Assembly: GCF_000428725.1 (NCBI RefSeq)
Contig: NZ_KE386793.1
Span: 316,524-380,523, forward strand
Direction of reading: 5' to 3'
DNA length: 64,000 nt
Origin: Psychromonas aquimarina ATCC BAA-1526
Lineage (GTDB): Bacteria > Pseudomonadota > Gammaproteobacteria > Enterobacterales > Psychromonadaceae
Part shown: one piece after another, positions 1 through 64,000 of the stretch
Position numbering within the stretch: the stretch's first letter is position 1
Layout of the letters: the number at the start of each line of letters is the position of its first letter
Notes under the pieces: model-generated
Told to the model about the DNA's origin: nothing
The model's database searches: none
Seen by the model: only the letters and a program-made list of their open reading frames with translations
Position numbers and translations under genes: made by a program

Positions 1-3000
1 AAGTGATGAACTGCTTGCTCAGGCAGAAGGGCTTTATCAGGATATATCAATAGAGCTGGATAAACTCGGCTCTGCACATGTTAACAAAGTTATTCCGAAA
101 ATATTTCCGGATCCGGTTAACTACAATCCAGGCCGTTATTCTACCTTTGTTTACCTAGATCAGGCTGCCAGCTTGTGGAATGCACCTGCTTTGCCGATAA
201 TCTCTGGAGATAAAACTAAACGGGCACATGCAGCCGTATACACTGGTGGAGAGAATAAAGTGGCTGTTTTTGCCGGTGATGTTTTTAAATATCTGGCCGC
301 GCCGAATTTTAATAGTCTGATCAACTGGATTGTTGAAGATGATCAAGGTCAGACAGCAGACACCTTGAGCGTTGCAGTCTTAGGCGGCTACAACGGCTCA
401 CAGATTAAAAACTGGGCTGCAGAGCGCGACATAACATCCAGCCAGCAGGCCTTAACTGAAATTGATCCGCAGCAGTATATTGATCTGGTTGTGGTTAAGT
501 CCAGTGCAGATGCCGCCTCGCTGCAGATGCTCCAGGAGCGTTTGACTCGTTTCCCTACAACTAACGTACTGCTCTACCATACCCAGAGAGAGTCCGGTTC
601 GGCTCATCTAAAAGAGTTCCTGGCACAGTTCGGCATGAGTTTTAACGGTCGTGCTAACTATTATGATCAGGACCAGGTGGTAGAGTTGTCTGCAGAAGAG
701 CAGATCAATCGCGCGCTGAATGATCCGCTATACGTAGAGCTGGCCGCAGTTGAAACCGCGCTAACTAATATGGCGGCCAAGACGGATAGTTTTGAACTTA
801 CTGACGGTAATGATGCTAATTTCGCCGAACTGTACGGCACTGGTATTGCGTCGATTGCGGCTAACCAGAAAGCGGTTGAGTATCCTGACAGCCCGGCTAA
901 GCTGCAGATGCTGTTTACTGAGCTGGCGCAGGTGAAAGCGGATCTGGCACCGCAGCCGCTGGCGCTTGAACGCGTTGATAAACAAGCATTTATAAACCGC
1001 TATTTTGCTAAAAATGTGCTTGCTTTGGATTCTACAATCTTTGAAAAAGTATCTTTATTTAGCCTTGCCAGCGGTTTTAGTGATATGGCGGAAAAAGCGC
1101 TGCTGGACAGAGATGTGAAAAACTTCACTGACAGCGATCTTATTTACGATGATTTAAACAAGGCATTTTCCCTGCTGCCTAACGCGCAGGCAGCACAAAC
1201 GATTGAATATATTTTTCCTGAAACAGTAAATTTCAATCCGGGAAAAAACGCTCGTTTTATGGAGCCTCTAGCCGTTGAATCTGCCTGGGGACCGAACTCT
1301 TTTCCATTGATTGTCGGTGAGAAAAACTCAGTATTTGCTTCTGCAAATGCAGCTCCGGGTAAACGTTCGGCGGCTTTCGGGTATGAACCGCTGAACCGCC
1401 TAGATAAAGACACTGTTTCTCAGCTGATGAGCTGGTTAATGAACACCTCGCTTACGCAGCTGAAATGGGAAGAGGTGACGGTACTGATTGCCGGTAATAA
1501 CGGCGGGACTAAAAACCATCTTAATGCCTGGGCTGACCAGCAGAATATCCCGTTGAATGCGGTTTCCTGGCAGGAGTGGCAGGAAGGGACCGAGCCGGAT
1601 CTGATTATAATGCAGACCAGTCAGAATGAAACCTGGGCAGATCTGGTAAGCCGTCAGCATCAGTTATTTCCTGACGTACCGCTAATGTTTACTCATTACG
1701 GCAGTTGGAACTGGAAGTTAAGCGAACAGGCAAAACAGATCGTGAGCGATTTTGGTTATCGCTCGTCTGGACATAACTACTATCGAGAAGATAAGAGTGT
1801 ATGGGAGAACAGTACGCAGATGTTAAAGCTTGCCTTAAATAAATTATCAGATGATGAACTTGATTCTGTGCAGGAGATGTTCGCAAACCTGCAGCATGAC
1901 TCTTTTAATTTCACTCTGAGTGAAGGGCAGAGCCCGGCTTATCAAGCTGAATTTGTGGAGCCGATGGTCTATTTGAATGCCAGTATTGCGCAGCTTAATG
2001 AGCTGGCTGTTGATTCATTCGCCGCTGATGGTTTTGATGCGATCAGTCTTATTCATCTGCTCCGCGACAGTTATGCGCTGCAGCTGGATGACTCGATAGC
2101 TATCGATGTTCAGCACCAGCAGTCATTCCTGCAAAGTCAGTTGCTGGACAGTATCAGCAGTGATGTGCAGACCGCTCAAAGTGCACAGGTTGAAGCTAAG
2201 AATATTACTTATATTACTGAAGATGACGGCAGCGGTGTGGGAGACTTCTCCTATATCAAACCGCGTCCTGATTCCGATGTAATGCAGCTGGCATTAAGCA
2301 CGGGGGATATCAGCGCGGTTGATGATATTGATGAACTGCATGCACAGATCAGCAGCAGTATTGATAACAGTATGCGTTTAGAGCAGGCGCAGGAAGCGGC
2401 TGATTTTATTTTTGACGGCGAGCTGCTCGATGTACCTGCATCGGCTACTGCTAATTTTATTGAGCCGAATGTATGGGGCTCTGCTGTTCCTGCTTTCCCG
2501 CTGGTAATTGGTGATAAAAATCAGATCCTGGCGGCCGCCAGCATTGCTAATGACAGACGCTCTTATACTGCGGCTGCCGGACTGGAGTGGCTGTCGGATG
2601 AGAGTTTTTACCGCTTAATAAAGTGGCTGACCAGTAAAAATGATACGCAGCTGTCCTGGATCCCGCTCTCGGTCATGTCTGTCGGTAAAAATTCTGCTGA
2701 TCTCAGCGGCAGTGCTGGTGAGGCACCGCTGCAGATTAAAGAGGTGCCTTTCAATAAATTTACCCAGCCGGAGCTTCTGGTGATCGGCGGTAAAGGTCTC
2801 TATGAGCACGAAGTAGAAGACATTCTGGAGATGATCCACACATATCCGGAAATGCCGGTTATCTTCACCAATAACAGCCAGTACAAAGGCTCTGATGTTT
2901 TGGTTAATCAGCTGCTGACTGAGCTGGGTTATGTTTACGGTGCAAGTAATAAAAAGATCGGTGATACGGCAAATGCTTATAATCCTGACGATTTATCAGA

Positions 3001-4789
3001 TCTGGCCCTGCAGAGTCCGCTGTACAGCTCACTGATTAAATTTAAAGAGCTCAACAGCAGCCTGCAGAATGAAAGTTATGATTTTGTACTTGCAGAAGGT
3101 AAAACACCTGAATTCCTGGAGCAGTTTGACAGTTTAGTGAAAACCTTAAGAAATAAGCTGACCGCCAGTGATGTGAAGAATGTTCCGTTATTCCAGGATA
3201 AGAACAGCTCTGATATGCTGAAATCAATGGTTTTATTAGGTGATGTCTACCGCACGCAGATAGTTTATCGTTTATCATCCAGCGCGAGTGACCAGACCCC
3301 CTGGCTACGGGCGTGGTTTGCTGATCATACGGTATATTACAACCGTGATTTAGCGCCGGCGCAAAATGATCTGGGCAACTTTGCAGAGCCTGTAGATTCT
3401 GCTTATCTGCAGGAGACATACCAAAGTGTACTGCAGCCGCGAGCGGGCGTAAACTGGCATCCGACCGGCGCTTATGCGCATCCCGGCGTCCCCTTTACGG
3501 TTGAACTGGGCAGTGATGCCGAGCAGTCAGTGAAGGTATTTATGAATACCATGCGCACCGGCTCAACCAAAGAGTGGGGAACTAAGTACCAGCGCCCTAA
3601 ATACTTAAGATCACCTGCTTTTACAGTTAATCCTGGTGAAAAACTTACCTTAACTTCGCCGTACGGCGGGCCGGTACAGATTAACGGAGCACTGCAGGAA
3701 GAAGTTGAGCTTAACTTCACTAATGTCGGTCAGCACCTGATCGGCACCATGGATAATATCAATACTTTTAGAGCTGATTTAGCGGCGACACCGTACAGCT
3801 GGGTGTATTACGATGTACCTGGATTCCAGCTTTACTCGCAGCGTCAACATATGGTCAGGACAGTTGAAGACTATTATAAGGGGGATGTGCAGAAAATGGT
3901 TGACCGTATTCTCGATACAACGGTCGGCTCTGTCGATATGTTAGGCGGGTTTGTCGGCAATGGTAATATTCAGCATAGCCCTGCGGTATTAAAAATATGT
4001 GAAGAGAAAGGGCTTAACTGCCTTAATGAAAGCTGGCATAAACGTTCTATTACGCAGCGTGCCAACCATGACTTTGCTTCACACTGTGGTTCTGGTTGTT
4101 CAGGCAACCCTTACGATTCTGCGGGATACTTTAGAGCAGACGGCTGGCTTGAAGGGCATGAAATAGGGCATAACTTACAGATCGGCCCGCTGAAGATTTA
4201 CGGCGGAATGTCGACTGAAGTTTCCAATAATATCTTCCCTATGCATATGCGTAAGTTTAACAACAGTAATTCGACTAAAACAGCTAAGCAGATGCCTAAG
4301 ATTTTTGCCTGGATGCAGGAGGGGCAGAATAGTGAAGATCCGACTGCACATGTGAAAAGTCTGTTGTGGACTATGGGCGATATTGACCAGTTAACCTTAT
4401 ATATGCAGATAGTCTATGCAGCTGAGTATTTAGGGTTAACAGATAACGGCTTTGATGCCTTCACCCTGCTGTATCTGCATTCAAGGGAGGTGAGTAAAAC
4501 ACCTGACTGGCTGGCGAATAAAGACCGTTTAGGTATGAGCCTTTATGAATCAAGACCACGTCTAGGCGGTAATGATTTTATGGTGATCAGTCTGTCATTC
4601 TTAACAGGTAAAGACTGGCGCGAGCAGTTCTCTGCCTGGGGGATTGAAGTGTCGGAGACTGCCGCTGCTCAGGTTGAAACTTATAACTTAGAATCTCTTG
4701 GTAAACATTTCTATGTGCCTAGAGACACTATGCCGTTCCAGCCTTTTGAACGTACTATACCGTTAGACGGTAAAACGCCCTGGCAGTAA
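1..4789 (+). CDS. SslE/AcfD-like M60-family metalloprotease (5' end missing)
   Basis: The reading frame is open from base 2, so the true start lies left of the window; at least 1595 codons are present. The M60 zinc motif HEIGH is encoded at 4157-4171, and a downstream glutamate (STEVSNN) fits the HExxH...E pattern. Before it lies the M60 N-terminal beta-sandwich (about 3420-3760) and then the catalytic part (VPGFQLYSQRQHMV). The N-terminal region holds three related units, near 90-760, 1210-1850 and 2400-3010. Each has a P-L-I/V-x-G-(D/E)-K segment, a (L/I)xxWL/I helix and a Rossmann-like half. The family (E. coli SslE/YghJ, Vibrio AcfD) is secreted by type II secretion and cuts mucin-type O-glycoproteins. 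Known SslE is similar in size, but the clear triplication stands out. A strong terminator follows. The lipobox, if any, is off-window. Family call confident; substrate inferred. Confidence 0.9.
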   Translation, partial: SDELLAQAEGLYQDISIELDKLGSAHVNKVIPKIFPDPVNYNPGRYSTFVYLDQAASLWNAPALPIISGDKTKRAHAAVYTGGENKVAVFAGDVFKYLAAPNFNSLINWIVEDDQGQTADTLSVAVLGGYNGSQIKNWAAERDITSSQQALTEIDPQQYIDLVVVKSSADAASLQMLQERLTRFPTTNVLLYHTQRESGSAHLKEFLAQFGMSFNGRANYYDQDQVVELSAEEQINRALNDPLYVELAAVETALTNMAAKTDSFELTDGNDANFAELYGTGIASIAANQKAVEYPDSPAKLQMLFTELAQVKADLAPQPLALERVDKQAFINRYFAKNVLALDSTIFEKVSLFSLASGFSDMAEKALLDRDVKNFTDSDLIYDDLNKAFSLLPNAQAAQTIEYIFPETVNFNPGKNARFMEPLAVESAWGPNSFPLIVGEKNSVFASANAAPGKRSAAFGYEPLNRLDKDTVSQLMSWLMNTSLTQLKWEEVTVLIAGNNGGTKNHLNAWADQQNIPLNAVSWQEWQEGTEPDLIIMQTSQNETWADLVSRQHQLFPDVPLMFTHYGSWNWKLSEQAKQIVSDFGYRSSGHNYYREDKSVWENSTQMLKLALNKLSDDELDSVQEMFANLQHDSFNFTLSEGQSPAYQAEFVEPMVYLNASIAQLNELAVDSFAADGFDAISLIHLLRDSYALQLDDSIAIDVQHQQSFLQSQLLDSISSDVQTAQSAQVEAKNITYITEDDGSGVGDFSYIKPRPDSDVMQLALSTGDISAVDDIDELHAQISSSIDNSMRLEQAQEAADFIFDGELLDVPASATANFIEPNVWGSAVPAFPLVIGDKNQILAAASIANDRRSYTAAAGLEWLSDESFYRLIKWLTSKNDTQLSWIPLSVMSVGKNSADLSGSAGEAPLQIKEVPFNKFTQPELLVIGGKGLYEHEVEDILEMIHTYPEMPVIFTNNSQYKGSDVLVNQLLTELGYVYGASNKKIGDTANAYNPDDLSDLALQSPLYSSLIKFKELNSSLQNESYDFVLAEGKTPEFLEQFDSLVKTLRNKLTASDVKNVPLFQDKNSSDMLKSMVLLGDVYRTQIVYRLSSSASDQTPWLRAWFADHTVYYNRDLAPAQNDLGNFAEPVDSAYLQETYQSVLQPRAGVNWHPTGAYAHPGVPFTVELGSDAEQSVKVFMNTMRTGSTKEWGTKYQRPKYLRSPAFTVNPGEKLTLTSPYGGPVQINGALQEEVELNFTNVGQHLIGTMDNINTFRADLAATPYSWVYYDVPGFQLYSQRQHMVRTVEDYYKGDVQKMVDRILDTTVGSVDMLGGFVGNGNIQHSPAVLKICEEKGLNCLNESWHKRSITQRANHDFASHCGSGCSGNPYDSAGYFRADGWLEGHEIGHNLQIGPLKIYGGMSTEVSNNIFPMHMRKFNNSNSTKTAKQMPKIFAWMQEGQNSEDPTAHVKSLLWTMGDIDQLTLYMQIVYAAEYLGLTDNGFDAFTLLYLHSREVSKTPDWLANKDRLGMSLYESRPRLGGNDFMVISLSFLTGKDWREQFSAWGIEVSETAAAQVETYNLESLGKHFYVPRDTMPFQPFERTIPLDGKTPWQ

Positions 4790-4831
4790 CCGCTGCTGTA
4801 AAACTCTTTACTAATAAAGGGTAAATCTGCT

Positions 4832-4856
4832 GCAGGGAGGAAACTCCCTGCATTTT
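4832..4856 (+). terminator. Rho-independent terminator after the M60 protease gene
   Basis: An 8-bp perfect stem, GCAGGGAG/CTCCCTGC, is closed by a GAAA tetraloop and followed by a short T-run. It begins 43 bases after the protease stop codon. Confidence 0.75.
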
Positions 4857-5374
4857 CAGCTCCTGAGCAGTTTGATTACCCTGTCTTTCTACGTCGTTCA
4901 ATAACCCCTCTTATCTATAATCTCTTTAAAGTTCCAGGTGCAGGCTGAGCTGCCTGCGTTAAGGATGATCTAGTTCGCTGACGATCTGCCTTAATTTCAT
5001 TTTCTAAATAAGATAGAAACTTTGCAGCCGACAAAGTTAATGGCAGTGGCTTGAAATTAATAAAAAGAAGTTAAAAGAGATTTATTCTTTTAATTTAATT
5101 AAGCTCCATGCCGAGTTTTTTATAGGAAAGCGCTGTTATAGGCTCAATGGTTCCGATAGCTAAATCGGCGGCGATCTGTTGAGTGTATTGTTTAGATCAA
5201 CTGACGGATAAATTAAACGTTTCCGGTTATCGGGCAGGAGAAGTGCGAACGGCTGACAGATGAAGTTCTCTATGCTGACAACCTGTCTGCCGTTAAGCGG
5301 ACCTGTTATGAATAGCTGAGCTAGACTGCAGGTGAGCACTTACTTTTTCTGTGCGCATAAAAAAGTTATATGTG
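4857..5374. other. Gene-free spacer between the protease and kdgR genes
   Basis: About 520 bases with no convincing ORF. A minus-strand frame of 33 codons ending at 5095 has protein-like composition, but its length is what chance gives and it has no start. Nothing else recognisable was seen. Confidence 0.5.
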
Positions 5375-5420
5375 GAGTAACATCATAACTAATGCAGTAT
5401 ATGGTGTTACTCTGTTTGTT
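5375..5420 (-). terminator. Terminator downstream of kdgR
   Basis: An inverted repeat with arms GAGTAACA/TGTTACTC, extended by several more pairs, spans 5375-5412. On the minus strand it is followed at a short distance by a run of six T. It starts just after the kdgR stop codon. Confidence 0.6.
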
Positions 5421-6203
5421 TTAAACCGGATAATGTTTGTATCCCAGCTGCTGTGATATATTTCTGCACGCCTGGTGCAGCAGTTCAACATAGTAGGAAA
5501 GGCGTTTTTCATCAAAACGTATGGTGGGAAAAGAGATCGATAAACCGGCAGTGACATTACCAAAGCGGTCGTAAATCGGTGCCGCGATACAGCGTAAACC
5601 CGGCTCCTGCTCTTCGTTATCTTCTGCGAAATGCTGCTTTTTAACCTGTGTCAGTTCTGACAGCAGCTGTTCGGTATTTTCTAAGGTTTTTTCCGTGTGC
5701 TTAATAAACTCGACCGGTGCTAACTGGGCGCGTACAAACTCTTCCTGTTTTTCTGCCAGCAGAACTTTACCGATTGCTGTGCTGTACAGTGGATTTCGGC
5801 GTCCTATTTTTGACTGCATACGCAGATTATAACCAGAATCAATTTTGTGGATATAGATAATCGCATTTTCGTCGAGCATTCCCAGGTGCAGGGCTTCATT
5901 AGTCTGCTCTGAAATATGGCGCATCTCTTTGTCGGCAAGAGCGATAAGGTCGACATACTCCAATGATTTTGATCCTAACTCAAATAGTTTCAGGGTCAGT
6001 GAATATTTGTCTGCTTCACCATCCTGAGATACATAACCAAGCATTTTCATGGTTTGTAAAAAGCGGTAAGTGGTACTTTTGGACATCATCAGACGCTGTG
6101 ACAGTTCTGTTATGCCGATATCTTCCTGTTCACCAAGCGCTTCCAGAATCGCAAATACTTTCATCACCGAAGAAACGGCTTCCGGCTGGTTGGGTTTGTC
6201 CAT
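5421..6203 (-). CDS. kdgR: IclR-family transcriptional repressor KdgR
   Basis: A 260-residue regulator very close to E. coli/Erwinia KdgR along its whole length. The N-terminal winged helix-turn-helix reads GITELSQRLMMSKSTTYRFL (residues ~32-52). The IclR effector domain contains YIHKIDSGYNLRMQS, GRRNPLYSTAIGKVLLA and EEQEPGLRCIAAPI. KdgR represses uronate-catabolism genes and is released by 2-keto-3-deoxygluconate. The start at 6203 is preferred over the in-frame ATG at 6254: it is preceded by AAAGGT and matches the family N-terminus. It is divergent from kduD across a 267-bp region that holds KdgR-box-like palindromes, so regulation of the operon and of itself is likely. Identity confident; targets inferred from context. 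Confidence 0.95.
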   Translation of the reverse strand: MDKPNQPEAVSSVMKVFAILEALGEQEDIGITELSQRLMMSKSTTYRFLQTMKMLGYVSQDGEADKYSLTLKLFELGSKSLEYVDLIALADKEMRHISEQTNEALHLGMLDENAIIYIHKIDSGYNLRMQSKIGRRNPLYSTAIGKVLLAEKQEEFVRAQLAPVEFIKHTEKTLENTEQLLSELTQVKKQHFAEDNEEQEPGLRCIAAPIYDRFGNVTAGLSISFPTIRFDEKRLSYYVELLHQACRNISQQLGYKHYPV

Positions 6204-6279
6204 GAGTGATACCTTTTCTGCTGCTTTATAGAATAATATTTTTATTATAAACACAAAAAATACCGCTCGGCTATTTTTT

Positions 6280-6294
6280 TAAAAAGGTGTTTCA
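6280..6294. promoter_or_regulatory. KdgR-box-like operator 1
   Basis: TAAAAA-ggt-GTTTCA, a 6-3-6 palindrome resembling the KdgR consensus half-sites TGAAAC/GTTTCA (right half perfect, left half 4 of 6). It lies in the kdgR-kduD divergent spacer. Binding is inferred. Confidence 0.45.
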
Positions 6295-6354
6295 TAAATT
6301 TCAAAAAAGCAGAGTTTAAGATTTGTTGAATTTGAATTGATGTAAATATATTTT

Positions 6355-6369
6355 TGAAACGTTGTTTTA
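6355..6369. promoter_or_regulatory. KdgR-box-like operator 2
   Basis: TGAAAC-gtt-GTTTTA matches the KdgR palindrome TGAAAC-N3-GTTTCA at 11 of 12 half-site positions. It sits 102 bases upstream of the kduD start codon, on the operon's promoter side. Confidence 0.65.
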
Positions 6370-6470
6370 AAAATAATTGCCAGGCGTTTTTTTTACTGTT
6401 ACTGTATATCCAACTTAAGCAGCTTAATAAAAACAAACAGCTGATATTCGAGACTAGCGGAGAAAATATT

Positions 6471-7232
6471 ATGATTTTAAATTCTTTTAATTTGCAGGGT
6501 AAAGTAGCGGTTGTAACAGGCTGTGATACGGGCTTAGGTCAGGGCATGGCTTTAGGTTTAGCCCAGGCTGGTTGTGATATCGTTGGTGTTAATATTGTTG
6601 AGCCGTCAGAAACCATTGAAAAAATTGAAGCGACAGGGCGTAAGTTTATTGATATCCGTGCCAACCTGATGAAACTTGATGATATCCCAATGATTGTAGA
6701 GCGCAGCGTTGCTGAACTGGGAAAAATTGATGTTTTAGTGAACAATGCGGGAATTATTCGTCGTAATGATGCCATCGATTTTTCTGAGCAGGACTGGGAT
6801 GACGTGATGAATATCAACAGTAAATCTGTTTTCTTCTTATCTCAAGCTGTTGCTAAACAGTTTATAGAGCAGGGCGGCGGCGGAAAAATTGTTAATGTTG
6901 CTTCTATGCTGTCTTATCAGGGCGGTATTCGTGTACCTTCTTATACCTCATCAAAAAGTGCGGTGATGGGCATTACCCGTGCCATGGCGAATGAGTGGGC
7001 TGAGCACGGAGTGAATGTAAATGCGATTGCACCTGGTTATATGGCAACCAATAATACTGCCGCACTACGTGCTGATGAAACTCGTAATAATGACATTGTG
7101 GGGCGTATTCCTGCAGACCGCTGGGGAACGCCTGAAGATGTAGCCGGCCCCTGCGTGTTTTTAGCATCGGCGGCCGCTGATTATATTAACGGTTATACCA
7201 TTGCTGTTGACGGCGGCTGGCTGTCACGCTGA
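6471..7232 (+). CDS. kduD: 2-dehydro-3-deoxy-D-gluconate 5-dehydrogenase KduD (SDR family)
   Basis: A 253-residue classical short-chain dehydrogenase that tracks E. coli KduD closely. It has the cofactor motif TGCDTGLGQG (residues ~16-25), NNAG near residue 90, catalytic Ser in NVASMLSYQGG, YxxxK in YTSSKSAV, and the C-terminal NGYTIAVDGGWL. KduD reduces 2,5-diketo-3-deoxygluconate (DKII) to 2-keto-3-deoxygluconate with NAD(P)H in the cytosol. The start at 6471 is chosen because the family begins MIL-x-F-x-LxGKVAVVTG and GGAG lies 9 bases upstream; an in-frame ATG at 6354 would fall inside the operator region. First gene of the uronate operon. Confidence 0.95.
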   Translation: MILNSFNLQGKVAVVTGCDTGLGQGMALGLAQAGCDIVGVNIVEPSETIEKIEATGRKFIDIRANLMKLDDIPMIVERSVAELGKIDVLVNNAGIIRRNDAIDFSEQDWDDVMNINSKSVFFLSQAVAKQFIEQGGGGKIVNVASMLSYQGGIRVPSYTSSKSAVMGITRAMANEWAEHGVNVNAIAPGYMATNNTAALRADETRNNDIVGRIPADRWGTPEDVAGPCVFLASAAADYINGYTIAVDGGWLSR

Positions 7233-7259
7233 TTAAGGCATCAGCTTTCAGGAGATAAT

Positions 7260-7784
7260 GTGACATATATATTTGAATTACCCTTTGCACAATGGTTAGG
7301 TCTGCTTAGTTTTGCTTTAGGTATTATCGCTTTTAGTCAGAAAAATGACCGCAGTTTAAAAATTGTGATGCTGATTTTAAATATTAATCATATGTTTCAT
7401 TATCTCTTTTTGGGCTCCTTTATTTCAGCGCTTAGCGCTTTGCTTGGAGCTGTACGCACGGGCACTTCGATTTATACATCATCTGCCTATGCCGCGCTGT
7501 TTTTTGTCGGCGCTGGGATTTTAAGCGGTTTTTGGGCCGCTGACTCCCTGCTCGATCTGCTGCCGGTTCTGGGCGGGATTATCGGTACTGTATCGGTATT
7601 TATGCTGCAGGGCATTAAGATGCGTATCGGTTTTCTGCTTGGTGCGCTGTGCTGGTTAATTAACAATATTGTGGTCGGCTCAATCGGCGGAGTTATGCTG
7701 GAAAGCACTTTGATCAGTGTTAATTTACTGACTATTTACCGCCTTTACGGTGAGGGCAAAGCAGATTACGCCGTTGAGAAATAA
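7260..7784 (+). CDS. YgjV-family inner membrane protein
   Basis: A 174-residue protein with about five or six hydrophobic segments, of the YgjV type (E. coli inner membrane protein of unknown function). The start is GTG at 7260 with AGGAGA just upstream; the overlapping ATG at 7258 runs straight into TGA. It lies 27 bp after kduD and 42 bp before dhuI, so it is co-transcribed with uronate catabolism. A part in substrate entry or membrane sensing is possible but not shown. Confidence 0.75.
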   Translation: MTYIFELPFAQWLGLLSFALGIIAFSQKNDRSLKIVMLILNINHMFHYLFLGSFISALSALLGAVRTGTSIYTSSAYAALFFVGAGILSGFWAADSLLDLLPVLGGIIGTVSVFMLQGIKMRIGFLLGALCWLINNIVVGSIGGVMLESTLISVNLLTIYRLYGEGKADYAVEK

Positions 7785-7826
7785 TATTTAGCAAATAATT
7801 TAAAAACTATAATTGGAGAAATTTAC

Positions 7827-8465
7827 ATGAAAATCGCATTAATGATGGAAAACAGCCAGGCGGGTAAAAATGCAGCTGTATTAAATGAACTGAACGCTGT
7901 TGCTTCTGAGAAAGGTTACCCGGTGTTTAATGTCGGTATGTCTGATGAGAATGATCATCACCTGACTTATGTTCATTTAGGCATTATGGCCAGTATTCTG
8001 ATTAATTCTAAAGCGGTTGATTTTATTATAACCGGATGCGGTACAGGTCAAGGTGCAATGATGTCGCTTAATCTGCACCCGGGTGTTGTCTGCGGCTACT
8101 GTATTGATCCGACAGATGCCTTTTTATTTGCGCAGATCAATAACGGCAATGCATTAGCTTTAGCTTACGCTAAAGGTTTCGGCTGGGCCGGTGAGTTAAA
8201 TGTTCGGTATATTTTTGAAAAGGCATTCTCAGGTGAGAAAGGTCAGGGTTACCCGGTTGAGCGTAAAGCTCCTCAGGTTGCTAATGCTGCTATTTTGAGT
8301 GAAGTAAAAGCCGCGGTTAATAAAGATAACTACCTTGATACGCTGCGCAGTATTGATTCTGAGCTGCTTAAAACGGCAGTCAGCGGCGGACGTTTTCAGG
8401 AGTGTTTCTTTGAAAACTGTCAGGAACCGGAAATTGCTGAATATGTACGTCAGGTTTTAGCGTAA
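7827..8465 (+). CDS. dhuI: RpiB/LacA-type isomerase, likely DHU isomerase DhuI
   Basis: A 212-residue RpiB/LacA/LacB-family isomerase. Visible features are ENSQAGKN at the N-terminus, HLTYVHLGIMASILIN, VTGCGTG-like IITGCGTGQGAMMSLN and the ending GGRFQECFFENCQEPEIAEYV. This matches my memory of streptococcal DhuI, which converts 4-deoxy-L-threo-5-hexosulose-uronate (DHU) to DKII in glycosaminoglycan breakdown. It lies between kduD and kdgK, where KduI activity is needed, and no kduI is present in the window. A true ribose-5-phosphate isomerase is unlikely because of the longer C-terminus and the context. Family certain; substrate inferred from context and remembered similarity. Confidence 0.8.
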   Translation: MKIALMMENSQAGKNAAVLNELNAVASEKGYPVFNVGMSDENDHHLTYVHLGIMASILINSKAVDFIITGCGTGQGAMMSLNLHPGVVCGYCIDPTDAFLFAQINNGNALALAYAKGFGWAGELNVRYIFEKAFSGEKGQGYPVERKAPQVANAAILSEVKAAVNKDNYLDTLRSIDSELLKTAVSGGRFQECFFENCQEPEIAEYVRQVLA

Positions 8466-8521
8466 AACTTATGTCCCAGCCACTTTTGCGGCATTTTTTA
8501 CATCTGTTAAGGAGATAAATA

Positions 8522-9454
8522 ATGAAAGCGGATCGTATTGCAGTTATTGGTGAATGCATGGTGGAACTGCAGAAAAGCGGTGCATTATATAAACCGGGTT
8601 TTGGCGGAGACACATTAAATACGGCTGTTTATTTATCCCGCCTTAGCAGCGCAGAGCAGATCATTACATCCTATGTTACCGGTATTGGTGTCGACAGTTT
8701 CAGCCAGAGTATGTTTGATGCCTGGATTGAAGAAGGGCTTAATGTCGATTTAGTGCACCGCTGTGACGCTAAACTGCCCGGTTTATATGCTATTGAGACA
8801 GCTGCTGACGGCGAGCGGACTTTTCAGTACTGGCGTAATGATTCAGCCGCACGAGGCTGGCTGCTGGAAAGTGATATTGAGCTGCTGACTGCGCAGCTGA
8901 AAGAGCATCAGCTTATCTATTTAAGCGGTATCAGTCTGGCTATATTAACAGATGAGTGTCGGGAAATTTTATTTGAGCTGCTTCAAGAGTGTAAAAACTC
9001 AGGAGTTTTAATCGCTTTTGACAATAATTACCGTCCTTCGCTGTGGCCCGGGCCGCGGCAGGCTCAGGAGTTCTACCAGCGTATATTAAAACTGACCAGT
9101 ATTGCGTTTATTACTTTTGACGATGAAGTTTTACTTTATGGCGATACCTGTGAGCTGCAGGCGATTGAGCGCAGCCGTGAGCTGGGCGTGGATGAAATTG
9201 TTATTAAACGCGGCGCCGATGACTGTATTGTGGTCAAAGGTCAAGAGCAGATATCGGTACCGGCAGCAGTGCTGGGGGCCGATAAAATAATCGACACAAC
9301 TGCCGCCGGAGATTCTTTTAGTGCCGGTTATTTAGCAAAACGTCTTTCAGGCGGTGATATCAGCGAGTCGGCCGCTGCCGGACACCGCCTGGCGGCTGAA
9401 GTTATCCAGCATCCCGGCGCGCTTATTGATAAACACTATATGCCGTCAATTTAA
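8522..9454 (+). CDS. kdgK: 2-keto-3-deoxygluconate kinase KdgK
   Basis: A 310-residue PfkB/ribokinase-fold kinase collinear with E. coli KdgK. It has the substrate-binding GGDTLNTAVYLSRL (residues ~29-42), ERTFQYWRNDSAARGW, YLSGISLAIL, FDNNYRPSLW, VIKRGADDC and the catalytic/anion-hole motif DTTAAGDSFSAGYL (Asp of GD is the base). It phosphorylates KDG to KDPG with ATP. AAGGAG lies 7 bp before the ATG. Fourth gene of the operon, immediately before eda. Confidence 0.95.
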   Translation: MKADRIAVIGECMVELQKSGALYKPGFGGDTLNTAVYLSRLSSAEQIITSYVTGIGVDSFSQSMFDAWIEEGLNVDLVHRCDAKLPGLYAIETAADGERTFQYWRNDSAARGWLLESDIELLTAQLKEHQLIYLSGISLAILTDECREILFELLQECKNSGVLIAFDNNYRPSLWPGPRQAQEFYQRILKLTSIAFITFDDEVLLYGDTCELQAIERSRELGVDEIVIKRGADDCIVVKGQEQISVPAAVLGADKIIDTTAAGDSFSAGYLAKRLSGGDISESAAAGHRLAAEVIQHPGALIDKHYMPSI

Positions 9455-9477
9455 CTATTTAATTTAAAGAGAATATT

Positions 9478-10101
9478 ATGAAAACTATTAATCAGCGTTT
9501 AAGTGAAATTAAAATCGTACCTGTTATTGCGATTAAAGATGCAGGCAAAGCAGCTAAGCTGGCACAGGTATTAGTGGAAAACGGTCTGCCTTGTGCTGAG
9601 GTGACTTTTAGAACAGCCGCCGCCGCGCAGGCAATTAAAAATATGCGCGAGGCGTATCCTGATATGCTGATCGGCTCCGGTACTGTATTAACCACGGAGC
9701 AGGTTGACCAGTCAATTGATGCCGGTGTGGATTTTGTCGTCAGCCCTGGTTTTAACCCTACCACGGTTAAATATTGTCAGCAGCGCGGCATCACTATTAT
9801 CCCTGGTGTTAATACACCAAGTCTAGTGGAGCAGGCGATGGAGATGGGGCTTGATACGCTTAAGTTTTTCCCTGCTGGACCTTCCGGCGGCGTTAATATG
9901 CTGAAAGCCTTAAGCGCTGTTTATCCGGTTAGTTTTATGCCGACGGGCGGTGTGAATCCTGAGAATGTCAATGATTATCTGGCTGTTTCATCAGTACTTG
10001 CCTGCGGCGGTACCTGGATGATTCCGACAGATCTTATTGATAATGAAGAGTGGGAAAATCTTGCTTCATTAATTGCACAGGTAGCTTCCATTTTAAAATA
10101 A
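9478..10101 (+). CDS. eda: KDPG/KHG aldolase Eda
   Basis: A 207-residue class I aldolase of the KDPG/KHG family. The Schiff-base lysine is in TLKFFPAGPSGG. The catalytic Glu is in PCAEVTFRTAAA. GSGTVL and FMPTGGVNPENV form the phosphate site. It splits KDPG to pyruvate and glyceraldehyde-3-phosphate, the last step of the pathway encoded by this operon. It starts 23 bp after kdgK. Confidence 0.95.
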   Translation: MKTINQRLSEIKIVPVIAIKDAGKAAKLAQVLVENGLPCAEVTFRTAAAAQAIKNMREAYPDMLIGSGTVLTTEQVDQSIDAGVDFVVSPGFNPTTVKYCQQRGITIIPGVNTPSLVEQAMEMGLDTLKFFPAGPSGGVNMLKALSAVYPVSFMPTGGVNPENVNDYLAVSSVLACGGTWMIPTDLIDNEEWENLASLIAQVASILK

Positions 10102-10112
10102 TTAAAAACCAG

Positions 10113-10141
10113 GTCCGCAGCGGCATACAGCCTCTGCGGAC
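10113..10141 (+). terminator. Hairpin at the end of the uronate operon
   Basis: A perfect 8-bp stem GTCCGCAG/CTGCGGAC with a 13-nt loop begins 12 bases after the eda stop. No clear T-run follows, so it may stabilise the 3' end rather than terminate. Confidence 0.5.
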
Positions 10142-10301
10142 AGGCCTGCTCATATTATCCCCTGACTCCTGCATTTTTGTTAAAAAATTGAACTACAGCA
10201 AAGTGTTATAGACTTTCTATGTACCTCTGTATAGGAAAGGTGCAGATTAGTGCTCTATGGTATTAATACACAACAGACACTTATATTTTAAGGATCCGTT
10301 A

Positions 10302-11252
10302 ATGTTTGTAGAGTCACTTATTTTCTCCTTTTCAGTTACCGGCCCGATCTGCTTGATGCTGTGTCTCGGCTGGTTATTAAAACGTATCCATTTAATTAAC
10401 GAAGCTTTTGTTGAAACGGCTTCAAAACTGGTTTATCAGGTGACCCTGCCGGCATTATTATTTTTAAGTATCGTTAATGCGGATAAAGATACGCAGATTA
10501 ATATTAATTATATAAGCTATTCGCTTGCGGCTAACTTACTGTTTTTCCTTTTGTGTATTGTTTTAATTAAGTTTTTTATAAAAGATAAACAAGACCACGG
10601 GGTTATAATACAGGGCAGTTTTCGTGCTAATACAGCAATTATCGGTTTAGCTTATGCCGCTAATGTGTACGGAGATTCCGGCGTGGCACTGGCGGCTGTT
10701 TATGTTGCTTTTGTGACAGTGTTATACAATATTCTAGCAGTGATTGTTTTAACGCAGGGACAGGCCGGCATTTGTACCAGACGGATTGTTGATCTCCTCT
10801 GTTCAATCTGTAAGAACCCGTTGATTATCAGCATTTTTATCGGTGTTATCTGTTTCAGCTTAGCGGTTCGTATCCCGCCGGTTATGATCCAGACCGGACA
10901 ATATTTTGCTGATATGACGCTGCCTTTAGCGCTGCTCTGTACCGGCGCCTCACTGAATTTAAAAGAGTTACAAAGCAGCCGCAGCAGCGCCTGGTTTGCC
11001 GCTGGTTTAAAACTTGTATTAGCACCGCTGTTAATTACCGGCAGTGCTTATCTGTTAGGCTTTTCTGAGATGGAGATCGGCCTGCTGTTTTTTATGAGCG
11101 GCGCACCAGCCGCCGCCGCCAGTTATGTGATGGCACGATCAATGGGCGGCAATGCAAATTTAGCTGCTAATATTATTGCCGTAACTACTGCGGGATCACT
11201 GCTCAGCTGCAGTATCGGTATCTCCCTGCTTTATACTCTGGATATTATGTAG
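10302..11252 (+). CDS. AEC (auxin efflux carrier)-family transporter
   Basis: A 316-residue integral membrane protein with about ten hydrophobic segments. It shows the AEC features CLGWLLKR near the N-terminus, KLVYQVTLPALLFLSI, QGSFRANTAIIGLAYAANVYGD in the middle and a C-terminal MSGAPAAAASYVMARSMGGNANLAANI. Relatives (MdcF, YfdV) move organic acids. The ATG at 10302 is chosen because AAGGA lies 7 bases upstream; the in-frame ATG at 10257 has no Shine-Dalgarno sequence and adds a non-hydrophobic extension. It lies 200 bp after eda in the same direction, so it could move uronates or KDG, but the substrate cannot be read from sequence. Confidence 0.8.
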   Translation: MFVESLIFSFSVTGPICLMLCLGWLLKRIHLINEAFVETASKLVYQVTLPALLFLSIVNADKDTQININYISYSLAANLLFFLLCIVLIKFFIKDKQDHGVIIQGSFRANTAIIGLAYAANVYGDSGVALAAVYVAFVTVLYNILAVIVLTQGQAGICTRRIVDLLCSICKNPLIISIFIGVICFSLAVRIPPVMIQTGQYFADMTLPLALLCTGASLNLKELQSSRSSAWFAAGLKLVLAPLLITGSAYLLGFSEMEIGLLFFMSGAPAAAASYVMARSMGGNANLAANIIAVTTAGSLLSCSIGISLLYTLDIM

Positions 11253-11611
11253 AAAGGTTTCTGGGAGCATAAAAATATGCTGCATTCAAAATCAAGTAGA
11301 CAGCCCCAACCTCCAATGTAAAAAGTAGCAGGCCCCAATCTGCGAGACATGTTGAACAATTAACTAAGCAAACGATATATTTATCATATGCTGAAAAAAA
11401 TATCTTTTTAACTCTGCTCTGTATTGATAAACTCAGGTGCTGCTATGCAAATTATATGAAATAAATTATTAAATTAAGACTTGAGTGCGTCAGCGCGGTT
11501 TGTCTGAAATGGAATTTATATTTTAAATAAGGACTGAAAATAGTATGCACTGTTTTCAGATTTACCAGCCCTCAGTCTGCGCTTTTAATTCAAGTAAATT
11601 ATTAGAAGAAG
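11253..11611. other. Non-coding spacer with a degenerate direct repeat
   Basis: No gene is seen. At about 11297-11338 two imperfect direct copies of a motif like AAGTAG(a)CAGGCCCCAA occur about 35 bases apart. Such repeats are reminiscent of the ends of IS21-like elements, so this may be an insertion-sequence remnant. The identification is weak. Confidence 0.3.
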
Positions 11612-11778
11612 TTATACCAGTTCCATTAATTAAATGCTCTATTTAGGCGTAGGAAAAATTGATGAAAGCAAGGCGTTGATTGCAGTAACTAGTTATTCTA
11701 ATTATAAAATCAAGAACGAAGCTAGCATCCATTTTAACCAGCATAAATAAATAGAAAATTAGTGGATTTGGTATTATT
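11612..11778. mobile_element. MITE-like element with imperfect terminal inverted repeats
   Basis: The left end TTATACCAGTTCCATTAATT and the right end (about 11758-11778) are imperfect inverse copies: AATTA-TGGA--TGGTAT is shared when one is reverse-complemented. The roughly 167-bp interior carries no ORF. The structure fits a non-autonomous miniature element. No transposase copy is in the window. Confidence 0.5.
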
Positions 11779-11868
11779 ACAGCACGTTATAGTGCTGCGG
11801 TTTTTGTTATTTCGTCTACTGCCGCTGAACCCGGCATTAAGAACAAATTAATAAGTGAGGAACTGCCG

Positions 11869-14595
11869 TTGACTAGTTTATTTTTTAAAACTTCACCACA
11901 ATTTGAATCCCGTGCTCAGGCATCGCTGCTTGGGCTGGCACTTGGTGATGCGCTCGGTACCACATTAGAGTTTAAAAACAAAGACAGTTACCAGCCGTTA
12001 AGCGATATGGTCGGCGGCGGTCCGTTTAATCTCAAAGCGGGTGAATGGACGGATGATACCTCAATGGCACTGTGTTTAGCAGACAGCCTGCTTGCGAAGG
12101 GCAGACACTGCCCCGCGGATCAGATGGATCGTTACCTGCGCTGGAAAGAATCGGGTGAGAATTCGGTAACCGGCAGCTGTTTTGATATCGGTAATACTGT
12201 TGCACAGGCCTTAAGCCGTTACCAGAAAAACGGCAATGCGAATGCCGGTTCAAGCGAAGAAAATTCAGCCGGGAACGGCAGTCTGATGCGTCTTGCTCCG
12301 GTCGCCATTTTTTACAGTGCGGCTAAAGGCGTGACAATTGAAACGGCTGTGCAGATGGCGGCAGAAAGCTCAATAACGACCCATGCAGAAGTGCGCTGTA
12401 TTGAAGCCTGTCAGGTTACCGCCTGGCTTTTATACCATCTGTTTGCTGAAACTTATGCGGACAAAAATGCTTTATTTGCCGCGCTGCAGAAAAACTATCC
12501 GCTTCCGTTATCTTCTGATATAAGCGCTGTTGTTCAGGGAAGTTTTATTAATAAAACCCGTGAACAAATCTACGGCAGCGGTTTTGTTGTGCAGTCACTT
12601 GAAGCCGCACTGTGGTGTTTTGCGCACAGTGACAACTTCGAACAGGGGGCATTATTAGCTGCAAATCTTGGTGATGATGCCGATACGACTGCGGCGGTTT
12701 TCGGACAGATTGCCGGTGCCTATTACGACTTAAACGGTTTACCTGAGCACTGGTTAGAAAAGTTAGCCTGGTATGCAAAACTGCTGCAGAGCGCAGAACT
12801 GCTGGCCGCCTGTCCGCTGCATTCGCACAGCGCCGCGTTTATCCGCGAGGCAGACAAACAGCAGGAAAAGCTGTTAGCCTGCGGTGCAGAGAAGCTCGGC
12901 CATGAGTTTACTGCTTGTCTTTATCCGGCATTTTATGATTATGGATTCATCCTCAACTGGGACTGGAGCAGTGAGGAGCTGCCGGGATATGCACAGCATG
13001 TGGAACTGTATGGTGAAGATAATCTTGAGTTATGGTTAGCACAGGCCGATTATATTACCTGTCTGAAATTTATAACCCGTGCAGTGCGCGGCGATCGTTT
13101 TTGTAACGGCCTGTTGACCAGTATGAGCGAGGCGGGATCAATTACTGCCTGGTTGAGGCGGCTAACCGAGCTGACAGATATGTACCAGGGCGGGATAAAT
13201 TATTCCCTGCATTCAGGTGATACCAAACAGCTGCTGTTTATCGGAGATGTGCATGGTCAGTATAAAAAACTTAATGACCTGTTAACATACGCCGGTTTTG
13301 TCGAACATGATCCGCAAAGCGCGTTCAGCAGGGCCAAAGTGGTGTTTGTTGGTGATCTTATAGATAACCAGAATGATCCGGGTGCCGATCATCTCAATAC
13401 CTTAAAGCAGGTTAAACGCCTGTGTGATACCGGACTTGCCTGCTGCGTAATGGGCAATCATGAATTTAACGCTGTCGGCTGGACATTAAAAAAACGCGCG
13501 GACAAGCAGGGGAACAGCACCTGGGCACGGGCGCATTCAGATAAAAATCAGCGCCAGCATGCATTGTTTTTAGAACAGACTGCAGAAGACTCTGCGCAGC
13601 ATAAGAAATGGATTAACTGGTTTAAAACGCTGCCTTTGTTTATGGACTTCGGCGAAGTACGCTGTATTCATGCCTGCTGGAAGCAGCAGACAATAACCCG
13701 TTTACTGCCCTATCTAAATGCCGATAACAGTTTAAAAGAACGCCACTGGAATGATGCTTTTGATCCCGCTCATGAGCTTTATGAACTGTGCGAAACCCTG
13801 CTTAAAGGGCCTGAAATAAAACTGCCGCCGGGACACCGCTTTATTGATAAGGGCGGCTGTGAACGCAGCCGCATCCGTGTGTCCTGGTGGCAGGAACAAA
13901 GCCAAACCTATCGCGGTGCTGCACAGGTTGCACAGGATCAGCTGGCGAATATTCCCGAGCAGGATCTTCCAGGTCTGCTGCACAATGAATCTCAGACGCG
14001 GCCTGTGGTTGTCGGTCATTATACGCTGAGCGGGATGCCGCAGGTGCTTAGTGATAAAGTCGTTTGTGTTGATTATAATGCGGCAGAGCAGGAGGGGGAT
14101 TTAGTCGGCTATCTATTTGATTTAAATGAGCATCATGGGGAAATGTCCGGGCGTGTAACTAATGAAAATTTCATTTATGTTAATCAGCCTGTACTGGGGC
14201 AAATGACAGAGTCGGGTATTCATTTGTTAATAAAAAACTGTGTCAGTGAACTGCCCGCTTTTGATCCCGGTAATTTAGATAACCGGACGAAACGTTTCTG
14301 CGAACAGGTCAGCAGCATTTTATATAAAGACTGGGATCCGGTCGGTATATACGGGGAAGCGGGTTATGAAGCTGAATATTCAGTTTACGAGCAGGATGTT
14401 GTCCGCCTGGGCATGTTTGCCGATAAAGAGATGCTGGCGGGATATTTATGCCTGACGCAGACTTACCTTATCGGACGCGAACTGGAAAAAGGTAAAAATA
14501 ACTGCGCACGGGTTGCGCATAAAATTAAAGCACTGCTGCAGGATAATTTCGCCGCTAATTTTAATCCCATGACTCAAGGGGGAGAAGCTGGATAG
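11869..14595 (+). CDS. ADP-ribosylglycohydrolase - middle domain - metallophosphoesterase fusion
   Basis: A 908-residue three-part protein. Residues ~10-310 are a DraG/ARH-type ADP-ribosylglycohydrolase with intact metal motifs: GLALGDALG, WTDDTSMALCLADSL, GNGSLMRLAP, TTHAEV and NLGDDADTTAAVFGQIAGA. Residues ~340-445 are an alpha-rich middle domain (DYGFILNWDW, RAVRGDRFCNGLL) resembling DUF6508, from memory. From ~450 there is a calcineurin-like phosphoesterase of the PrpE/PPP type with IGDVHGQ, VFVGDLID, CVMGNHEF and VVGHYTLSG. The start is TTG at 11869, with GTGAGG 8 bases before it. No signal peptide, so cytosolic. Roles of the parts are known from their families; the combined role (removing ADP-ribose and then cleaving a phosphoester or dinucleoside polyphosphate) is inference. 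It appears to stand alone. Confidence 0.85.
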   Translation: MTSLFFKTSPQFESRAQASLLGLALGDALGTTLEFKNKDSYQPLSDMVGGGPFNLKAGEWTDDTSMALCLADSLLAKGRHCPADQMDRYLRWKESGENSVTGSCFDIGNTVAQALSRYQKNGNANAGSSEENSAGNGSLMRLAPVAIFYSAAKGVTIETAVQMAAESSITTHAEVRCIEACQVTAWLLYHLFAETYADKNALFAALQKNYPLPLSSDISAVVQGSFINKTREQIYGSGFVVQSLEAALWCFAHSDNFEQGALLAANLGDDADTTAAVFGQIAGAYYDLNGLPEHWLEKLAWYAKLLQSAELLAACPLHSHSAAFIREADKQQEKLLACGAEKLGHEFTACLYPAFYDYGFILNWDWSSEELPGYAQHVELYGEDNLELWLAQADYITCLKFITRAVRGDRFCNGLLTSMSEAGSITAWLRRLTELTDMYQGGINYSLHSGDTKQLLFIGDVHGQYKKLNDLLTYAGFVEHDPQSAFSRAKVVFVGDLIDNQNDPGADHLNTLKQVKRLCDTGLACCVMGNHEFNAVGWTLKKRADKQGNSTWARAHSDKNQRQHALFLEQTAEDSAQHKKWINWFKTLPLFMDFGEVRCIHACWKQQTITRLLPYLNADNSLKERHWNDAFDPAHELYELCETLLKGPEIKLPPGHRFIDKGGCERSRIRVSWWQEQSQTYRGAAQVAQDQLANIPEQDLPGLLHNESQTRPVVVGHYTLSGMPQVLSDKVVCVDYNAAEQEGDLVGYLFDLNEHHGEMSGRVTNENFIYVNQPVLGQMTESGIHLLIKNCVSELPAFDPGNLDNRTKRFCEQVSSILYKDWDPVGIYGEAGYEAEYSVYEQDVVRLGMFADKEMLAGYLCLTQTYLIGRELEKGKNNCARVAHKIKALLQDNFAANFNPMTQGGEAG

Positions 14596-14676
14596 TTTTG
14601 CAGCGCTGTAATTCGATAAGCCAGGGCAAGCTGGTTCAGCATTCCTTTGCTGTTAAAACAGTTTAACTTACAAATT

Positions 14677-14706
14677 GCGCCTTGCTGATCTGCAGGGCGC
14701 TTCTAA
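14677..14706 (+). terminator. Hairpin downstream of the fusion gene
   Basis: A 9-bp stem (GCGCCTTGC/GCAGGGCGC, one G-T pair) followed by TTCT. It is 80 bases after the stop codon. The rest of 14596-14960 shows no supported gene. Confidence 0.4.
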
Positions 14707-14960
14707 CTGACTGCCGCTGTATTAAGCGGTCGTTTCTTTTCCTGGTCTGTATGTTTAATCTTCTTATTTATGGCTGTTTCCTGCACATTAACAAGCTGAA
14801 GCTTGATGACTGGCAGAATAAACGTATGCTCTTTAGTTATAAATCAATGAGGCAAACCTTATGGCTCATGACTGTTTCTTAACAGATAATCAAATATTAG
14901 CTGTCTGCAGTTTTAAAATATAAGATTGAGCAGCAAAAAGAATTTGTGGTGGAAGAGTTT

Positions 14961-16253
14961 ATGCAAGATAAAAAATTAAGTAGAGATGAACTGCTGCTTA
15001 AAATTAACGAGCTGCAGAGCGTGTTAAATAACGTTGGTGCGTATATATATACCAAAGATATAAATGGTTATTATACGTTTACCAATCAGTTACTGCTTAA
15101 TCTTTTTAATAAAACCAGTGATCAGGTTATCGGCAGAGATGCCAGCCACTTTTTTGATTTCTCATTTTCAGACACGCTGCGCCGCAATGATCAGCGGGTA
15201 ATGCGCGAAAATATTACCCTGGAGACAGAAGAGTCAAACTACGTTAAAGCGCTTGCTGAAAGCAGAATTTTTAAAACCATAAAAAAGCCGCTGCATAATG
15301 CTCAGGGAGAAGTTATCGGTATGTGCGGTATCTCCACTGATATCACCGAGCAGAAAAAATATGAAATGATTATTAAAGAGCAGAGGCAGTTATTAGATGC
15401 CGTGCTGGATAATGTTGATTCTCATATTTACATGAAAGATCACCTGCGCACTTATAGATATGTTAACCGTAAAGTTGCGGATCTGTTCGGGCTTCCGGTA
15501 GAAGAAATTATTGGCAAAAAAGATATAGAAATATTAGCGCAGGAGACTGCTGATAACTTTTGGATTTCGGATAAACAGGTGCTGGACAGTAATCAGAAAC
15601 AAAGCTGTGAACAAGTATTGAATGATGAAAATGATAAACCGCGTCATTATATGACGGTAAAAATGCCTTATCAGATTAATGAAAGTACACCTGCAGTGAT
15701 TGGTTTTTCTACTGATATTACCGAGTTATACCAGCTGAAAGAAGAACTGCAGAAACAGGCGAATACGGATTCACTGACCGGCTTGAATAACCACCGTTTT
15801 TTTATTGAAAATGCGCAGCGGGAGTATCACCGTGCCGGACGTTATCAGTTAGCTTTAACGGTTATGACACTGGATATCGATAATTTTAAATTTATTAATG
15901 ATAACTACGGGCACCCGGCAGGTGACCAGGTATTAACTGTATTAAGTAATAGTCTTTTATCTATTGTGCGTTTTGAAGATGTGCCGGCACGGACCGGTGG
16001 AGAAGAGTTTTCAATTTTACTGCCGGAAACCGATATTCACAAAGCCGGGATACTGGCAGAAAGAATCCGCTCTGAGCTGCAGCACCTGAAAATAACCGGG
16101 AGCTGGGCGGGAGAAATAAAAATGACGGTAAGTATAGGTATTGCGGCTTTGAAAGAGACTGACAGCAGTTTTGCGGCACTCTTTTCAAGAGCAGATAAAG
16201 CCTTATATAAAGCCAAACAGCAGGGAAAAAACCGGGTTTGTACCAGCGCCTAG
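14961..16253 (+). CDS. PAS-PAS-GGDEF diguanylate cyclase
   Basis: A 430-residue soluble protein. There is a short N-terminal helix and a first PAS domain (~14-125, NVGAYIYTKDINGYYTFTNQ and GMCGISTDITEQK). A second PAS follows (~140-255, NVDSHIYMKDHLRTYRYVNRK and GFSTDITELYQ). The GGDEF domain begins at ~270 (TDSLTGLNNHRFF). The active site GGEEF is intact, and an RxxD inhibitory site (RFED) stands exactly five residues before it, so the enzyme should make c-di-GMP and be product-inhibited. The ATG at 14961 follows GGAAG by 5 bases; a GTG at 14946 is possible. No membrane segments. It appears monocistronic. Confidence 0.9.
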   Translation: MQDKKLSRDELLLKINELQSVLNNVGAYIYTKDINGYYTFTNQLLLNLFNKTSDQVIGRDASHFFDFSFSDTLRRNDQRVMRENITLETEESNYVKALAESRIFKTIKKPLHNAQGEVIGMCGISTDITEQKKYEMIIKEQRQLLDAVLDNVDSHIYMKDHLRTYRYVNRKVADLFGLPVEEIIGKKDIEILAQETADNFWISDKQVLDSNQKQSCEQVLNDENDKPRHYMTVKMPYQINESTPAVIGFSTDITELYQLKEELQKQANTDSLTGLNNHRFFIENAQREYHRAGRYQLALTVMTLDIDNFKFINDNYGHPAGDQVLTVLSNSLLSIVRFEDVPARTGGEEFSILLPETDIHKAGILAERIRSELQHLKITGSWAGEIKMTVSIGIAALKETDSSFAALFSRADKALYKAKQQGKNRVCTSA

Positions 16254-16459
16254 AAACAAAAACAAAAGACGGTGATCACTATTAATGATGCTGTCTGAGG
16301 TTTTGTGCTAGCTGCGCGGTAGTTTATCAGGCTGGTCTTTTAAAAAGACGAATAATTCTAAAGATGGAAATTAAAACCTAATAAAGGGGGTAATAACGGG
16401 ACAGCTGCACTATTGGTGTCACGCTTTGCGTGAACCGGCAACTGTTAATGCCCGTTATA

Positions 16460-16570
16460 TTAGTAATATCTGTAAGTGTTAGCTGCAACTGATGATACAG
16501 AACGTGGAGATGATGCTTCGTAGTTATTAGTATTAGCGAAACCAGCTACTTTCTTGATAATTGTAAACAT
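16460..16570 (-). CDS. Hypothetical 36-residue peptide
   Basis: A small ORF that reads MFTIIKKVAGFANTNNYEAS and continues to a C-terminal NTYRYY. It is positively charged, with a short amphipathic N-terminus. It starts 6-7 bases after a clean TGAGG ribosome-binding site. A near-consensus sigma-70 promoter (-35 TTGACA, 17 bp, -10 TATTAT) and a CRP-like site lie upstream on the same strand. I do not recognise the family. The combination of promoter, ribosome-binding site and non-random composition makes a real expressed peptide likely; a dual-function small RNA is an alternative. Confidence 0.55.
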   Translation of the reverse strand: MFTIIKKVAGFANTNNYEASSPRSVSSVAANTYRYY

Positions 16571-16644
16571 ATTGAACCTCATTGATTTAAAAAATTTTAT
16601 TGTTGATAATTATGTTCGAGGTAGATCCTCATCACATGCCGAGT

Positions 16645-16673
16645 ATAATAACGGCGAAAAAATGTGATGTCAA
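16645..16673 (-). promoter_or_regulatory. Sigma-70 promoter for the 36-residue peptide gene
   Basis: On the minus strand the -35 TTGACA (16668-16673) and the -10 TATTAT (16645-16650) are separated by exactly 17 bases. An alternative -10 TATACT overlaps. The expected leader is about 65 nt. Confidence 0.65.
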
Positions 16674-16678
16674 TCACG
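16663..16678. promoter_or_regulatory. CRP-like operator overlapping the -35 box
   Basis: TGTGA-TGTCAA-TCACG matches the CRP consensus TGTGA-N6-TCACA at 9 of 10 positions and covers the -35 hexamer of the minus-strand promoter. FNR/Vfr-type regulators are alternatives. Confidence 0.55.
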
Positions 16679-16858
16679 CATTTCAATTAAATCAAAAATT
16701 ATATAAATCCACTGAGCGATGAATTTAGATAAAGATCATGACCGTATGATACGGCAGTTATTGACGGGATTTAAAAAGTGAAAGTATAAGGATATACCTG
16801 TTGATATCAGCAGCGGCAGCTGCGCAGAACAGCAGCTCTTTTTCTGCCAAATTTTTTC

Positions 16859-16886
16859 TTGCCCGGATTCAAAACACCTCTATAAT
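16859..16886 (+). promoter_or_regulatory. yhhQ: Promoter of the yhhQ leader
   Basis: -35 TTGCCC (16859-16864), a 16-bp spacer and a perfect -10 TATAAT (16881-16886). Transcription starting near 16893 would give a ~125-nt leader containing the preQ1 element. Confidence 0.65.
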
Positions 16887-16965
16887 GTCCGGCCCCGACA
16901 AGGGCTGCAATCGAATAAACTGTGCTTTTAGCCGTTGATTGTAACGTCTGGGAATAAAATTTAAT

Positions 16966-17000
16966 CCGCGGGTTCCCTCACCCCGCCAAAGTTAATTAGT
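16966..17000 (+). ncRNA. PreQ1 riboswitch (class I type)
   Basis: The stem CGCGGG...CCCGC encloses a GGTTC-CCTCA-CCC core and is followed by an A-rich tail with AATTAG, as in the small class I preQ1 aptamer H-type pseudoknot. It ends 6 bases before the AAAGG ribosome-binding site of yhhQ, which suggests control of translation. Class I elements upstream of this transporter family (COG1738) are established knowledge; the fold here is by eye. Confidence 0.75.
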
Positions 17001-17018
17001 CATTAAAAAGGTCACAAT

Positions 17019-17678
17019 ATGTTAATGTTAACAACCGATCAAATTCGTCGTGCACTGCTGGTGCTGGCGGGCTTTCATATATTAATTATCTGTGCCAGTA
17101 ATTATCTGGTCCAGCTTCCGTTTCAAATCTTCGGATTTCATACTACATGGGGTGCCTTCAGCTTCCCGTTTGTGTATCTGGCAACGGATCTTACCGTAAG
17201 AATATTCGGCCAGGATGCCGCCAGACGAATCATTCTTAAAGCTATGTTCCCGGCACTGCTGATCTCCTATGTGATGGGCGTTGTTTTCCATCAGGGCGGT
17301 TTTCAGGGACTCGATTCATTGTCTGAATTTAATAATTTTGTTTTCCGCATCGCTTTTGCCAGCTTCGCCGCTTATCTGGTCGGTCAGTTAATGGATATTA
17401 CGGTTTTTTCTAAATTAAGGAAAACCCGCTCCTGGTGGGTGGCTCCAGCCGCATCAACGCTGATAGGTAATTTAGTGGACACCTTAGTATTCTTCTCATT
17501 AGCGTTTTATGCATCTAATGACAGCTTTATGGCGGCGCACTGGCCGGAAATTGCCAGTGTCGATTATGGATTTAAACTGATCGTAAGTTTAGGTCTGTTT
17601 TTACCGGCTTACGGCGTGCTTTTGAAAGTGCTGGAGCAGAGGTTAGTCAAGCTGCCAGGGCAGCAGAGCCTGGCTTAA
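17019..17678 (+). CDS. yhhQ: Queuosine precursor transporter YhhQ
   Basis: A 219-residue membrane protein with about six transmembrane segments, matching E. coli YhhQ (COG1738/DUF165). Shared stretches are TTWGAFSFPFVYLATDLTVR, FPALLISYV, TRSWWVAPAASTLIGNLVDT and GLFLPAYGVLLK. The family imports preQ0/preQ1 for queuosine modification of tRNA. A preQ1 riboswitch lies immediately upstream, which supports the call independently. AAAGG is 7 bases before the ATG. Confidence 0.95.
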   Translation: MLMLTTDQIRRALLVLAGFHILIICASNYLVQLPFQIFGFHTTWGAFSFPFVYLATDLTVRIFGQDAARRIILKAMFPALLISYVMGVVFHQGGFQGLDSLSEFNNFVFRIAFASFAAYLVGQLMDITVFSKLRKTRSWWVAPAASTLIGNLVDTLVFFSLAFYASNDSFMAAHWPEIASVDYGFKLIVSLGLFLPAYGVLLKVLEQRLVKLPGQQSLA

Positions 17679-17688
17679 ACTGTTTTGG

Positions 17689-17728
17689 ATCTGGTTTTCT
17701 GCGTTTGAATGCAGAAAATCAGATTTTC
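17689..17728 (+). terminator. Rho-independent terminator after yhhQ
   Basis: A 14-bp stem with one mismatch (ATCTGGTTTTCTGC/GCAGAAAATCAGAT), an 8-nt loop and a TTTT tail. Confidence 0.7.
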
Positions 17729-17775
17729 GCCTGAAGCAGAAGATTCTCGTTTATTAACATTTTTTAGGGACTATT

Positions 17776-17961
17776 ATGAAAATTATGCAGGTTGGCTGGG
17801 TAGATGTATGTGCTTACGGTGACTGGTTAAATCCCGAAGCAGCTTTAAAATTTGCTTCGGGCGGTTACACGCATATTGAGTTTCAGGGGGAAATCATCAA
17901 GTGTGAGCTGAGCTATGCCGATGACAATACTCCGTTAGTAGGTCTAGGCCGAGAGAGCTGA
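17776..17961 (+). CDS. Hypothetical 61-residue protein
   Basis: A small protein (MKIMQVGWVDVCAYGDW..., Trp-, Asp- and Glu-rich, acidic) with a good AGGGA ribosome-binding site 6 bases before the ATG. It has no signal peptide or membrane segment. Its frame is not overlapped by a better gene. I do not recognise the family. It lies between the yhhQ terminator and the alpha/beta hydrolase gene. Confidence 0.55.
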   Translation: MKIMQVGWVDVCAYGDWLNPEAALKFASGGYTHIEFQGEIIKCELSYADDNTPLVGLGRES

Positions 17962-18118
17962 CAAACCTCCGTTAACCGGCGCTTCATCTATTACTTCTTT
18001 ATCTCTAAAATCAATCTGTTAAGCAATATTTTTTGTAGAATACCTGTTCTCGGTGATGCTTTGCATTGTGCTTCTGTTATTATGCCCTAAAGATAATAAT
18101 TCTAAAAAGGAACCTTTC

Positions 18119-18934
18119 ATGAGTACATTCTCTGTTAATTCTAAAACCATGCATTACCTGGATAAAGGGCAAGGGCCGGTACTGCTTTTCGGGCACAGCT
18201 ACCTGTGGGATAGTGAAATGTGGGCGCCTCAGGTAGAGGCTTTAAGTAAACATTACCGCTGTATTGTTCCTGATTTGTGGAGTCATGGCCAGTCAGATGC
18301 CGCACCCGGCGAGACGCGGAATCTGGCGGATTATGCGCAGGATCTGTTAAGTCTGATGGATCACCTGGAAATTGACACATTTTCAGTTATTGGTTTGTCG
18401 GTCGGCGGTATGTGGGGAGCTGAGTTAACCCTGTCAGCACCGGAGCGTGTTAAAGCATTAGTGCTGATGGATACCTTTATCGGGCTTGAGCCGCAGGTAA
18501 CCCATCATAAATATTTTGCCATGCTGGATATGATAAGTTCGGTGCGGCAGGTACCGGAGCCTTTAATTGAGCAGATAACACCGCTGTTCTTTGCCCGTGA
18601 TGTAGAGCAGGAGAACCCTCAGCTGGTGAACCGCTTTAAAAAAGGGCTGCAGGGAATTACCGGGCAGCAGGCTGTCGATGTGGCTCAAATCGGACGTATG
18701 GTATTCGGCCGTCGGGATCTTTTTGACGAGGTTGAAAAGCTGACACTACCGACGTTAATTATGACCGGTATGCAGGATATTCCCCGTCCGCCGTTAGAAG
18801 CACAGCTGATGCAGGATGCTATTTGCGGCAGCCGCCTGATGCTGATACCTGATGCCGGCCATATATCTAATCTGGAACAGCCTGAGTTTGTGACCGAAAA
18901 ACTTTCTGAGTTTTTACAAAGCGTTTACGGCTGA
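18119..18934 (+). CDS. Alpha/beta-fold hydrolase
   Basis: A 271-residue single-domain hydrolase. The oxyanion-hole region is LLFGHSYLWDSEMW (~22-35). The nucleophile elbow is IGLSVGGMWG (Ser at ~94). The acid is in MTGMQDIPRPP and the catalytic His in PDAGHISNLEQP. The overall layout is that of the enol-lactonase/RsbQ-like group. The ATG at 18119, after AAAAAGGA, is preferred; an upstream in-frame ATG at 18053 would add a hydrophobic stretch not typical of these cytosolic enzymes. The substrate cannot be predicted. Confidence 0.85.
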   Translation: MSTFSVNSKTMHYLDKGQGPVLLFGHSYLWDSEMWAPQVEALSKHYRCIVPDLWSHGQSDAAPGETRNLADYAQDLLSLMDHLEIDTFSVIGLSVGGMWGAELTLSAPERVKALVLMDTFIGLEPQVTHHKYFAMLDMISSVRQVPEPLIEQITPLFFARDVEQENPQLVNRFKKGLQGITGQQAVDVAQIGRMVFGRRDLFDEVEKLTLPTLIMTGMQDIPRPPLEAQLMQDAICGSRLMLIPDAGHISNLEQPEFVTEKLSEFLQSVYG

Positions 18935-18966
18935 TAATAAGCAGTGAAGTAAGCCACCGCATAAAA

Positions 18967-18999
18967 ACCATGCCGGCATTAAAGGTTCTCCGGCATGGT
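18967..18999. terminator. Hairpin between convergent genes
   Basis: A perfect 10-bp stem ACCATGCCGG/CCGGCATGGT. On the minus strand it is followed by TTTTTAT; on the plus strand by A residues. It could end transcription from the right-hand minus-strand gene and slow readthrough from the left. Confidence 0.6.
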
Positions 19000-19219
19000 A
19001 AAAAGGTGTGCAGTCAGCGGCTGTTTGATAGCGGCCGGAACTTATTAACGGCTGATTCTTGTTTAAACTCAATCTGCAGCTAATGTAACACTATCTTGAT
19101 TTACTCCAGGCAGTGCAGCAGCCCGCTTGAACGGGCTGTTTGCTAATGCAGACGGATAAATACCCTTCGGATCACGTCTTGTATTTTGTCTTTTAGAGTA
19201 AAGTTGGAAACTTTCCCAG

Positions 19220-20116
19220 CTACTGACCTGCATGCTCCCGTAGTTGAAGCTGCGCTTTTTCATCTCCAAGCATATTTTCCAATAAGCTCTTTAACTGCTG
19301 GTCGCCGCTATTGTTATACAGGTTGAGAATGTCTTGTGCGACTTCTTTACGAAATTCAGATTGAGTATCTTGTGCCTGGTAATATTGTGAGATGAGCCCT
19401 TGTACAGCCATGCCGCGGGCATAGTCATTTTGCTCTGTTTCAATCATTGCAATTAAACTGTCAGCAATACGCTTATCGGTAATTGCGCTGTTTGCCGCTA
19501 CCTCAATTGCCTGTACCTTTAACTTTTCATCCTGCGTATTTTTACTGATATCTATAATGGCGTCGACTGTTTCATAATCATAGCCTGCCATGTTTGGTCT
19601 GTTCAGCGTATACATAGTCATTTGTAATTGACTCATAGCTGCAACTCGCTCTACTTCAGGCTGGCTTTCATCCAGAATCTTTGCTCTAAGCTCTTTGCTC
19701 ACTTGCTGCAAGTAATCTGGATCGGTTTTTATGCGGGTATCGTAGTCTTTTGGTAAGTCGTCATAAAAACTATAGATGGGGTTTTGTTCATTGAATGCTT
19801 GACGTTCCTGCTGCTCTTTAAAAGCAATAATATCAAGTACAGCATCTTTAAATTGTTCGTTATCGACTAGAAGCCCGCTGCTGCTCTGAGCACTGAGCTG
19901 TGCTGCGCGCTTTTTCAGTAGAGAGATCTGTTTTTTTAATGCCGTGATCTCATCGCTGCTGCCGGCAGGAGCTTGTTTTTCATTACCCGTGGTATGAAAA
20001 ACAAGCTCCTGTGGCGGGTACTCTCTGACAATTTCAGGCGCAGGTTGTAAAGTGTTATATAAGGTTACAGATAGTGCTGTAATCGATAGTATTAATGAGA
20101 TATTAGTCTTATTCAT
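19220..20116 (-). CDS. Hypothetical membrane-anchored protein with coiled coil and helical repeats
   Basis: A 298-residue protein. An N-terminal hydrophobic anchor (ISLILSITALSVTLY, residues ~5-19) is followed by a Pro-rich linker and a coiled coil (ITALKKQISLLKKRAAQL). The C-terminal half is alpha-helical, with HEAT-like repeats (VQAIEVAANSAITDKRIADSLIAMI, GMAVQGLISQYY). The start at 20116 gives a typical signal anchor, but its ribosome-binding site (AGGA) is rather distant; an in-frame ATG at 20152 adds 12 residues. Likely anchored in the inner membrane and facing the periplasm. Family not recognised. Confidence 0.75.
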   Translation of the reverse strand: MNKTNISLILSITALSVTLYNTLQPAPEIVREYPPQELVFHTTGNEKQAPAGSSDEITALKKQISLLKKRAAQLSAQSSSGLLVDNEQFKDAVLDIIAFKEQQERQAFNEQNPIYSFYDDLPKDYDTRIKTDPDYLQQVSKELRAKILDESQPEVERVAAMSQLQMTMYTLNRPNMAGYDYETVDAIIDISKNTQDEKLKVQAIEVAANSAITDKRIADSLIAMIETEQNDYARGMAVQGLISQYYQAQDTQSEFRKEVAQDILNLYNNSGDQQLKSLLENMLGDEKAQLQLREHAGQ

Positions 20117-20381
20117 AACCAGTAAGTTTCCTGTAAATATACATGGTATCAAGTATTACGTTGTGCCTTTTGAGTGTTCATGGGCAGGTCTTTTGCCTTT
20201 CAGGGGAGAATGACTATGCCGATTATAGAGGCTTGAACACGAATGTAAGAACTTACTATATGGTTATCTGACCGCTGCTGTTAATTTAAATAAACAGATA
20301 AAGATATTGAATTAAGATTACAGCTCTTATCTTAGAGTTAACAGACTGGAAATGTTCAGCTTACCGGCTGCGGATCACCTG

Positions 20382-20573
20382 TTATCTAAACTGTCCTGTT
20401 TCAGAAATAAATTCAAATCCAGCAGCGGCTAGTTTTTCTTCTAACCTGAGACGGTTGATAGTAAGGCTTTTGACTAATTCGTCAAGGCTGCCGTTAAATT
20501 CATCACGCAGCTTCATATTAATAATGCTCAGCAGCATAACAGGATCCATTTTTTCATAATTTTCTAAATACAT
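20382..20573 (-). CDS. DUF4250-family small protein
   Basis: A 63-residue protein with the DUF4250 signature: DPVMLLSIINMKLRDEF, a central LDELVKSLTINRLRLEEKLAAAGFEF and a terminal TGQF. The function of the family is unknown. AAGGAAG lies 4-6 bases before the ATG. It is a single gene with no operon partner. Confidence 0.8.
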   Translation of the reverse strand: MYLENYEKMDPVMLLSIINMKLRDEFNGSLDELVKSLTINRLRLEEKLAAAGFEFISETGQFR

Positions 20574-20918
20574 TTATTCTTCCTTCAAATTAATGATATT
20601 TAAGCTAGATGATAATCAATATCAATAATACAAGTTGAGAAAGATAAAGAAAAGAAGTTGTTTTTTTAAATATACAAAAGATACAGGGCATGTTTGAACG
20701 GCACTGCTTATCCTTTATTAATGCTGCCGGGACGTAAAAGCTTAATGCAGTGCTGTTCAGACAAACTCCTATCATTTATGCGCTCGATATCCGTTATATA
20801 TAACGGGCTATTCTCTCTGCTTAGGCTTATATTTTTATTGTTTTTATAACTATTTAATACTGACTATACTCAGGTTAATGCAGTTTCTGCTATTAATTTG
20901 TTATTCGAGGTTTAAGTT
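20574..20918. other. Spacer with a perfect 16-bp palindrome
   Basis: No gene is seen. CCGTTATATATAACGG at 20791-20806 is a perfect palindrome about 113 bases upstream of the solute-binding protein gene and looks like an operator. No regulator is encoded nearby. Confidence 0.4.
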
Positions 20919-21692
20919 ATGAAAACAATTCTTATATTAAGCTCTCTGCTGCTGTTTTCTTTCCATGTTTCTGCCCAGACAGAAGTAAAGATTTACGGAG
21001 ATGATGATTACGCTCCATACTCCTATGCGCAGGCAGGAAAAATGACCGGACTCTATACCGCTGTCCTGAAAAAAGTTGCAGAGAAAATGCCCGATTATAA
21101 AATATCATTTTTAAAAACCCCCTGGAAACGCGGACTTTCTGATATTGAAAAGGGTAAAATTTTTGCGCTTTATCCGCCTTACGCTCACCCGGAAAAGCGT
21201 CCCTATATGGAATACGAAACGGCTATTCTAGATGAAGAATTGAGCCTTTTCTGCTCGGATAAAATCGCTGAACAAGACCGGCCAGCCTGGCCGGTAGATT
21301 ATTACGGCTTAACAATTGGTAATAATGCCGGATTCACAGTCGGCGGAGATGCCTTTCTGGACGCCGTTAAAGACGGCAAAATCAGCCTGAAAGAAGTGAA
21401 AGGCACTTCTAAAAATTTACAAAAACTGATTAACGGGCGTATTGACTGCTATCTGAACGACGGTCTTGCCACTGAATGGGAACTGAAAAAGCTCCAGGAT
21501 AATGGAAAATACAGCGGTCGCGGCGTATCTAAAGCACTGGTTATTTCAGCTGAGCAGGGGTATTTAGGGATTGTAACCGACGGCAGTAAATTTCCTTACA
21601 AGGATGATTTTAAAAAACAATATAACCGTGTATTAACAGAGATGAAAAAAAGCGGTGAGGTTCAGCAGATTGTTGATAATTACCTGAAATAA
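20919..21692 (+). CDS. Periplasmic solute-binding protein, family 3 type (orphan 1)
   Basis: A 257-residue protein with a clear signal peptide (MKTILILSSLLLFSFHVSAQ, cleavage after AQ). The mature part has the SBP_bac_3 fold pattern: VKIYGDDDYAPYSYAQAGKMTGLY, FLKTPWKRGLSDIEKGKI, then LTIGNNAGFTVGGD at the start of lobe 2. Family members bind amino acids or similar small polar compounds in the periplasm. No ABC permease or ATPase is adjacent, so it may act with a distant transporter or as a sensory or standalone protein. It shares the PWKRG motif with two other orphan binding proteins in this window. Confidence 0.8.
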   Translation: MKTILILSSLLLFSFHVSAQTEVKIYGDDDYAPYSYAQAGKMTGLYTAVLKKVAEKMPDYKISFLKTPWKRGLSDIEKGKIFALYPPYAHPEKRPYMEYETAILDEELSLFCSDKIAEQDRPAWPVDYYGLTIGNNAGFTVGGDAFLDAVKDGKISLKEVKGTSKNLQKLINGRIDCYLNDGLATEWELKKLQDNGKYSGRGVSKALVISAEQGYLGIVTDGSKFPYKDDFKKQYNRVLTEMKKSGEVQQIVDNYLK

Positions 21693-21742
21693 ACTGAGTA
21701 TATGTCAGCCGTGAAATCAGCGGCTGATATGACCTTCATATC

Positions 21743-21829
21743 TATACCCGTTAGATCTTCAACTCCACGCCTAGAATCTGTTCACCTCAGAACTTGCTGT
21801 TTTTTGTATCTTGAATGATAACGGGTATA
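21743..21829. mobile_element. Short MITE-like inverted-repeat element
   Basis: 87 bp bounded by TATACCCGTTA...TTCAA and, inverted, TTGAATGATAACGGGTATA. The first 11 bases of each end match perfectly. There is no coding capacity. It lies in a 571-bp gene-free spacer (21693-22263) that otherwise shows only a weak hairpin with a T-rich tail near 21885-21910. Confidence 0.5.
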
Positions 21830-22263
21830 TTAAAGCTTACCGTTCGATTCTGCTGATTTAATCCAGTCTGTTGTTTTTTACCCGCCTCTGTAGAGGTATT
21901 TTTTATTTTCTGCATGCACTGAAAAAAGCTGCCGGGCGGCGTCCTTTTTATTTCCTGATTGTGAAATCTTATATAAATATAGAAAATCGTCTGATTTTCC
22001 ATCATCTGTTGTGTGTTTTTCTATCTGTTTTGATGCATATCTGTGTAACCTTATGAATCTAATGTGTTTTTGCACCTGCTGGCACAAAATAAAATAAAAT
22101 TTATTTCATTTCAAAAGGGTGACGAACTTACTACTATTGCCTGCTTTTGTTGTTTAATATGACCACCATATCAAGGCGCGTTGACGGATAAATAACCCTT
22201 GCTTAATCGCTTAGTTTATTACTTTTTATTTATGTTAAACGAAAAATCCATAAGGATTCCATA

Positions 22264-23706
22264 ATGAATAATACTTCCAAATCTCTTCAGTCTGAAACTC
22301 GTCTTGAGCATGATCTTCTCGGGGAACGTCATGTTCCTGCCGATGCTTATTATGGCGTTCATACATTACGCGCCATTGAAAATTTTAATATTTCTAAAAC
22401 CACTATTTCCGATGCCCCGGAGTTTATTCGCGGCATGGTGATGACCAAAAAAGCAGCCGCTATGGCTAATAAAGAGCTGGGGGTTATTCCCGGCAATGTC
22501 GGCCGCTATATTATTGAAGCCTGTGATTTGATTTTAGAAACAGGTAAATGTATGGATCAGTTTCCGTCAGATGTATTTCAGGGCGGCGCGGGTACTTCGG
22601 TTAATATGAATGCCAATGAAGTGATTGCCAATCTGGCGCTTGAACTGATGGGCAAAGAGAAAGGGCAGTATGATTATATTAATCCTAATGACCATGTTAA
22701 TAAGAGCCAGTCTACCAACTGTACTTATCCGACCGGTTTTCGTGTCGCGGTCTTCAACAGCATCAGCAGCTTAATAAAATCGGTTGAATATCTGGAAGCT
22801 GCATTTGAACTAAAAAATAAGGAGTTCAACGGTGTTTTAAAAATGGGACGTACTCAGTTACAGGATGCGGTACCGATGACTGTCGGGCAGGAGTTCCATG
22901 CATGGGCTGTGACACTCAATGAAGAGGTGCGTAATTTAAACTACACCTCAAAATTACTACTTGAAGTTAATCTAGGCGCAACAGCTATCGGTACCGGACT
23001 TAATGCAGCTCCTGGATATCAGGGGCTGGCGGTAAAATATCTTGCTCAGGTAACCGGTCTTGCCTGTGTGCCCTCTGAAGATTTAATTGAAGCGACATCG
23101 GACTGCGGTGCATATGTGATGGTACATAGTGCATTGAAACGACTGGCGATAAAACTTTCAAAAATATGCAATGATCTACGTCTGTTATCATCGGGCCCTC
23201 GTGCTGGTTTTAATGAAATTAACCTGCCGGAAATGCAGGCTGGATCTTCGATTATGCCGGCTAAAGTAAACCCGGTTATTCCGGAAGTGGTCAATCAGGT
23301 CTGCTTTAAAGTTATGGGGAATGATACAACCATCTCTTTTGCTGCTGAGGGCGGACAGCTGCAGCTTAATGTGATGGAGCCGGTGATCGCGCAGAGCATG
23401 TTTGAATCTTTAGATATTTTAAATAATGCCTGTATCAATTTACGTGAAAAATGCATCGATGGTATTACGGTGAATAAAGAGGTATGTGAAAAACACGTAT
23501 TTAATTCAATCGGTATTATCACTTATTTAAATCCGCTGATTGGTCATCATGAAGGTGATCGTGTTGGTAAAATATGTGCACAAACCGGTAAGAGTGTCCG
23601 TGAGGTTGTCTTAGAGCTTGGGCTGCTTACTGAAGAGCAGTTAGATCATATTTTCTCTATTGAGAACCTGATACTTCCTGCCGATAACGCTAAACGCTAC
23701 GTGTAA
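22264..23706 (+). CDS. aspA: Aspartate ammonia-lyase AspA
   Basis: A 480-residue member of the aspartase/fumarase superfamily. It opens [29 protein letters not shown], as aspartases do. It contains the signature loop [15 protein letters not shown] (residues ~328-342), TNxxExxAxxL-type [15 protein letters not shown] and the substrate-site [18 protein letters not shown]. It converts L-aspartate to fumarate plus ammonia in the cytosol. It is followed at 80 bp by dcuA, the classic aspA-dcuA pair, which supplies fumarate for anaerobic respiration or succinate exchange. Confidence 0.97.
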
Positions 23707-23722
23707 TTCCCTGCTGCTGTAT

Positions 23723-23760
23723 ATCCCCTTCCATAAGCGAGGGGGATCTTCATTATTTTT
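23723..23760 (+). terminator. Hairpin between aspA and dcuA
   Basis: Stem ATCCCCT/GGGGGAT (7 bp, one G-T) followed by a T-rich stretch ending in TTTTTATTTT. It probably reduces, but need not abolish, transcription from aspA into dcuA. Confidence 0.55.
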
Positions 23761-23786
23761 ATTTTCCATAACTGTAGGATAAGCAG

Positions 23787-25088
23787 ATGATTCTTATTGA
23801 ATTATTTATTGTATTGCTTTTTATTTATCTGGGAGCAAAAATCGGCGGGATAGGTATCGGTTTTGCGGGTGGTGCCGGTGTAATTGTATTAACCATGGTG
23901 CTCGGGGCTGATGCAGGTACTATTCCTGTGGATGTGATATTAATTATTATGTCTGTTATTACTGCCATTGCCGCTATGCAGGTTGCCGGAGGAATGGACT
24001 GGCTGGTGGATCTGGCGGAATCATTTTTACGTAAGAACCCTAAAAATATCACCTTTTATGCGCCCGTTGTGACCTATTTTATGACCCTGCTTGCGGGCAC
24101 TGGCCACACAGCCTTTTCCACTTTGCCGGTTATTGCCGAAGTTGCAAAAGAGCAGGGAATCAGGCCTTCCCGGCCGCTTTCAATATCTGTTGTTGCTTCG
24201 CAGATTGCCATTACCGCCTCGCCTATTTCAGCTGCTGTGGTATTCTTTTCCGGTATTTTAGAGCCTTTAGGAGTTGGTTACCTGACTCTGTTACTGATAT
24301 GCATACCCACTACTTTTACTGCCTGTATGGCCGGTGCTTTTGCCGCTAATTTACTCGGGAGCGAATTAAAAGACGATCCTGTTTATATTGAGAGGATGGA
24401 GAAGGGGCTGATCAAAATGAAGGGGGTAACTCAACGAAAAATATTACCATCGGCAAAAATGTCCGTGTATATCTTTCTGCTGGCGATTGCTGCGGTTGTT
24501 GTTTATGCAACCATGATCAGTGATGCTGTGGGTTTGATAGAATCCCCTGCGATTGATCGTAATCAGGCCATTATGGCGCTGATGCTTACTGCCGCCGCCG
24601 CAATTGTAATACTGACTAAAATTGACGCATCAGTGATTGCTGACGCGCCGACTTTTAAATCCGGCATGAGCGCCTGTGTCTGCGTATTAGGTGTTGCCTG
24701 GCTGGGTGATACTTTTGTTTCCGGCCATATTGAGGAAATTAAAGCCTTCTCCTCCGGCCTGCTGGAACTGTATCCCTGGATGCTGGCAACAACACTCTTT
24801 TTTGCTTCTATGCTGCTCTATTCTCAGGGAGCGACCACAACCGCGCTGATGCCGGCCGCTGTGGCAATTGGTGTTGCGCCGTTAACTGCGGTTGCCTCAT
24901 TTGCCGCGGTAAGCGCTTTGTTTGTCCTGCCGACGTACCCGACATTACTGGCAGCTGTTGAGATGGACGACACAGGATCAACCCGCATAGGGCAGTATGT
25001 TTTTAATCATCCCTTCCTTATTCCTGGAGTCGTGACTATTTCGACCTCTGTTGCATTAGGTTTTATGTTCGGAGGTATTATGATTTAA
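23787..25088 (+). CDS. dcuA: Anaerobic C4-dicarboxylate transporter DcuA
   Basis: A 433-residue protein with about ten transmembrane helices and the Dcu family signatures GGAGVIVLTMVLGADAG, TYFMTLLAGTGHTAFSTLPVI and SVVASQIAITASPISAAVVF, plus an Arg-rich cytoplasmic loop. Dcu carriers exchange aspartate, fumarate, malate and succinate. Placement directly downstream of aspA supports DcuA rather than DcuB. It has a TAGGAT ribosome-binding site. A stem-loop without T-run follows at 25104-25148, within the 300-bp gap before the next gene. Confidence 0.95.
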   Translation: MILIELFIVLLFIYLGAKIGGIGIGFAGGAGVIVLTMVLGADAGTIPVDVILIIMSVITAIAAMQVAGGMDWLVDLAESFLRKNPKNITFYAPVVTYFMTLLAGTGHTAFSTLPVIAEVAKEQGIRPSRPLSISVVASQIAITASPISAAVVFFSGILEPLGVGYLTLLLICIPTTFTACMAGAFAANLLGSELKDDPVYIERMEKGLIKMKGVTQRKILPSAKMSVYIFLLAIAAVVVYATMISDAVGLIESPAIDRNQAIMALMLTAAAAIVILTKIDASVIADAPTFKSGMSACVCVLGVAWLGDTFVSGHIEEIKAFSSGLLELYPWMLATTLFFASMLLYSQGATTTALMPAAVAIGVAPLTAVASFAAVSALFVLPTYPTLLAAVEMDDTGSTRIGQYVFNHPFLIPGVVTISTSVALGFMFGGIMI

Positions 25089-25390
25089 AGGTAATTATCT
25101 AAATCAGCAGCGCCTGAACCGTTGTTACTACGGCTTAGGCACTGCTGATAACAGCCTAAGCTGACGTTTGCTTATTTTCAGCCTGTCTGCCTGTCTCTGC
25201 TTATTGTGATTTTTGTACTGCACCTGCTAATTATTCCGTTAATTGTTATTGCCATAATTTTCCCTAAGACTATGCTTTAGTAACTGAAAGTTAATAATAT
25301 ATTGGAAATATTAATAGTTATTATTATTATTCGGAAATAATTACACCGGGTGTGTTTATTCGCGGCAGTAACGCCAATGGAGGGCATGGT

Positions 25391-27394
25391 ATGAACTGGT
25401 TATACCAGAAATTAGCGCAGACCAAATTAACATGCCGCCTGATCGCTGTTTACAGCACGGTTTTTTTAGTTATTATCAGCATTACAGTTTCTGCGATATT
25501 GTTTAATGTTAAAAAAGTAATAATTACTAATATTGAGTCAGAGCTGCAGAACAGCTCTTATCTGATCAACAGCATGATTAAAACCGCCCTTGATACTTCT
25601 ATAAAAACTCATCTGAGAACCACTTCCGAGCTTGCTCTGGAAAATGCGCAGTATTATTACGATTTGTATAAAAAAGGAGAGCTTAGCGAGCTGCAGGCTA
25701 AGGAAAAAGCCCTGGACAGTATCAGGCCGGTGAAGATCGGCACCACAGGTTATATGTATATATTAGACAGCACTGGTAAACTTCTTTACCACCCCTATAA
25801 GGCGCTTCAGTATACTAATATTTCTCAATACGACTTTATAAAAAAGCAGATTAAAAACAAGAACGGTTATATTGAGTATATGTGGAGTAATCCAGGTGAT
25901 AAAGCGGATCGTCCCAAAGCACTGTATATGAGTTATTTTGCGCCCTGGGACTGGATTGTCAGCGCATCAAGCTACAGAAGTGAATTTGCCGATCTGCTTA
26001 ATCTCAGTGATTTTGAACAGCAGGTAACCGGGGTTAAATTCGGGCAGGACGGTTATCCGGTCATTCTCGATAACCAGGGCACCTTTCTAATTCATCCGTC
26101 ACTTAAAGGGCGTAATTTAATAGCAGAAAAGGATCCGCAGGGCGCTGTTGTTAGTGAAATCATAGAAAAAAGAAACGGTATTATTGAATACGACTGGAAA
26201 AACCCCTCGGACAAAGTATCAAGAAAGAAACTATTAGTTTATTCAGAACTAAAAGAGTATGACTGGATTATTGCTTCATCAGCTTATAAATCTGATTTTT
26301 ACGGTGCGCTTAATGATGTTACAAAAATTATTGTGGCGGCACTGCTGTTTTCTCTGTTTATCATGGTTTTGGTGACGATTAAGGTTAGTGCCATGGTAAT
26401 AAAACCGGTTAAAAAGCTTGAAGAAACGGTATTAAAAGGGGTCAATGGTGATTTATCGGTACGTGTTGCAGTCAACGGCGGTGATGAGATCAATCAACTT
26501 GGTATTCATTTTAATAATTTTATTGAATCCCTGGAAACAAATAATAGCAAACTGCATGAAGAGATTATTAGAAGGCGTAATATATCGGGGAAACTGGCCA
26601 CTTTAAATGAAAATTTAGAAGAGGTGATAAAAGAGCGTACCAGAGAGCTGCATGAAGCGCAGAATGAAATTATTCAAACTGAAAAGTTAGCCGCTGTTAA
26701 CCGACTTATTAAAGATATTGCCCACAACATTAATACACCCTTAGGTATTTCAATAACTTCGGCGACCTATATTGAAGACTTGGTTATGCAGCTGCATCAA
26801 ACCTATATCGAGCATAAGATCAGTAAAAAGAATTTCGAAGAATTTTTTAATCAGCATGATAAATCCTATGAACTGTTAATGTCAGGTTTACAAAGGTCGG
26901 CTAATCTGATTGATATGTTTAAGCTGCTTACCAGAGATGATGTGTCTCTGACTAAAGACCGCTTTAATGTTAGAAAAGAGATTGAAAAGAGCATAAGTAT
27001 GCTCCGCCTTGGAGAGCATAAAATCACACTCGACTGTGAATCTGACCTTGAAATCAACAGTTACTCAGCAGTCTTTGATCTGATTATAAGTAATATACTG
27101 AGCAACTCACTGACCCATGGTTATGATGCTGATAAATCAGGTGTTATTGATATTAATGTTTCTATGCCTGAAATGCAGTTGTCAATTATTATTTCAGATA
27201 ACGGCAAGGGGATCAGCGAACAGGATCTGAAAAATGTTTTTGAACCTTTTTATACCAATAAATCCAGTACTAATACCGGCTTAGGTTTAAGTATTGTTCA
27301 GCATTCAGTACAAGATATTTTAAACGGCACAATTGAAATCAGCAGTACGGTTGAAAGTGGTACTGAGGTTAAGCTTGAAATACCCGTTATGTAA
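25391..27394 (+). CDS. Double-Cache sensor histidine kinase (orphan)
   Basis: A 667-residue membrane kinase. TM1 is at ~15-40. The periplasmic part has two Cache-type repeats, each with a TGYMYILDSTGKLLYHP- or DGYPVILDNQGTFLIHP-like core and a PWDWIVSASSYRSEF or EYDWIIASSAYKSDF ending. TM2 is at ~320-345, then HAMP, a coiled coil and a phospho-acceptor region DIAHNINTPLGI. The ATPase part reads NILSNSLTHGYD, ISDNGKGIS and TGLGLSIVQHSV. The H-box HNINTP is a less common variant. The ATG at 25391 follows GGAGGG at good spacing. There is no response regulator next to it. Its position after dcuA suggests, without proof, a carboxylate-type ligand. Confidence 0.85.
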   Translation: MNWLYQKLAQTKLTCRLIAVYSTVFLVIISITVSAILFNVKKVIITNIESELQNSSYLINSMIKTALDTSIKTHLRTTSELALENAQYYYDLYKKGELSELQAKEKALDSIRPVKIGTTGYMYILDSTGKLLYHPYKALQYTNISQYDFIKKQIKNKNGYIEYMWSNPGDKADRPKALYMSYFAPWDWIVSASSYRSEFADLLNLSDFEQQVTGVKFGQDGYPVILDNQGTFLIHPSLKGRNLIAEKDPQGAVVSEIIEKRNGIIEYDWKNPSDKVSRKKLLVYSELKEYDWIIASSAYKSDFYGALNDVTKIIVAALLFSLFIMVLVTIKVSAMVIKPVKKLEETVLKGVNGDLSVRVAVNGGDEINQLGIHFNNFIESLETNNSKLHEEIIRRRNISGKLATLNENLEEVIKERTRELHEAQNEIIQTEKLAAVNRLIKDIAHNINTPLGISITSATYIEDLVMQLHQTYIEHKISKKNFEEFFNQHDKSYELLMSGLQRSANLIDMFKLLTRDDVSLTKDRFNVRKEIEKSISMLRLGEHKITLDCESDLEINSYSAVFDLIISNILSNSLTHGYDADKSGVIDINVSMPEMQLSIIISDNGKGISEQDLKNVFEPFYTNKSSTNTGLGLSIVQHSVQDILNGTIEISSTVESGTEVKLEIPVM

Positions 27395-27679
27395 TTTTTG
27401 CGCTGCCTGCCGCTTGTGTTTTTAGCGTATGCTTTTCCGTAAATAAACCGATAAGCCACTGTTAACTATAGCTTAATTCGTATTTCATATGCATTAGTTA
27501 TGTAAGGTATAAAAATGTGATGTGTGCCTGCGTCAACCACTCAAACTCTAATATGTTCAATATATCTACAATTATTTCTCCCTTTATTATAAATCAAGTG
27601 TCTTATCTGAATATGAAGCACAGGGTCAGTACGGGTATGTATGTACTGAAAAATACTAAAGGATTAAGAGTTATATATT

Positions 27680-29305
27680 ATGATGAATAAATCAAAGATA
27701 TCTATGACAGCACTTTGCGCAGGATTAGCGTTTAATGTGAATGCCGATCTGCTTATTAGTGAAGTACTTTACGATGCACCTAACAATGACAGTGTTGAAG
27801 AGTTTGTTGAGCTGTTTAATGCCGGTTGTGAAACGGTTGATTTAAGCCAGTACAAGCTTAGTGATAACAGCGGCAGTTATAATCTGCAGGGCAGTTTAGC
27901 CTCGGGAGATTATTTTACAGTCGCCGCAGACCAGGCCGGCTTCAGCAGCCTGTTCAGCACAGCGCCGGATCAGTTTCCTATGTCCTTAACCCTGGGCAAT
28001 TCCGGTGATTATGTGCGTTTAAGCAAAGGCTCAGCAGAGACTGATGTGGTTGCCTGGGAGGGCGGTCTGTCCGGCTGGTCTTTGAATGTGCGCAATGTGT
28101 CGCTGTACAGAACTACCGTGGTTAACAGTAAGTCTGCTGCTGACTGGAGCGCCAGTAGTAATGCAGGAAATCCCGGAAGCGGTTCGCTGACGACCAGCTG
28201 TGATAACGGCGGCGATACCGGCGGCAGTGAGGCTGACCCGGCTAAGTTAGAAAACGGTAAGGCTAAAAGTAATTTGTCAGCGGGTGCCGGGCAGACTCTG
28301 AAATTTACTGCTGATATTCCTGCCGGAGCAACAAAGCTTAGCTTTGTTATGAGCGGCGGAACAGGTGATGCGGATCTTTATATGCGTCAGGGCAGCGAGC
28401 CGACAACCAGTGTAAGCGACTGTGCGCCTTACCTGAGCGGGAATAATGAACAGTGTGCAGTTGCGGCGCCGGTGACAGGTCGTTATTATATTAATATAGA
28501 AGCTTATGAAAGCTTTAGCGGTGTCAGTTTAACTGTAAATTATACAGCGCAAAGCGGTGGTGATAACGGCGGTGAGACCAACGGTGACTACAGCTATTCT
28601 GTTTATTATAGTGATGCTATCGGCAAGTCCGGCTCTGCGCTGAAATCCAGCCTTAATCAGATAATTAAAGGTCATACTCGTTTTAGTTATTCAAAGGTAT
28701 GGGATGGACTGAATTATGCCGATGAAGATCCGAATAACAGTGATAATGTGATTTTACTCTATACCGGCCGTTCTGAAGCTAAAACCAACCGCGCAGGTAT
28801 GAGTAACTCATCCGATGCATGGAATCGTGAACATGTCTGGGCTAAAAGTCATGGTTTTCCTTCCAGCGGTCAGCATGGCTATACTGATTTCCACCATCTG
28901 CGTCCTGCCGATGTGAGCGTGAACAGTAGTCGAGGCAATAAAGATTTTGCAGCCGGAGGCAGTGAAATATCGGAAGCACCAGGTAATTATACCGACAGCA
29001 ACAGCTTTGAGCCGAGAGACGAGGTGAAGGGGGATGTAGCACGTATGGTGTTTTATATGGATGTGAGATATCAGGGTAATGACAGCAGCGGTACGCCGGA
29101 TCTGAGCATCGCTGACGGTACAACATCTACCGGCGATCCTCAGTTGGGTGATCTGTGTACTCTGCTTAGCTGGCACCTGCAGGATCCGGTTAGTGACTGG
29201 GAACGCCGTCGTAATAACCGTATCTTTGAATGGCAGAAAAACCGTAACCCGTTCATCGATAACGGTGCCTGGGCATCAGAGTTATACGGTGCTTCCTGTC
29301 AATAG
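27680..29305 (+). CDS. Secreted EndA-family nuclease with lamin-tail and PPC domains
   Basis: A 541-residue secreted protein. The signal peptide ends near NVNA. A lamin-tail (LTD) domain is at ~24-145 (LLISEVLYDAPNNDSVEEFVELFNAG). A Gly-rich linker and a pre-peptidase C-terminal (PPC) domain follow at ~195-290 (GGTGDADLYMRQG). The C-terminal endonuclease I domain (~305-540) has WNREHVWAKSHGFP, TDFHHLRPADVSVNSSRGNKDF and a C-terminal RRNNRIFEWQKNRNPFIDN. EndA-type enzymes cut extracellular DNA and RNA without sequence specificity. The His in HHLRP and the Asn-rich segment of the active site are present. It stands alone, with a strong terminator behind it. Confidence 0.9.
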   Translation: MMNKSKISMTALCAGLAFNVNADLLISEVLYDAPNNDSVEEFVELFNAGCETVDLSQYKLSDNSGSYNLQGSLASGDYFTVAADQAGFSSLFSTAPDQFPMSLTLGNSGDYVRLSKGSAETDVVAWEGGLSGWSLNVRNVSLYRTTVVNSKSAADWSASSNAGNPGSGSLTTSCDNGGDTGGSEADPAKLENGKAKSNLSAGAGQTLKFTADIPAGATKLSFVMSGGTGDADLYMRQGSEPTTSVSDCAPYLSGNNEQCAVAAPVTGRYYINIEAYESFSGVSLTVNYTAQSGGDNGGETNGDYSYSVYYSDAIGKSGSALKSSLNQIIKGHTRFSYSKVWDGLNYADEDPNNSDNVILLYTGRSEAKTNRAGMSNSSDAWNREHVWAKSHGFPSSGQHGYTDFHHLRPADVSVNSSRGNKDFAAGGSEISEAPGNYTDSNSFEPRDEVKGDVARMVFYMDVRYQGNDSSGTPDLSIADGTTSTGDPQLGDLCTLLSWHLQDPVSDWERRRNNRIFEWQKNRNPFIDNGAWASELYGASCQ

Positions 29306-29330
29306 GTTTTAAGCTTATAACTTGACGATT

Positions 29331-29362
29331 AAACGCAGCCGCCCGGCTGCGTTTTTATTTTA
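29331..29362. terminator. Bidirectional terminator between convergent genes
   Basis: Stem AAACGCAGCC/GGCTGCGTTT with a GCCC loop followed by TTTTATTTT on the plus strand. On the minus strand the extended A-tract becomes a T-tract. Confidence 0.85.
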
Positions 29363-29379
29363 TATAACCTAACGCTCCG

Positions 29380-32300
29380 TTATTGCCTGTTGTGTAAGAC
29401 TAACTTTGCTTTATGAAATTCAAAATTATTGATATTTTTTTCTAATTTCAGCAGCTGATCGGTTTTTAATCCTAACTGAAGCGCATCACTAATTTCTTCG
29501 ACAATCCCCAGCACCTCTGTGTCACTTTCATCAATCAGCTGACTGATTTTATCGAACAAAGCTTTATCAAAACTAACTTCTGTGACAGGCTCTGTCTTGA
29601 GCTGTTGTGATGCAAATATTGAAGTTAATGTTTTGACCAGTGTTTCCAGCGATAATTTTAAACTTGCAGCTGCTTTCTGAATAGCACTCTCATTTTTATG
29701 CTGATATGCCTGCTCCAGTGCAGTACAGAGGTGATGAAGCTCAATAAGATGCAGGTTTCCCGTTACACCCTTAAGACTATGTACGTATTTATCGCATTCA
29801 GACTGGCTGCGTGTCTGTGATAATAAATCGGTTTTAAAGCGGCCGTGATTTTCAACAAACTGGCGAAGCAGTTTAAGATAAAGCCTTTTATTGCCGATAA
29901 CTGTTTTTAAGCCGCTTTTAAGGTCAACCCCCGGCAGTTTAGCTATATTTTCCAGGATATCGGCACTGTATTGATCTTGTGGATTTGCCGGTGATGTTCG
30001 GCCGCTGTCGGTTATTCTGGAGCGCTGAAGACTGCTGCTGAACCAGCGGGCCATAACAGCAAACATTTCTGGAACATTTATCGGTTTACCTATTAAATCG
30101 TTCATACCGGCTCGTAAAACTTTGTCTTTATCCCCGGACATCATATTTGCTGTAACTGCTACAATAGGAAGCTCTAACAGTTTTAACTTCTCACGGATAT
30201 ATCTGCTTGTCTGATAACCGTCGAGCACCGGCATCTGGCAGTCCATTAAAATACCGTCGTAGCTGTTCACTTCTATTTTTTTAAGCGCTTCTCTGCCGTT
30301 ATTAGCTATGTCGATATTAATACCATTAGATTCAAGCAGGTCTTTAGTAAGTTCCTGATTAATCTCATTATCTTCAACTAATAAGACAGACGCGCCCTGT
30401 AAACGCACTATACTTTCGGACAAAAGCTGATCGCTATTGTGCTGAGCTGTGGTTACTGCAGATCTTTGCCCGTATAAAGATAAGATGCCGTTGTACAGGC
30501 TTGAGCAGCTGAGCGGTTTAGTTAATATCAAATCACAATGGAGATGAACTGCGCCCAGTGTATCCTGAATTACCTCTAGCGGATAAGCTGACAGCACAAT
30601 TACTTTATAACCGCAGCTGCCGTGGTGCTTCAGCAGCTGCTGCAAATCCGCCGCACTCTGACTATGTGGTAACTTCCAGTCAAATATCAGCAGATCAAAT
30701 TCACTTTCTGAGGCTGCTTCAATCCTGCAGTTCATCGCCAGCAGCTGTTCTTTGATTATATTTTCAGTGCCTGTATTGTCAGTAATTAACCGTACTTTTT
30801 TATTTTCTGTATGGGCAGGCGCAGCTGCACTGATCTGCTGCTTTTCACTCTTGTAAAGACGCACGCTGAAAGTAAATACCGCTCCTTTGCCGGGGGTGCT
30901 AAGCACACTGATATTGCCGTTCATCAGTTCAACTAAGTGTTTACATATTGCCAGCCCAAGCCCGCTGCCGCCGTAGCGCCGGGTCGTTGATGTGTCTGCC
31001 TGGGAAAAGGATTTAAAGAGCTTCTGTATTTGCAGACGGTCTAAACCAATGCCGTTATCACTGACCGCAAACTGCAGCTCAATATTTTTTTTACCCTGAG
31101 AGAGTACAGAGATATGAATTTTAATTGTCCCTGATTCGGTAAATTTAACAGCATTATTGCCTAAATTAACCAGTATCTGTTTCAGGCGCAGGGGATCGCC
31201 GTTTAAGTGATTCGGTACCTGCTCGTCTACCTCTATCAGTAACTCTAAGCCTTTTTCCTGTGCTTTTAAGGCGATTAAATGAGTAAACTCATCGAGCATC
31301 TCGGCAAGTACAAATTCTGTGTATTCGATATTAAGCTTGCCCGCCTCAATTTTTGAAAAATCCAGTATGTCATTAATAATGCCGAGTAAAGACTGAGCTG
31401 AACGGTGTACTTTATTAACGTAATTCCGCTGGCGCTTATTGAGATCCGTTTCCAGGGCTAAGTAGCTCATGCCGATAATTGCATTCATCGGTGTACGAAT
31501 TTCATGACTCATATTGGCAAGAAAATCAGACTTCGCCTGGTTGGCCTTGTTTGCATCATCTCGTGATTGTTTTGAACTTTGAGTTAACTCTAATAATGCT
31601 GAATGAGACTTTCGAATTAAGTAGGTTAATAAGAAAAACGCTAAAATAAACACTACACCGGCATAGGTAATATAGTCGGCAAATTCTCGTACTTCTGCTA
31701 TCTCCTGCAGTCTGTATTCCCGCCAGACAGACAATGCGGTATCGGCAGCGACCGCTGAATTTACCACTTTCTCAGTGGTTAAATCGAGCAGCTTAATGAC
31801 TTCGACCAGACTGCTGAAATTATTAAAGTACGCTTGAATATCGGGATAAACCGATTCAAATACTTTTTTTTCATCATCTTCGATTAATCTGCTTTGGATT
31901 TTTTGGCTTCGCTGTAATGCTGTTTCTAATAACAAGATAACCTGCTCAGCATGAAGTTCTTTAGCCTGTTCACTATAAGATAACGAAAAATCCCGATCCG
32001 CCTGCCTGGCATCATTGATGTTTTTGGTCAGCAGTGTCACCTCTTCGGACAGCTGCATCCGGTTTTCCATTAAGCTCTGCAGATCACTATTCCCCTGCTG
32101 AACAGCCGACAGCACTTGCGATTCGTTATTGTATAACTCCCGTGACAGGCGCGTTAAATCAAAACCATATTGCGCCAGATCTTGAACAGCAGGGGTATCA
32201 TTACTGATCTCTGAGCGGTTTTTTAACTCCTGCAGTCGGATTAACGCCTCCTGATAGCGCAGCTGTGTTTCCCGCAGCTGTTTTAATAATCTGCGGCTGC

Positions 32301-33009
32301 GTTTATTTTTCAATTCAAGCGATAATTTTTCAATATGAGCGCTAAGCCGGCTTAATTCTGTCATCGCACGGTTATAGTCGTACTGATTACGAAAAAATAT
32401 GTAATCTTTTTCGTAATCACATACGCTTTCAATAATGTTTGATACTAGATATGAATGTGAAATATTCTCAGAAATTTCACCTATATTTTTACGCTGTTTT
32501 GTTACCGCTTCTCTATTTCGATTAATATACTTAAACTGTAGAATTTGTAATGCTTCAGAGCTTGCAGATGCCTTTACCGCTTTTTCTACCATAAGACTGA
32601 GGCTGTCATTTTTTTGTTCATTTAGTGTAAAGTAATGTTCGAATCCCTGCTGATAATCTTTAATTTGCTCTATTAACTGCACTGTATCAATGCTGCTGTC
32701 GATCTGATTCTCATGAAACTGCTGAACTAATAATAAAGACTCCTGAATATATGTCCTGGTTTCTTGTGCTTCTTCCTCTGAACCATCTCTGGTGAAGGTT
32801 AACTCGTGCAGTCTGGCCCTGTCTAAGGATCTTAACAGCAGGCCGGAACTATGATATCTGTCGACTGAGCTGAACAGATTATCAATACTCTGCCAGGCTG
32901 TTAATCCGACAGCAAAAAGCAGCAGGATCACCAGAATAAATCCCCACATAATCCTTTGCGATTTTCCCATCAGGCTGTCAGAGCTTACATTATTGAATTT
33001 GCTTAACAT
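29380..33009 (-). CDS. BarA-like hybrid sensor histidine kinase with REC and Hpt domains
   Basis: A 1209-residue membrane kinase. TM1 is at ~18-40, with a long alpha-helical coiled-coil periplasmic sensor (~45-435). TM2 is at ~440-462. HisKA has [15 protein letters not shown] (His ~501). The HATPase has NGIGLDRLQ and [18 protein letters not shown] divergent first receiver follows (~745-855, [17 protein letters not shown]), then a canonical second receiver ([21 protein letters not shown], Asp ~922), and last an Hpt domain with [14 protein letters not shown] (His ~1076). This is a complete phosphorelay except for the final response regulator. The upstream HD-GYP response regulator on the same strand is the obvious partner, now separated by a MITE. 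AAAGG lies upstream of the ATG. Confidence 0.92.
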
Positions 33010-33044
33010 TCAGGACGTGCCTTTATAAATTGTGATGAAATCAT

Positions 33045-33300
33045 TAGGGTCTGTTGATCTTTCAAGATTGTTTCTGCAACAGTTTGCCGGCTATTTATAC
33101 AAGGCTGAGTCTATGCAGTGTAGTTGTTCTACATAAATAGACGATAACGCATACGATCTTGTCAGCAAACGTTGCCCTTCGGGTTCATCTCAAAGCGTTT
33201 TGTTCTTTGTTGATTAGATGGCTAAGCCACATCTCGTTCGCCGCGATCAAAACGCTTTGAGATAGAACAAAAGTTAACCGGTAAAGATCAACAGACCCTA
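33045..33300. mobile_element. MITE with perfect 18-bp terminal inverted repeats
   Basis: 256 bp bounded by TAGGGTCTGTTGATCTTT and its exact reverse complement, with a TA dinucleotide at both outer ends as expected for a TA target duplication (IS630- or IS427-like elements). Inside, a second inverted repeat (TCTCAAAGCGTTTTG near 33189 and its complement near 33250) would fold into a large hairpin. There is no ORF of note. The right end lies inside the 3' end of the HD-GYP gene and supplies its stop codon. Confidence 0.85.
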
Positions 33301-34334
33301 GACTCCAGGTTATCGGTAAATGAGTTTTTAACCTTTAACACTTCAGGAAGTATTTGTAAAAACAGCGGCACTAAATGAGGATCAAAATGTGCGCCCGCTT
33401 CCCGGCGTAACAGCCCGCATGCCTTTTCAACTGACCAGGCTTTTTTATAGGGGCGTTCGCTGGTCAGTGCATCAAACACATCTGCAATGGCGACAATACG
33501 ACCGGAAAGAGGGATCTGTTCGCCGGCAAGACCGTTGGGATAACCACTGCCGTCCCATTTTTCATGGTGAGAAACAGCCACTTCACGGGCAAGTTTCAGC
33601 AAAGGGGAGTCCTGCCCGCCTAATATTTTTACCCCGTACTCGGCATGGCGCTGCATTTCACGGTATTCATCAGCATCCAGTTTGCCCGGTTTACAGAGAA
33701 TACTATCTGCAATACCTATTTTACCTACATCATGCATAGGGGCCGCTTCAAATAACAGGTTACACCATTGCGTATTGGCGCGATAAGCCTGCGCCAGCAG
33801 GCGGCTGTAGCTGCTCATTCTAATTACGTGCATGCCTGTTTCGTTATCTTTATATTCAGCGGCCCTACCTAAGCACTGAATGAGTTCTAACTGGTTTTTT
33901 TCTAACTGCTTAGTACGCTCAAGCACCTGCTGTTCAAGGAGACGCTGCTGCTTATAGAGTGATAACTGTGATTTTATACGGGCTTTAACAATAGCCGGAC
34001 TAACGGGTTTAGTTATGTAATCAACAGCTCCGATTTCAAATCCGGTCTGTTCATCAACGATTTCTGATTTAGCGGTAACAAATATTACCGGGATCTGCGC
34101 GGTAACAGGATCTGCCTTTAATCTTCGGCAGACTTCAAAACCGTCCATTTCCGGCATCACAATATCTAAAAGAATAATATCGGGTTTTGCCGAGCCGCCC
34201 GCAATCTCAAGCGCTCTTTCACCATTAACAGCAGCTTTGACCCGATATTGTTTTGATAATACGGCAGACAATATTTGAATATTCTCTGCCGTATCATCTA
34301 CTACTAACACCGTCATTTTTTCAATATCAGACAT
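33288..34334 (-). CDS. HD-GYP response regulator (c-di-GMP phosphodiesterase type)
   Basis: A 348-residue protein. The receiver is at ~8-125 (VLVVDDTAEN, phospho-acceptor in ILLDIVMPEMDGFEV, VTAK, YITKP). A coiled linker follows, then an HD-GYP domain (~155-330) with NETGMHVIRMSSYSRLLA, the metal motif MHDVGKIGI, VSHHEKWDGSGYPNGLAG, VAIADVFDALTSERPYK and AGAHFDPHLVPLF. It should hydrolyse c-di-GMP under control of phosphorylation. The last five codons and the TGA come from the MITE end (ESRVC*). The hybrid kinase downstream is its likely partner. Confidence 0.92.
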   Translation of the reverse strand: MSDIEKMTVLVVDDTAENIQILSAVLSKQYRVKAAVNGERALEIAGGSAKPDIILLDIVMPEMDGFEVCRRLKADPVTAQIPVIFVTAKSEIVDEQTGFEIGAVDYITKPVSPAIVKARIKSQLSLYKQQRLLEQQVLERTKQLEKNQLELIQCLGRAAEYKDNETGMHVIRMSSYSRLLAQAYRANTQWCNLLFEAAPMHDVGKIGIADSILCKPGKLDADEYREMQRHAEYGVKILGGQDSPLLKLAREVAVSHHEKWDGSGYPNGLAGEQIPLSGRIVAIADVFDALTSERPYKKAWSVEKACGLLRREAGAHFDPHLVPLFLQILPEVLKVKNSFTDNLESRVC

Positions 34335-34436
34335 CTTTCGGTTTCCACTATTCGACGGCTCTATTTTTTAATAAAGGCCGCTAAAAAAATCAGGACTGTA
34401 ACACAAAACAGCGAATAAAAGATGCTGATAATGGCG

Positions 34437-35717
34437 TTATATAATAAGTATCAGGGAAGTCACATAGAAATAGATCAGCAGGCCGCTCAGGTCTACGATA
34501 GTGGTGATTGCCGGGCTGGCGACAACGGCCGGATCCTGTTTACAGAATTTTGCCAGCAGCGGCAGAGCCGCACCCACAACCGTTGAGCTAAGCACTTGAA
34601 TAAACAGTGCCAGAGCAATCGCAATACCGATCATATTTAATGACAAACCGTCCGGCAGTTCAGCCCCAAAGGACAGAAACTGAATCTTTAAATAGGAGAC
34701 AGCAGCTAAAGCTGATCCGATAAAAATTGATATACGCAGCTCTTTCCATATTACTGCGCCGCAGTGCCTGATATTAAGTTCTCCTAGTGCCATCGAGCGT
34801 ATGATCACCGTTGCCGCCTGACTCCCGGCGTTGCCGCCGGTATCTGCAACCATCGGCATATATAAAGCCAAAATAACCAGGGCAGTAATAGCGTCCTCAT
34901 AACTTTGAATAACCATACCCGATAAAATACCTACAGCAGCGAGTCCCGCGATCCAGAAAATTCGTTTTTTGACATGTGTTAATACCGGAGTCTCAAGATA
35001 GGGAGCCTGGTCCATTTCACTCTGAATCCCCATCAGCAGTTCGACATCTTCAGTCTGCTCCAGGCGCATTACCTGCATTGCCTGTTTAGGACCGAATAAA
35101 CCAGCGGGACGGCCTTTGCCGTCAAGAATTGCTAAGCAGTCTAATGGACTTTGCTGTAATAATATTACTGCCTGCTCTTGATCTAAACCTGCATAGACAC
35201 CGGAAACGTGCTCACCGATATCTTTAAGCAGGGTATCTGCCTTATGGGTAAAGAGCTGATGTAATTCCAGTAATGTGCAGTAAAGACCTTGTTTATCAAC
35301 GATAAATAGTATTTTACCAGCAGTATTCAGATCCAGTAATTTTACCTGTTCAATAGCTTGTGCAGCGGTTGTATCGCCGCTTAAAGATAAAAAACGCCCG
35401 CAGCAGGTAACGGAAATAACCGGGTGCTCCTCAACAGACAGTTTTATGATGTCGCTTTTTAACCAGCTGGGCATATGTTTTCTTAAATAACTTCTGTCAG
35501 GCTCAGCTAATGCTTTATAGATGCTTAAGCACTGGCGCAGTGACATAGCGCCAAGCCATTGAGCAAGCGCTTCTGAGGTTAAACTTTTTATAAAGGTAAG
35601 TAACTGCTGGTTTTTGTTTTCAGTGTCGAAGTTGTGTTTTTTATGACGACAGACATCATAGTCATCTGCATAGTGCGGGTTAATGTAATCAGGTGTAACA
35701 GCTGTAATAGTGGACAT
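34437..35717 (-). CDS. mgtE: Magnesium transporter MgtE
   Basis: A 426-residue protein with a helical N-domain (~40-95, EALAQWLGAMSLRQCLSIYKAL), a CBS region (~110-240) and a C-terminal membrane domain with five helices. That domain contains the hallmark LYMPMVADTGGNAGSQAATVIIRSMALGEL, which lines the Mg2+ pore. The family carries Mg2+ across the inner membrane and is gated by cytosolic Mg2+ on the N/CBS domains. A structured, AT-rich 5' leader lies upstream. A GGGGAGG ribosome-binding site precedes the ATG. Confidence 0.95.
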   Translation of the reverse strand: MSTITAVTPDYINPHYADDYDVCRHKKHNFDTENKNQQLLTFIKSLTSEALAQWLGAMSLRQCLSIYKALAEPDRSYLRKHMPSWLKSDIIKLSVEEHPVISVTCCGRFLSLSGDTTAAQAIEQVKLLDLNTAGKILFIVDKQGLYCTLLELHQLFTHKADTLLKDIGEHVSGVYAGLDQEQAVILLQQSPLDCLAILDGKGRPAGLFGPKQAMQVMRLEQTEDVELLMGIQSEMDQAPYLETPVLTHVKKRIFWIAGLAAVGILSGMVIQSYEDAITALVILALYMPMVADTGGNAGSQAATVIIRSMALGELNIRHCGAVIWKELRISIFIGSALAAVSYLKIQFLSFGAELPDGLSLNMIGIAIALALFIQVLSSTVVGAALPLLAKFCKQDPAVVASPAITTIVDLSGLLIYFYVTSLILII

Positions 35718-35756
35718 GGCTAATCCTCCCCAAAAAAACAGGATTTAAATGTGTGA

Positions 35757-35878
35757 ATTTGTATTTGATTTTGAAAGGGACAGCGGCGGGGGATTAACAG
35801 TATCTGCTGATTTGGATAATCAGAGTTTTATTAAATACAAATATCCTCCAGTGCTGTTTTCCCTACTCGGAGGGATAT
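35757..35878 (-). promoter_or_regulatory. Structured mgtE leader, possible cis-regulatory RNA
   Basis: Read on the minus strand, a hairpin (35841-35878: ATATCCCTCC paired with GGAGGATAT) is followed by two segments, ATTTGTATTT (35833-35842) and AAATACAAAT (35757-35766), that can pair over ~66 nt around a further hairpin (35807-35823, CTGATT/AATCAG). The first hairpin and the long-range stem share bases, so they could be alternatives. I could not match it to the M-box. Function in Mg2+ control is inferred from position only. Confidence 0.45.
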
Positions 35879-36297
35879 CGTTAAGCATAAAGCTCTCCAG
35901 CAGGTTCTATGAACCCGAATAAAAAAAAAGAGGGTACTAAAATATTCTGCAGCGTTAAAGCGCTGAAAAATGAGTTATAGCACTGTGATAAAAATAACCG
36001 GGCTGCTGAATATATGTGATTCAGAAGATTAACAGCTGCTGGCTGTTTTTCACTATGGTATTAGATTGTAAATAAAGAAAGCTGTAAGCGGAGGAGACTG
36101 GATAAATCTAAACAAGGTTTCAGATTAGCAGTGAGTCCTCCAATTTTTAAAGCAGATTTCCCTGCAACTATCTGTATCCATTAGTTTTATTTTCCTAGTA
36201 AATTTTTTGAAAAGTATAAAGTGCTTTTGATATATGTCAATAAAAACAGGTGTTTATAGTTTGCTGTATTAGAGTCTTTGATAAAACAATGTTGTTT
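35879..36297. other. Gene-free spacer upstream of the mgtE leader
   Basis: No ORF is supported. A small hairpin GGTTC-tat-GAACC near 35906-35918 is followed on the plus strand by a nine-base A-tract; its purpose is unclear. The remainder is AT-rich. Confidence 0.4.
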
Positions 36298-37023
36298 TTA
36301 CTTTATATGTTTATCTTGAATTGCTTTTATTTCGCCGCTTGATGCTAAGCTGCTCAATACTTCATTGAACTTTTTAATTATTTTTTCGCCCTCTGCATTA
36401 GTTTTGGGAATGATAAAATAATGGCCTATTTTTACAAAACTCTTTTCCAGCATTTTAAAGTTGTTTCTATTTTCAAATAGATCTTCAATAAATTTCCAGC
36501 CGGCAATTTCATTAGTCATCACCAGCTCTACCCGGTCTGATTCCAGCATTTTAAAACAATGGCCCATACTTTTTGGTCTGGCGAGCTTAATAACATTCTT
36601 TTCCGCTAATTTTTTTAAACCGAACAGGTTATATCCTATTGGTTTACAGATCCGCAGACCGGTTAAATCTTTTTCACTTTGATAGTTTAAATTGAAATCC
36701 TGTTTTGTAAAAAAATACTCCTGAAGTTCGTACATGACATTTGAAAAATATAAGATTTTTTCGCGTTCACTGTTTTTACTATAGGGAAAGGTGCCTAGGA
36801 ACTGGCCGTTCATGGTTGCGGAAAACCCGCGTTTCCAAGGCCTGAAGACGATTTCCGGTTGATGGCCCATAGCGGTGAAAATATGCTGAATTATTTCTGC
36901 TGCCAGGCCGCCGTTTTCTAAGTGACCGCCGACAAAAGGAGGGAAATCTCCAGTAACAAGGTTAACTTTTTCTGCCTGGCAGCTCAGGCTGAGCAGTAAA
37001 GGCAGTAATAAAATAATTTTCAT
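36298..37023 (-). CDS. Periplasmic solute-binding protein, family 3 type (orphan 2)
   Basis: A 241-residue protein with a signal peptide (MKIILLLPLLLSLSCQA) and a mature start VNLVTGDFPPFVGGHLENGG, typical of SBP_bac_3 proteins. It shares the IVFRPWKRGFSA segment (PWKRG) with the other two orphan binding proteins here. A Cys stands near the end of the signal peptide (LSLSCQA), but the lipobox is imperfect, so a soluble periplasmic form is more likely. No transporter subunits are nearby. Ligand unknown. Confidence 0.75.
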   Translation of the reverse strand: MKIILLLPLLLSLSCQAEKVNLVTGDFPPFVGGHLENGGLAAEIIQHIFTAMGHQPEIVFRPWKRGFSATMNGQFLGTFPYSKNSEREKILYFSNVMYELQEYFFTKQDFNLNYQSEKDLTGLRICKPIGYNLFGLKKLAEKNVIKLARPKSMGHCFKMLESDRVELVMTNEIAGWKFIEDLFENRNNFKMLEKSFVKIGHYFIIPKTNAEGEKIIKKFNEVLSSLASSGEIKAIQDKHIK

Positions 37024-37153
37024 ATGGACTCATAAACGGCAGGTTTTACTTATATTGGTAATACGACTCATTATTATAAAGAATAAGCATCGTTTGATAT
37101 TTAAGCAAGTGCAGCACTGCCGGTGGCTAACTTCATGGTGATTTGATTTTGAC

Positions 37154-38182
37154 TTATTGGCCGAAGCGGGTTGCCTTGAAGCTGTTGAGTATGCGGTGGA
37201 CTAGATAGCAAGCCAGGAGAGTCGCTATAATGGCAAACAGGATGCTGCTGACCCGGTACAGGGCACTGAATACCAGATCATTATCCGGTGCAAGATACTG
37301 CCCGAACAGTATGCCTAAGGTGGTGAGCGCGGCAAATCCGACTCCGGAACCGCCGCCTTCTTTTACATGGGCATAACTAAGCAGCATTAACCCTATCCAG
37401 AGTATCGGAATCACTAGTATTAATTCACTCGACCAGTTGTATAAAAACAGCTGAACGGCTAAACCTGCTGCGACACCTAACAGTGTGCCCATTGCACGTT
37501 TTCTTGCGCAGCCTAATGTGCCGTTCCAATGCATAGGAAATAAAAGCAGCAGGGTGGTTGCCTGCGCGGACATTGAATCCTGTAAGTCAAAGATCTGAAA
37601 CAGTAGAAACGATAATACAGCAACGGATGCTCCCATTAGCGATTCATGGCGTATCCTGTTTACCTTTTTAGTTGGAGCTGGATGTTTTACTCTTTTATCG
37701 ACATCCGGGAACAATGCTGTCATTAAGAACGCGATGCTAACGCTAAGTATACTTGCACCGATATTATTAAAAATAAGTTCATTGATATCTGTTTGCGGAT
37801 AGCTTGAAAAGTGCAGCATAATGCTTAAGCTGAGTATGCTTTGCGCGCCGAATAAAAATAAACTTCCCTTGGACATGCAGGTAAACTTATAAAGAAACAA
37901 GAAAAAAGCAATAATCAGCATAGGTACCTGATGACTGCCGAAAAGGCCGCCTAAAATACCGACTTCCAAACCGCAGACAACAGCCGCTGCAATACACTGC
38001 AGTGCGGCCTGGCTGGTCATTTTTGGTATCATTCCCAGAAGCAGTATCGGTGTTACGGTAAAAAACACGCCGTAGTTCCAGTTGAAAATTTTACACAGAG
38101 TAAAGCCCAGTGTAGCGCCCGCTGCGATGCGCAGGCACTGGCGAATGTCGTTTTCAGACAGGGAGTGATGCCATAATTTCAT
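37154..38182 (-). CDS. DUF2955/FUSC-like inner membrane protein of an efflux operon
   Basis: A 342-residue membrane protein built of two similar halves, each with several hydrophobic helices separated by a hydrophilic loop (~165-185). It shows the aromatic-acid-exporter/FUSC-type pattern (CLRIAAGATLGFTLCKIFNW, then HWNGTLGCARKRAMGTLLGVAAGLAVQLFLY). Such proteins act with an HlyD-type adaptor. It starts 8 bp after the adaptor gene stops, in a marR-hlyD-DUF2955 operon. Transported compound unknown. Confidence 0.8.
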   Translation of the reverse strand: MKLWHHSLSENDIRQCLRIAAGATLGFTLCKIFNWNYGVFFTVTPILLLGMIPKMTSQAALQCIAAAVVCGLEVGILGGLFGSHQVPMLIIAFFLFLYKFTCMSKGSLFLFGAQSILSLSIMLHFSSYPQTDINELIFNNIGASILSVSIAFLMTALFPDVDKRVKHPAPTKKVNRIRHESLMGASVAVLSFLLFQIFDLQDSMSAQATTLLLLFPMHWNGTLGCARKRAMGTLLGVAAGLAVQLFLYNWSSELILVIPILWIGLMLLSYAHVKEGGGSGVGFAALTTLGILFGQYLAPDNDLVFSALYRVSSILFAIIATLLACYLVHRILNSFKATRFGQ

Positions 38183-38190
38183 AGCAGCCC

Positions 38191-39249
38191 TTAATAGATG
38201 TAATGTAAATAGCTGAGCAGGCTGATCTGCGCCTTTGCCAGCAGTGCAAAAACCGCATTATCAGGCAGCAGCTGCACCGTTGCCCGCGCGCCGGAAGGCA
38301 GGGTATTCGCATGGTTATTTTTTAGTGTCAGGTGCATACGCATGCGCTGAGCATCCCGCACCCAGCGAGTCGATTTTGTCGGAGTTGCCAGGCTGCCGTT
38401 GGCGTCAAACTGAGCAGCACTGATCCCGGCATCCATACCAGCAATATAGGCGGGATAAAGCTGACCCGGATCACTATCAAAGGCCACCAGTGCCCGGCTG
38501 CCTGCTGTCGCGCTGCGCGAGCTTTTCTCCCGGAAATCTGCAATGATATCTAGTTCAGTGGAAACCAAAGCCAGCAGCGGTTTGCCGGCGGCTGCATAGG
38601 CACCGGCTTTAAGCTGCAGGTTAGTGACAATACCGTCCTGCTCAGCTTTAACCCGGGTATAGGATAAATTTAACTGTTGCTGCTCAAGCTGGTTTTGTGC
38701 AACACGAAGATTTATGTTCTGCTCATCAAGCTCGCCCCTGCGTACCTGCAGTTCCTTTAAACGTGCTTTAGCCGCCAGTAAGCTGGCCTGAGCGGCCGTT
38801 GCCGCGCTCTGTGCATCATCTTTCTGCTGCTGCGATACCTGATGACGGCTGTTTAGGAAATCAACCCTTTCGGCATAGCGCATTTTCTGCTCGGTGAGAA
38901 TGCTGCTTGCCTTAACCTCTGCCTCAGCAGCTGCTAATGAGGCATCCAGCTGCCTGTTACTTTTGCGGGTCTGTTCCAGGTTCAGCTGCGCTTTTTCTAC
39001 CGCCAGCTCATAGGGGGCCGGGTCAATATAAAACAGCAGATCACCTTTAGAAACCCGCTGGTTATTTTTAACTTTAATCTCGGTAATGTGGCCATTGAGC
39101 TGCGGTGCAACTTTGGTGACAGATCTGGCCGCCATCGCCTGTTGAGTCAGCGGCATTGTTGAATCAGCTAAAATAAAATAGCTGAAAATCGTCACAAAGA
39201 AGATCATTGCAAGCTTTATCCAGCGGCTGAATTTTTGTTCTGGTGTCAT
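38191..39249 (-). CDS. HlyD/EmrA-family membrane fusion protein
   Basis: A 352-residue adaptor with one N-terminal membrane helix (~12-30). A biotinyl-lipoyl-like half (VAPQLNGHITEIKVKNNQRVSKGDLLFYID) is followed by a long coiled-coil hairpin (~85-185) and the second lipoyl half (DGIVTNLQLKAGAYAAAGKPLLALV). A beta-barrel region comes last. It bridges the inner-membrane pump to an outer channel. The start at 39249 has GAGA 7-8 bases upstream; an in-frame ATG at 39282 overlapping the marR end is an alternative. Middle gene of the operon. Confidence 0.85.
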   Translation of the reverse strand: MTPEQKFSRWIKLAMIFFVTIFSYFILADSTMPLTQQAMAARSVTKVAPQLNGHITEIKVKNNQRVSKGDLLFYIDPAPYELAVEKAQLNLEQTRKSNRQLDASLAAAEAEVKASSILTEQKMRYAERVDFLNSRHQVSQQQKDDAQSAATAAQASLLAAKARLKELQVRRGELDEQNINLRVAQNQLEQQQLNLSYTRVKAEQDGIVTNLQLKAGAYAAAGKPLLALVSTELDIIADFREKSSRSATAGSRALVAFDSDPGQLYPAYIAGMDAGISAAQFDANGSLATPTKSTRWVRDAQRMRMHLTLKNNHANTLPSGARATVQLLPDNAVFALLAKAQISLLSYLHYIY

Positions 39250-39262
39250 AATTATTTCTCTA

Positions 39263-39730
39263 TTACTGTGTTTCTGTATCATTTAATCTGTGTAATGCGT
39301 TGCCTGCTATTCGTTCGATAACATTTTTAAACTGGCTGATTTCTGCTTCATCAATACCGGCTAACAGGTCGCGGCGAACCTGCATAATATGGGCTTCAAT
39401 TTTACAAATAACGGCGTGCCCCTGTGCGGTAAGCGTGACAATGCGCACCCGTTTATCTTTATCGCTGCTGCGGCGGACAATCAGCTCCTGCTCTTCTAAC
39501 TGTTTAAGGGTGCGCATCAGAGAGGCTAATTCAATTTCAAGTGAGTCGGCGAGTGTTTTCTGACTGATATTATCGTTCAGACATTTCAGCTTCCATAACG
39601 CAGTCCAGCGTGAATAGGTTAACTGCAGCGGTGCCAGTTCTTTATCTGCCGCAGTGCGCCATAAACGCGAAAGACGGCCCAGCTGTTCGGGCAGAGACAG
39701 TTCCCGTAATACTTTAATGTCATCGTTCAT
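39263..39730 (-). CDS. MarR/SlyA-family transcriptional regulator
   Basis: A 155-residue regulator with the winged-helix core LTYSRWTALWKLKCLNDNISQKTLADSLEIELASLMRTLKQLEEQELIVRRSSDKDKRVRIVTLTAQG. The ATG at 39730 is chosen because AAGGAG stands 5 bases upstream; the GTG at 39736 would overlap that site. It heads the hlyD-DUF2955 operon and is preceded by two SlyA/MarR-type palindromes, so it very likely represses its own operon until a phenolic-type inducer binds. Inducer inferred from the family only. Confidence 0.9.
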   Translation of the reverse strand: MNDDIKVLRELSLPEQLGRLSRLWRTAADKELAPLQLTYSRWTALWKLKCLNDNISQKTLADSLEIELASLMRTLKQLEEQELIVRRSSDKDKRVRIVTLTAQGHAVICKIEAHIMQVRRDLLAGIDEAEISQFKNVIERIAGNALHRLNDTETQ

Positions 39731-39743
39731 ATGCACTCCTTAG

Positions 39744-39789
39744 TTACTTAGCGTGCTAACTAATATATATTGGTTAGCACGCTAAGTAA
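39744..39789. promoter_or_regulatory. Double MarR/SlyA operator over the operon promoter
   Basis: Two 12-bp palindromes, TTAGCGTGCTAA (39748-39759) and TTAGCACGCTAA (39774-39785), sit 26 bp apart centre to centre within a larger inverted repeat with 17-bp arms (39744-39760 and 39773-39789). Both fit the SlyA core TTAGCNNGCTAA. They lie 14-60 bases upstream of marR, around a TA-rich promoter-like spacer. Confidence 0.75.
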
Positions 39790-40105
39790 ATTAAAAGCTG
39801 ATAATTTGATATTTTTGAATATAAGTGAGGCTGTGAGAAAGGCGGCTATGTTTAGTTATGCCGATAATCTGATTTAAGCAGGTGAGGTTTGATATTTGAG
39901 ACTGTGCTCGGCTTTCCGGCAGTAAGACCTGGTCAATTTTACTGTGTAAACCCCCTGTAAGTAATCACTCAGAAAAGCGCTTAGCTGCAGCTTTTGTTCT
40001 TTAAAGAACAGAGCCTGTTATTTAAAGGGGTATTATTCAACGATTGAAATGTTAGCGAAGTGAACATCGTGAAAAATGAAGCTTCTCGATTATAAGGTGT
40101 TTTAT
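39790..40105. other. Spacer upstream of the EAL gene with a 16-bp palindrome
   Basis: No gene is supported here. TGTTCTTTAAAGAACA at 39995-40010 is a perfect palindrome 95 bases upstream of the EAL-protein start and could be an operator. Confidence 0.4.
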
Positions 40106-41095
40106 ATGAAAAAAGCTGCCAATATAACTCTCTGTGAATTTTGTTCGCTGAATTTAGAGATTGAACGGACGGCATATTATGAGTGCTTAATACAGCGTCT
40201 GCCTGATGGAAATACAGCTGCTGAGCCGCTGCGTAATTCTGATACTGTAAAGCAGTATGCAGAAGATAAACAGGCAGAGTATTGTTATTCGTATAAGCGG
40301 CTGAACGGTGAGGTTCGCGAGTACCGTATTGCTCAGAAATTAAAAGAAGCAGCATATGAAGAGTTGTTTCATCTGCTCTACCAGCCTGCAGTTATTCTCG
40401 ATAGTAACTGTTTTTACGGGGCTAAAGTACTGCTAGGCTGGAGCGATTCTGAATTAGGTTTCGTAAGCCATGATGAATTTATTCCTATTGCCGAGCATCT
40501 GGGGGTAATGCCGGACATCGGGCAATGGATAATTAAGCAAAGCTGTCTGCAGTTAAAAGAATGGAATGATGCAGGGACTCCTTTATCCGGCAAGTTGTCA
40601 ATTAACATATCAATTCGCCAGCTTAATCTGAAAAACTTCACTCATGAGCTGCTCAATAATGTTCTCTCTGAGGGAGCACTGCCAATAGATATTGAGCTTG
40701 ATTTTACAGAAAGCTTTTTATTGAACGATTCGAAAAAAGTAGAAGAGAAATTCAGTGAATTAAGTATGCTGGGGTTTGGTGCTGCTATTGATGAATTTCA
40801 AACGGGTTATTCTACTTTAGTTTATCTGAAAACAAGCTCTGAGCGGACGTTAAAAATAAGCCGTGCATATATAAGCAGTATTTCCACTAATCCTTGTGAT
40901 AAGAAGCTTGTGAAGGCAGTTATTGATAATGCTAACCGGCTTGGAATAACAACTGCAGCTGAAGGTATCGAAACAGCAGAGCAGGCTGAATTAGTGAAAG
41001 AGTTAGGCTGTAAACTGGTTCAGGGGCGGTATTATGCTGAACCCTGTTCAGCAGATCAATTTATACAGATAATGAACTGCCACGGCACAATCTAA
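40106..41095 (+). CDS. EAL-domain protein with degenerate active site
   Basis: A 329-residue protein. A short N-terminal part (~1-70, unrecognised, Cys-rich near LCEFCSLN) is followed by an EAL fold (~80-325). Catalytic motifs are altered. The EAL-equivalent reads GAKVLLGW in place of EALLRW. The DDFGTGYSSL loop reads DEFQTGYSTL. LKIDRSFV reads LKISRAYI, and the ES-preceding helix is DFTES. AEGIET and NISIRQL are kept. The protein is therefore probably not a phosphodiesterase and may be a c-di-GMP receptor or adaptor. The ATG at 40106, after AAGG, is preferred; 40076 is an in-frame alternative. Confidence 0.85.
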   Translation: MKKAANITLCEFCSLNLEIERTAYYECLIQRLPDGNTAAEPLRNSDTVKQYAEDKQAEYCYSYKRLNGEVREYRIAQKLKEAAYEELFHLLYQPAVILDSNCFYGAKVLLGWSDSELGFVSHDEFIPIAEHLGVMPDIGQWIIKQSCLQLKEWNDAGTPLSGKLSINISIRQLNLKNFTHELLNNVLSEGALPIDIELDFTESFLLNDSKKVEEKFSELSMLGFGAAIDEFQTGYSTLVYLKTSSERTLKISRAYISSISTNPCDKKLVKAVIDNANRLGITTAAEGIETAEQAELVKELGCKLVQGRYYAEPCSADQFIQIMNCHGTI

Positions 41096-41185
41096 TATGA
41101 AGCTGCCGGTGTTAGGATTTTAAAACTTATGTTACCTGTATTTACTGGATCGTTTCTTGGCTGCTTTAGTATTAATGTTGAAGGG

Positions 41186-41215
41186 GGCAGGGCACTGTAA
41201 ATACAGTACCCTGCC
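41186..41215. terminator. Bidirectional hairpin between convergent genes
   Basis: A long stem GGCAGGGCACTGTA/TACAGTACCCTGCC with one mismatch and a 2-base apex (so about 12 pairs form). It lies between the stop codons of the EAL gene and the RND exporter gene. There is no strong T-run. Confidence 0.6.
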
Positions 41216-41232
41216 TGATAAGCGAGGAAAGA

Positions 41233-43569
41233 TTAAGCGCCGGCTAATGAAACCTCTTTATTATCAAGTGCCTGTTCACTGCTTAAAACAAGCTCTTTTT
41301 TATCAAAGGTTAATAACAGTGCCGGTAATAACAGCAGATCAACTATCAGAGCAATACTGATAGTCATTGCTGTGATCAAACCTAGTTCAAAGTTTAATTT
41401 AAATGTGGACAGCATCAGCACTGAGAATCCTGCTGTTAATACCGCAGTGGTAATAAATAATGCGGGACCGACATTAGTAAAGGCATAACGTACTGCCTGC
41501 TCTGCATTGAGCTGCTTTTCGCGGCGGCCGCGCATATATTTGCTGAGAAAGTGCACCGTATCATCAACAATAATACCGATAATCATACTGACCGATAAAG
41601 CCAGTGCAAAACCGATTTCACCTACCAGCAGCGCCCAGAGTCCAAATGACATTAACGGCGGCACAAGGTTGGGTACCAGGCTGATAATGCCGATTTTTAG
41701 TGAACGCAGTGAGATTAATATCAATAGCGAAATCAGTGCCAGGGCAAAAGCCACACCGCCGGTCATCTGTTTAACTGTGCGTAAACTAATATGCGAAAAC
41801 ATATACTGCGGACTGCCCGATGTCACGTTTATCCACGGGGCCGCATTGTGCAGCCACGCCTCTGCCCGTGCATTGAAAGCAATCATCTCGTTGTTTGATA
41901 AATTGTGCAGTGACACCGTAACTCGTGTTCCTGACTTATCAACATTAATCTGATTGTTAAGATCTAGTCCGTAAGGCAGTGACATTTCGTACAGTAATAA
42001 ATACTGGGCGGCTAATTCTCTATCTGCCGGTAAACGGTACAAGCTCGGATCATCAGCATGCAGGTTTTTATTCAGACGTTTCATAATATCCGATAAAACA
42101 TTGACATGAACGACTTCCGGCTGCTGATATAACCAGCTGCGGTATTGATCTAAAACTTGTAAATATTCCGGATCACTGGCACCGCCGGGCTGCTTTGAAT
42201 CTAAACCATATTCAATATTATACGGGCCGGTGAGATGATCCGAGGCATAATCAGTATCAACTCTAAAGGCGACGGACTGATCAAAAAATTCCCATATTTT
42301 GTCATTAACAATGTTTAACGGAATCAGTGAACACAGCAGCACTGTCAGCCCGGTCATTGACCATAAAACCTGTTTACGTCTGTTAATCACAAACTCGCCG
42401 ATAACCTTGATGCCGTTAGATGTTTTGTTTTTACTGACTTTAACGCGCACCGGAAATAACATCAGCAGCCAGGGGAGCAGTGTCATTGACAGCATAAATG
42501 AGATTAGTACTCCGACAGCAACCATATTGGCCAGATGATGAAAGGGCGGTACGTCAGAAAAGTTCATGGTTAAAAATCCGACCATAGTGGTGATGGTCGC
42601 CAGTATTACCGGCTGCATATTAACCCGCAGGCTTTCACTTAAGGCAAAACGTTTTTCCATTCCGGCGCGCATATTGTGGATCATGCTGAGCAGGATATGC
42701 ACGGCATTAGCAACAACAATCGTCATCACTATGGTCGGCGCACTGGCTGAAACCGGAGTAAGCTGCACCCCTAACCATCCGGCAAATCCCATGGTGGACA
42801 CAATTGATAACAGAATAATCACCAGTATAGTGAGTGTGGCTGAAATGCTGCGCAGGAAGAACAATAGGCCGATTAAGATCAGGGCAAACATGATTAATGT
42901 TAATGAGCCCATATCCGCCATTGAGGCTTCCATAAAGGCATTATCCATCGCCACTAAACCTGTTAAACGCACTTCAATGTCCGGGTTATTCTGCTCTAGC
43001 TGGCTGATTAAATCCCGGGTATAAGCAATGACTTTAGGGCTGCCTTCAGAGTCGCCTTCGGGCAGATTAATAGTGACATTAACTGCGGTTACTTTAGCAT
43101 CTGCGGAAATGACGCTGTTAAGCAGCAGTGGTTCGTTGAGCGCTATCTGTTTTATTTCTGCCAGCTGTTTATCACTTTTTGCAGCCGCATTTTCAATCAG
43201 ATCGCCGACCACTAAATCATCGTCTAACGCATAGGTATATTGAAAATTACTCAGCGAATCTACCCGTGATGAAAAGGGGATCTGCCAGGCTTCATTAGTC
43301 AGCCATTCTACGCTGTTTAATGTTTTCTGATTAAAAACCTGCCCGTCTTTAGGGGTAATGAGAATAACGACATTATCGGCTTTTACATAGGTTTTCTGAA
43401 TTTCGGAAAAATCCAGATACTGCGGATTATCATCTGAAAACCAGATCTGATAATCCGTTGCGAAACTGAGAAAGCGGGCGCCGCTGGCCATAGTGAAAAC
43501 TATCACTAAAGAAAGCAGGGCAAACAGCCACCGCCATCTTACTAGGTTTTGTGCAAGTAAACTGGTCAT
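41233..43569 (-). CDS. MMPL/RND-superfamily exporter
   Basis: A 778-residue RND protein made of two halves, each with one leading helix, a large periplasmic loop and five further helices. SSD/MMPL-type motifs are present: SASAPTIVMTIVVANAVHILL in half 1 and ALALSVSMIIGIIVDDTVHFLSKYMRGRR in half 2 (GxxxDD pattern). Half 1 carries an FSDDNPQYLDFSEIQKTYVKADNVVILI loop. Relatives export lipids or hydrophobic compounds by proton motive force. It lies 84 bp after the beta-barrel gene and downstream of a LolA-like gene, so a lipid- or hydrophobe-transport role is likely. GAGGG precedes the ATG. Confidence 0.88.
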   Translation of the reverse strand: MTSLLAQNLVRWRWLFALLSLVIVFTMASGARFLSFATDYQIWFSDDNPQYLDFSEIQKTYVKADNVVILITPKDGQVFNQKTLNSVEWLTNEAWQIPFSSRVDSLSNFQYTYALDDDLVVGDLIENAAAKSDKQLAEIKQIALNEPLLLNSVISADAKVTAVNVTINLPEGDSEGSPKVIAYTRDLISQLEQNNPDIEVRLTGLVAMDNAFMEASMADMGSLTLIMFALILIGLLFFLRSISATLTILVIILLSIVSTMGFAGWLGVQLTPVSASAPTIVMTIVVANAVHILLSMIHNMRAGMEKRFALSESLRVNMQPVILATITTMVGFLTMNFSDVPPFHHLANMVAVGVLISFMLSMTLLPWLLMLFPVRVKVSKNKTSNGIKVIGEFVINRRKQVLWSMTGLTVLLCSLIPLNIVNDKIWEFFDQSVAFRVDTDYASDHLTGPYNIEYGLDSKQPGGASDPEYLQVLDQYRSWLYQQPEVVHVNVLSDIMKRLNKNLHADDPSLYRLPADRELAAQYLLLYEMSLPYGLDLNNQINVDKSGTRVTVSLHNLSNNEMIAFNARAEAWLHNAAPWINVTSGSPQYMFSHISLRTVKQMTGGVAFALALISLLILISLRSLKIGIISLVPNLVPPLMSFGLWALLVGEIGFALALSVSMIIGIIVDDTVHFLSKYMRGRREKQLNAEQAVRYAFTNVGPALFITTAVLTAGFSVLMLSTFKLNFELGLITAMTISIALIVDLLLLPALLLTFDKKELVLSSEQALDNKEVSLAGA

Positions 43570-43653
43570 AAATCCCTCTTTGATAACTGTGGTTATCGTT
43601 ATTTAAATTTTTACTGCTTACAGCTGCAGAGCAGTAGGTGTCCTGGTTATTGA

Positions 43654-44856
43654 TTAAAAATATCGTTCAACGGAAAGCTGAATATGATCATCATTGTTAA
43701 GCATGGAAACGAAATCCTGCGGCTGATTACTGTCAAACAGGCGCAGATCAAAACTTACTTTATAGTTGTCGCCGAAGCGCCGGTTTGCCTCGATTAAAAA
43801 GGTGTTGCTGTGGTGCTCCATATCTGTTCTAAAACCAATTAACAGCTCGCTGCTTTGTACATCGTTAAGTGCAATACGGCTGCCGACAAACAGATCATTC
43901 TGCAGATCCGCGCCGCGGGAAGATTCACTTGCCTGCCCGCGAGAATCCCAGGCGTATTCCATCAGCCAGCCGAGGTCAGCGTCTGAATCGAGAATACCGA
44001 CGCTGGTATATTCAAAACCGGCCTGTGCAGCTGCAAAATTATCGTTACTCGTGTCGCGGTAAATACTTTCAAATTTCCATAACCAGCCGCCACTGGTTGC
44101 CTGAATATCAATACCGAGCTGATCCATCTGTTCATAATACGGGATTAAGCTTATGGGCTCCTGAGTGCTCTGCTGTAGAAGCGGTTCACGATTAGTGCCG
44201 TGAAACCAGTAACTGCCGAGGTCAAAATCGCCGATGCTGTGTGACCAGCGAACAGCAAGATCAACATGCTGTTTACCGGCCGATGACTCATAAACAGCAT
44301 TATTTGTATCAACAGCAGCCGGACCGCGTAATCGCCCGTTCTGTCCGGCAAAGGTGCGTTCTCTAAAGCCGGGCAGCAGATAATAGTCGACAATGCCCCA
44401 GTCATTGACTGTGGACAGATTAAGCATCAGCTGGCCGAGTTTATCTTCTCCGTCAATGTCTTCTACGGCATCGGTCTGATTAATCACATCAACTAAATGC
44501 TGAAATTCAGTCACCCCCCAGAATACACGCCGTATACCTGCACGCAGCTCCCAGTCTTCACTGACATGGATATAAGAAAGCTCTCTGATATCCCCGTGAG
44601 TGCGTTCTGCATCCTGGTTGTCATAGCGGTAATAGGGAATAAATGTGATTGAATCGGAACTGTTATTCCAGGCGTAATAAATCTCCGCCTGGGCATAAAA
44701 ACCCGGCTGTGTATTTTCTAACTGCTCAGGGTACTGGCCCTGTTCAAAAAAATAGCGGCTGTCTGCACCGACCTTGGCATTCGCTTCAAATTCTGCGCAG
44801 ATAACCGTACTGCTTAGTAACAGGCTGGTGGTGAGCAGTGACCATTTAAACCACAT
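43654..44856 (-). CDS. Outer-membrane beta-barrel protein of the RND locus
   Basis: A 400-residue protein. The signal peptide ends near ICA-EFEANAKVG. The rest shows alternating aromatic/polar strands (FYAQAEIYYAWNNSSDSITFIPYYRYD) and ends in a C-terminal F (QLSVERYF), the hallmark of BAM-inserted barrels. The family resembles DUF1302-like proteins found beside RND exporters. Its start codon almost overlaps the stop of the LolA-like gene (TGATATG), implying translational coupling. It probably forms the outer-membrane part of the same system. Function inferred. Confidence 0.8.
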   Translation of the reverse strand: MWFKWSLLTTSLLLSSTVICAEFEANAKVGADSRYFFEQGQYPEQLENTQPGFYAQAEIYYAWNNSSDSITFIPYYRYDNQDAERTHGDIRELSYIHVSEDWELRAGIRRVFWGVTEFQHLVDVINQTDAVEDIDGEDKLGQLMLNLSTVNDWGIVDYYLLPGFRERTFAGQNGRLRGPAAVDTNNAVYESSAGKQHVDLAVRWSHSIGDFDLGSYWFHGTNREPLLQQSTQEPISLIPYYEQMDQLGIDIQATSGGWLWKFESIYRDTSNDNFAAAQAGFEYTSVGILDSDADLGWLMEYAWDSRGQASESSRGADLQNDLFVGSRIALNDVQSSELLIGFRTDMEHHSNTFLIEANRRFGDNYKVSFDLRLFDSNQPQDFVSMLNNDDHIQLSVERYF

Positions 44857-44857
44857 A

Positions 44858-45661
44858 TCAGCGTACTCGTTTTAATGCATTTTTGTTAAAATCACCGTCT
44901 TTCAGGCCGCTTTTAAATACGTAGTTTTTCCATTTCAGCTCGGTACTTTTACCGTTCTGATGATTAACCATATTCATTGTATCGGCTCGCCAGTATTGAT
45001 TAAGATACTGCTGATAACCTGTATAAGTTAAGGTTTTAAGCAGGGTGTTTTTACGATCGTAAAAGTCAATTTTCTGAATTCGATAAGCTTCTTTATCTAC
45101 CCAGACGATACGGCGCGTATAACCGGAATGCGGATCAGCGGGGTACTGTTCAACCATAAAGCTGTCCAAACCGTTTACTGCCTGATCACCTAAATATTTG
45201 TAGCTGTATTTTTCAATTTCAAAGGAGCTTAAATCTTCAAAAGCAAACTGTGAGCCCATAAACGGCCCGGATTTATTTCGTGATGAAATCCGTTTCACCC
45301 GTTTTAATGCCGGTAGATATAACCACTGGTCATCAGCTTCTACCGGGTGAGAAAAACTTAAAAACGCGGTGCCTTTAACATCACGCGGTTTATTGAAGGT
45401 GGTTAAACTTTTATCTCCGTCTTCTAATTGTTCAATGGTTTTTATTTTTAATTCACGTATGCTTTTCTGCCCCTGTGCATTGTGCAGAATCATTAACATA
45501 TCGGCGCTGCTGTCTGTCCAGCCCGTATCATGCTGTTTTACCTGCTGCGATATCTGCAGACCCTGCTGCTCTTGAGTTAATGCAGAACTGCCGCTGCTCA
45601 CCAGGGTAAACACTGCGGCTGCCGCTAATTTATTGATGCTGATTTTGTTCAATATTTTCAC
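44858..45661 (-). CDS. LolA-like outer membrane lipoprotein-sorting family protein
   Basis: A 267-residue protein with a signal peptide (to about SSALT). The mature part is of the LolA-like/outer-membrane lipoprotein-sorting type (PF17131): KTIEQLEDGDKSLTTFNKPRDVKGTAFLSF, WLYLPALKRVKRISSRNKSGPFMGSQFAFEDL and IVWVDKEAYRIQKIDFYDRKN. It probably binds a hydrophobic molecule in the periplasm and passes it between membranes together with the RND exporter encoded two genes downstream. TAAGGAG lies 7 bases before the ATG. First gene of a three-gene operon, divergent from a LysR gene. Confidence 0.85.
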   Translation of the reverse strand: MKILNKISINKLAAAAVFTLVSSGSSALTQEQQGLQISQQVKQHDTGWTDSSADMLMILHNAQGQKSIRELKIKTIEQLEDGDKSLTTFNKPRDVKGTAFLSFSHPVEADDQWLYLPALKRVKRISSRNKSGPFMGSQFAFEDLSSFEIEKYSYKYLGDQAVNGLDSFMVEQYPADPHSGYTRRIVWVDKEAYRIQKIDFYDRKNTLLKTLTYTGYQQYLNQYWRADTMNMVNHQNGKSTELKWKNYVFKSGLKDGDFNKNALKRVR

Positions 45662-45810
45662 TCCTTAAATGTGTTGAAAGTAACCGCCATGTGAAGACGG
45701 TTTATACTGTTAAGCTATGATTTGGAGGATTCCTTACCTGTTCTTAACATTGATTCAGGCTTATCTTAGTTAACTTCTTGTGGATGATATATAATCAAAA
45801 GTAACCATTG

Positions 45811-45830
45811 GTGGTGCTAAAATGCACCAC
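45811..45830. promoter_or_regulatory. Palindromic operator candidate in the LysR/RND divergent region
   Basis: GTGGTGC-taaaat-GCACCAC, a perfect 7-6-7 inverted repeat 72 bases upstream of the lysR-type gene and about 150 upstream of the LolA-like gene. Plausible binding site for the adjacent regulator. Confidence 0.5.
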
Positions 45831-45902
45831 GTAAAAAATTACTGCTGATGTTAAAATATTCAGCGGCAGCAGAAATTTTGTCGGCTGATACAGGAGGGGA
45901 TT

Positions 45903-46763
45903 ATGAATAGCTGGAATGATGTACGTTTTGTCCTGGCTTTAGCGCGAAGCGGCTCTATCAGGCAGGCGGCTAAAAGTTTAGAGGTTAACCATACCACAGT
46001 GGCAAGGCGTATCGATGTCTTAGAAAAACGTTTACAAGCGCGCTTATTTGAAAAAACACCCGGCGGTTATGTACTGACGGCATCGGGAAAAATTATCAGT
46101 GAAGCCGCTGAGGAAATGGAAGATCTGCTGCTTGGCAGTGAACGGAGAATTGAAGGTGCGGATATTGAACTGAGCGGTGACGTGCATATCCATTTTCCGG
46201 ATGCATTTAATGAGATGCTTTGTGAACTATTAGCGCCTTTTTCGCAGCAGCACCCTAAATTAAACATTCATCTCTCCTGTAGTTCTGAGGTGGCGGATCT
46301 GGCTCGAAGAGAGGCGGATATTGCTCTGCGGGTTGCCCAGTCTCCTCCGCAAGATATGGTCGGCAGAGCTGTTGCCAAACTGCCCGTTGCGCTGTTTGCC
46401 GCTGCTGATTACCCCGTTGACCCAGCTAAAAACTGGTCTGAGTATCCCTGGGTGCGCTGGGCGCCAAAGTTCCGACATGCACCAGCCGAAGTACTTGCGG
46501 AAAAGCTTTCCGGTAAGTCATCATCTGCACTGGTGGTGAACACCTATGGATCAATATCCAGTTTACTGAAAAATGGTGCCGGTATCGGTTTATTAATCCC
46601 CTGTCTGGCAAACAGAGAGCCGAAACTAAAACAGATCTCAGCGGAATTTGCTGAAGGGGCGTTAGATGTATGGATTCTTATCCATCCGGATTTAAGAGGG
46701 GTTAAACGGATCAAAGCAATTACCGACCTGATAAAAGATAAGTTTGACAGTTACAGCTGCTAA
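45903..46763 (+). CDS. LysR-family transcriptional regulator
   Basis: A 286-residue LysR regulator. The HTH is at residues ~4-62 (FVLALARSGSIRQAAKSLEVNHTTVARRIDVLEKRLQARLFEKTPGGYVLTASG). The effector domain from ~90 resembles the group acting on few targets (VHIHFPDAFNEMLCELLAPF). AGGAGGGG precedes the ATG. It is divergent from the LolA-like/barrel/RND operon, which it most likely controls. Inducer unknown. Confidence 0.92.
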   Translation: MNSWNDVRFVLALARSGSIRQAAKSLEVNHTTVARRIDVLEKRLQARLFEKTPGGYVLTASGKIISEAAEEMEDLLLGSERRIEGADIELSGDVHIHFPDAFNEMLCELLAPFSQQHPKLNIHLSCSSEVADLARREADIALRVAQSPPQDMVGRAVAKLPVALFAAADYPVDPAKNWSEYPWVRWAPKFRHAPAEVLAEKLSGKSSSALVVNTYGSISSLLKNGAGIGLLIPCLANREPKLKQISAEFAEGALDVWILIHPDLRGVKRIKAITDLIKDKFDSYSC

Positions 46764-46888
46764 GCACGCCAGTGCGCGGCTCTGTTAAACAGCTTAATAG
46801 GGCTTTAGCCTAATTGTCTGAGGGTAAAAGCTTTTTGTTACAGTTTTATACTTTTATCTGTGCACATTTTTCGATAAGGTGTATCTAT

Positions 46889-46915
46889 ATGCCTTCACTT
46901 TATTATCTTGAGTAA
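46889..46915 (+). other. Upstream mini-ORF (MPSLYYLE) in the aroH leader
   Basis: Eight codons and a stop, with AAGGTG 7 bases before the ATG. It ends 6 bases before the aroH start and in the same frame. The aroH start itself has only a weak GAG. It may act as a coupling or leader peptide; two adjacent Tyr codons are present. A chance ORF is possible. Confidence 0.4.
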
Positions 46916-46921
46916 TATTCT

Positions 46922-47980
46922 ATGCCATTAAAAACAGATGAATTACGAACCGAAAGATTAGACTACCTTATTACCCCGGCAGAATTAGCAGAAGAATGTC
47001 CGATATCCGACAGTTCCGCCGGTGTGGTGACCCGTGCCCGCAGAGAAGTTGAAGCGATTCTAGCCGGTGAAGATCACCGCCTGCTGGTTATTGTCGGCCC
47101 CTGCTCGATTCATGATCCTGAGGCGGCTATTGAATACGCTCAGCGTCTGGTAAAGCTCAAAGATGAGTTTACCAATGAGCTGTGTATTGTGATGCGCACT
47201 TATTTTGAAAAACCGCGCACGATTGTCGGCTGGAAAGGGCTGATCAATGATCCGGACCTGGACGGGACTAATAACGTCAATAAAGGCATTAAGCTGGCTA
47301 GAAAATTACTGGTTGATATTAATGAGCTGGGTCTGGCAACTGCAACGGAATTCCTGGATATGGTGACCGGTCAGTATATCGCTGATCTTATCAGCTGGGG
47401 CGCTATCGGTGCCCGCACGACAGAGAGTCAGGTTCATCGTGAAATGGCTTCAGCACTTTCCTGCCCGGTTGGTTTCAAAAACGGTACTGACGGCAATCTG
47501 AAAATTGCTATGGATGCGGTGCGCTCAGCTAAAGCCCGTCATATTTTTTACTCGCCGGATAAAATCGGCCGTATGACTATTTATAAAACCGCCGGCAATC
47601 CCTATGGCCACCTGATTTTACGCGGCGGCAAAACACCTAACTACAGTGCCGCCGATATTCGCAATACAGTAAATGAGCTGGATAAAGTAGGTTTAAGTCA
47701 GCGCTTAGTGGTTGATTTCAGTCACGGAAACAGCTTTAAAGAATATAAAAAACAATGGGATGTTGCCCATGATGTGATGGTGCAGATGCGCAGCGGATGC
47801 CGCGCAATATCCGGCGTGATGATTGAAAGCTTTATCGAAGAGGGCAGCCAGTCCGTGGAAGACGGCAAAGAACTGGTTTTCGGTCAAAGTATTACAGATG
47901 CATGTATTAACTGGTGTGATACGGAAAATATGCTTCGTGAACTGGCTGATGCAAGCAGAGACAGAATGCATAAGAGCTGA
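46922..47980 (+). CDS. aroH: 3-deoxy-7-phosphoheptulonate synthase, AroH type
   Basis: A 352-residue class I DAHP synthase. The N-terminus KTDELRTERLDYLITPAEL and the stretch SPDKIGRMTIYKTAGNPYGHLILRGGK are those of the Trp-sensitive AroH isozyme rather than AroF/AroG. Catalytic and metal-site segments are present: VGPCSIHD, RTYFEKPRTIVGWKGLI, GARTTESQVHRE, GFKNGTDG, DFSHGN. It condenses phosphoenolpyruvate and erythrose-4-phosphate at the entry of the shikimate pathway. A preceding mini-ORF may affect translation. No TrpR-like operator was seen. Confidence 0.93.
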   Translation: MPLKTDELRTERLDYLITPAELAEECPISDSSAGVVTRARREVEAILAGEDHRLLVIVGPCSIHDPEAAIEYAQRLVKLKDEFTNELCIVMRTYFEKPRTIVGWKGLINDPDLDGTNNVNKGIKLARKLLVDINELGLATATEFLDMVTGQYIADLISWGAIGARTTESQVHREMASALSCPVGFKNGTDGNLKIAMDAVRSAKARHIFYSPDKIGRMTIYKTAGNPYGHLILRGGKTPNYSAADIRNTVNELDKVGLSQRLVVDFSHGNSFKEYKKQWDVAHDVMVQMRSGCRAISGVMIESFIEEGSQSVEDGKELVFGQSITDACINWCDTENMLRELADASRDRMHKS

Positions 47981-48089
47981 TAAATATTATAATCAAAGCA
48001 CACCTGAGTATTGTCTCTTCAGTGAAATGATCTGCGGTGTGTTTTTAACTTATCAGTCATGATTGTCGACTGTTGTTAATTTTTTCAAT

Positions 48090-48770
48090 TTAAAAAGAAA
48101 CCCCTGAAAACTGCAGGTAGCGGTTAGCCGCAGCAGAGTTTGTCTGATTAAAGTGAATTTGATTAGTGGCAGAGACAATGTTCTTTATATCCTTTAATGA
48201 ATTCAGATCCTGTTCGTCCCATTGTGCCGCCTGATCACTATTGAGGTATGCGGTCAGTTCTATCAGGGATACTTTCACATCGGAAGCGTTTAATTTCCCT
48301 GTTGTTGAATCTAAGTTTTCTATGACCTTTTTGGCTCTGTCTAAGGTGCCGAGAAGATTATCTTCAGGATCCCGGCTGCTCACTTTATCTTTAAAGCTTT
48401 CAATAAAATCGATAACTTTAGCCGCAGCATCTGTGTCTTTATCTGTCTGTGCATTTTTTGAATAACCAAGCCGTTCTACCTGCTGATCCGTCAAAAAACC
48501 ATCGCTTTGCAGTCTTTGAATATATTTAGGTATATCAGCCATAGAAAGCTGTCCGCTGCCGAAAAAATCTGAGGCAATGCTTTGAATTTTTACTGCCCTG
48601 CTCGAGAAGCTGACTCTTTCATCAGCAGTTCCGTCCGCTGTTTTATTGAGCGGGGCAGTACTGCCCGCGGCTTCAACCGCTTTGCCGGCGGAAGCCGCCT
48701 CTGTGCTGCTGGTATAACCAATATTGCTTGATAACGGTTGAGGTGTTTGTGATGTGACTGCCGCTGTCAT
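48090..48770 (-). CDS. Hypothetical 226-residue protein
   Basis: A cytosolic-type protein with no signal peptide. It has a low-complexity Ser/Thr/Ala N-terminus (~1-50) and then a helical region (SIASDFFGSGQLSMADIPKYIQRLQSDGFLTDQQVERLG, with an EF-hand-like helix spacing but no clear Ca-binding loop). The C-terminus is Gln/Asn-rich. AAGGT lies ~9 bases upstream of the ATG. The first-part composition recalls flagellar/secreted regulatory proteins, but I do not recognise the family. Confidence 0.7.
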   Translation of the reverse strand: MTAAVTSQTPQPLSSNIGYTSSTEAASAGKAVEAAGSTAPLNKTADGTADERVSFSSRAVKIQSIASDFFGSGQLSMADIPKYIQRLQSDGFLTDQQVERLGYSKNAQTDKDTDAAAKVIDFIESFKDKVSSRDPEDNLLGTLDRAKKVIENLDSTTGKLNASDVKVSLIELTAYLNSDQAAQWDEQDLNSLKDIKNIVSATNQIHFNQTNSAAANRYLQFSGVSF

Positions 48771-48953
48771 CTGCTGATACCTTATTTAAAATTAAGAATC
48801 ATATAGTTAGCAAATATCATGCCTAATATTTATGTAGCTGGCGGCAGCTTTTTTAGAGCAGTTACAGACAGATCGTGATTCTATTACTAAAATTATAAAC
48901 GGCCGGTTAGTTCTATCGGTGTAAATTATCTTTTCTGGAAGAACTGAAAAATA

Positions 48954-49787
48954 ATGACTGTAGATAAAATACAACTTGTTACCCATAACGGTTCCTTCCA
49001 TGCGGATGAAGTCTCAGCAATTGCTTTACTGCACCTTTATGGAGTCATTGACTATCCCTGTCTTAATATAATTCGTACTCGAGATATGGAGGTTATTAAT
49101 CAGGCCGATATTGTTTTAGATGTTGGAGGACTTCACGCCCCTGAACAACGCCGCTTTGACCATCACCAGATCCGGGACGGCAAGGTTTCAAGTGCCGGAC
49201 TGGTCTGGCAGTGGATAAAACAGCAGAGCGGTGAAACTAATAGAGAAATCGATCGTTTTGTTGATGCAGTTGATAAACACGACTGCGGTGTGAAAAAGAT
49301 GTCCGGTTTTTCATTTGCTGAAATTATTGCCTCCTATAATCATGGTGATGTTTTTAATGCAGGCCGCCAGCAGAGTGCATTTTATGAAGCGCTGGCAATT
49401 GCGCTCAAATTTATCGGCAGTCTGAAAAGAAAACAGGAACGGCTAATAAAAACACAAAAAATCATTAAGCGTTCACAAATTTATACTATCGGAAAATGCC
49501 GCGTACTTATTCTAGATACCTATGCACCTGACTGGGCTGCTGTAATCCATGGTCAGAGCCGCTACTCAAGGGTTACTCACGTGATCTGGTTTGTAAAAGA
49601 GAAAAATGAATGGTGCATTCAAATCCCTGCTGTCAAAGCGAATAGTTTTGTTCTTGTTCACAGAAAATTACAACCTGATGATAAAGCAGAATTTGTTCAT
49701 CAGAACGGTTTTTTTGCTGTTTATAACAGTAAAGAGGCGCTGCTGAATATGCTGAGCCGTTTAAACTCCCCCATTCTCTGTGACTGA
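48954..49787 (+). CDS. MYG1-family (UPF0160) metal-dependent hydrolase/exonuclease
   Basis: A 277-residue protein of the DHH-like MYG1 family. It has the N-terminal VTHNGSFHADEVSAIALL, then DIVLDVGG, RRFDHHQI, SSAGLVWQW and the DAVDKHDCG motif. These His/Asp positions form the expected metal site. Eukaryotic MYG1 is a 3'-5' RNA exonuclease; the bacterial role is less clear. It stands alone. The ATG at 48954 is preceded by a weak GAAGAACTGAAAA leader. Confidence 0.85.
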   Translation: MTVDKIQLVTHNGSFHADEVSAIALLHLYGVIDYPCLNIIRTRDMEVINQADIVLDVGGLHAPEQRRFDHHQIRDGKVSSAGLVWQWIKQQSGETNREIDRFVDAVDKHDCGVKKMSGFSFAEIIASYNHGDVFNAGRQQSAFYEALAIALKFIGSLKRKQERLIKTQKIIKRSQIYTIGKCRVLILDTYAPDWAAVIHGQSRYSRVTHVIWFVKEKNEWCIQIPAVKANSFVLVHRKLQPDDKAEFVHQNGFFAVYNSKEALLNMLSRLNSPILCD

Positions 49788-49971
49788 GATTATTGTTTTT
49801 TACACAGCTGTAAATTCCGCTTTAAATATATCTGCTACTGCCTGAGAAAAGCAGGTTTTTAGCCTCATTTTTTCATTATTATCCTTGCCTATTGTGACTT
49901 TGACAGAGGAGAGTTACAGCACTAACGTTACAGACACAAACAATTTGCTTTGACAGCTGCGGAGTAAACAA

Positions 49972-50718
49972 ATGAAGATATTAATAATATTAGCTGCGTT
50001 TTTAATGGTTATGCAGCCGGCTAATGCCGCTGGTAATTTTGTGACTTATCAGGTAAATGGTAAACCGTATCAGGGCTATTTTGTCACTCCCTCCAGACAA
50101 GCACCATTAGTATTACTGATTCACGACTGGGACGGCTTAACCGATTATGAGGTGAACCGCGCTGACATGCTGGCTGAGTTAGGCTACAGCGTTTTTGCCG
50201 CGGATCTTTTTGGTAAAGGCATTCGTCCCACTGAAGTAAAAGATAAACGTCAGCATACCGGAGAATTATATAAAGACAGGACGAAAATGCGTGAACTGCT
50301 CAAGGGGGCCTTAGATACAGCTGTACTTCAAGGTGCTGACCGTCATAACGCCGTCGCCATGGGCTACTGTTTCGGCGGCGCAGCTGTATTGGAATATGCT
50401 CGTTCCGGTGCTGATTTAAAAGGTTTTGTTACCTTTCACGGCGGCCTTAAAACGCCGCCAGGACAAGATTATCAGCATACTAAAGGTAATCTGTTAATTT
50501 TCCACGGCAGTGCTGACAGCAATATCACCATGGAACAGTATGCGCAGCTGGCCGTTGAATTAGAAAAGAATAATATCAATCATGAAATGACCAATTACAG
50601 CGGGGCGCCGCATGCCTTTACCGTATTCGGCTCCGCACGTTATCACGCTGATGCGGATAAAAAGTCCTGGACTCGCTTTACTCAGTATCTGCGTGAGACA
50701 TTAAAAAGCGAAGATTAA
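49972..50718 (+). CDS. Secreted dienelactone-hydrolase-family protein
   Basis: A 248-residue protein with a signal peptide (MKILIILAAFLMVMQPANAA, cleavage near NAA) and an alpha/beta-hydrolase body of the dienelactone hydrolase family. It has VLLIHDWDGLTDYEVNRADMLAELGYSVFAADLFGKG, the nucleophile motif GYCFGGAA (Cys in place of Ser, normal for this family), acid in HGSADSNI and His in GAPHAFTV. Export to the periplasm is inferred from the signal peptide. Substrate unknown. Confidence 0.88.
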   Translation: MKILIILAAFLMVMQPANAAGNFVTYQVNGKPYQGYFVTPSRQAPLVLLIHDWDGLTDYEVNRADMLAELGYSVFAADLFGKGIRPTEVKDKRQHTGELYKDRTKMRELLKGALDTAVLQGADRHNAVAMGYCFGGAAVLEYARSGADLKGFVTFHGGLKTPPGQDYQHTKGNLLIFHGSADSNITMEQYAQLAVELEKNNINHEMTNYSGAPHAFTVFGSARYHADADKKSWTRFTQYLRETLKSED

Positions 50719-50780
50719 TTTTGTTAAGACACAGCAGGGAGTTGAAAATACGCTCAGTTTTTCACTTGGGCTGCAGCGGA

Positions 50781-50816
50781 TAAGTTAGCGTATCAGGAGA
50801 CGCTAACTTATTTATG
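50781..50816. terminator. Bidirectional terminator between convergent genes
   Basis: A perfect 11-bp stem TAAGTTAGCGT/ACGCTAACTTA with an 8-base loop and a TTTA tail. It lies between the dienelactone hydrolase and YdjM-like stop codons. Confidence 0.7.
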
Positions 50817-50817
50817 C

Positions 50818-51513
50818 TTAAAGTACAAAATTAGACCAGTTTGTTAATATGCTGATGGTGTTTTCAGATGCTGGACTAATGTAAAGCAGCACACAAACGG
50901 CAATAATCGTCAGCAGGGTTAAAATTTTATTGTCAAAATCGGCCAGTTTTAAGGCGCTTCCAAAGGAGCTTTTAATTCTTATATTGCGCAGATCTACGCT
51001 GAATATCTCATCTAACAATAAATGAATAACTCCCCCGAGAAAAACAAATCCGCCGGCAAGCCAGGCAATAATATCGGAGTGTTGTGAGTCCGCATGACTT
51101 AACCTCCAGGTTACCTGAGTTGTCAGCAGCGCGCATAACAGTAAAAAGAGCAGTGAGTGACAGCTGCCTCTATGGTCGGTGATTTTTTCAAATACCGGCC
51201 GTATTACATATTTCATGATGCCGTAGACTAGCACCGGAATAATAATCAGCTCAGTAAAACTTATTTCTCTAAACTGCCCGCTGGTAATAAAGCGCAGCAC
51301 CAGCAGAATTACGGTTAAAGCAAACAGAGCAAAAAGACTGTCCAGTGAGGTTGAATTGTCAGAGTCAATATCCGGCAGCAGACCTCCGACGGTTCCTATA
51401 AACCAAAGCCACAGTGCACTGTTAAGATCTATATGTCCTGCTGATAAAAGCGCGGCAGAGGTTAGGCCGGTGGCTGCTGCTGCTGTATTGAGATGGGTAT
51501 TAAAGTTTGCCAT
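50818..51513 (-). CDS. YdjM-like (DUF457) membrane-bound metal-dependent hydrolase
   Basis: A 231-residue membrane protein with about six hydrophobic segments. It shows the family's metal-ligand pattern: NFNTHLNTAAAATG at the N-terminus, GGLLPDIDSDNS, ITDHRGSCHSLLFLLL and LGGVIHLLLDEIFSVD. The group (DUF457/YdjM) is annotated as membrane-bound metal-dependent hydrolase; in E. coli, YdjM is in the LexA regulon. No SOS box was identified here. Confidence 0.82.
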   Translation of the reverse strand: MANFNTHLNTAAAATGLTSAALLSAGHIDLNSALWLWFIGTVGGLLPDIDSDNSTSLDSLFALFALTVILLVLRFITSGQFREISFTELIIIPVLVYGIMKYVIRPVFEKITDHRGSCHSLLFLLLCALLTTQVTWRLSHADSQHSDIIAWLAGGFVFLGGVIHLLLDEIFSVDLRNIRIKSSFGSALKLADFDNKILTLLTIIAVCVLLYISPASENTISILTNWSNFVL

Positions 51514-52075
51514 GGTTTCCCTTTGTCAAAATATTCAGGCGCTATTCTACTCTGTATTACATCAGCCGCCGTTAAGTTTTCATATTTATTCACTGTGATA
51601 GAGCCAATAATTTGTTTAAGTATTTGTTAACAAAAGTCTAAATTATGACATTCTCATTATAATGTCATTTTTCCATAACTATTTACTTGAATTAATTGTC
51701 AACAAAGCGTATAAATGTAAACGCTTACAACTTATAGGGATATCGGCGGGTAATTCTCGCCGCAGGCTTTGTTTAAGGATGAACCAGACAGCCCATAATA
51801 GTACCTCTTTGATAGATATTGAGATGTAAACGCTTACCCTGCTCTATGGATAGTTAATATACAGACAAAGACAGTGTTCTCTTCATAGGGAAAGTTCACT
51901 GCTCGTCTATGCAGGAATAAGTTAAACAAATCAGTTCATTAGGTTATAGATTGTAACTAAATGAATTTTCAGCTGCAGGCGGGCGGTTAACATGGGCAGA
52001 TTACAAGTCACAGCATATTTTACGGAAAAAGTGTCTTCGTTATTCATAATAAACCAATTATAGGACCCATAGACA
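51514..52075. promoter_or_regulatory. Spacer with two LacI-family-type operators
   Basis: TGTAAACGCTTACA (51716-51729) and TGTAAACGCTTACC (51825-51838) are near-perfect 14-bp palindromes of the LacI/GalR consensus type, 109 bp apart. The first is symmetrical except at the two centre-adjacent bases. They lie upstream of the hypothetical gene at 52076. No LacI-family gene is within the window. No ORF is supported in this 562-bp stretch. Confidence 0.55.
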
Positions 52076-52435
52076 ATGCAAGATATTCATCAACTAGCAA
52101 TTTTACCAAATCAAGATTCAATTAACTGTGTTGCTGAAATTAGCAATGACTTTAATGCTAATGATGCAGAAATTGGTGCGTTATTAGCAAAGCTTCAGCA
52201 TGTGGTAGTAGACTCAGGATTTATGTCAGGACAAGATAATCATGAGTGGATGGCGTCACGCGGATGTAACTTCATTGCAAACCCAAAGTTATTTGACAGT
52301 GCACCATTAACTTATACCTGTGTTTTCATCGGCGAGTTATTTAATAACATGGAACCGGAAGAGATTCTGCTTCGAGTACCCGCACCGGTGATTAAGCATG
52401 CTTTACTGCGTATGCATGATTTTACAAGTATGTAA
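52076..52435 (+). CDS. Hypothetical 119-residue protein
   Basis: A soluble acidic protein with no signal peptide or membrane segment: LPNQDSINCVAEISNDFNAND, a central VVDSGFMSGQDNHEWMASRG and the C-terminal EEILLRVPAPVIKHALLRMHDF. AGGA is ~11 bases from the ATG, and a very strong terminator lies at its end, so it looks like a real single-gene unit. The two LacI-type operators upstream suggest control by carbohydrate or nucleoside state, which is an inference. Family not recognised. Confidence 0.75.
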   Translation: MQDIHQLAILPNQDSINCVAEISNDFNANDAEIGALLAKLQHVVVDSGFMSGQDNHEWMASRGCNFIANPKLFDSAPLTYTCVFIGELFNNMEPEEILLRVPAPVIKHALLRMHDFTSM

Positions 52436-52459
52436 TAACACGAAGTGTGAGAAGTAAAG

Positions 52460-52511
52460 GGGCAGCTGCAGCCGGTGTTTTAAATAATGCCGGCTGCGGC
52501 AGCCCTTTTTT
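52460..52511 (+). terminator. Strong Rho-independent terminator
   Basis: A 16-base arm (GGGCAGCTGCAGCCGG) pairs with two mismatches to the 3' arm (CCGGCTGCGGCAGCCC) and is followed by TTTTTT. Confidence 0.9.
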
Positions 52512-52686
52512 ATTATCTGCTGAAAATGATCTGTTCTGAAATAACTTCCCCGGTATTTTTCTTCTTATGAATGACTTGTGCTTTTTGCCGCTGAAAAAAA
52601 ACAACACACGAATTCAGGTCTAACTAAGTTATAATTGCCTTAATAGGTGCGGGTTGTGGTGTTTTTTATACGCCGCACATGTGTAA

Positions 52687-52709
52687 TATACCCAAGCAGT
52701 TTGGGTATA
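52687..52709. repeat. TATACCCAA palindrome upstream of the DnaJ-like gene
   Basis: Arms TATACCCAA and TTGGGTATA around GCAGT, ending 23 bases before the DnaJ-like start. The TATACCC ends are the same as those of the MITE-like element at 21743. It may be a solo repeat relic or an operator. Confidence 0.4.
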
Positions 52710-52732
52710 AGCTGTAATTTTGAGATATGAAA

Positions 52733-53578
52733 ATGGCAAAACGTGATTGTTATGAAGTGCTTGGTGTTAATAAAAGTGCAACTGAAAAAGAGATAAAAAA
52801 AGCTTATAAAAAATTGGCAATGAAATACCATCCTGATCGTAATCCGGATAATCCTGTTGCTCAGAATAATTTCAGAGAGGTGAAATCCTCCTATGAGATC
52901 CTCTCTGATCCGGAAAAAAGGCAGGATTATGATGATTTTGGTCATCAGGCATTTGATCCTGAACGGCGCTCTGCTCACTCCGGATTTAACAGCTCTTCCG
53001 GTGGTTTTAATGATATTTTTGGTGATATGTTCGGTCAGCAGCGCCGTCAGCATCAGCCCCGGCCGGAAAAAGGAACCGACTTACTGTATTCTGTTGAGTT
53101 GACTTTAGACGAGGCTGTTAACGGCTGTCATAAGGAGGTAAAGCTTCCTAATAATCCGCAGCTTCTGAAAGTGACTATTCCTGCCGGGATTGATCAGGGG
53201 CAGCGGGTGCGTATTCCTGGTAAAGGCAACCCTGGTACATTAGGCGCCTCGAGAGGAGACCTGCTGGTAGAAATTGATCTTATTGAGCATGAGCTTTTTA
53301 AAAGAGAAGGTAATGATCTGCATTGTCTGATTCCAACCTCTTTTCCTACAGCCGCACTGGGCGGTACAATGAAAGTGCCGACTTTTGACGGTTATATCAA
53401 TATCAAAATACCCAAAGGTACACAAACCGGACGTAAATTCCGGATTAAGTCAAAAGGTATTAAGGCGATGAAGGGTAATGTCAGCGGCGATTTGATTTAT
53501 GAAGTAATAATTAATACACCGACAAGTCTAACCGCAGAGCAGGAAACTCTGCTTACTCAGTTAGCTGAAACACTTTAA
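52733..53578 (+). CDS. DnaJ-family co-chaperone lacking the zinc-finger region
   Basis: A 281-residue J-domain protein. The J-domain (residues 1-70) has KKAYKKLAMKYHPDRNPDN, with the intact HPD. A short G/F-poor linker contains GGFNDIFGDMFGQQ. Two DnaJ C-terminal beta domains follow (EKGTDLLYSVELTLDEAVNGCHKEVKL and VTIPAGIDQGQRVRIPGKGNPG). The CxxCxGxG repeats of DnaJ are missing: the sequence passes straight from VKLPNNPQL to the second beta domain, like a neat internal deletion, so it is a type II (CbpA-like) layout with a DnaJ-like N-terminus. The ATG at 52733 is chosen because the family starts MAKRD; 52727 is in frame two codons earlier. Confidence 0.88.
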   Translation: MAKRDCYEVLGVNKSATEKEIKKAYKKLAMKYHPDRNPDNPVAQNNFREVKSSYEILSDPEKRQDYDDFGHQAFDPERRSAHSGFNSSSGGFNDIFGDMFGQQRRQHQPRPEKGTDLLYSVELTLDEAVNGCHKEVKLPNNPQLLKVTIPAGIDQGQRVRIPGKGNPGTLGASRGDLLVEIDLIEHELFKREGNDLHCLIPTSFPTAALGGTMKVPTFDGYINIKIPKGTQTGRKFRIKSKGIKAMKGNVSGDLIYEVIINTPTSLTAEQETLLTQLAETL

Positions 53579-53602
53579 ATAATAAGTCAGTAGATTTAAC
53601 GT

Positions 53603-53640
53603 AAAAGGGTTAATCACATGATTAACCCTTTTCTTTTTAC
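53603..53640 (+). terminator. Rho-independent terminator after the DnaJ-like gene
   Basis: A 13-bp perfect stem (AAAAGGGTTAATC/GATTAACCCTTTT) with a 4-base loop and a CTTTTT tail. Confidence 0.9.
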
Positions 53641-53863
53641 TGAAGCCGCGCTTAATAAAATAGTAATGCTCTCGCTGTAATATCTCGCCTTTTTATCAAC
53701 GACTAACTAAAAATATCATAAAACTGCTCATTTATGAGTTTGTTTTTATAATTATCTGATTTTAAAGAGTACAATGCGCCGCTCTGTGCTTCTGAGCAGT
53801 TATTGTGAAAAGCACCGAAGAACAGTTCTTTTTGAATTATATAAATAATAATGAGAGTTAGTA

Positions 53864-55780
53864 ATGAAGAAAACGTTTTTATACTCTGCGGTACTTGCCG
53901 CAGTGTTCAGCGGTTCAGTTTATGCTGCAGACGGTGATATTGTTGATGTAACCATTTTAGGTACATCTGATCTGCATGGGCATTTCATGCCGTGGGATTA
54001 TGCGACGGATAAAGCGAATATGCGCGGCAGCTTAAGCCAGATTGCTACTAAAGTGAAAAGTATCAGCAAACAGCAGAGTAATATCATTCTGGTTGATGCC
54101 GGTGATACGATTCAGGGGAACTTTGTTGAAACATTTAAAAATGAAGCTGTTTCTCCTATGATGCTGGGTTTCAACGAAATGAACTACGATGTCTGGGTGC
54201 TGGGAAATCATGAATTCGATTTTGGTTTAAAAGTACTTAACCGTTCGCTTAGCCAGTTTGAAGGACAGCCTCTTGCCGGTAATATTACCCGTGCTGACGG
54301 TAATCCTTTCCTGCCTGCGCATACAATTATTGAACGCGGCGGTATTAAAATCGGTGTGATCGGTATGGATACACCTATGACGGAGGTTTTTGCCGCCGGT
54401 ACAAACCGTCTTGACGGTATGACTTTCAGTAATCCTTCGCTAGAAGTTAAGAAAGTGATAAAAGAGATCGATGATCAGGTAGATGCTATTGTTCTGGTTG
54501 CCCATATGGGCATAGATAATGAGAACAATATTGCGGATACGGGAGTGCGTGATATTGCACTGGCTAATCCGGAGCTTGACGCGATTGTTGCCGGCCATAT
54601 GCATACCCTGATTGATAAAGAGGTAATTAACGGTGTGATTATCACTGAGCCTGATAAATACGGCAGAGCTTTATCGCGTATTGATCTGCAGTTTGAAGAG
54701 CGCGACGGCAGGTTCTCATTAATTAATAAAGACAGCTATACCTACAAAATAAACGGTATTGCTTCAGATAAGAAGATGGAAGCTTTGTACCAGCCTTATC
54801 ATAAGCGTCTGCGTGAAAATGCTAATCGCGTGCTGGCGGAATTAACTGGTGAAGATCTGGTGCCTGAGAACGAGATCCACGGGATTCCACAGGTGCATAT
54901 TCAGGATACGGGCATCAGTGCTTTGTATCAGGAAGCTGGTTTTCACTACGCTCCTAAAGCAAATGTGATTGCGCTGCAGATCGATAACGACTATGCACAG
55001 CTGGATGCCGGGCAGATTAAAGCAAAAGATATCGCTTATAACTACCAGTATGCGGGCGGTGAAATAACGGTTTATTCTATGACAGGTAAAGAGCTGAAAA
55101 CCTATATGGAATGGTCTGCAGGTTACTTTAACAGCGTGCAGGAAGGTGATGTAACTTACAGCTTCAATGCGCAGCGCCGTGCTTCTAAATACTCTACCAA
55201 TGATTTTTTTGCCGGTGTGACTTACCGTATTGATCTTACTAAACCTGCCGGTCAGCGTATTACCGATCTGTATTTTGCAGACGGTGAAGCGGTGACTGAT
55301 AACACTAAGATCCGTCTTGGTATGAACAGCTACCGTATGGGGCATCTGACTAAAGAAGGCGGCGTGCTTGAAGGACGGGATTTCCCGGTACTTTCAGATA
55401 CTAAAGCTGAATACGGTGAAGAGCAGGGTACTATTCGTAACCTTACCGCACGTTATTTAACAGAAGTAAAAAAAGGGACTTATCAGGGCAAAAAAATGAA
55501 CCGCTGGAAGCTTAGTGGTTTATCTGGTTATCAGAGTCAAAGAGAAGTTGTTAAATCACTGATTAATTCAGGTAAGATCACTGTTCCCATGAGCCGCGAC
55601 GGGCGTTATACAAATGTTGCTTCTATCAATGTTAAGGGAAAAACATTTGCCGATAAGAAGGCATTAAAAACCTATATTGAAATGCTGCAGACACAATTAG
55701 CGGCGGCTGACAGTGAGGCGCAAAAACGTCAGATTGAGCGTGATATCATTATTACTAAAGCGCTTAATAAACAGGATTAA
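53864..55780 (+). CDS. Periplasmic 5'-nucleotidase / 2',3'-cyclic phosphodiesterase (CpdB/YfkN type)
   Basis: A 638-residue exported enzyme. The signal peptide is MKKTFLYSAVLAAVFSGSVYA. The metallophosphoesterase domain (~28-310) has LGTSDLHGHF, VDAGDTIQGN, LGNHEFDFGL and GHMHT. The 5'-nucleotidase C-terminal domain (~340-560) includes ALQIDNDYAQLDAGQIKAKDIAYNYQYAGGEITVYSMTGKELKTYMEWSAGYF. The C-terminal ~50 residues are helical. CpdB-type enzymes degrade periplasmic nucleotides for phosphate and nucleoside salvage. Whether it prefers 2',3'-cyclic nucleotides or 5'-nucleotides cannot be told from sequence. Strong terminators flank it. Confidence 0.9.
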   Translation: MKKTFLYSAVLAAVFSGSVYAADGDIVDVTILGTSDLHGHFMPWDYATDKANMRGSLSQIATKVKSISKQQSNIILVDAGDTIQGNFVETFKNEAVSPMMLGFNEMNYDVWVLGNHEFDFGLKVLNRSLSQFEGQPLAGNITRADGNPFLPAHTIIERGGIKIGVIGMDTPMTEVFAAGTNRLDGMTFSNPSLEVKKVIKEIDDQVDAIVLVAHMGIDNENNIADTGVRDIALANPELDAIVAGHMHTLIDKEVINGVIITEPDKYGRALSRIDLQFEERDGRFSLINKDSYTYKINGIASDKKMEALYQPYHKRLRENANRVLAELTGEDLVPENEIHGIPQVHIQDTGISALYQEAGFHYAPKANVIALQIDNDYAQLDAGQIKAKDIAYNYQYAGGEITVYSMTGKELKTYMEWSAGYFNSVQEGDVTYSFNAQRRASKYSTNDFFAGVTYRIDLTKPAGQRITDLYFADGEAVTDNTKIRLGMNSYRMGHLTKEGGVLEGRDFPVLSDTKAEYGEEQGTIRNLTARYLTEVKKGTYQGKKMNRWKLSGLSGYQSQREVVKSLINSGKITVPMSRDGRYTNVASINVKGKTFADKKALKTYIEMLQTQLAAADSEAQKRQIERDIIITKALNKQD

Positions 55781-55792
55781 TTTTCTGTAATT

Positions 55793-55827
55793 AAAAAGGG
55801 TTAATCATTGCGGTTAACCCTTTTTCA
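55793..55827 (+). terminator. Rho-independent terminator after the nucleotidase gene
   Basis: Stem AAAAAGGGTTAA/TTAACCCTTTTT with an 8-9 base loop and T-tail. It closely resembles the terminator at 53603. Confidence 0.85.
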
Positions 55828-55974
55828 TTTCAGCTCGATTTCTCCCAATAGCGAGCAAAATCATAATTCCTTACCAGTAAAGTTTATTTGACTTATCATG
55901 CACTGTTTGAACGATTTTGCTAAGGTGCTAACGCTTCCAAGAGAGTTAGACAAACGGTAAATTTGTGTTCTTCT

Positions 55975-57699
55975 TTACTTGAACATTCCAACTTCAAAGT
56001 TTAAGTTTAAAGCCTCATATAGTTCTTCCTTGGAAATAAACTTATAAGCACCATCTGAGTAAGCAACTCCATTCTCACTTTGAGTAATAAAAAGCTGATT
56101 ACCCCAGATATTCTGCATTTGATTGAAACAACTATTTTTTGCTCTAAGAGGAGAGGTATTCAAGTCACGTTTTTGTATTACTTCCAAAAAATATTCTTGT
56201 AATGTAGTTGCCCTGTCATCAGGTTTTAATTTTTTCCATTGTTCTTCATTAGATTCCAACCAACGCTTGGAGCAAAAGTTGCTTAAATCAAAATGTTGAC
56301 CGCTATTCAGAACTTCAGAAATATGTTCTATCCACGTTGCTATAGATATCTTTAACTCATTAATTAAAGATTCATTAACACCTTTAGAATTCATGTATTT
56401 TAATATGTTTGAGCTTTTATTTTTAATAGCAAGTTCGTATGAATTTGTCGAATAATCTGATGGCATCAACAAAGGAAAACCGAACTTTTCTAACGCATGA
56501 ATAATGTTTAAATCATCTCGTTTACAAGCTAGCTTTATTAACATTGTTGCCTTTAATAGAGCATGGCAATTTATATTACTTGTAGTTCTTTCATAAGGTG
56601 TATCTATTAGAATACCTTTCAAAATATCGTTATAAAGAGGGGTATAAACCTTTTCGTCTAGACATTGTTCCCAGAACTCTATATTTTCTGGCATTGATGG
56701 TATCAATTTGATGATTATAGCCTCCTTGTCTTTAGATAGGTCATGCTCTTCTAAATTAGGGAATCGCTCAAAAAACCATTCTCGAATGCTCGGGAAATTC
56801 CGGCAATGAAGTAAAACACCTGCACCGTTTTCATCTACTACATCTGGGACTGCATTTGCATTTATGAGAAGGTCCATAACACTCAAAAAATCCTCGACTT
56901 CTTCGCTAGAGCAATATTTCCCAAAATAGTCAGCAAGATACAGCATCGGTGTTTGTCTTGATTTATTTACCTGATTTACATCTACACCTGAATCAATTAA
57001 AAATTTTGTAAATTCAATACTATGTATGCCATGTAGTAGATTATTTCCAAGCTCATCAAGTAAATTGGGATTAGTTCCCATCTTAATTAGCTTTTTAATC
57101 AATGGATAGCCTTCTTTATAGCTTATGCGATGAAGTAGATAGCTTTGTCTTGGAATAGAATAACTAATATCTGTGACAATATAATTCCCAGCTAGCCCTT
57201 TATCTATAAAGTATTCAATAGCTTTTAAATCACCGTTACAAATAAGTCGGTCAATGTGTTTCCAGCCTTGAAAAATCTCAACTGGGTTAACATCATTTGC
57301 TTTGAGATATTTCATTATCTTTTTTTCTGGCATCTGAAAGGTTATACCTGTTTCAACTCTCCGGGAAATATCACTCATAAGATTCAAGGCTTTTTTAAAA
57401 GAAACTTTTTTACCGCCATGAAAACCAAAAGTAGTTCCCCCCTCATCATTAGTGAAGTTAATTATCGCAATGTCTACATGATGCTTTTTTAGCCATTTTC
57501 TATAAAGAGTGTCTAGTGAACTATATCTGCTGCCCATCAAATTGAGTGAAATAACCTCATCGACATAAATATCTTGAACTGAAACTTCTTCGCCTTCTAT
57601 TAAAAATGGCTCTAATTTTATTGGAATTTTATCAATAAAATGTTGGCGAGTTATAGGGTCGGCTATATAAATTTCAGAGACTAAATATGATTCAGACAT
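55975..57699 (-). CDS. Ankyrin-repeat protein of unknown function, in an AT-rich patch
   Basis: A 574-residue soluble protein without signal peptide. The N-terminal ~115 residues are unrecognised (ITRQHFIDKIPIKLEPFLIEGE, FTNDEGGTTFGFHGGKKVSF). Ankyrin-type repeats run from ~150 to ~320 (ICNGDLKAIEYFIDKGLAG, NPNLLDELGNNLLHGI, IDSGVDVNQVNKSRQTPMLYLADYF, NANAVPDVVDENGAGVLLHCR). A helical C-terminal region follows, with ELAIKNKSSNILKYMNSKG. It is visibly more AT-rich than its neighbours, with few GC-rich codons, and is flanked by ~150-300-bp AT-rich spacers, which suggests horizontal acquisition. A hairpin (GGCAT-gg-ATGCC, 57727-57738) sits just before the ribosome-binding site AAAAGGA. Function unknown. 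Confidence 0.75.
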   Translation of the reverse strand: MSESYLVSEIYIADPITRQHFIDKIPIKLEPFLIEGEEVSVQDIYVDEVISLNLMGSRYSSLDTLYRKWLKKHHVDIAIINFTNDEGGTTFGFHGGKKVSFKKALNLMSDISRRVETGITFQMPEKKIMKYLKANDVNPVEIFQGWKHIDRLICNGDLKAIEYFIDKGLAGNYIVTDISYSIPRQSYLLHRISYKEGYPLIKKLIKMGTNPNLLDELGNNLLHGIHSIEFTKFLIDSGVDVNQVNKSRQTPMLYLADYFGKYCSSEEVEDFLSVMDLLINANAVPDVVDENGAGVLLHCRNFPSIREWFFERFPNLEEHDLSKDKEAIIIKLIPSMPENIEFWEQCLDEKVYTPLYNDILKGILIDTPYERTTSNINCHALLKATMLIKLACKRDDLNIIHALEKFGFPLLMPSDYSTNSYELAIKNKSSNILKYMNSKGVNESLINELKISIATWIEHISEVLNSGQHFDLSNFCSKRWLESNEEQWKKLKPDDRATTLQEYFLEVIQKRDLNTSPLRAKNSCFNQMQNIWGNQLFITQSENGVAYSDGAYKFISKEELYEALNLNFEVGMFK

Positions 57700-58004
57700 A
57701 TTTTTCCTTTTAGGGGAGTAAAAGGCATGGATGCCCTACCTTTTATTTTTTACATAATAATATTAAAGGAAATATCATACTCTATGTAATTAAAAAATAA
57801 TTATTACAGAGCAAAAAGTTAGACAAAAAATTAAGACGGAATAAGTTTGGATTAGAGAAAAAGCTGAAGCGGTTTTTGCCCCAAAGCGCTTAAGCTAGTA
57901 AAAATTCCTACGCTCGCTTTTTCCCGTTTGCGAGCGTAAAGGGCTGTCCATACATTTTGTATAACGTTAGGGTATTACGTCAACTTATGCCTTATTTAAT
58001 ATCA
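57700..58004. other. AT-rich spacer at the edge of the ankyrin-gene patch
   Basis: No gene. It contains hairpins (GGCAT-gg-ATGCC near 57727-57738, and ACGCTCGC...GCGAGCGT near 57910-57938). The second could act as a terminator for minus-strand readthrough. Confidence 0.4.
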
Positions 58005-59048
58005 CTAAACCAGGCTGGCCAGCATCTCATCGGAATAGGAAACGAGTTCTGCACCCTGGCGGACTCGGCTGACATAATCCGGGTTGGCGATAAATGGTCT
58101 GCCGACTGCAATTAAATCAAACTTATTGTCATTAATAGCGGCGCTTGCGGTTTCTGCTGTGTAACTGCCGACTCCTACCAGTGTTTTATTGTAATGAGCA
58201 CGAACATAACTGGAAGCACTGCCTCCCAAATAGTCAAACTGCATGCTGTCGTCAAAAATACCAATATGCAGAAAAGCTAGATCCCGCAGTTCAAGTTCAG
58301 CTAATAAATAATCAAATACTTCACGATCACGGCTGTCGGTGCCGATATTTATATAAGCTCCCGGACTGATCCGCAGTGCGGTTTTATCACTGCCGATACG
58401 TCCACTAACAGCATCAACCACTGCTAATGCAAAACGTGACATATTTTCAGGACTGCCGCCGTACTGATCGCTGCGCCGGTTGCTGTCATGGTGCAGAAAC
58501 TGATCAATAAGATAACCGTTAGCACCATGGATCTCAACACCGTCAAATCCCGCTTTAATCGCATTAGCCGCCGCCTGAGCATAATCTTCGATAAGCTCTT
58601 TAATATCTGCGTCACTGACAGCTCTTGGAACCTGATAGGTTAATTCACGCATGCGGGGCACGGTGCCTTCAACGGCAAGAGCCGAAGGTGCGATAACATC
58701 ACCACCGCCGAAAAAATGCGGATGAGCAACACGGCCGGTATGCCATAACTGGGCAAAAATTTTGCCGCCGTTACGGTGCACGGCTTCGGTCACCTTAAGC
58801 CAGCCGTTTATCTGTGCCTGGTTAAATAACCCCGGCGTATTCGGATAACCCTGACCGTCAGGGCGGATAAGAACCGCTTCAGAGATGATCAGACCTGCTT
58901 CAGCACGGCGACCGTAATAATCCGCCGTAGCTTGTGTCGGCACCAGATTTTCATCAGCCATACAGCGGGTAAGCGGCGCCATCAAAATACGATTATTTAG
59001 TTTAATGCTGTTATTTAGTGCATAGGATTGAAACAGGTTACTGGTCAT
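58005..59048 (-). CDS. Old yellow enzyme-family alkene reductase
   Basis: A 347-residue FMN-dependent TIM-barrel ene-reductase. It has NRILMAPLTRCMA, SEAVLIRPDGQGYPNTPG, AQLWHTGRVAHPHF and the substrate-site pair in VEIHGANGYLIDQFLHHDSNRRSDQYGG, then GVGSYTAETA and DLIAVGRPFIANPDYVSR. Such enzymes reduce activated C=C bonds and nitro groups. It is divergent from a TetR gene across a spacer with three operators, the same layout as nemA-nemR, so it is probably induced by electrophiles. Cytosolic. Confidence 0.92.
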   Translation of the reverse strand: MTSNLFQSYALNNSIKLNNRILMAPLTRCMADENLVPTQATADYYGRRAEAGLIISEAVLIRPDGQGYPNTPGLFNQAQINGWLKVTEAVHRNGGKIFAQLWHTGRVAHPHFFGGGDVIAPSALAVEGTVPRMRELTYQVPRAVSDADIKELIEDYAQAAANAIKAGFDGVEIHGANGYLIDQFLHHDSNRRSDQYGGSPENMSRFALAVVDAVSGRIGSDKTALRISPGAYINIGTDSRDREVFDYLLAELELRDLAFLHIGIFDDSMQFDYLGGSASSYVRAHYNKTLVGVGSYTAETASAAINDNKFDLIAVGRPFIANPDYVSRVRQGAELVSYSDEMLASLV

Positions 59049-59063
59049 AAGCTTCTCTCTATT

Positions 59064-59130
59064 TTGAATGTTTATTCAAGATACTGCTGTTTGAATGATC
59101 ATTCAAGTATTATTTTGAACAAACATTCAA
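59064..59130. promoter_or_regulatory. Three TetR-type operators
   Basis: TTGAATGTTTATTCAA (59064-59079), TTGAATGATCATTCAA (59091-59106, perfect 16-bp palindrome) and TTGAACAAACATTCAA (59115-59130) all lie between the divergent reductase and tetR genes. The third overlaps the tetR -35 box. Confidence 0.85.
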
Positions 59131-59143
59131 AATTGCGTATAAT
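59115..59143 (+). promoter_or_regulatory. Promoter of the tetR-MATE transcription unit
   Basis: -35 TTGAAC (59115-59120), a 17-bp spacer, and -10 TATAAT (59138-59143), 30 bases upstream of the tetR start. Confidence 0.75.
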
Positions 59144-59172
59144 GCCCGCAGATACACTCAGAGAGTAAAAAA

Positions 59173-59754
59173 ATGAGAAATGCTGAATTTAATCGAGAAG
59201 TAGTATTACGCTCTGCTATGACCGCCTTTATGGACAAAGGGTATGCTAAAACAAGTATGCAGGATCTGAGCCGTGCAACCGGGCTGCATCCCGGCTCCAT
59301 CTATTGTGCTTTTGACAATAAACGCGGCTTGTTACTAGCTGCGTTAGAGCAGTATAACCAGGATAGAAATGCTGAGTTTCAAGGTTTTTTTGACGGCTCA
59401 CAACCGGTATTAGGCGCGCTGAGAAATTATTTAGACAATATCGTCACAGAGTGTTTAAGCTGTGAGGCGGCTAAAGCCTGTTTACTGACTAAGGCGCTCA
59501 GTGAGATAGCGGGGCAGGATGATGAAATCCGTAATATTATCAGCAGCAGTCTTGCTGACTGGCAGAATGCGTTAGCCGCTCTGTTTGAACAGGCTAAAGT
59601 ATGTGGAGAGCTTAAAACCGACAGAGACAGCGCTCACCTGGCGCGTTATTTTGTGATGGGCATATACGGGTTAAGAACATTTGCCTATACACATCCTCAG
59701 CCTGAAGTGCTGCAGCAGCTGGCTGAGCAGCTGTATCAGGATATATGTGCCTGA
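59173..59754 (+). CDS. TetR-family regulator, NemR-like
   Basis: A 193-residue regulator. The HTH is at residues ~10-55 (VVLRSAMTAFMDKGYAKTSMQDLSRATGLHPGSIYCAFDNKRGLLLAAL). The C-terminal ligand domain has a Cys-rich segment TECLSCEAAKACLLTKAL (~95-112); NemR-type regulators sense electrophiles through such Cys residues, so a redox/electrophile trigger is plausible here. It is divergent from an old yellow enzyme gene and precedes a MATE exporter gene by 57 bp. It probably represses both directions through the three operators. Confidence 0.9.
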   Translation: MRNAEFNREVVLRSAMTAFMDKGYAKTSMQDLSRATGLHPGSIYCAFDNKRGLLLAALEQYNQDRNAEFQGFFDGSQPVLGALRNYLDNIVTECLSCEAAKACLLTKALSEIAGQDDEIRNIISSSLADWQNALAALFEQAKVCGELKTDRDSAHLARYFVMGIYGLRTFAYTHPQPEVLQQLAEQLYQDICA

Positions 59755-59811
59755 TACCGCTGTTCAATCAGTTACCGCAGTCTGATAACCTAAAATATAA
59801 ACGGTTTATTT

Positions 59812-61155
59812 ATGCACTTAGCAGAAACACAACAACCCGCTGATTCACTGGCACGGCAGTTATTTACTATGACCTGGCCTATGCTGTTCGGCGTACTGTC
59901 GTTAATGAGTTTTCAGTTAGTCGACAGTGCTTTTATCGGTCAGCTTGGTGTACTTCCTTTAGCGGCCCAGGGATTTACCATGCCGGTGCAGATGGTCGTC
60001 ATTGGTATTCAAGTGGGCCTGGGAATTGCGACAACGGCTATTATTGCGCGTGCATTAGGTGCAGGTAAACATACCTATGCCAGACAACTCGGCGGTTTAG
60101 TCTTAATAATGGGATCCTCCGGGGTGGCACTGATCGCTATTGTTTTATGGCTGCTGCGTCATCCAATTTTGTCTATGTTAAGTGCGCCGCCGCCTGTTTA
60201 TGCGGTGATTGATGTCTACTGGCCTTACTGGCTGCTGAGTGCCTGGGTGGGAGCTGTTTTATATTTTTATTACAGTGTCTGCCGTGCTAACGGCAATACA
60301 TTCCTACCCGGTATTATGATGATGGTTACCAGTGCGGTAAATTTAGTGCTGGATCCTGTATTTATCTTCACTTTAGATATGGGCATTAAAGGGGCCGCTG
60401 CGGCTACCATTATTGCGTTCAGCTGCGGTATTCTGGTAGTTGCTCCAAAGGTGGTGCAGAAACACTGGGCAAGCTTTGACTGGCAGGGACTGGATTTATC
60501 CGCCAGTATAAATTCCATTACAAAAATTATGGGACCGGCAATGATAAGTCAGCTGCTGCCGCCTCTGTCTTCGATGCTGGCAACAAAACTGATTGCCGGC
60601 TATGGTGCCGCTTCCGTTGCCGCCTGGGCGCTGGCATCACGATATGAGTTTTTTGCTATTGTGGCTGTGCTGGCTCTGACAATGTCCATGCCGCCTATGA
60701 TCGGCCGTCTGCTTGGTGCCGGAAAAATTACTGCTATCCGTCAGCTGGTCAGTATTGCCTGTCGGTTTATTTTAGCGCTGCAGCTGCTGATTGCGCTGCT
60801 GACTTTAATCTCCTCGTCGCAGCTGGCGGCTTTAATGACCAGTGAACAGAATGTGGAGAGCATTCTTAACTGGCACCTAACATTTGTACCCTTTAGTCTC
60901 GGCCCTCTAGGCATTTGTATGCTGATGGTTTCAGTGTCCAATGCATTAGCCAGATCAGGCGATGCACTGCTTATTTCCGCACTGCGGCTGTTTGCTTTTT
61001 TCCTGCCTTGTTTATGGTTAGGTGCTCAAATTGCCCAGATAAAAGGGCTGTTTATCGGAGCATTAATAGGGAACTGTCTGGCAGGGCTGGCCGCCTGGTA
61101 TTTTTACCGGCGAACGATTACCCGGCTTGAACATAATGCAGCTTTAGTTAAATAA
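59812..61155 (+). CDS. MATE-family multidrug efflux protein
   Basis: A 447-residue protein with about twelve transmembrane helices in two halves. MATE signatures are present: ARQLFTMTWPMLFGVLSLMSFQLVDSAFIGQLG, VGLGIATTAIIARALGAGK, GNTFLPGIMMMVTSAVNLVLDPVFIF and GPAMISQLLPPLSSMLATKLIAGYG. It exports cationic compounds by Na+/H+ antiport. Likely co-transcribed with the tetR-like regulator and part of an electrophile/toxicant response with the old yellow enzyme. Confidence 0.92.
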   Translation: MHLAETQQPADSLARQLFTMTWPMLFGVLSLMSFQLVDSAFIGQLGVLPLAAQGFTMPVQMVVIGIQVGLGIATTAIIARALGAGKHTYARQLGGLVLIMGSSGVALIAIVLWLLRHPILSMLSAPPPVYAVIDVYWPYWLLSAWVGAVLYFYYSVCRANGNTFLPGIMMMVTSAVNLVLDPVFIFTLDMGIKGAAAATIIAFSCGILVVAPKVVQKHWASFDWQGLDLSASINSITKIMGPAMISQLLPPLSSMLATKLIAGYGAASVAAWALASRYEFFAIVAVLALTMSMPPMIGRLLGAGKITAIRQLVSIACRFILALQLLIALLTLISSSQLAALMTSEQNVESILNWHLTFVPFSLGPLGICMLMVSVSNALARSGDALLISALRLFAFFLPCLWLGAQIAQIKGLFIGALIGNCLAGLAAWYFYRRTITRLEHNAALVK

Positions 61156-61169
61156 ATTCATCTGCAGTT

Positions 61170-61192
61170 AAGGGACCTTAGTAAGATCCCTT
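61170..61192. terminator. Hairpin between convergent genes
   Basis: Stem AAGGGA/TCCCTT with an 11-base loop, between the MATE exporter and solute-binding protein stop codons. Short, without a clear T-run. Confidence 0.4.
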
Positions 61193-61209
61193 GCTGTGAT
61201 TTCCAGCTG

Positions 61210-61947
61210 CTATTTGTACTCACCACGGCGGGAGGCTTCAATATATTTCTGATAACGCCCGTCGGCTTTAAGTTTTTGAAAGCCGCGGTTAAAGGCATCA
61301 ACCAGCGCCTGTGCACCTGCTGTCTTTTTGGAAATAATGACAGAGTAATCTCTAGAGGTCAGTAATTTAGGAAGAAGAGATACTTTGTCATCAAGACCTA
61401 GGTGATTTACAATTTCCAGGCCGACGTCGCCGTTTTCAAGCACAATATCTAAGCGCCCGCTGGCCAGTTTTTTATAGTTAGCTTCAGCACTGCTTATCCG
61501 TTTTATTTTTAGTTCTCCAGCAGCTTCCAGATCCTCGGTGCCGTATGCATAACCGAGAACGCCGCCGATATTATATTTACTAATATCTTTAATTTCGTTC
61601 CATTCGATATTTTTTCCCTTCTGCACGAACAGCCCTGTACCGAGTACAGCAACAACATCGCTGTAAATAAAGTCTGCTGCACGCTCTTCAGAAAACCCCC
61701 AGATCAGTGTGCCGTCATGTTTTCCTTCTTTTGCCAGCTCATATCCTCGTTTCCAGGGTAAAAAAACATATTCAACTTCAATTCCCTCTTCCGCAAAAGC
61801 TTCACTAACAATATGTGATATATAACCATACTGTTTAAGATCTTTGGACAGATAAGGAGCCCATTCGCCGTTAGCGAGTGTTATTTTCTGGGCAGATAAG
61901 TTAGTGGAAAAAAGTATTACTAGAGTAAGAAGCAGTGTGCGGATCAT
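61210..61947 (-). CDS. Periplasmic solute-binding protein, family 3 type (orphan 3)
   Basis: A 245-residue protein. The signal peptide MIRTLLLTLVILFSTNLSA is followed by QKITLANGEWAPYLSKDLKQYGYISHIVSEAF. It also has EVEYVFLPWKRGYELAKEG and ISKYNIGGVLGYAYGTED. It is of the SBP_bac_3 type. It shares PWKRG with the two other orphan binding proteins in the window. No ABC subunits are adjacent. Ligand unknown. Confidence 0.8.
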   Translation of the reverse strand: MIRTLLLTLVILFSTNLSAQKITLANGEWAPYLSKDLKQYGYISHIVSEAFAEEGIEVEYVFLPWKRGYELAKEGKHDGTLIWGFSEERAADFIYSDVVAVLGTGLFVQKGKNIEWNEIKDISKYNIGGVLGYAYGTEDLEAAGELKIKRISSAEANYKKLASGRLDIVLENGDVGLEIVNHLGLDDKVSLLPKLLTSRDYSVIISKKTAGAQALVDAFNRGFQKLKADGRYQKYIEASRRGEYK

Positions 61948-62112
61948 AATTTTGTCCTCTTAATAACCATCATCACGTATCATTGAGTATAGACGAGAAG
62001 TGTATAAAATAATGCCGCTTAGTATCTGCGAGCAGTGCTGACATGCGGGTATATGATGTTTAAGAGCGCGGCTGATATTCAGTTTCAGCAGTGCTGAAAC
62101 TGAATGTCAGTG

Positions 62113-63015
62113 TTAACGGATTGATTTCTGGTAACGGCTGCTGAGGGTCTGGTAGTTTCCCGGAACTGCAAACACGCTGTCCATCAGAGGCTCTAATGTA
62201 GTCAGACGATCATTTGCCGACGGGTGGCGTTTCATAAAAGTCTGCCAGGCTGCAGAGTCAGGTTTTTCGCTGGCAATCTTCTGTATAACAGCGATATAAG
62301 AATAGGGATCATAACCTGCGCGGGCAAGAATAATCACCGCCATTTTATCGGCCTGCTCTTCGTCTCCTCTGGCTAAACCATTGGTATACAGGCTGTCTAT
62401 TGCAGAGCTGATCTCTTCAGCCATTTCTATATTTTCAATGGTATCGCTGTCATAGTTGTCTCTTCTGGTGCTCTTAATCTGATAGGCTAATATGCCGATA
62501 TCAGATGCCAGATCCAGCTGCGTCTGTTTCTGCAGTGCCTCTAAATAGTGGCGTTTTAATACATGTGCCATCTCATGAGCAAGTACGCCGGCCAGCTCCG
62601 CTTCGCTGTTTAATCTCAGCAGAGTACCTGCTGTTATAAAGACATAACCTCCAGGTGCTGCAAATGCGTTGAAACTTTTATCATCGAGCACGATAAAGTG
62701 CCAGTTAAGATTCGGGCGTTCGCTGTTTTGTACCAGCCACTGTCCGACACTGTTAACGTAACGCTGAACTTCGTCGTTATTTAACAGGCGGCTGTCGGTT
62801 AACAGCACCTGTGCAACTTCGTTACCAAAGGCCTGTTCCTGCTCTTCAGTTTTATCGCCGAGGTCGATAAACTTTTCAAAGGTATTAGTCAGCTGATCGA
62901 GATCGATATTGTCTAGTCCTAAATCTGTCGTTTTGCAGCCCTGCTGCGATAAAGTCAGACTTAATAACAGAGTAAGGCCGGCTGTTTTCAATAAGTTCCG
63001 TTTACGGTTTTTCAT
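62113..63015 (-). CDS. M48-family metalloprotease lipoprotein
   Basis: A 300-residue protein. The signal peptide ends in a lipobox (TLSQQGC), and the mature N-terminus carries a lipid-attached Cys. The zinc motif HEMAH is in GVLAHEMAHVLKRHYLEAL, with a downstream acidic residue in NGLARGDEEQADKMAVIILARAGYDP, the third ligand region of M48 enzymes. Relatives (BepA/LoiP) check outer-membrane assembly. The start at 63015 follows GGGAGC at 6 bases; an upstream in-frame start at 63045 lies inside the previous gene. It directly follows the SH3 gene (13-bp gap). Confidence 0.9.
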   Translation of the reverse strand: MKNRKRNLLKTAGLTLLLSLTLSQQGCKTTDLGLDNIDLDQLTNTFEKFIDLGDKTEEQEQAFGNEVAQVLLTDSRLLNNDEVQRYVNSVGQWLVQNSERPNLNWHFIVLDDKSFNAFAAPGGYVFITAGTLLRLNSEAELAGVLAHEMAHVLKRHYLEALQKQTQLDLASDIGILAYQIKSTRRDNYDSDTIENIEMAEEISSAIDSLYTNGLARGDEEQADKMAVIILARAGYDPYSYIAVIQKIASEKPDSAAWQTFMKRHPSANDRLTTLEPLMDSVFAVPGNYQTLSSRYQKSIR

Positions 63016-63028
63016 GTTCAGCTCCCTG

Positions 63029-63502
63029 CTATTCTGTGTCTGCATAAGGAAGGTGTTTCTGCTTCAACCCGCCGGCTTCAGCAAAGGCCCGGGCCTGTTC
63101 GGGAGAAACAGTGAAGCGATCCAGGGTGTTGACAGCGTAGGGATCACCCTGGCCTTTTTCGAGTTCTTCTTCAGACAGCCCGCGGATTCCTGTTGCAACT
63201 GTCACACCGCCGCCCTGGGTGAGCAGTGAGAAACCATCATCTCTTTGACCTGTCACTGAATAACGCAGCCACAGCATTTTTAACCAGCCCTGCAGCTGTG
63301 GAAATGTCTCCACCCGGTACCAGCCTCCTCGACGTTCAAGAATTGTCACTGATGTGTCTGTTCTCAGGAACTCGATAGACTGACTTCTGACGGAGGGAGA
63401 TGTTTTCAGGTGCGTATCAATAATTGTTGATGCCTGCTGTGCCGATGCTGAAAAGGCGCTGAATAAGAGGTTGACGGCAACTATAATCAATAAGTTTTTC
63501 AC
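63029..63502 (-). CDS. Secreted SH3-domain (SH3b) protein
   Basis: A 157-residue protein with a signal peptide (ending near FSASA-QQ). A bacterial SH3 domain follows (~25-85: IIDTHLKTSPSVRSQSIEFLRTDTSVTILERRGGWYRVETFPQLQGWLKMLWLRY). The C-terminal part contains IRGLSEEELEKGQGDPYAVNTLDRFTVSPEQARAFAEAGGL. It lies between the cyclase gene and the M48 gene, so a shared envelope-related unit is likely. SH3b domains commonly bind cell-wall peptides; binding here is inferred. Confidence 0.85.
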   Translation of the reverse strand: MKNLLIIVAVNLLFSAFSASAQQASTIIDTHLKTSPSVRSQSIEFLRTDTSVTILERRGGWYRVETFPQLQGWLKMLWLRYSVTGQRDDGFSLLTQGGGVTVATGIRGLSEEELEKGQGDPYAVNTLDRFTVSPEQARAFAEAGGLKQKHLPYADTE

Positions 63503-63608
63503 TGCTTTTCTCCTTGCTGTAAGCAGGTTAAAATGTGATTTTAAGTTCTTAAGCTGTATTTAAAGGCGTTGACAACATGTTCTGTTATTTCCCTGTCAGG
63601 CATTCTGT

Positions 63609-64000
63609 TCAGCTCTTCTCTGTCGTGATTAATTCCGTGTTTTCAAGACGTTTGGGTATAAATACCGTAACGGGTTCTTCTCTACCTTTTAAGGTATAGC
63701 TGCCAAGCTCAATAAAGTCAAAATGATCTCTGCAGGCATTTCGGGTTGCTTGTGATACGAGAATATTACAGCGGTTTTTGGTGACTCCTTCAATACGACT
63801 GGCAACATTGACAGTATCGCCGATAACAGTGTAATCATAGCGCTGCTCGCCGCCGATTGCCCCGACAACTCCCTCTCCGGTATGAATGCCGATACCAATA
63901 TTAAAATCAGGAAGATTCTGTTCAAGGCGAAAACGCTCAAGCTCATCGACCATAGTCAGAGCCGCTTCTACGGCTTGTATTTCCTGATTTTCATTTTCCA
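63609..64000 (-). CDS. Class III adenylate/guanylate cyclase (5' end missing)
   Basis: The C-terminal 130 codons of a class III nucleotide cyclase; the frame stays open through base 64000, so the N-terminus is off-window. The catalytic core has IGIGIHTGEGVVGAIGGEQRYDYTVIGDTVNVASRIEGVTKNRCNILVSQAT and the C-terminal YTLKGREEPVTVF. The DTVNVASR segment includes the transition-state Asn and Arg. cAMP is the more likely product. It is followed by the SH3 and M48 genes on the same strand. Confidence 0.88.
   Translation of the reverse strand, partial: ENENQEIQAVEAALTMVDELERFRLEQNLPDFNIGIGIHTGEGVVGAIGGEQRYDYTVIGDTVNVASRIEGVTKNRCNILVSQATRNACRDHFDFIELGSYTLKGREEPVTVFIPKRLENTELITTEKS

Follow-up and report, generated by a model that had tools for sequence, protein, structure and literature searches.

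The minus strand of a 64,000-nt stretch of Psychromonas aquimarina ATCC BAA-1526 DNA (the window, by which we mean this whole stretch) carries a gene for a response-regulator HD-GYP protein and, downstream of it, a gene for a hybrid sensor kinase, with a palindromic sequence between the two. The question that this junction raises is whether a MITE split a pair of genes that once abutted and gave the upstream gene a new stop codon, as the initial annotation of this DNA had proposed, and what such an event would mean for both genes. A MITE did enter the junction between the genes of a conserved signalling pair, and the upstream gene now uses a stop of the MITE, as was correctly described. Abutment of TGA and ATG is plausible as a reconstruction but unproven, and related pairs do not share it.

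The sequence between the two genes is a MITE

The window belongs to a genome of 5.53 Mb in 141 contigs (G000), and the features of the junction are given in Table 1. The two terminal arms are complementary at 18 of 18 bp (100%) and carry a TA at their outer ends, just as the initial annotation had described them. A search of the window with the 16-bp repeat lacking the TA (≤2 mismatches) returned 2 matches, which are the element's own two ends, against a shuffle mean of 0.02. The insertion had been sized at 256 bp, a figure that counts the 252-bp element plus both TAs, while the net insertion is 254 bp. No ORF of at least 80 aa lies wholly inside the 252-bp MITE, which thus has no transposase of its own. 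The identification as a MITE is sustained by the repeats, the TA duplication, dispersed copies, the lack of a transposase and an IS with matching ends.

Table 1. Features at the HD-GYP/kinase junction (window positions).
Feature	Position	Strand	Remarks
Hybrid sensor kinase, 1209 aa	29380..33009	-	HisKA, HATPase_c, receiver, Hpt; HBM-type sensor match below cut-off
Remnant between MITE and kinase, 35 nt	33010..33044	-	Predicted past tail NDFITIYKGTS + TGA (33010-33012) upon MITE removal
AAAGG, candidate kinase ribosome-binding site	33020..33024	-	10 nt before ATG; outside MITE; putative role
MITE including both TA target-site copies	33045..33300	.	Repeat search and in-silico removal
MITE proper, 252 bp	33047-33298		11 bp shorter internally than 267-bp sister copies of the same genome
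Terminal inverted repeat, one end, outer TA	33045..33062	+	Repeat search
Long internal hairpin of MITE	33187..33263	.	Part of covarying multibranch fold; arms 33187-33205 / 33245-33263
Terminal inverted repeat, other end, outer TA	33283..33300	-	Encodes RVC + TGA of HD-GYP gene
Current TGA stop of HD-GYP gene	33288..33290	-	Within MITE repeat
Response-regulator HD-GYP protein, 348 aa	33288..34334	-	Receiver 9-120, HD_5 158-321; last 3 residues MITE-derived

The transcript of the window copy is predicted to fold with -94.7 kcal/mol (z -8.7), and the pairs of the fold covary between copies. Such stability and covariation would also suit an old structured intergenic RNA element of the operon that was never inserted, a reading that is very improbable given that the same sequence is dispersed at other loci, that none of 17 related junctions has room for the palindrome, and that the sister copy L002 has an empty orthologous site with a single TA. 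No known RNA family was found at the locus when positions 32900-33450 were compared with 4227 Rfam families (E ≤ 1).

Sister copies, target duplication and the partner IS

Counting the window copy, G000 contains 5 full-length copies (256-267 bp) and 4 partial matches; the four other full-length copies are 87-90% identical to that of the window. Across the genus, MITE matches were found in 16 of 24 genomes. L002 lies in the stop codon of a radical-SAM gene, and the orthologous site of G016 is empty, with 119 of 121 bases identical across the join. Because that empty site has one TA, the family duplicates a TA upon insertion; this is shown for L002, and we infer the same from sequence at the window locus. 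The window copy differs by about 10% (gaps counted) from the sister nearest to it, and its flank may therefore have changed since insertion. Two copies beside a common flank (L005 and L174) were considered as one shared insertion, which was rejected on their opposite orientation and different distances from the flank.

A search with the 18-bp end, one position being left free, found it in 13 of 24 genus genomes. In G005, sequences beside these ends code for parts of a DDE_Tnp_1/DUF4096 (IS4/5-type) transposase, and matches to PF01609 (L208 and L204) and PF13340 (L208) place the partner IS in the IS5 family. The 18-bp TA-ended repeat of the G005 IS matches the repeat of sister copy L003 at every base and that of the window copy at 17 of 18. 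Since IS and MITE share near-identical ends, the MITE was presumably mobilised by an IS5-type transposase. No complete intact partner IS was recovered from the genus genomes examined, and the only such IS trace seen in G000 was a fragment at the end of contig C102 that resembles an IS end by eye. Comparison of the MITE interior with eight IS-end loci, all of which are incomplete IS copies, gave matches at E < 0.01 limited to the terminal 18-34 bp. Derivation of the MITE by internal deletion of the partner IS thus found no support in these loci, as no significant similarity extends beyond these terminal bases.

One genome of the genus, G018, yielded 63 matches to the 18-bp end (L205-L207 and other contigs), many of them at contig ends, as an IS with many collapsed copies would give; those few copies that were read appear rearranged. 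This pattern suggests a large expansion of the IS5-type element in G018.

The HD-GYP gene takes its stop codon from the MITE

The HD-GYP ORF ends ...NLESRVC, followed by TGA inside the repeat. The Arg-Val-Cys-TGA thus lies in the inverted repeat, in agreement with the earlier statement that the terminal codons and stop of this gene are read from the MITE end. When the MITE and one TA were removed by script, the frame ran on as ...NLESNDFITIYKGTS-TGA, and the HD-GYP gene ended ESNDFITIYKGTS-TGA directly against the kinase ATG (33007-33009). Removal reduced the distance from HD-GYP stop to kinase ATG from 278 nt to 0 nt, and that from residue 341 to the kinase start from 302 nt to 48 nt. The contact between TGA and ATG that had been predicted for the restored sequence was therefore reproduced. 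The frame had also been said to continue for 12 more codons; it does continue, but the tail is 11 residues and a stop, or 12 codons counting the stop. Because the change is confined to a non-conserved tail past the HD-GYP domain (the HD_5 match stops at residue 321), it is probably harmless and has probably left the enzyme intact.

Related pairs are closely spaced but do not abut

The sensor part of the kinase had matches in 24 of 394 genomes of the order, G000 included. From these loci and 80 loci of named genomes we took 17 junctions in which an HD-GYP gene with a resolvable end lies upstream of the kinase; they are not independent, as several are from one genus. The paralogous pair of G000 is among the 17. 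The rows left out were 16 with the kinase far downstream or matching from the kinase core only, L064-L066 (repeats of L173, L153 and L165), L154, L156 and L157 (where the match to the upstream gene covered no more than its receiver), L152 and L158 (without an upstream HD-GYP match), and L169-L172 (weak or no matches).

Gene order and strand were the same in all 17 junctions, and here as in the relatives the tandem consists of adjacent, co-directional receiver-HD-GYP and HisKA/HATPase/receiver/Hpt genes. The HD-GYP C-terminus fell 0-7 residues past the equivalent of Asp341 in 17 of 17. Spacers measured 15-36 nt in 15 junctions (in one of these, L160, use of an alternative TTG start would create a 4-nt overlap) and 87 nt in L151, and the genes overlap in L165. 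The distance from residue 341 to the kinase start was 24-53 nt in 15 of 17. Because the tandem is conserved, and because 48 nt remain here after removal vs. these 24-53 nt, insertion of the MITE into the junction of a once closely spaced, evolutionarily conserved pair is well supported by the comparison. In the aligned segment the related HD-GYP proteins are 60-71% identical to that of the window; the nearest homologue, L150 (70.6% HD-GYP and 50.5% kinase identity), ends ESYFLQR-TAA, seven residues past position 341, and has a 29-nt spacer.

The paralogous pair of G000 (L064/L173; contig C9, 57668-62328; 64% and about 40% identity) has no MITE and a 35-nt spacer. At L165/L066 (G014 contig C295), the HD-GYP gene is split over two frames near residue 268 and its end overlaps the kinase, through either a frame break or a sequencing error.

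Searches for a MITE-free allele found none in the following sets: HD-GYP DNA against the 24 genomes of the family, G000 included and all of one genus (long matches ≤68% besides the locus itself); the kinase against the same 24 genomes (≤41% over full length, and up to 57% over the kinase core only); the sensor part of the kinase against the order, 394 genomes (best 48% outside G000), and against 129 genomes of the genus of the best sensor match (nothing closer than 48%); and the HD-GYP protein in the named genome collection (best 64% among the matches listed, 80 loci, from which very near records were possibly omitted).

Did stop and start codons once touch?

The initial annotation regarded the restored fit as hard to explain by chance and as a sign of an ancestral coupled pair. 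In this account, the HD-GYP gene ended NDFITIYKGTS-TGA touching the kinase ATG (predicted junction SFTDNLESNDFITIYKGTS-TGA-ATG), and the MITE uncoupled a translationally coupled pair. A single event, with no further change, yields exact abutment on in-silico removal; a termination-reinitiation study takes spacings of -8 to +10 nt to predict coupling (PMC10666635); and reading frames do overlap at L165 (G014) and, from its alternative start, at L160. None of the 17 related junctions abuts, however, and their tails of 0-7 residues differ from the 15 predicted. Their spacers are at least 20 nt in 15 of 17 cases, and a spacing of about 20 nt almost abolishes coupling according to the same study (PMC10666635). 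Exact abutment also arose in 8.2% of dinucleotide shuffles of the 35-nt spacer (n = 20,000, frame fixed) and a stop ≤4 nt from the start in 11.3%; with any of three frames allowed, the same 20,000 shuffles gave 25.5%. The claim that chance could hardly explain the fit was thus too strong, and we rate the coupled, abutting ancestor at just short of an even chance.

Alternatively, the HD-GYP gene may have ended near residue 341-348 and the MITE may have entered the non-coding spacer, possibly landing in a stop-codon TA, as did 6 of 47 scored copies; after a later small frame change upstream, the TGA of the repeat would have caught the frame, and the abutment would be coincidental. This sequence of events agrees with the ends of all 17 related HD-GYP genes, with the occurrence of MITE copies in stop-codon TAs above expectation, and with the shuffles, in which abutment by chance was not rare. 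A CATCAC hexamer that starts 28 nt upstream of the kinase ATG at this locus, and 27 nt upstream of it in the non-coding spacer of L150, points weakly, by eye, in the same direction. The account needs an extra mutation that is without direct evidence, and the junction length agrees with a simple insertion. It is a real possibility, and we lean somewhat against it.

What the comparison supports of the proposed ancestral pair is a conserved tandem that was once closely spaced; an abutting, coupled TGA-ATG is unproven. The predicted tail and TGA-ATG, which homologues free of the MITE had been expected to display, were seen in 0 of 17. A different 3' end of the HD-GYP gene in homologues had been named as the observation that would count against the idea, and this was found in the relatives. 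As these homologues are diverged, an HD-GYP stop position specific to this species is possible despite them. The relatives do not favour a coupled ancestor over chance abutment.

Kinase translation and transcription across the element

The earlier suggestion that the kinase ribosome-binding site once lay inside the upstream gene holds if the predicted tail is right, as the candidate AAAGG would then fall in AAA GGC codons. At the current spacing, stop-start coupling is not expected, and the kinase is probably translated independently at its own ATG with the candidate AAAGG intact. A scan of positions 32900-34450 found one promoter-like site (shuffle mean 3.0) and one terminator-like site (shuffle mean 1.5), in both cases fewer than in the shuffles. 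The two sites are on the plus strand and outside the MITE, and a role of the MITE as supplier of a terminator or promoter was not supported by these results. Because no terminator or kinase-side promoter was seen, the kinase would still be transcribed from upstream, and co-transcription would have continued. The MITE RNA may also provide a processing site between the two reading frames, for which the cleavage of Correia-bearing transcripts by RNase III is a precedent (PMC10969869).

Insertion sites and borrowed stops

Read inwards from its TA, the MITE offers TAG in one frame and AGG-GNC-TGT-TGA in a second. Among 33 distinct full-length copies of the genus (36 rows less three duplicates), 9 terminate an ORF of 60 codons or more at 3-13 nt into the MITE. 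Pfam matches were found for six of the eight such genes besides that of the window, the exceptions being L215 and L226. Ends of the RVC- or RGC-TGA type are taken from the same repeat at L176, L215 and L225 as well. Outside the family, 4 of 20 copies end an ORF of at least 70 codons (L249, L250, L251 and L261), and L250 and L251 may be one shared insertion.

For the insertion-site count, 51 copies were mapped (two tandem L220 copies were left out), 4 of which had no TA at the position used. The 47 scoreable copies comprised 32 intergenic copies, 9 in an ORF and 6 in a stop codon. At L002, L174, L198, L227, L249 and L261 (and at L226 by a shorter ORF), the MITE sits exactly in the stop-codon TA, and this TA plus the first G of the MITE restores TAG. 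In the same loci, 2,376 TAs are either non-coding or part of a stop codon, and 73 of them (3.1%) are stop-codon TAs, which gives a binomial p of about 0.001 for 6 of 38 copies, an excess that we treat as a lead because genes were defined as ORFs of at least 100 codons and the copies are not a random sample. The excess can come from target choice or, equally, from selection against other sites. One copy scored in an ORF (L004, 1501-1767) lies by eye near the 5' end of the frame; insertions are therefore not confined to gene 3' ends.

Distribution and predicted fold of the MITE family

With L003 (~267 bp) as query, matches were found in 110 of 388 genomes of the order and in 27 of 113 genera. 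Those outside the genus often covered all 267 bases at 70-81%, and some weaker ones were partial. Thirteen plasmid or chromid records carry the MITE (Pseudoalteromonas 7, Vibrio 4, Catenovulum 2), with no gene listed under the best match in 12 of the 13 in a gene table that is itself incomplete.

Among 16 genus copies, 19 of 83 predicted pairs were changed on both sides, a number that 0 of 500 shuffles reached; further pair types numbered 42, which is not above the shuffle mean of 43.0. A second alignment combined 10 copies of the genus with 19 from twelve other genera of eight other families (L251 was left out). In these 29 copies, 40 of 68 pairs were changed on both sides and 94.8% of cells were paired; all five measures exceeded every one of 500 shuffles, and slid controls gave 12-23 such pairs. 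These counts lean towards structure, since the fold was itself predicted from the alignments used and the sequences share ancestry. Palindrome-correcting replication errors could mimic compensation. Pairs of the terminal repeats would covary for transposition alone, and internal helices would not.

No earlier description of the MITE family was named among the titles listed in the open-licence literature, which is weak evidence of absence. A broader reading is that the MITE is an undescribed, widespread structured mobile module of marine gammaproteobacteria: nearly fixed at ~267 bp, present in 27 genera, with a fold kept by paired changes in 13 aligned genera, bearing IS5-type ends, settling at gene 3' ends (including stop codons restored by its own TAG) and serving as a portable 3'-UTR or RNA-processing structure. 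We consider this reading unlikely as it stands; if it were true, the window copy, lying between two cotranscribed signalling genes, would be an instance of it.

Comparison with known elements

Events of this kind are known, according to two published accounts: a copy of MITEAba12 of Acinetobacter is fused to a gene 3' end and gives it a new stop codon (PMC6382973), and a Chunjie MITE lies in an operon of Geobacter uraniireducens (Chen et al. 2008, cited in PMC10969869). MITEAba12 is likewise attributed to a resident IS with matching ends, but it is 111-114 bp long, has a 9-bp target duplication and a weak predicted fold (-23.99 or -26.94 kcal/mol), and leaves a gene product 398 residues shorter, whereas only the tail is changed here (PMC6382973). 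Chunjie is also a small multi-copy MITE of similar size (235 bp at full length) found in an operon (PMC10969869). It is a different element in a different host, and here the 3' end of the upstream gene was rewritten. The review states that one of two phosphate uptake operons was disrupted by Chunjie, and the title it cites says that operon structure was undisturbed (PMC10969869).

The Correia, ERIC/IRU and RUP elements resemble the MITE in their terminal TA and strongly folded transcripts; ERIC copies occur at gene 3' ends in Yersinia, and RUP and the 155-bp Correia form have stop codons in all frames (PMC2229807, PMC10969869). All are smaller (about 107-155 bp) and are known under sequences of their own (PMC2229807, PMC10969869). 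The IS5-type IS of the genus (L204, L208 and others) shares an 18-20 bp terminal sequence including the TA, but it has a transposase coding sequence and resembles the MITE significantly in no more than the terminal 18-34 bp.

Proposed course of events and significance

It is highly probable, in our judgement, that a MITE was inserted, presumably by way of an IS5-type transposase, at a TA of the conserved tandem junction, and that the HD-GYP gene borrowed its stop, with the HD-GYP enzyme probably unharmed and the kinase probably still translated. A non-autonomous MITE, moved by an IS5-type transposase, would have entered at a TA in the short HD-GYP/kinase junction, and the TA would have been duplicated in the process. 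The HD-GYP frame would then read into the MITE and pick up Arg-Val-Cys-stop from the inverted repeat, while the kinase, keeping its own ATG and the intact candidate AAAGG 10 nt upstream, would be translated independently. Transcription from upstream would continue, with a stable RNA structure sitting between the two reading frames.

Such an insertion is ordinary for passenger-type elements, the last few codons of the HD-GYP gene of this marine bacterium having been replaced by the stop signal of the MITE, although the fold of the MITE itself is conserved across several marine genera. The locus is an example of a small mobile element that entered an operon junction with neither gene obviously broken, because, at the MITE ends, two of the three frames meet a stop codon within 13 nt. 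Together, the covarying fold and the stop-codon placement make a testable case that some bacterial MITEs persist because their hosts tolerate, or benefit from, the structure of their transcripts at gene 3' ends.
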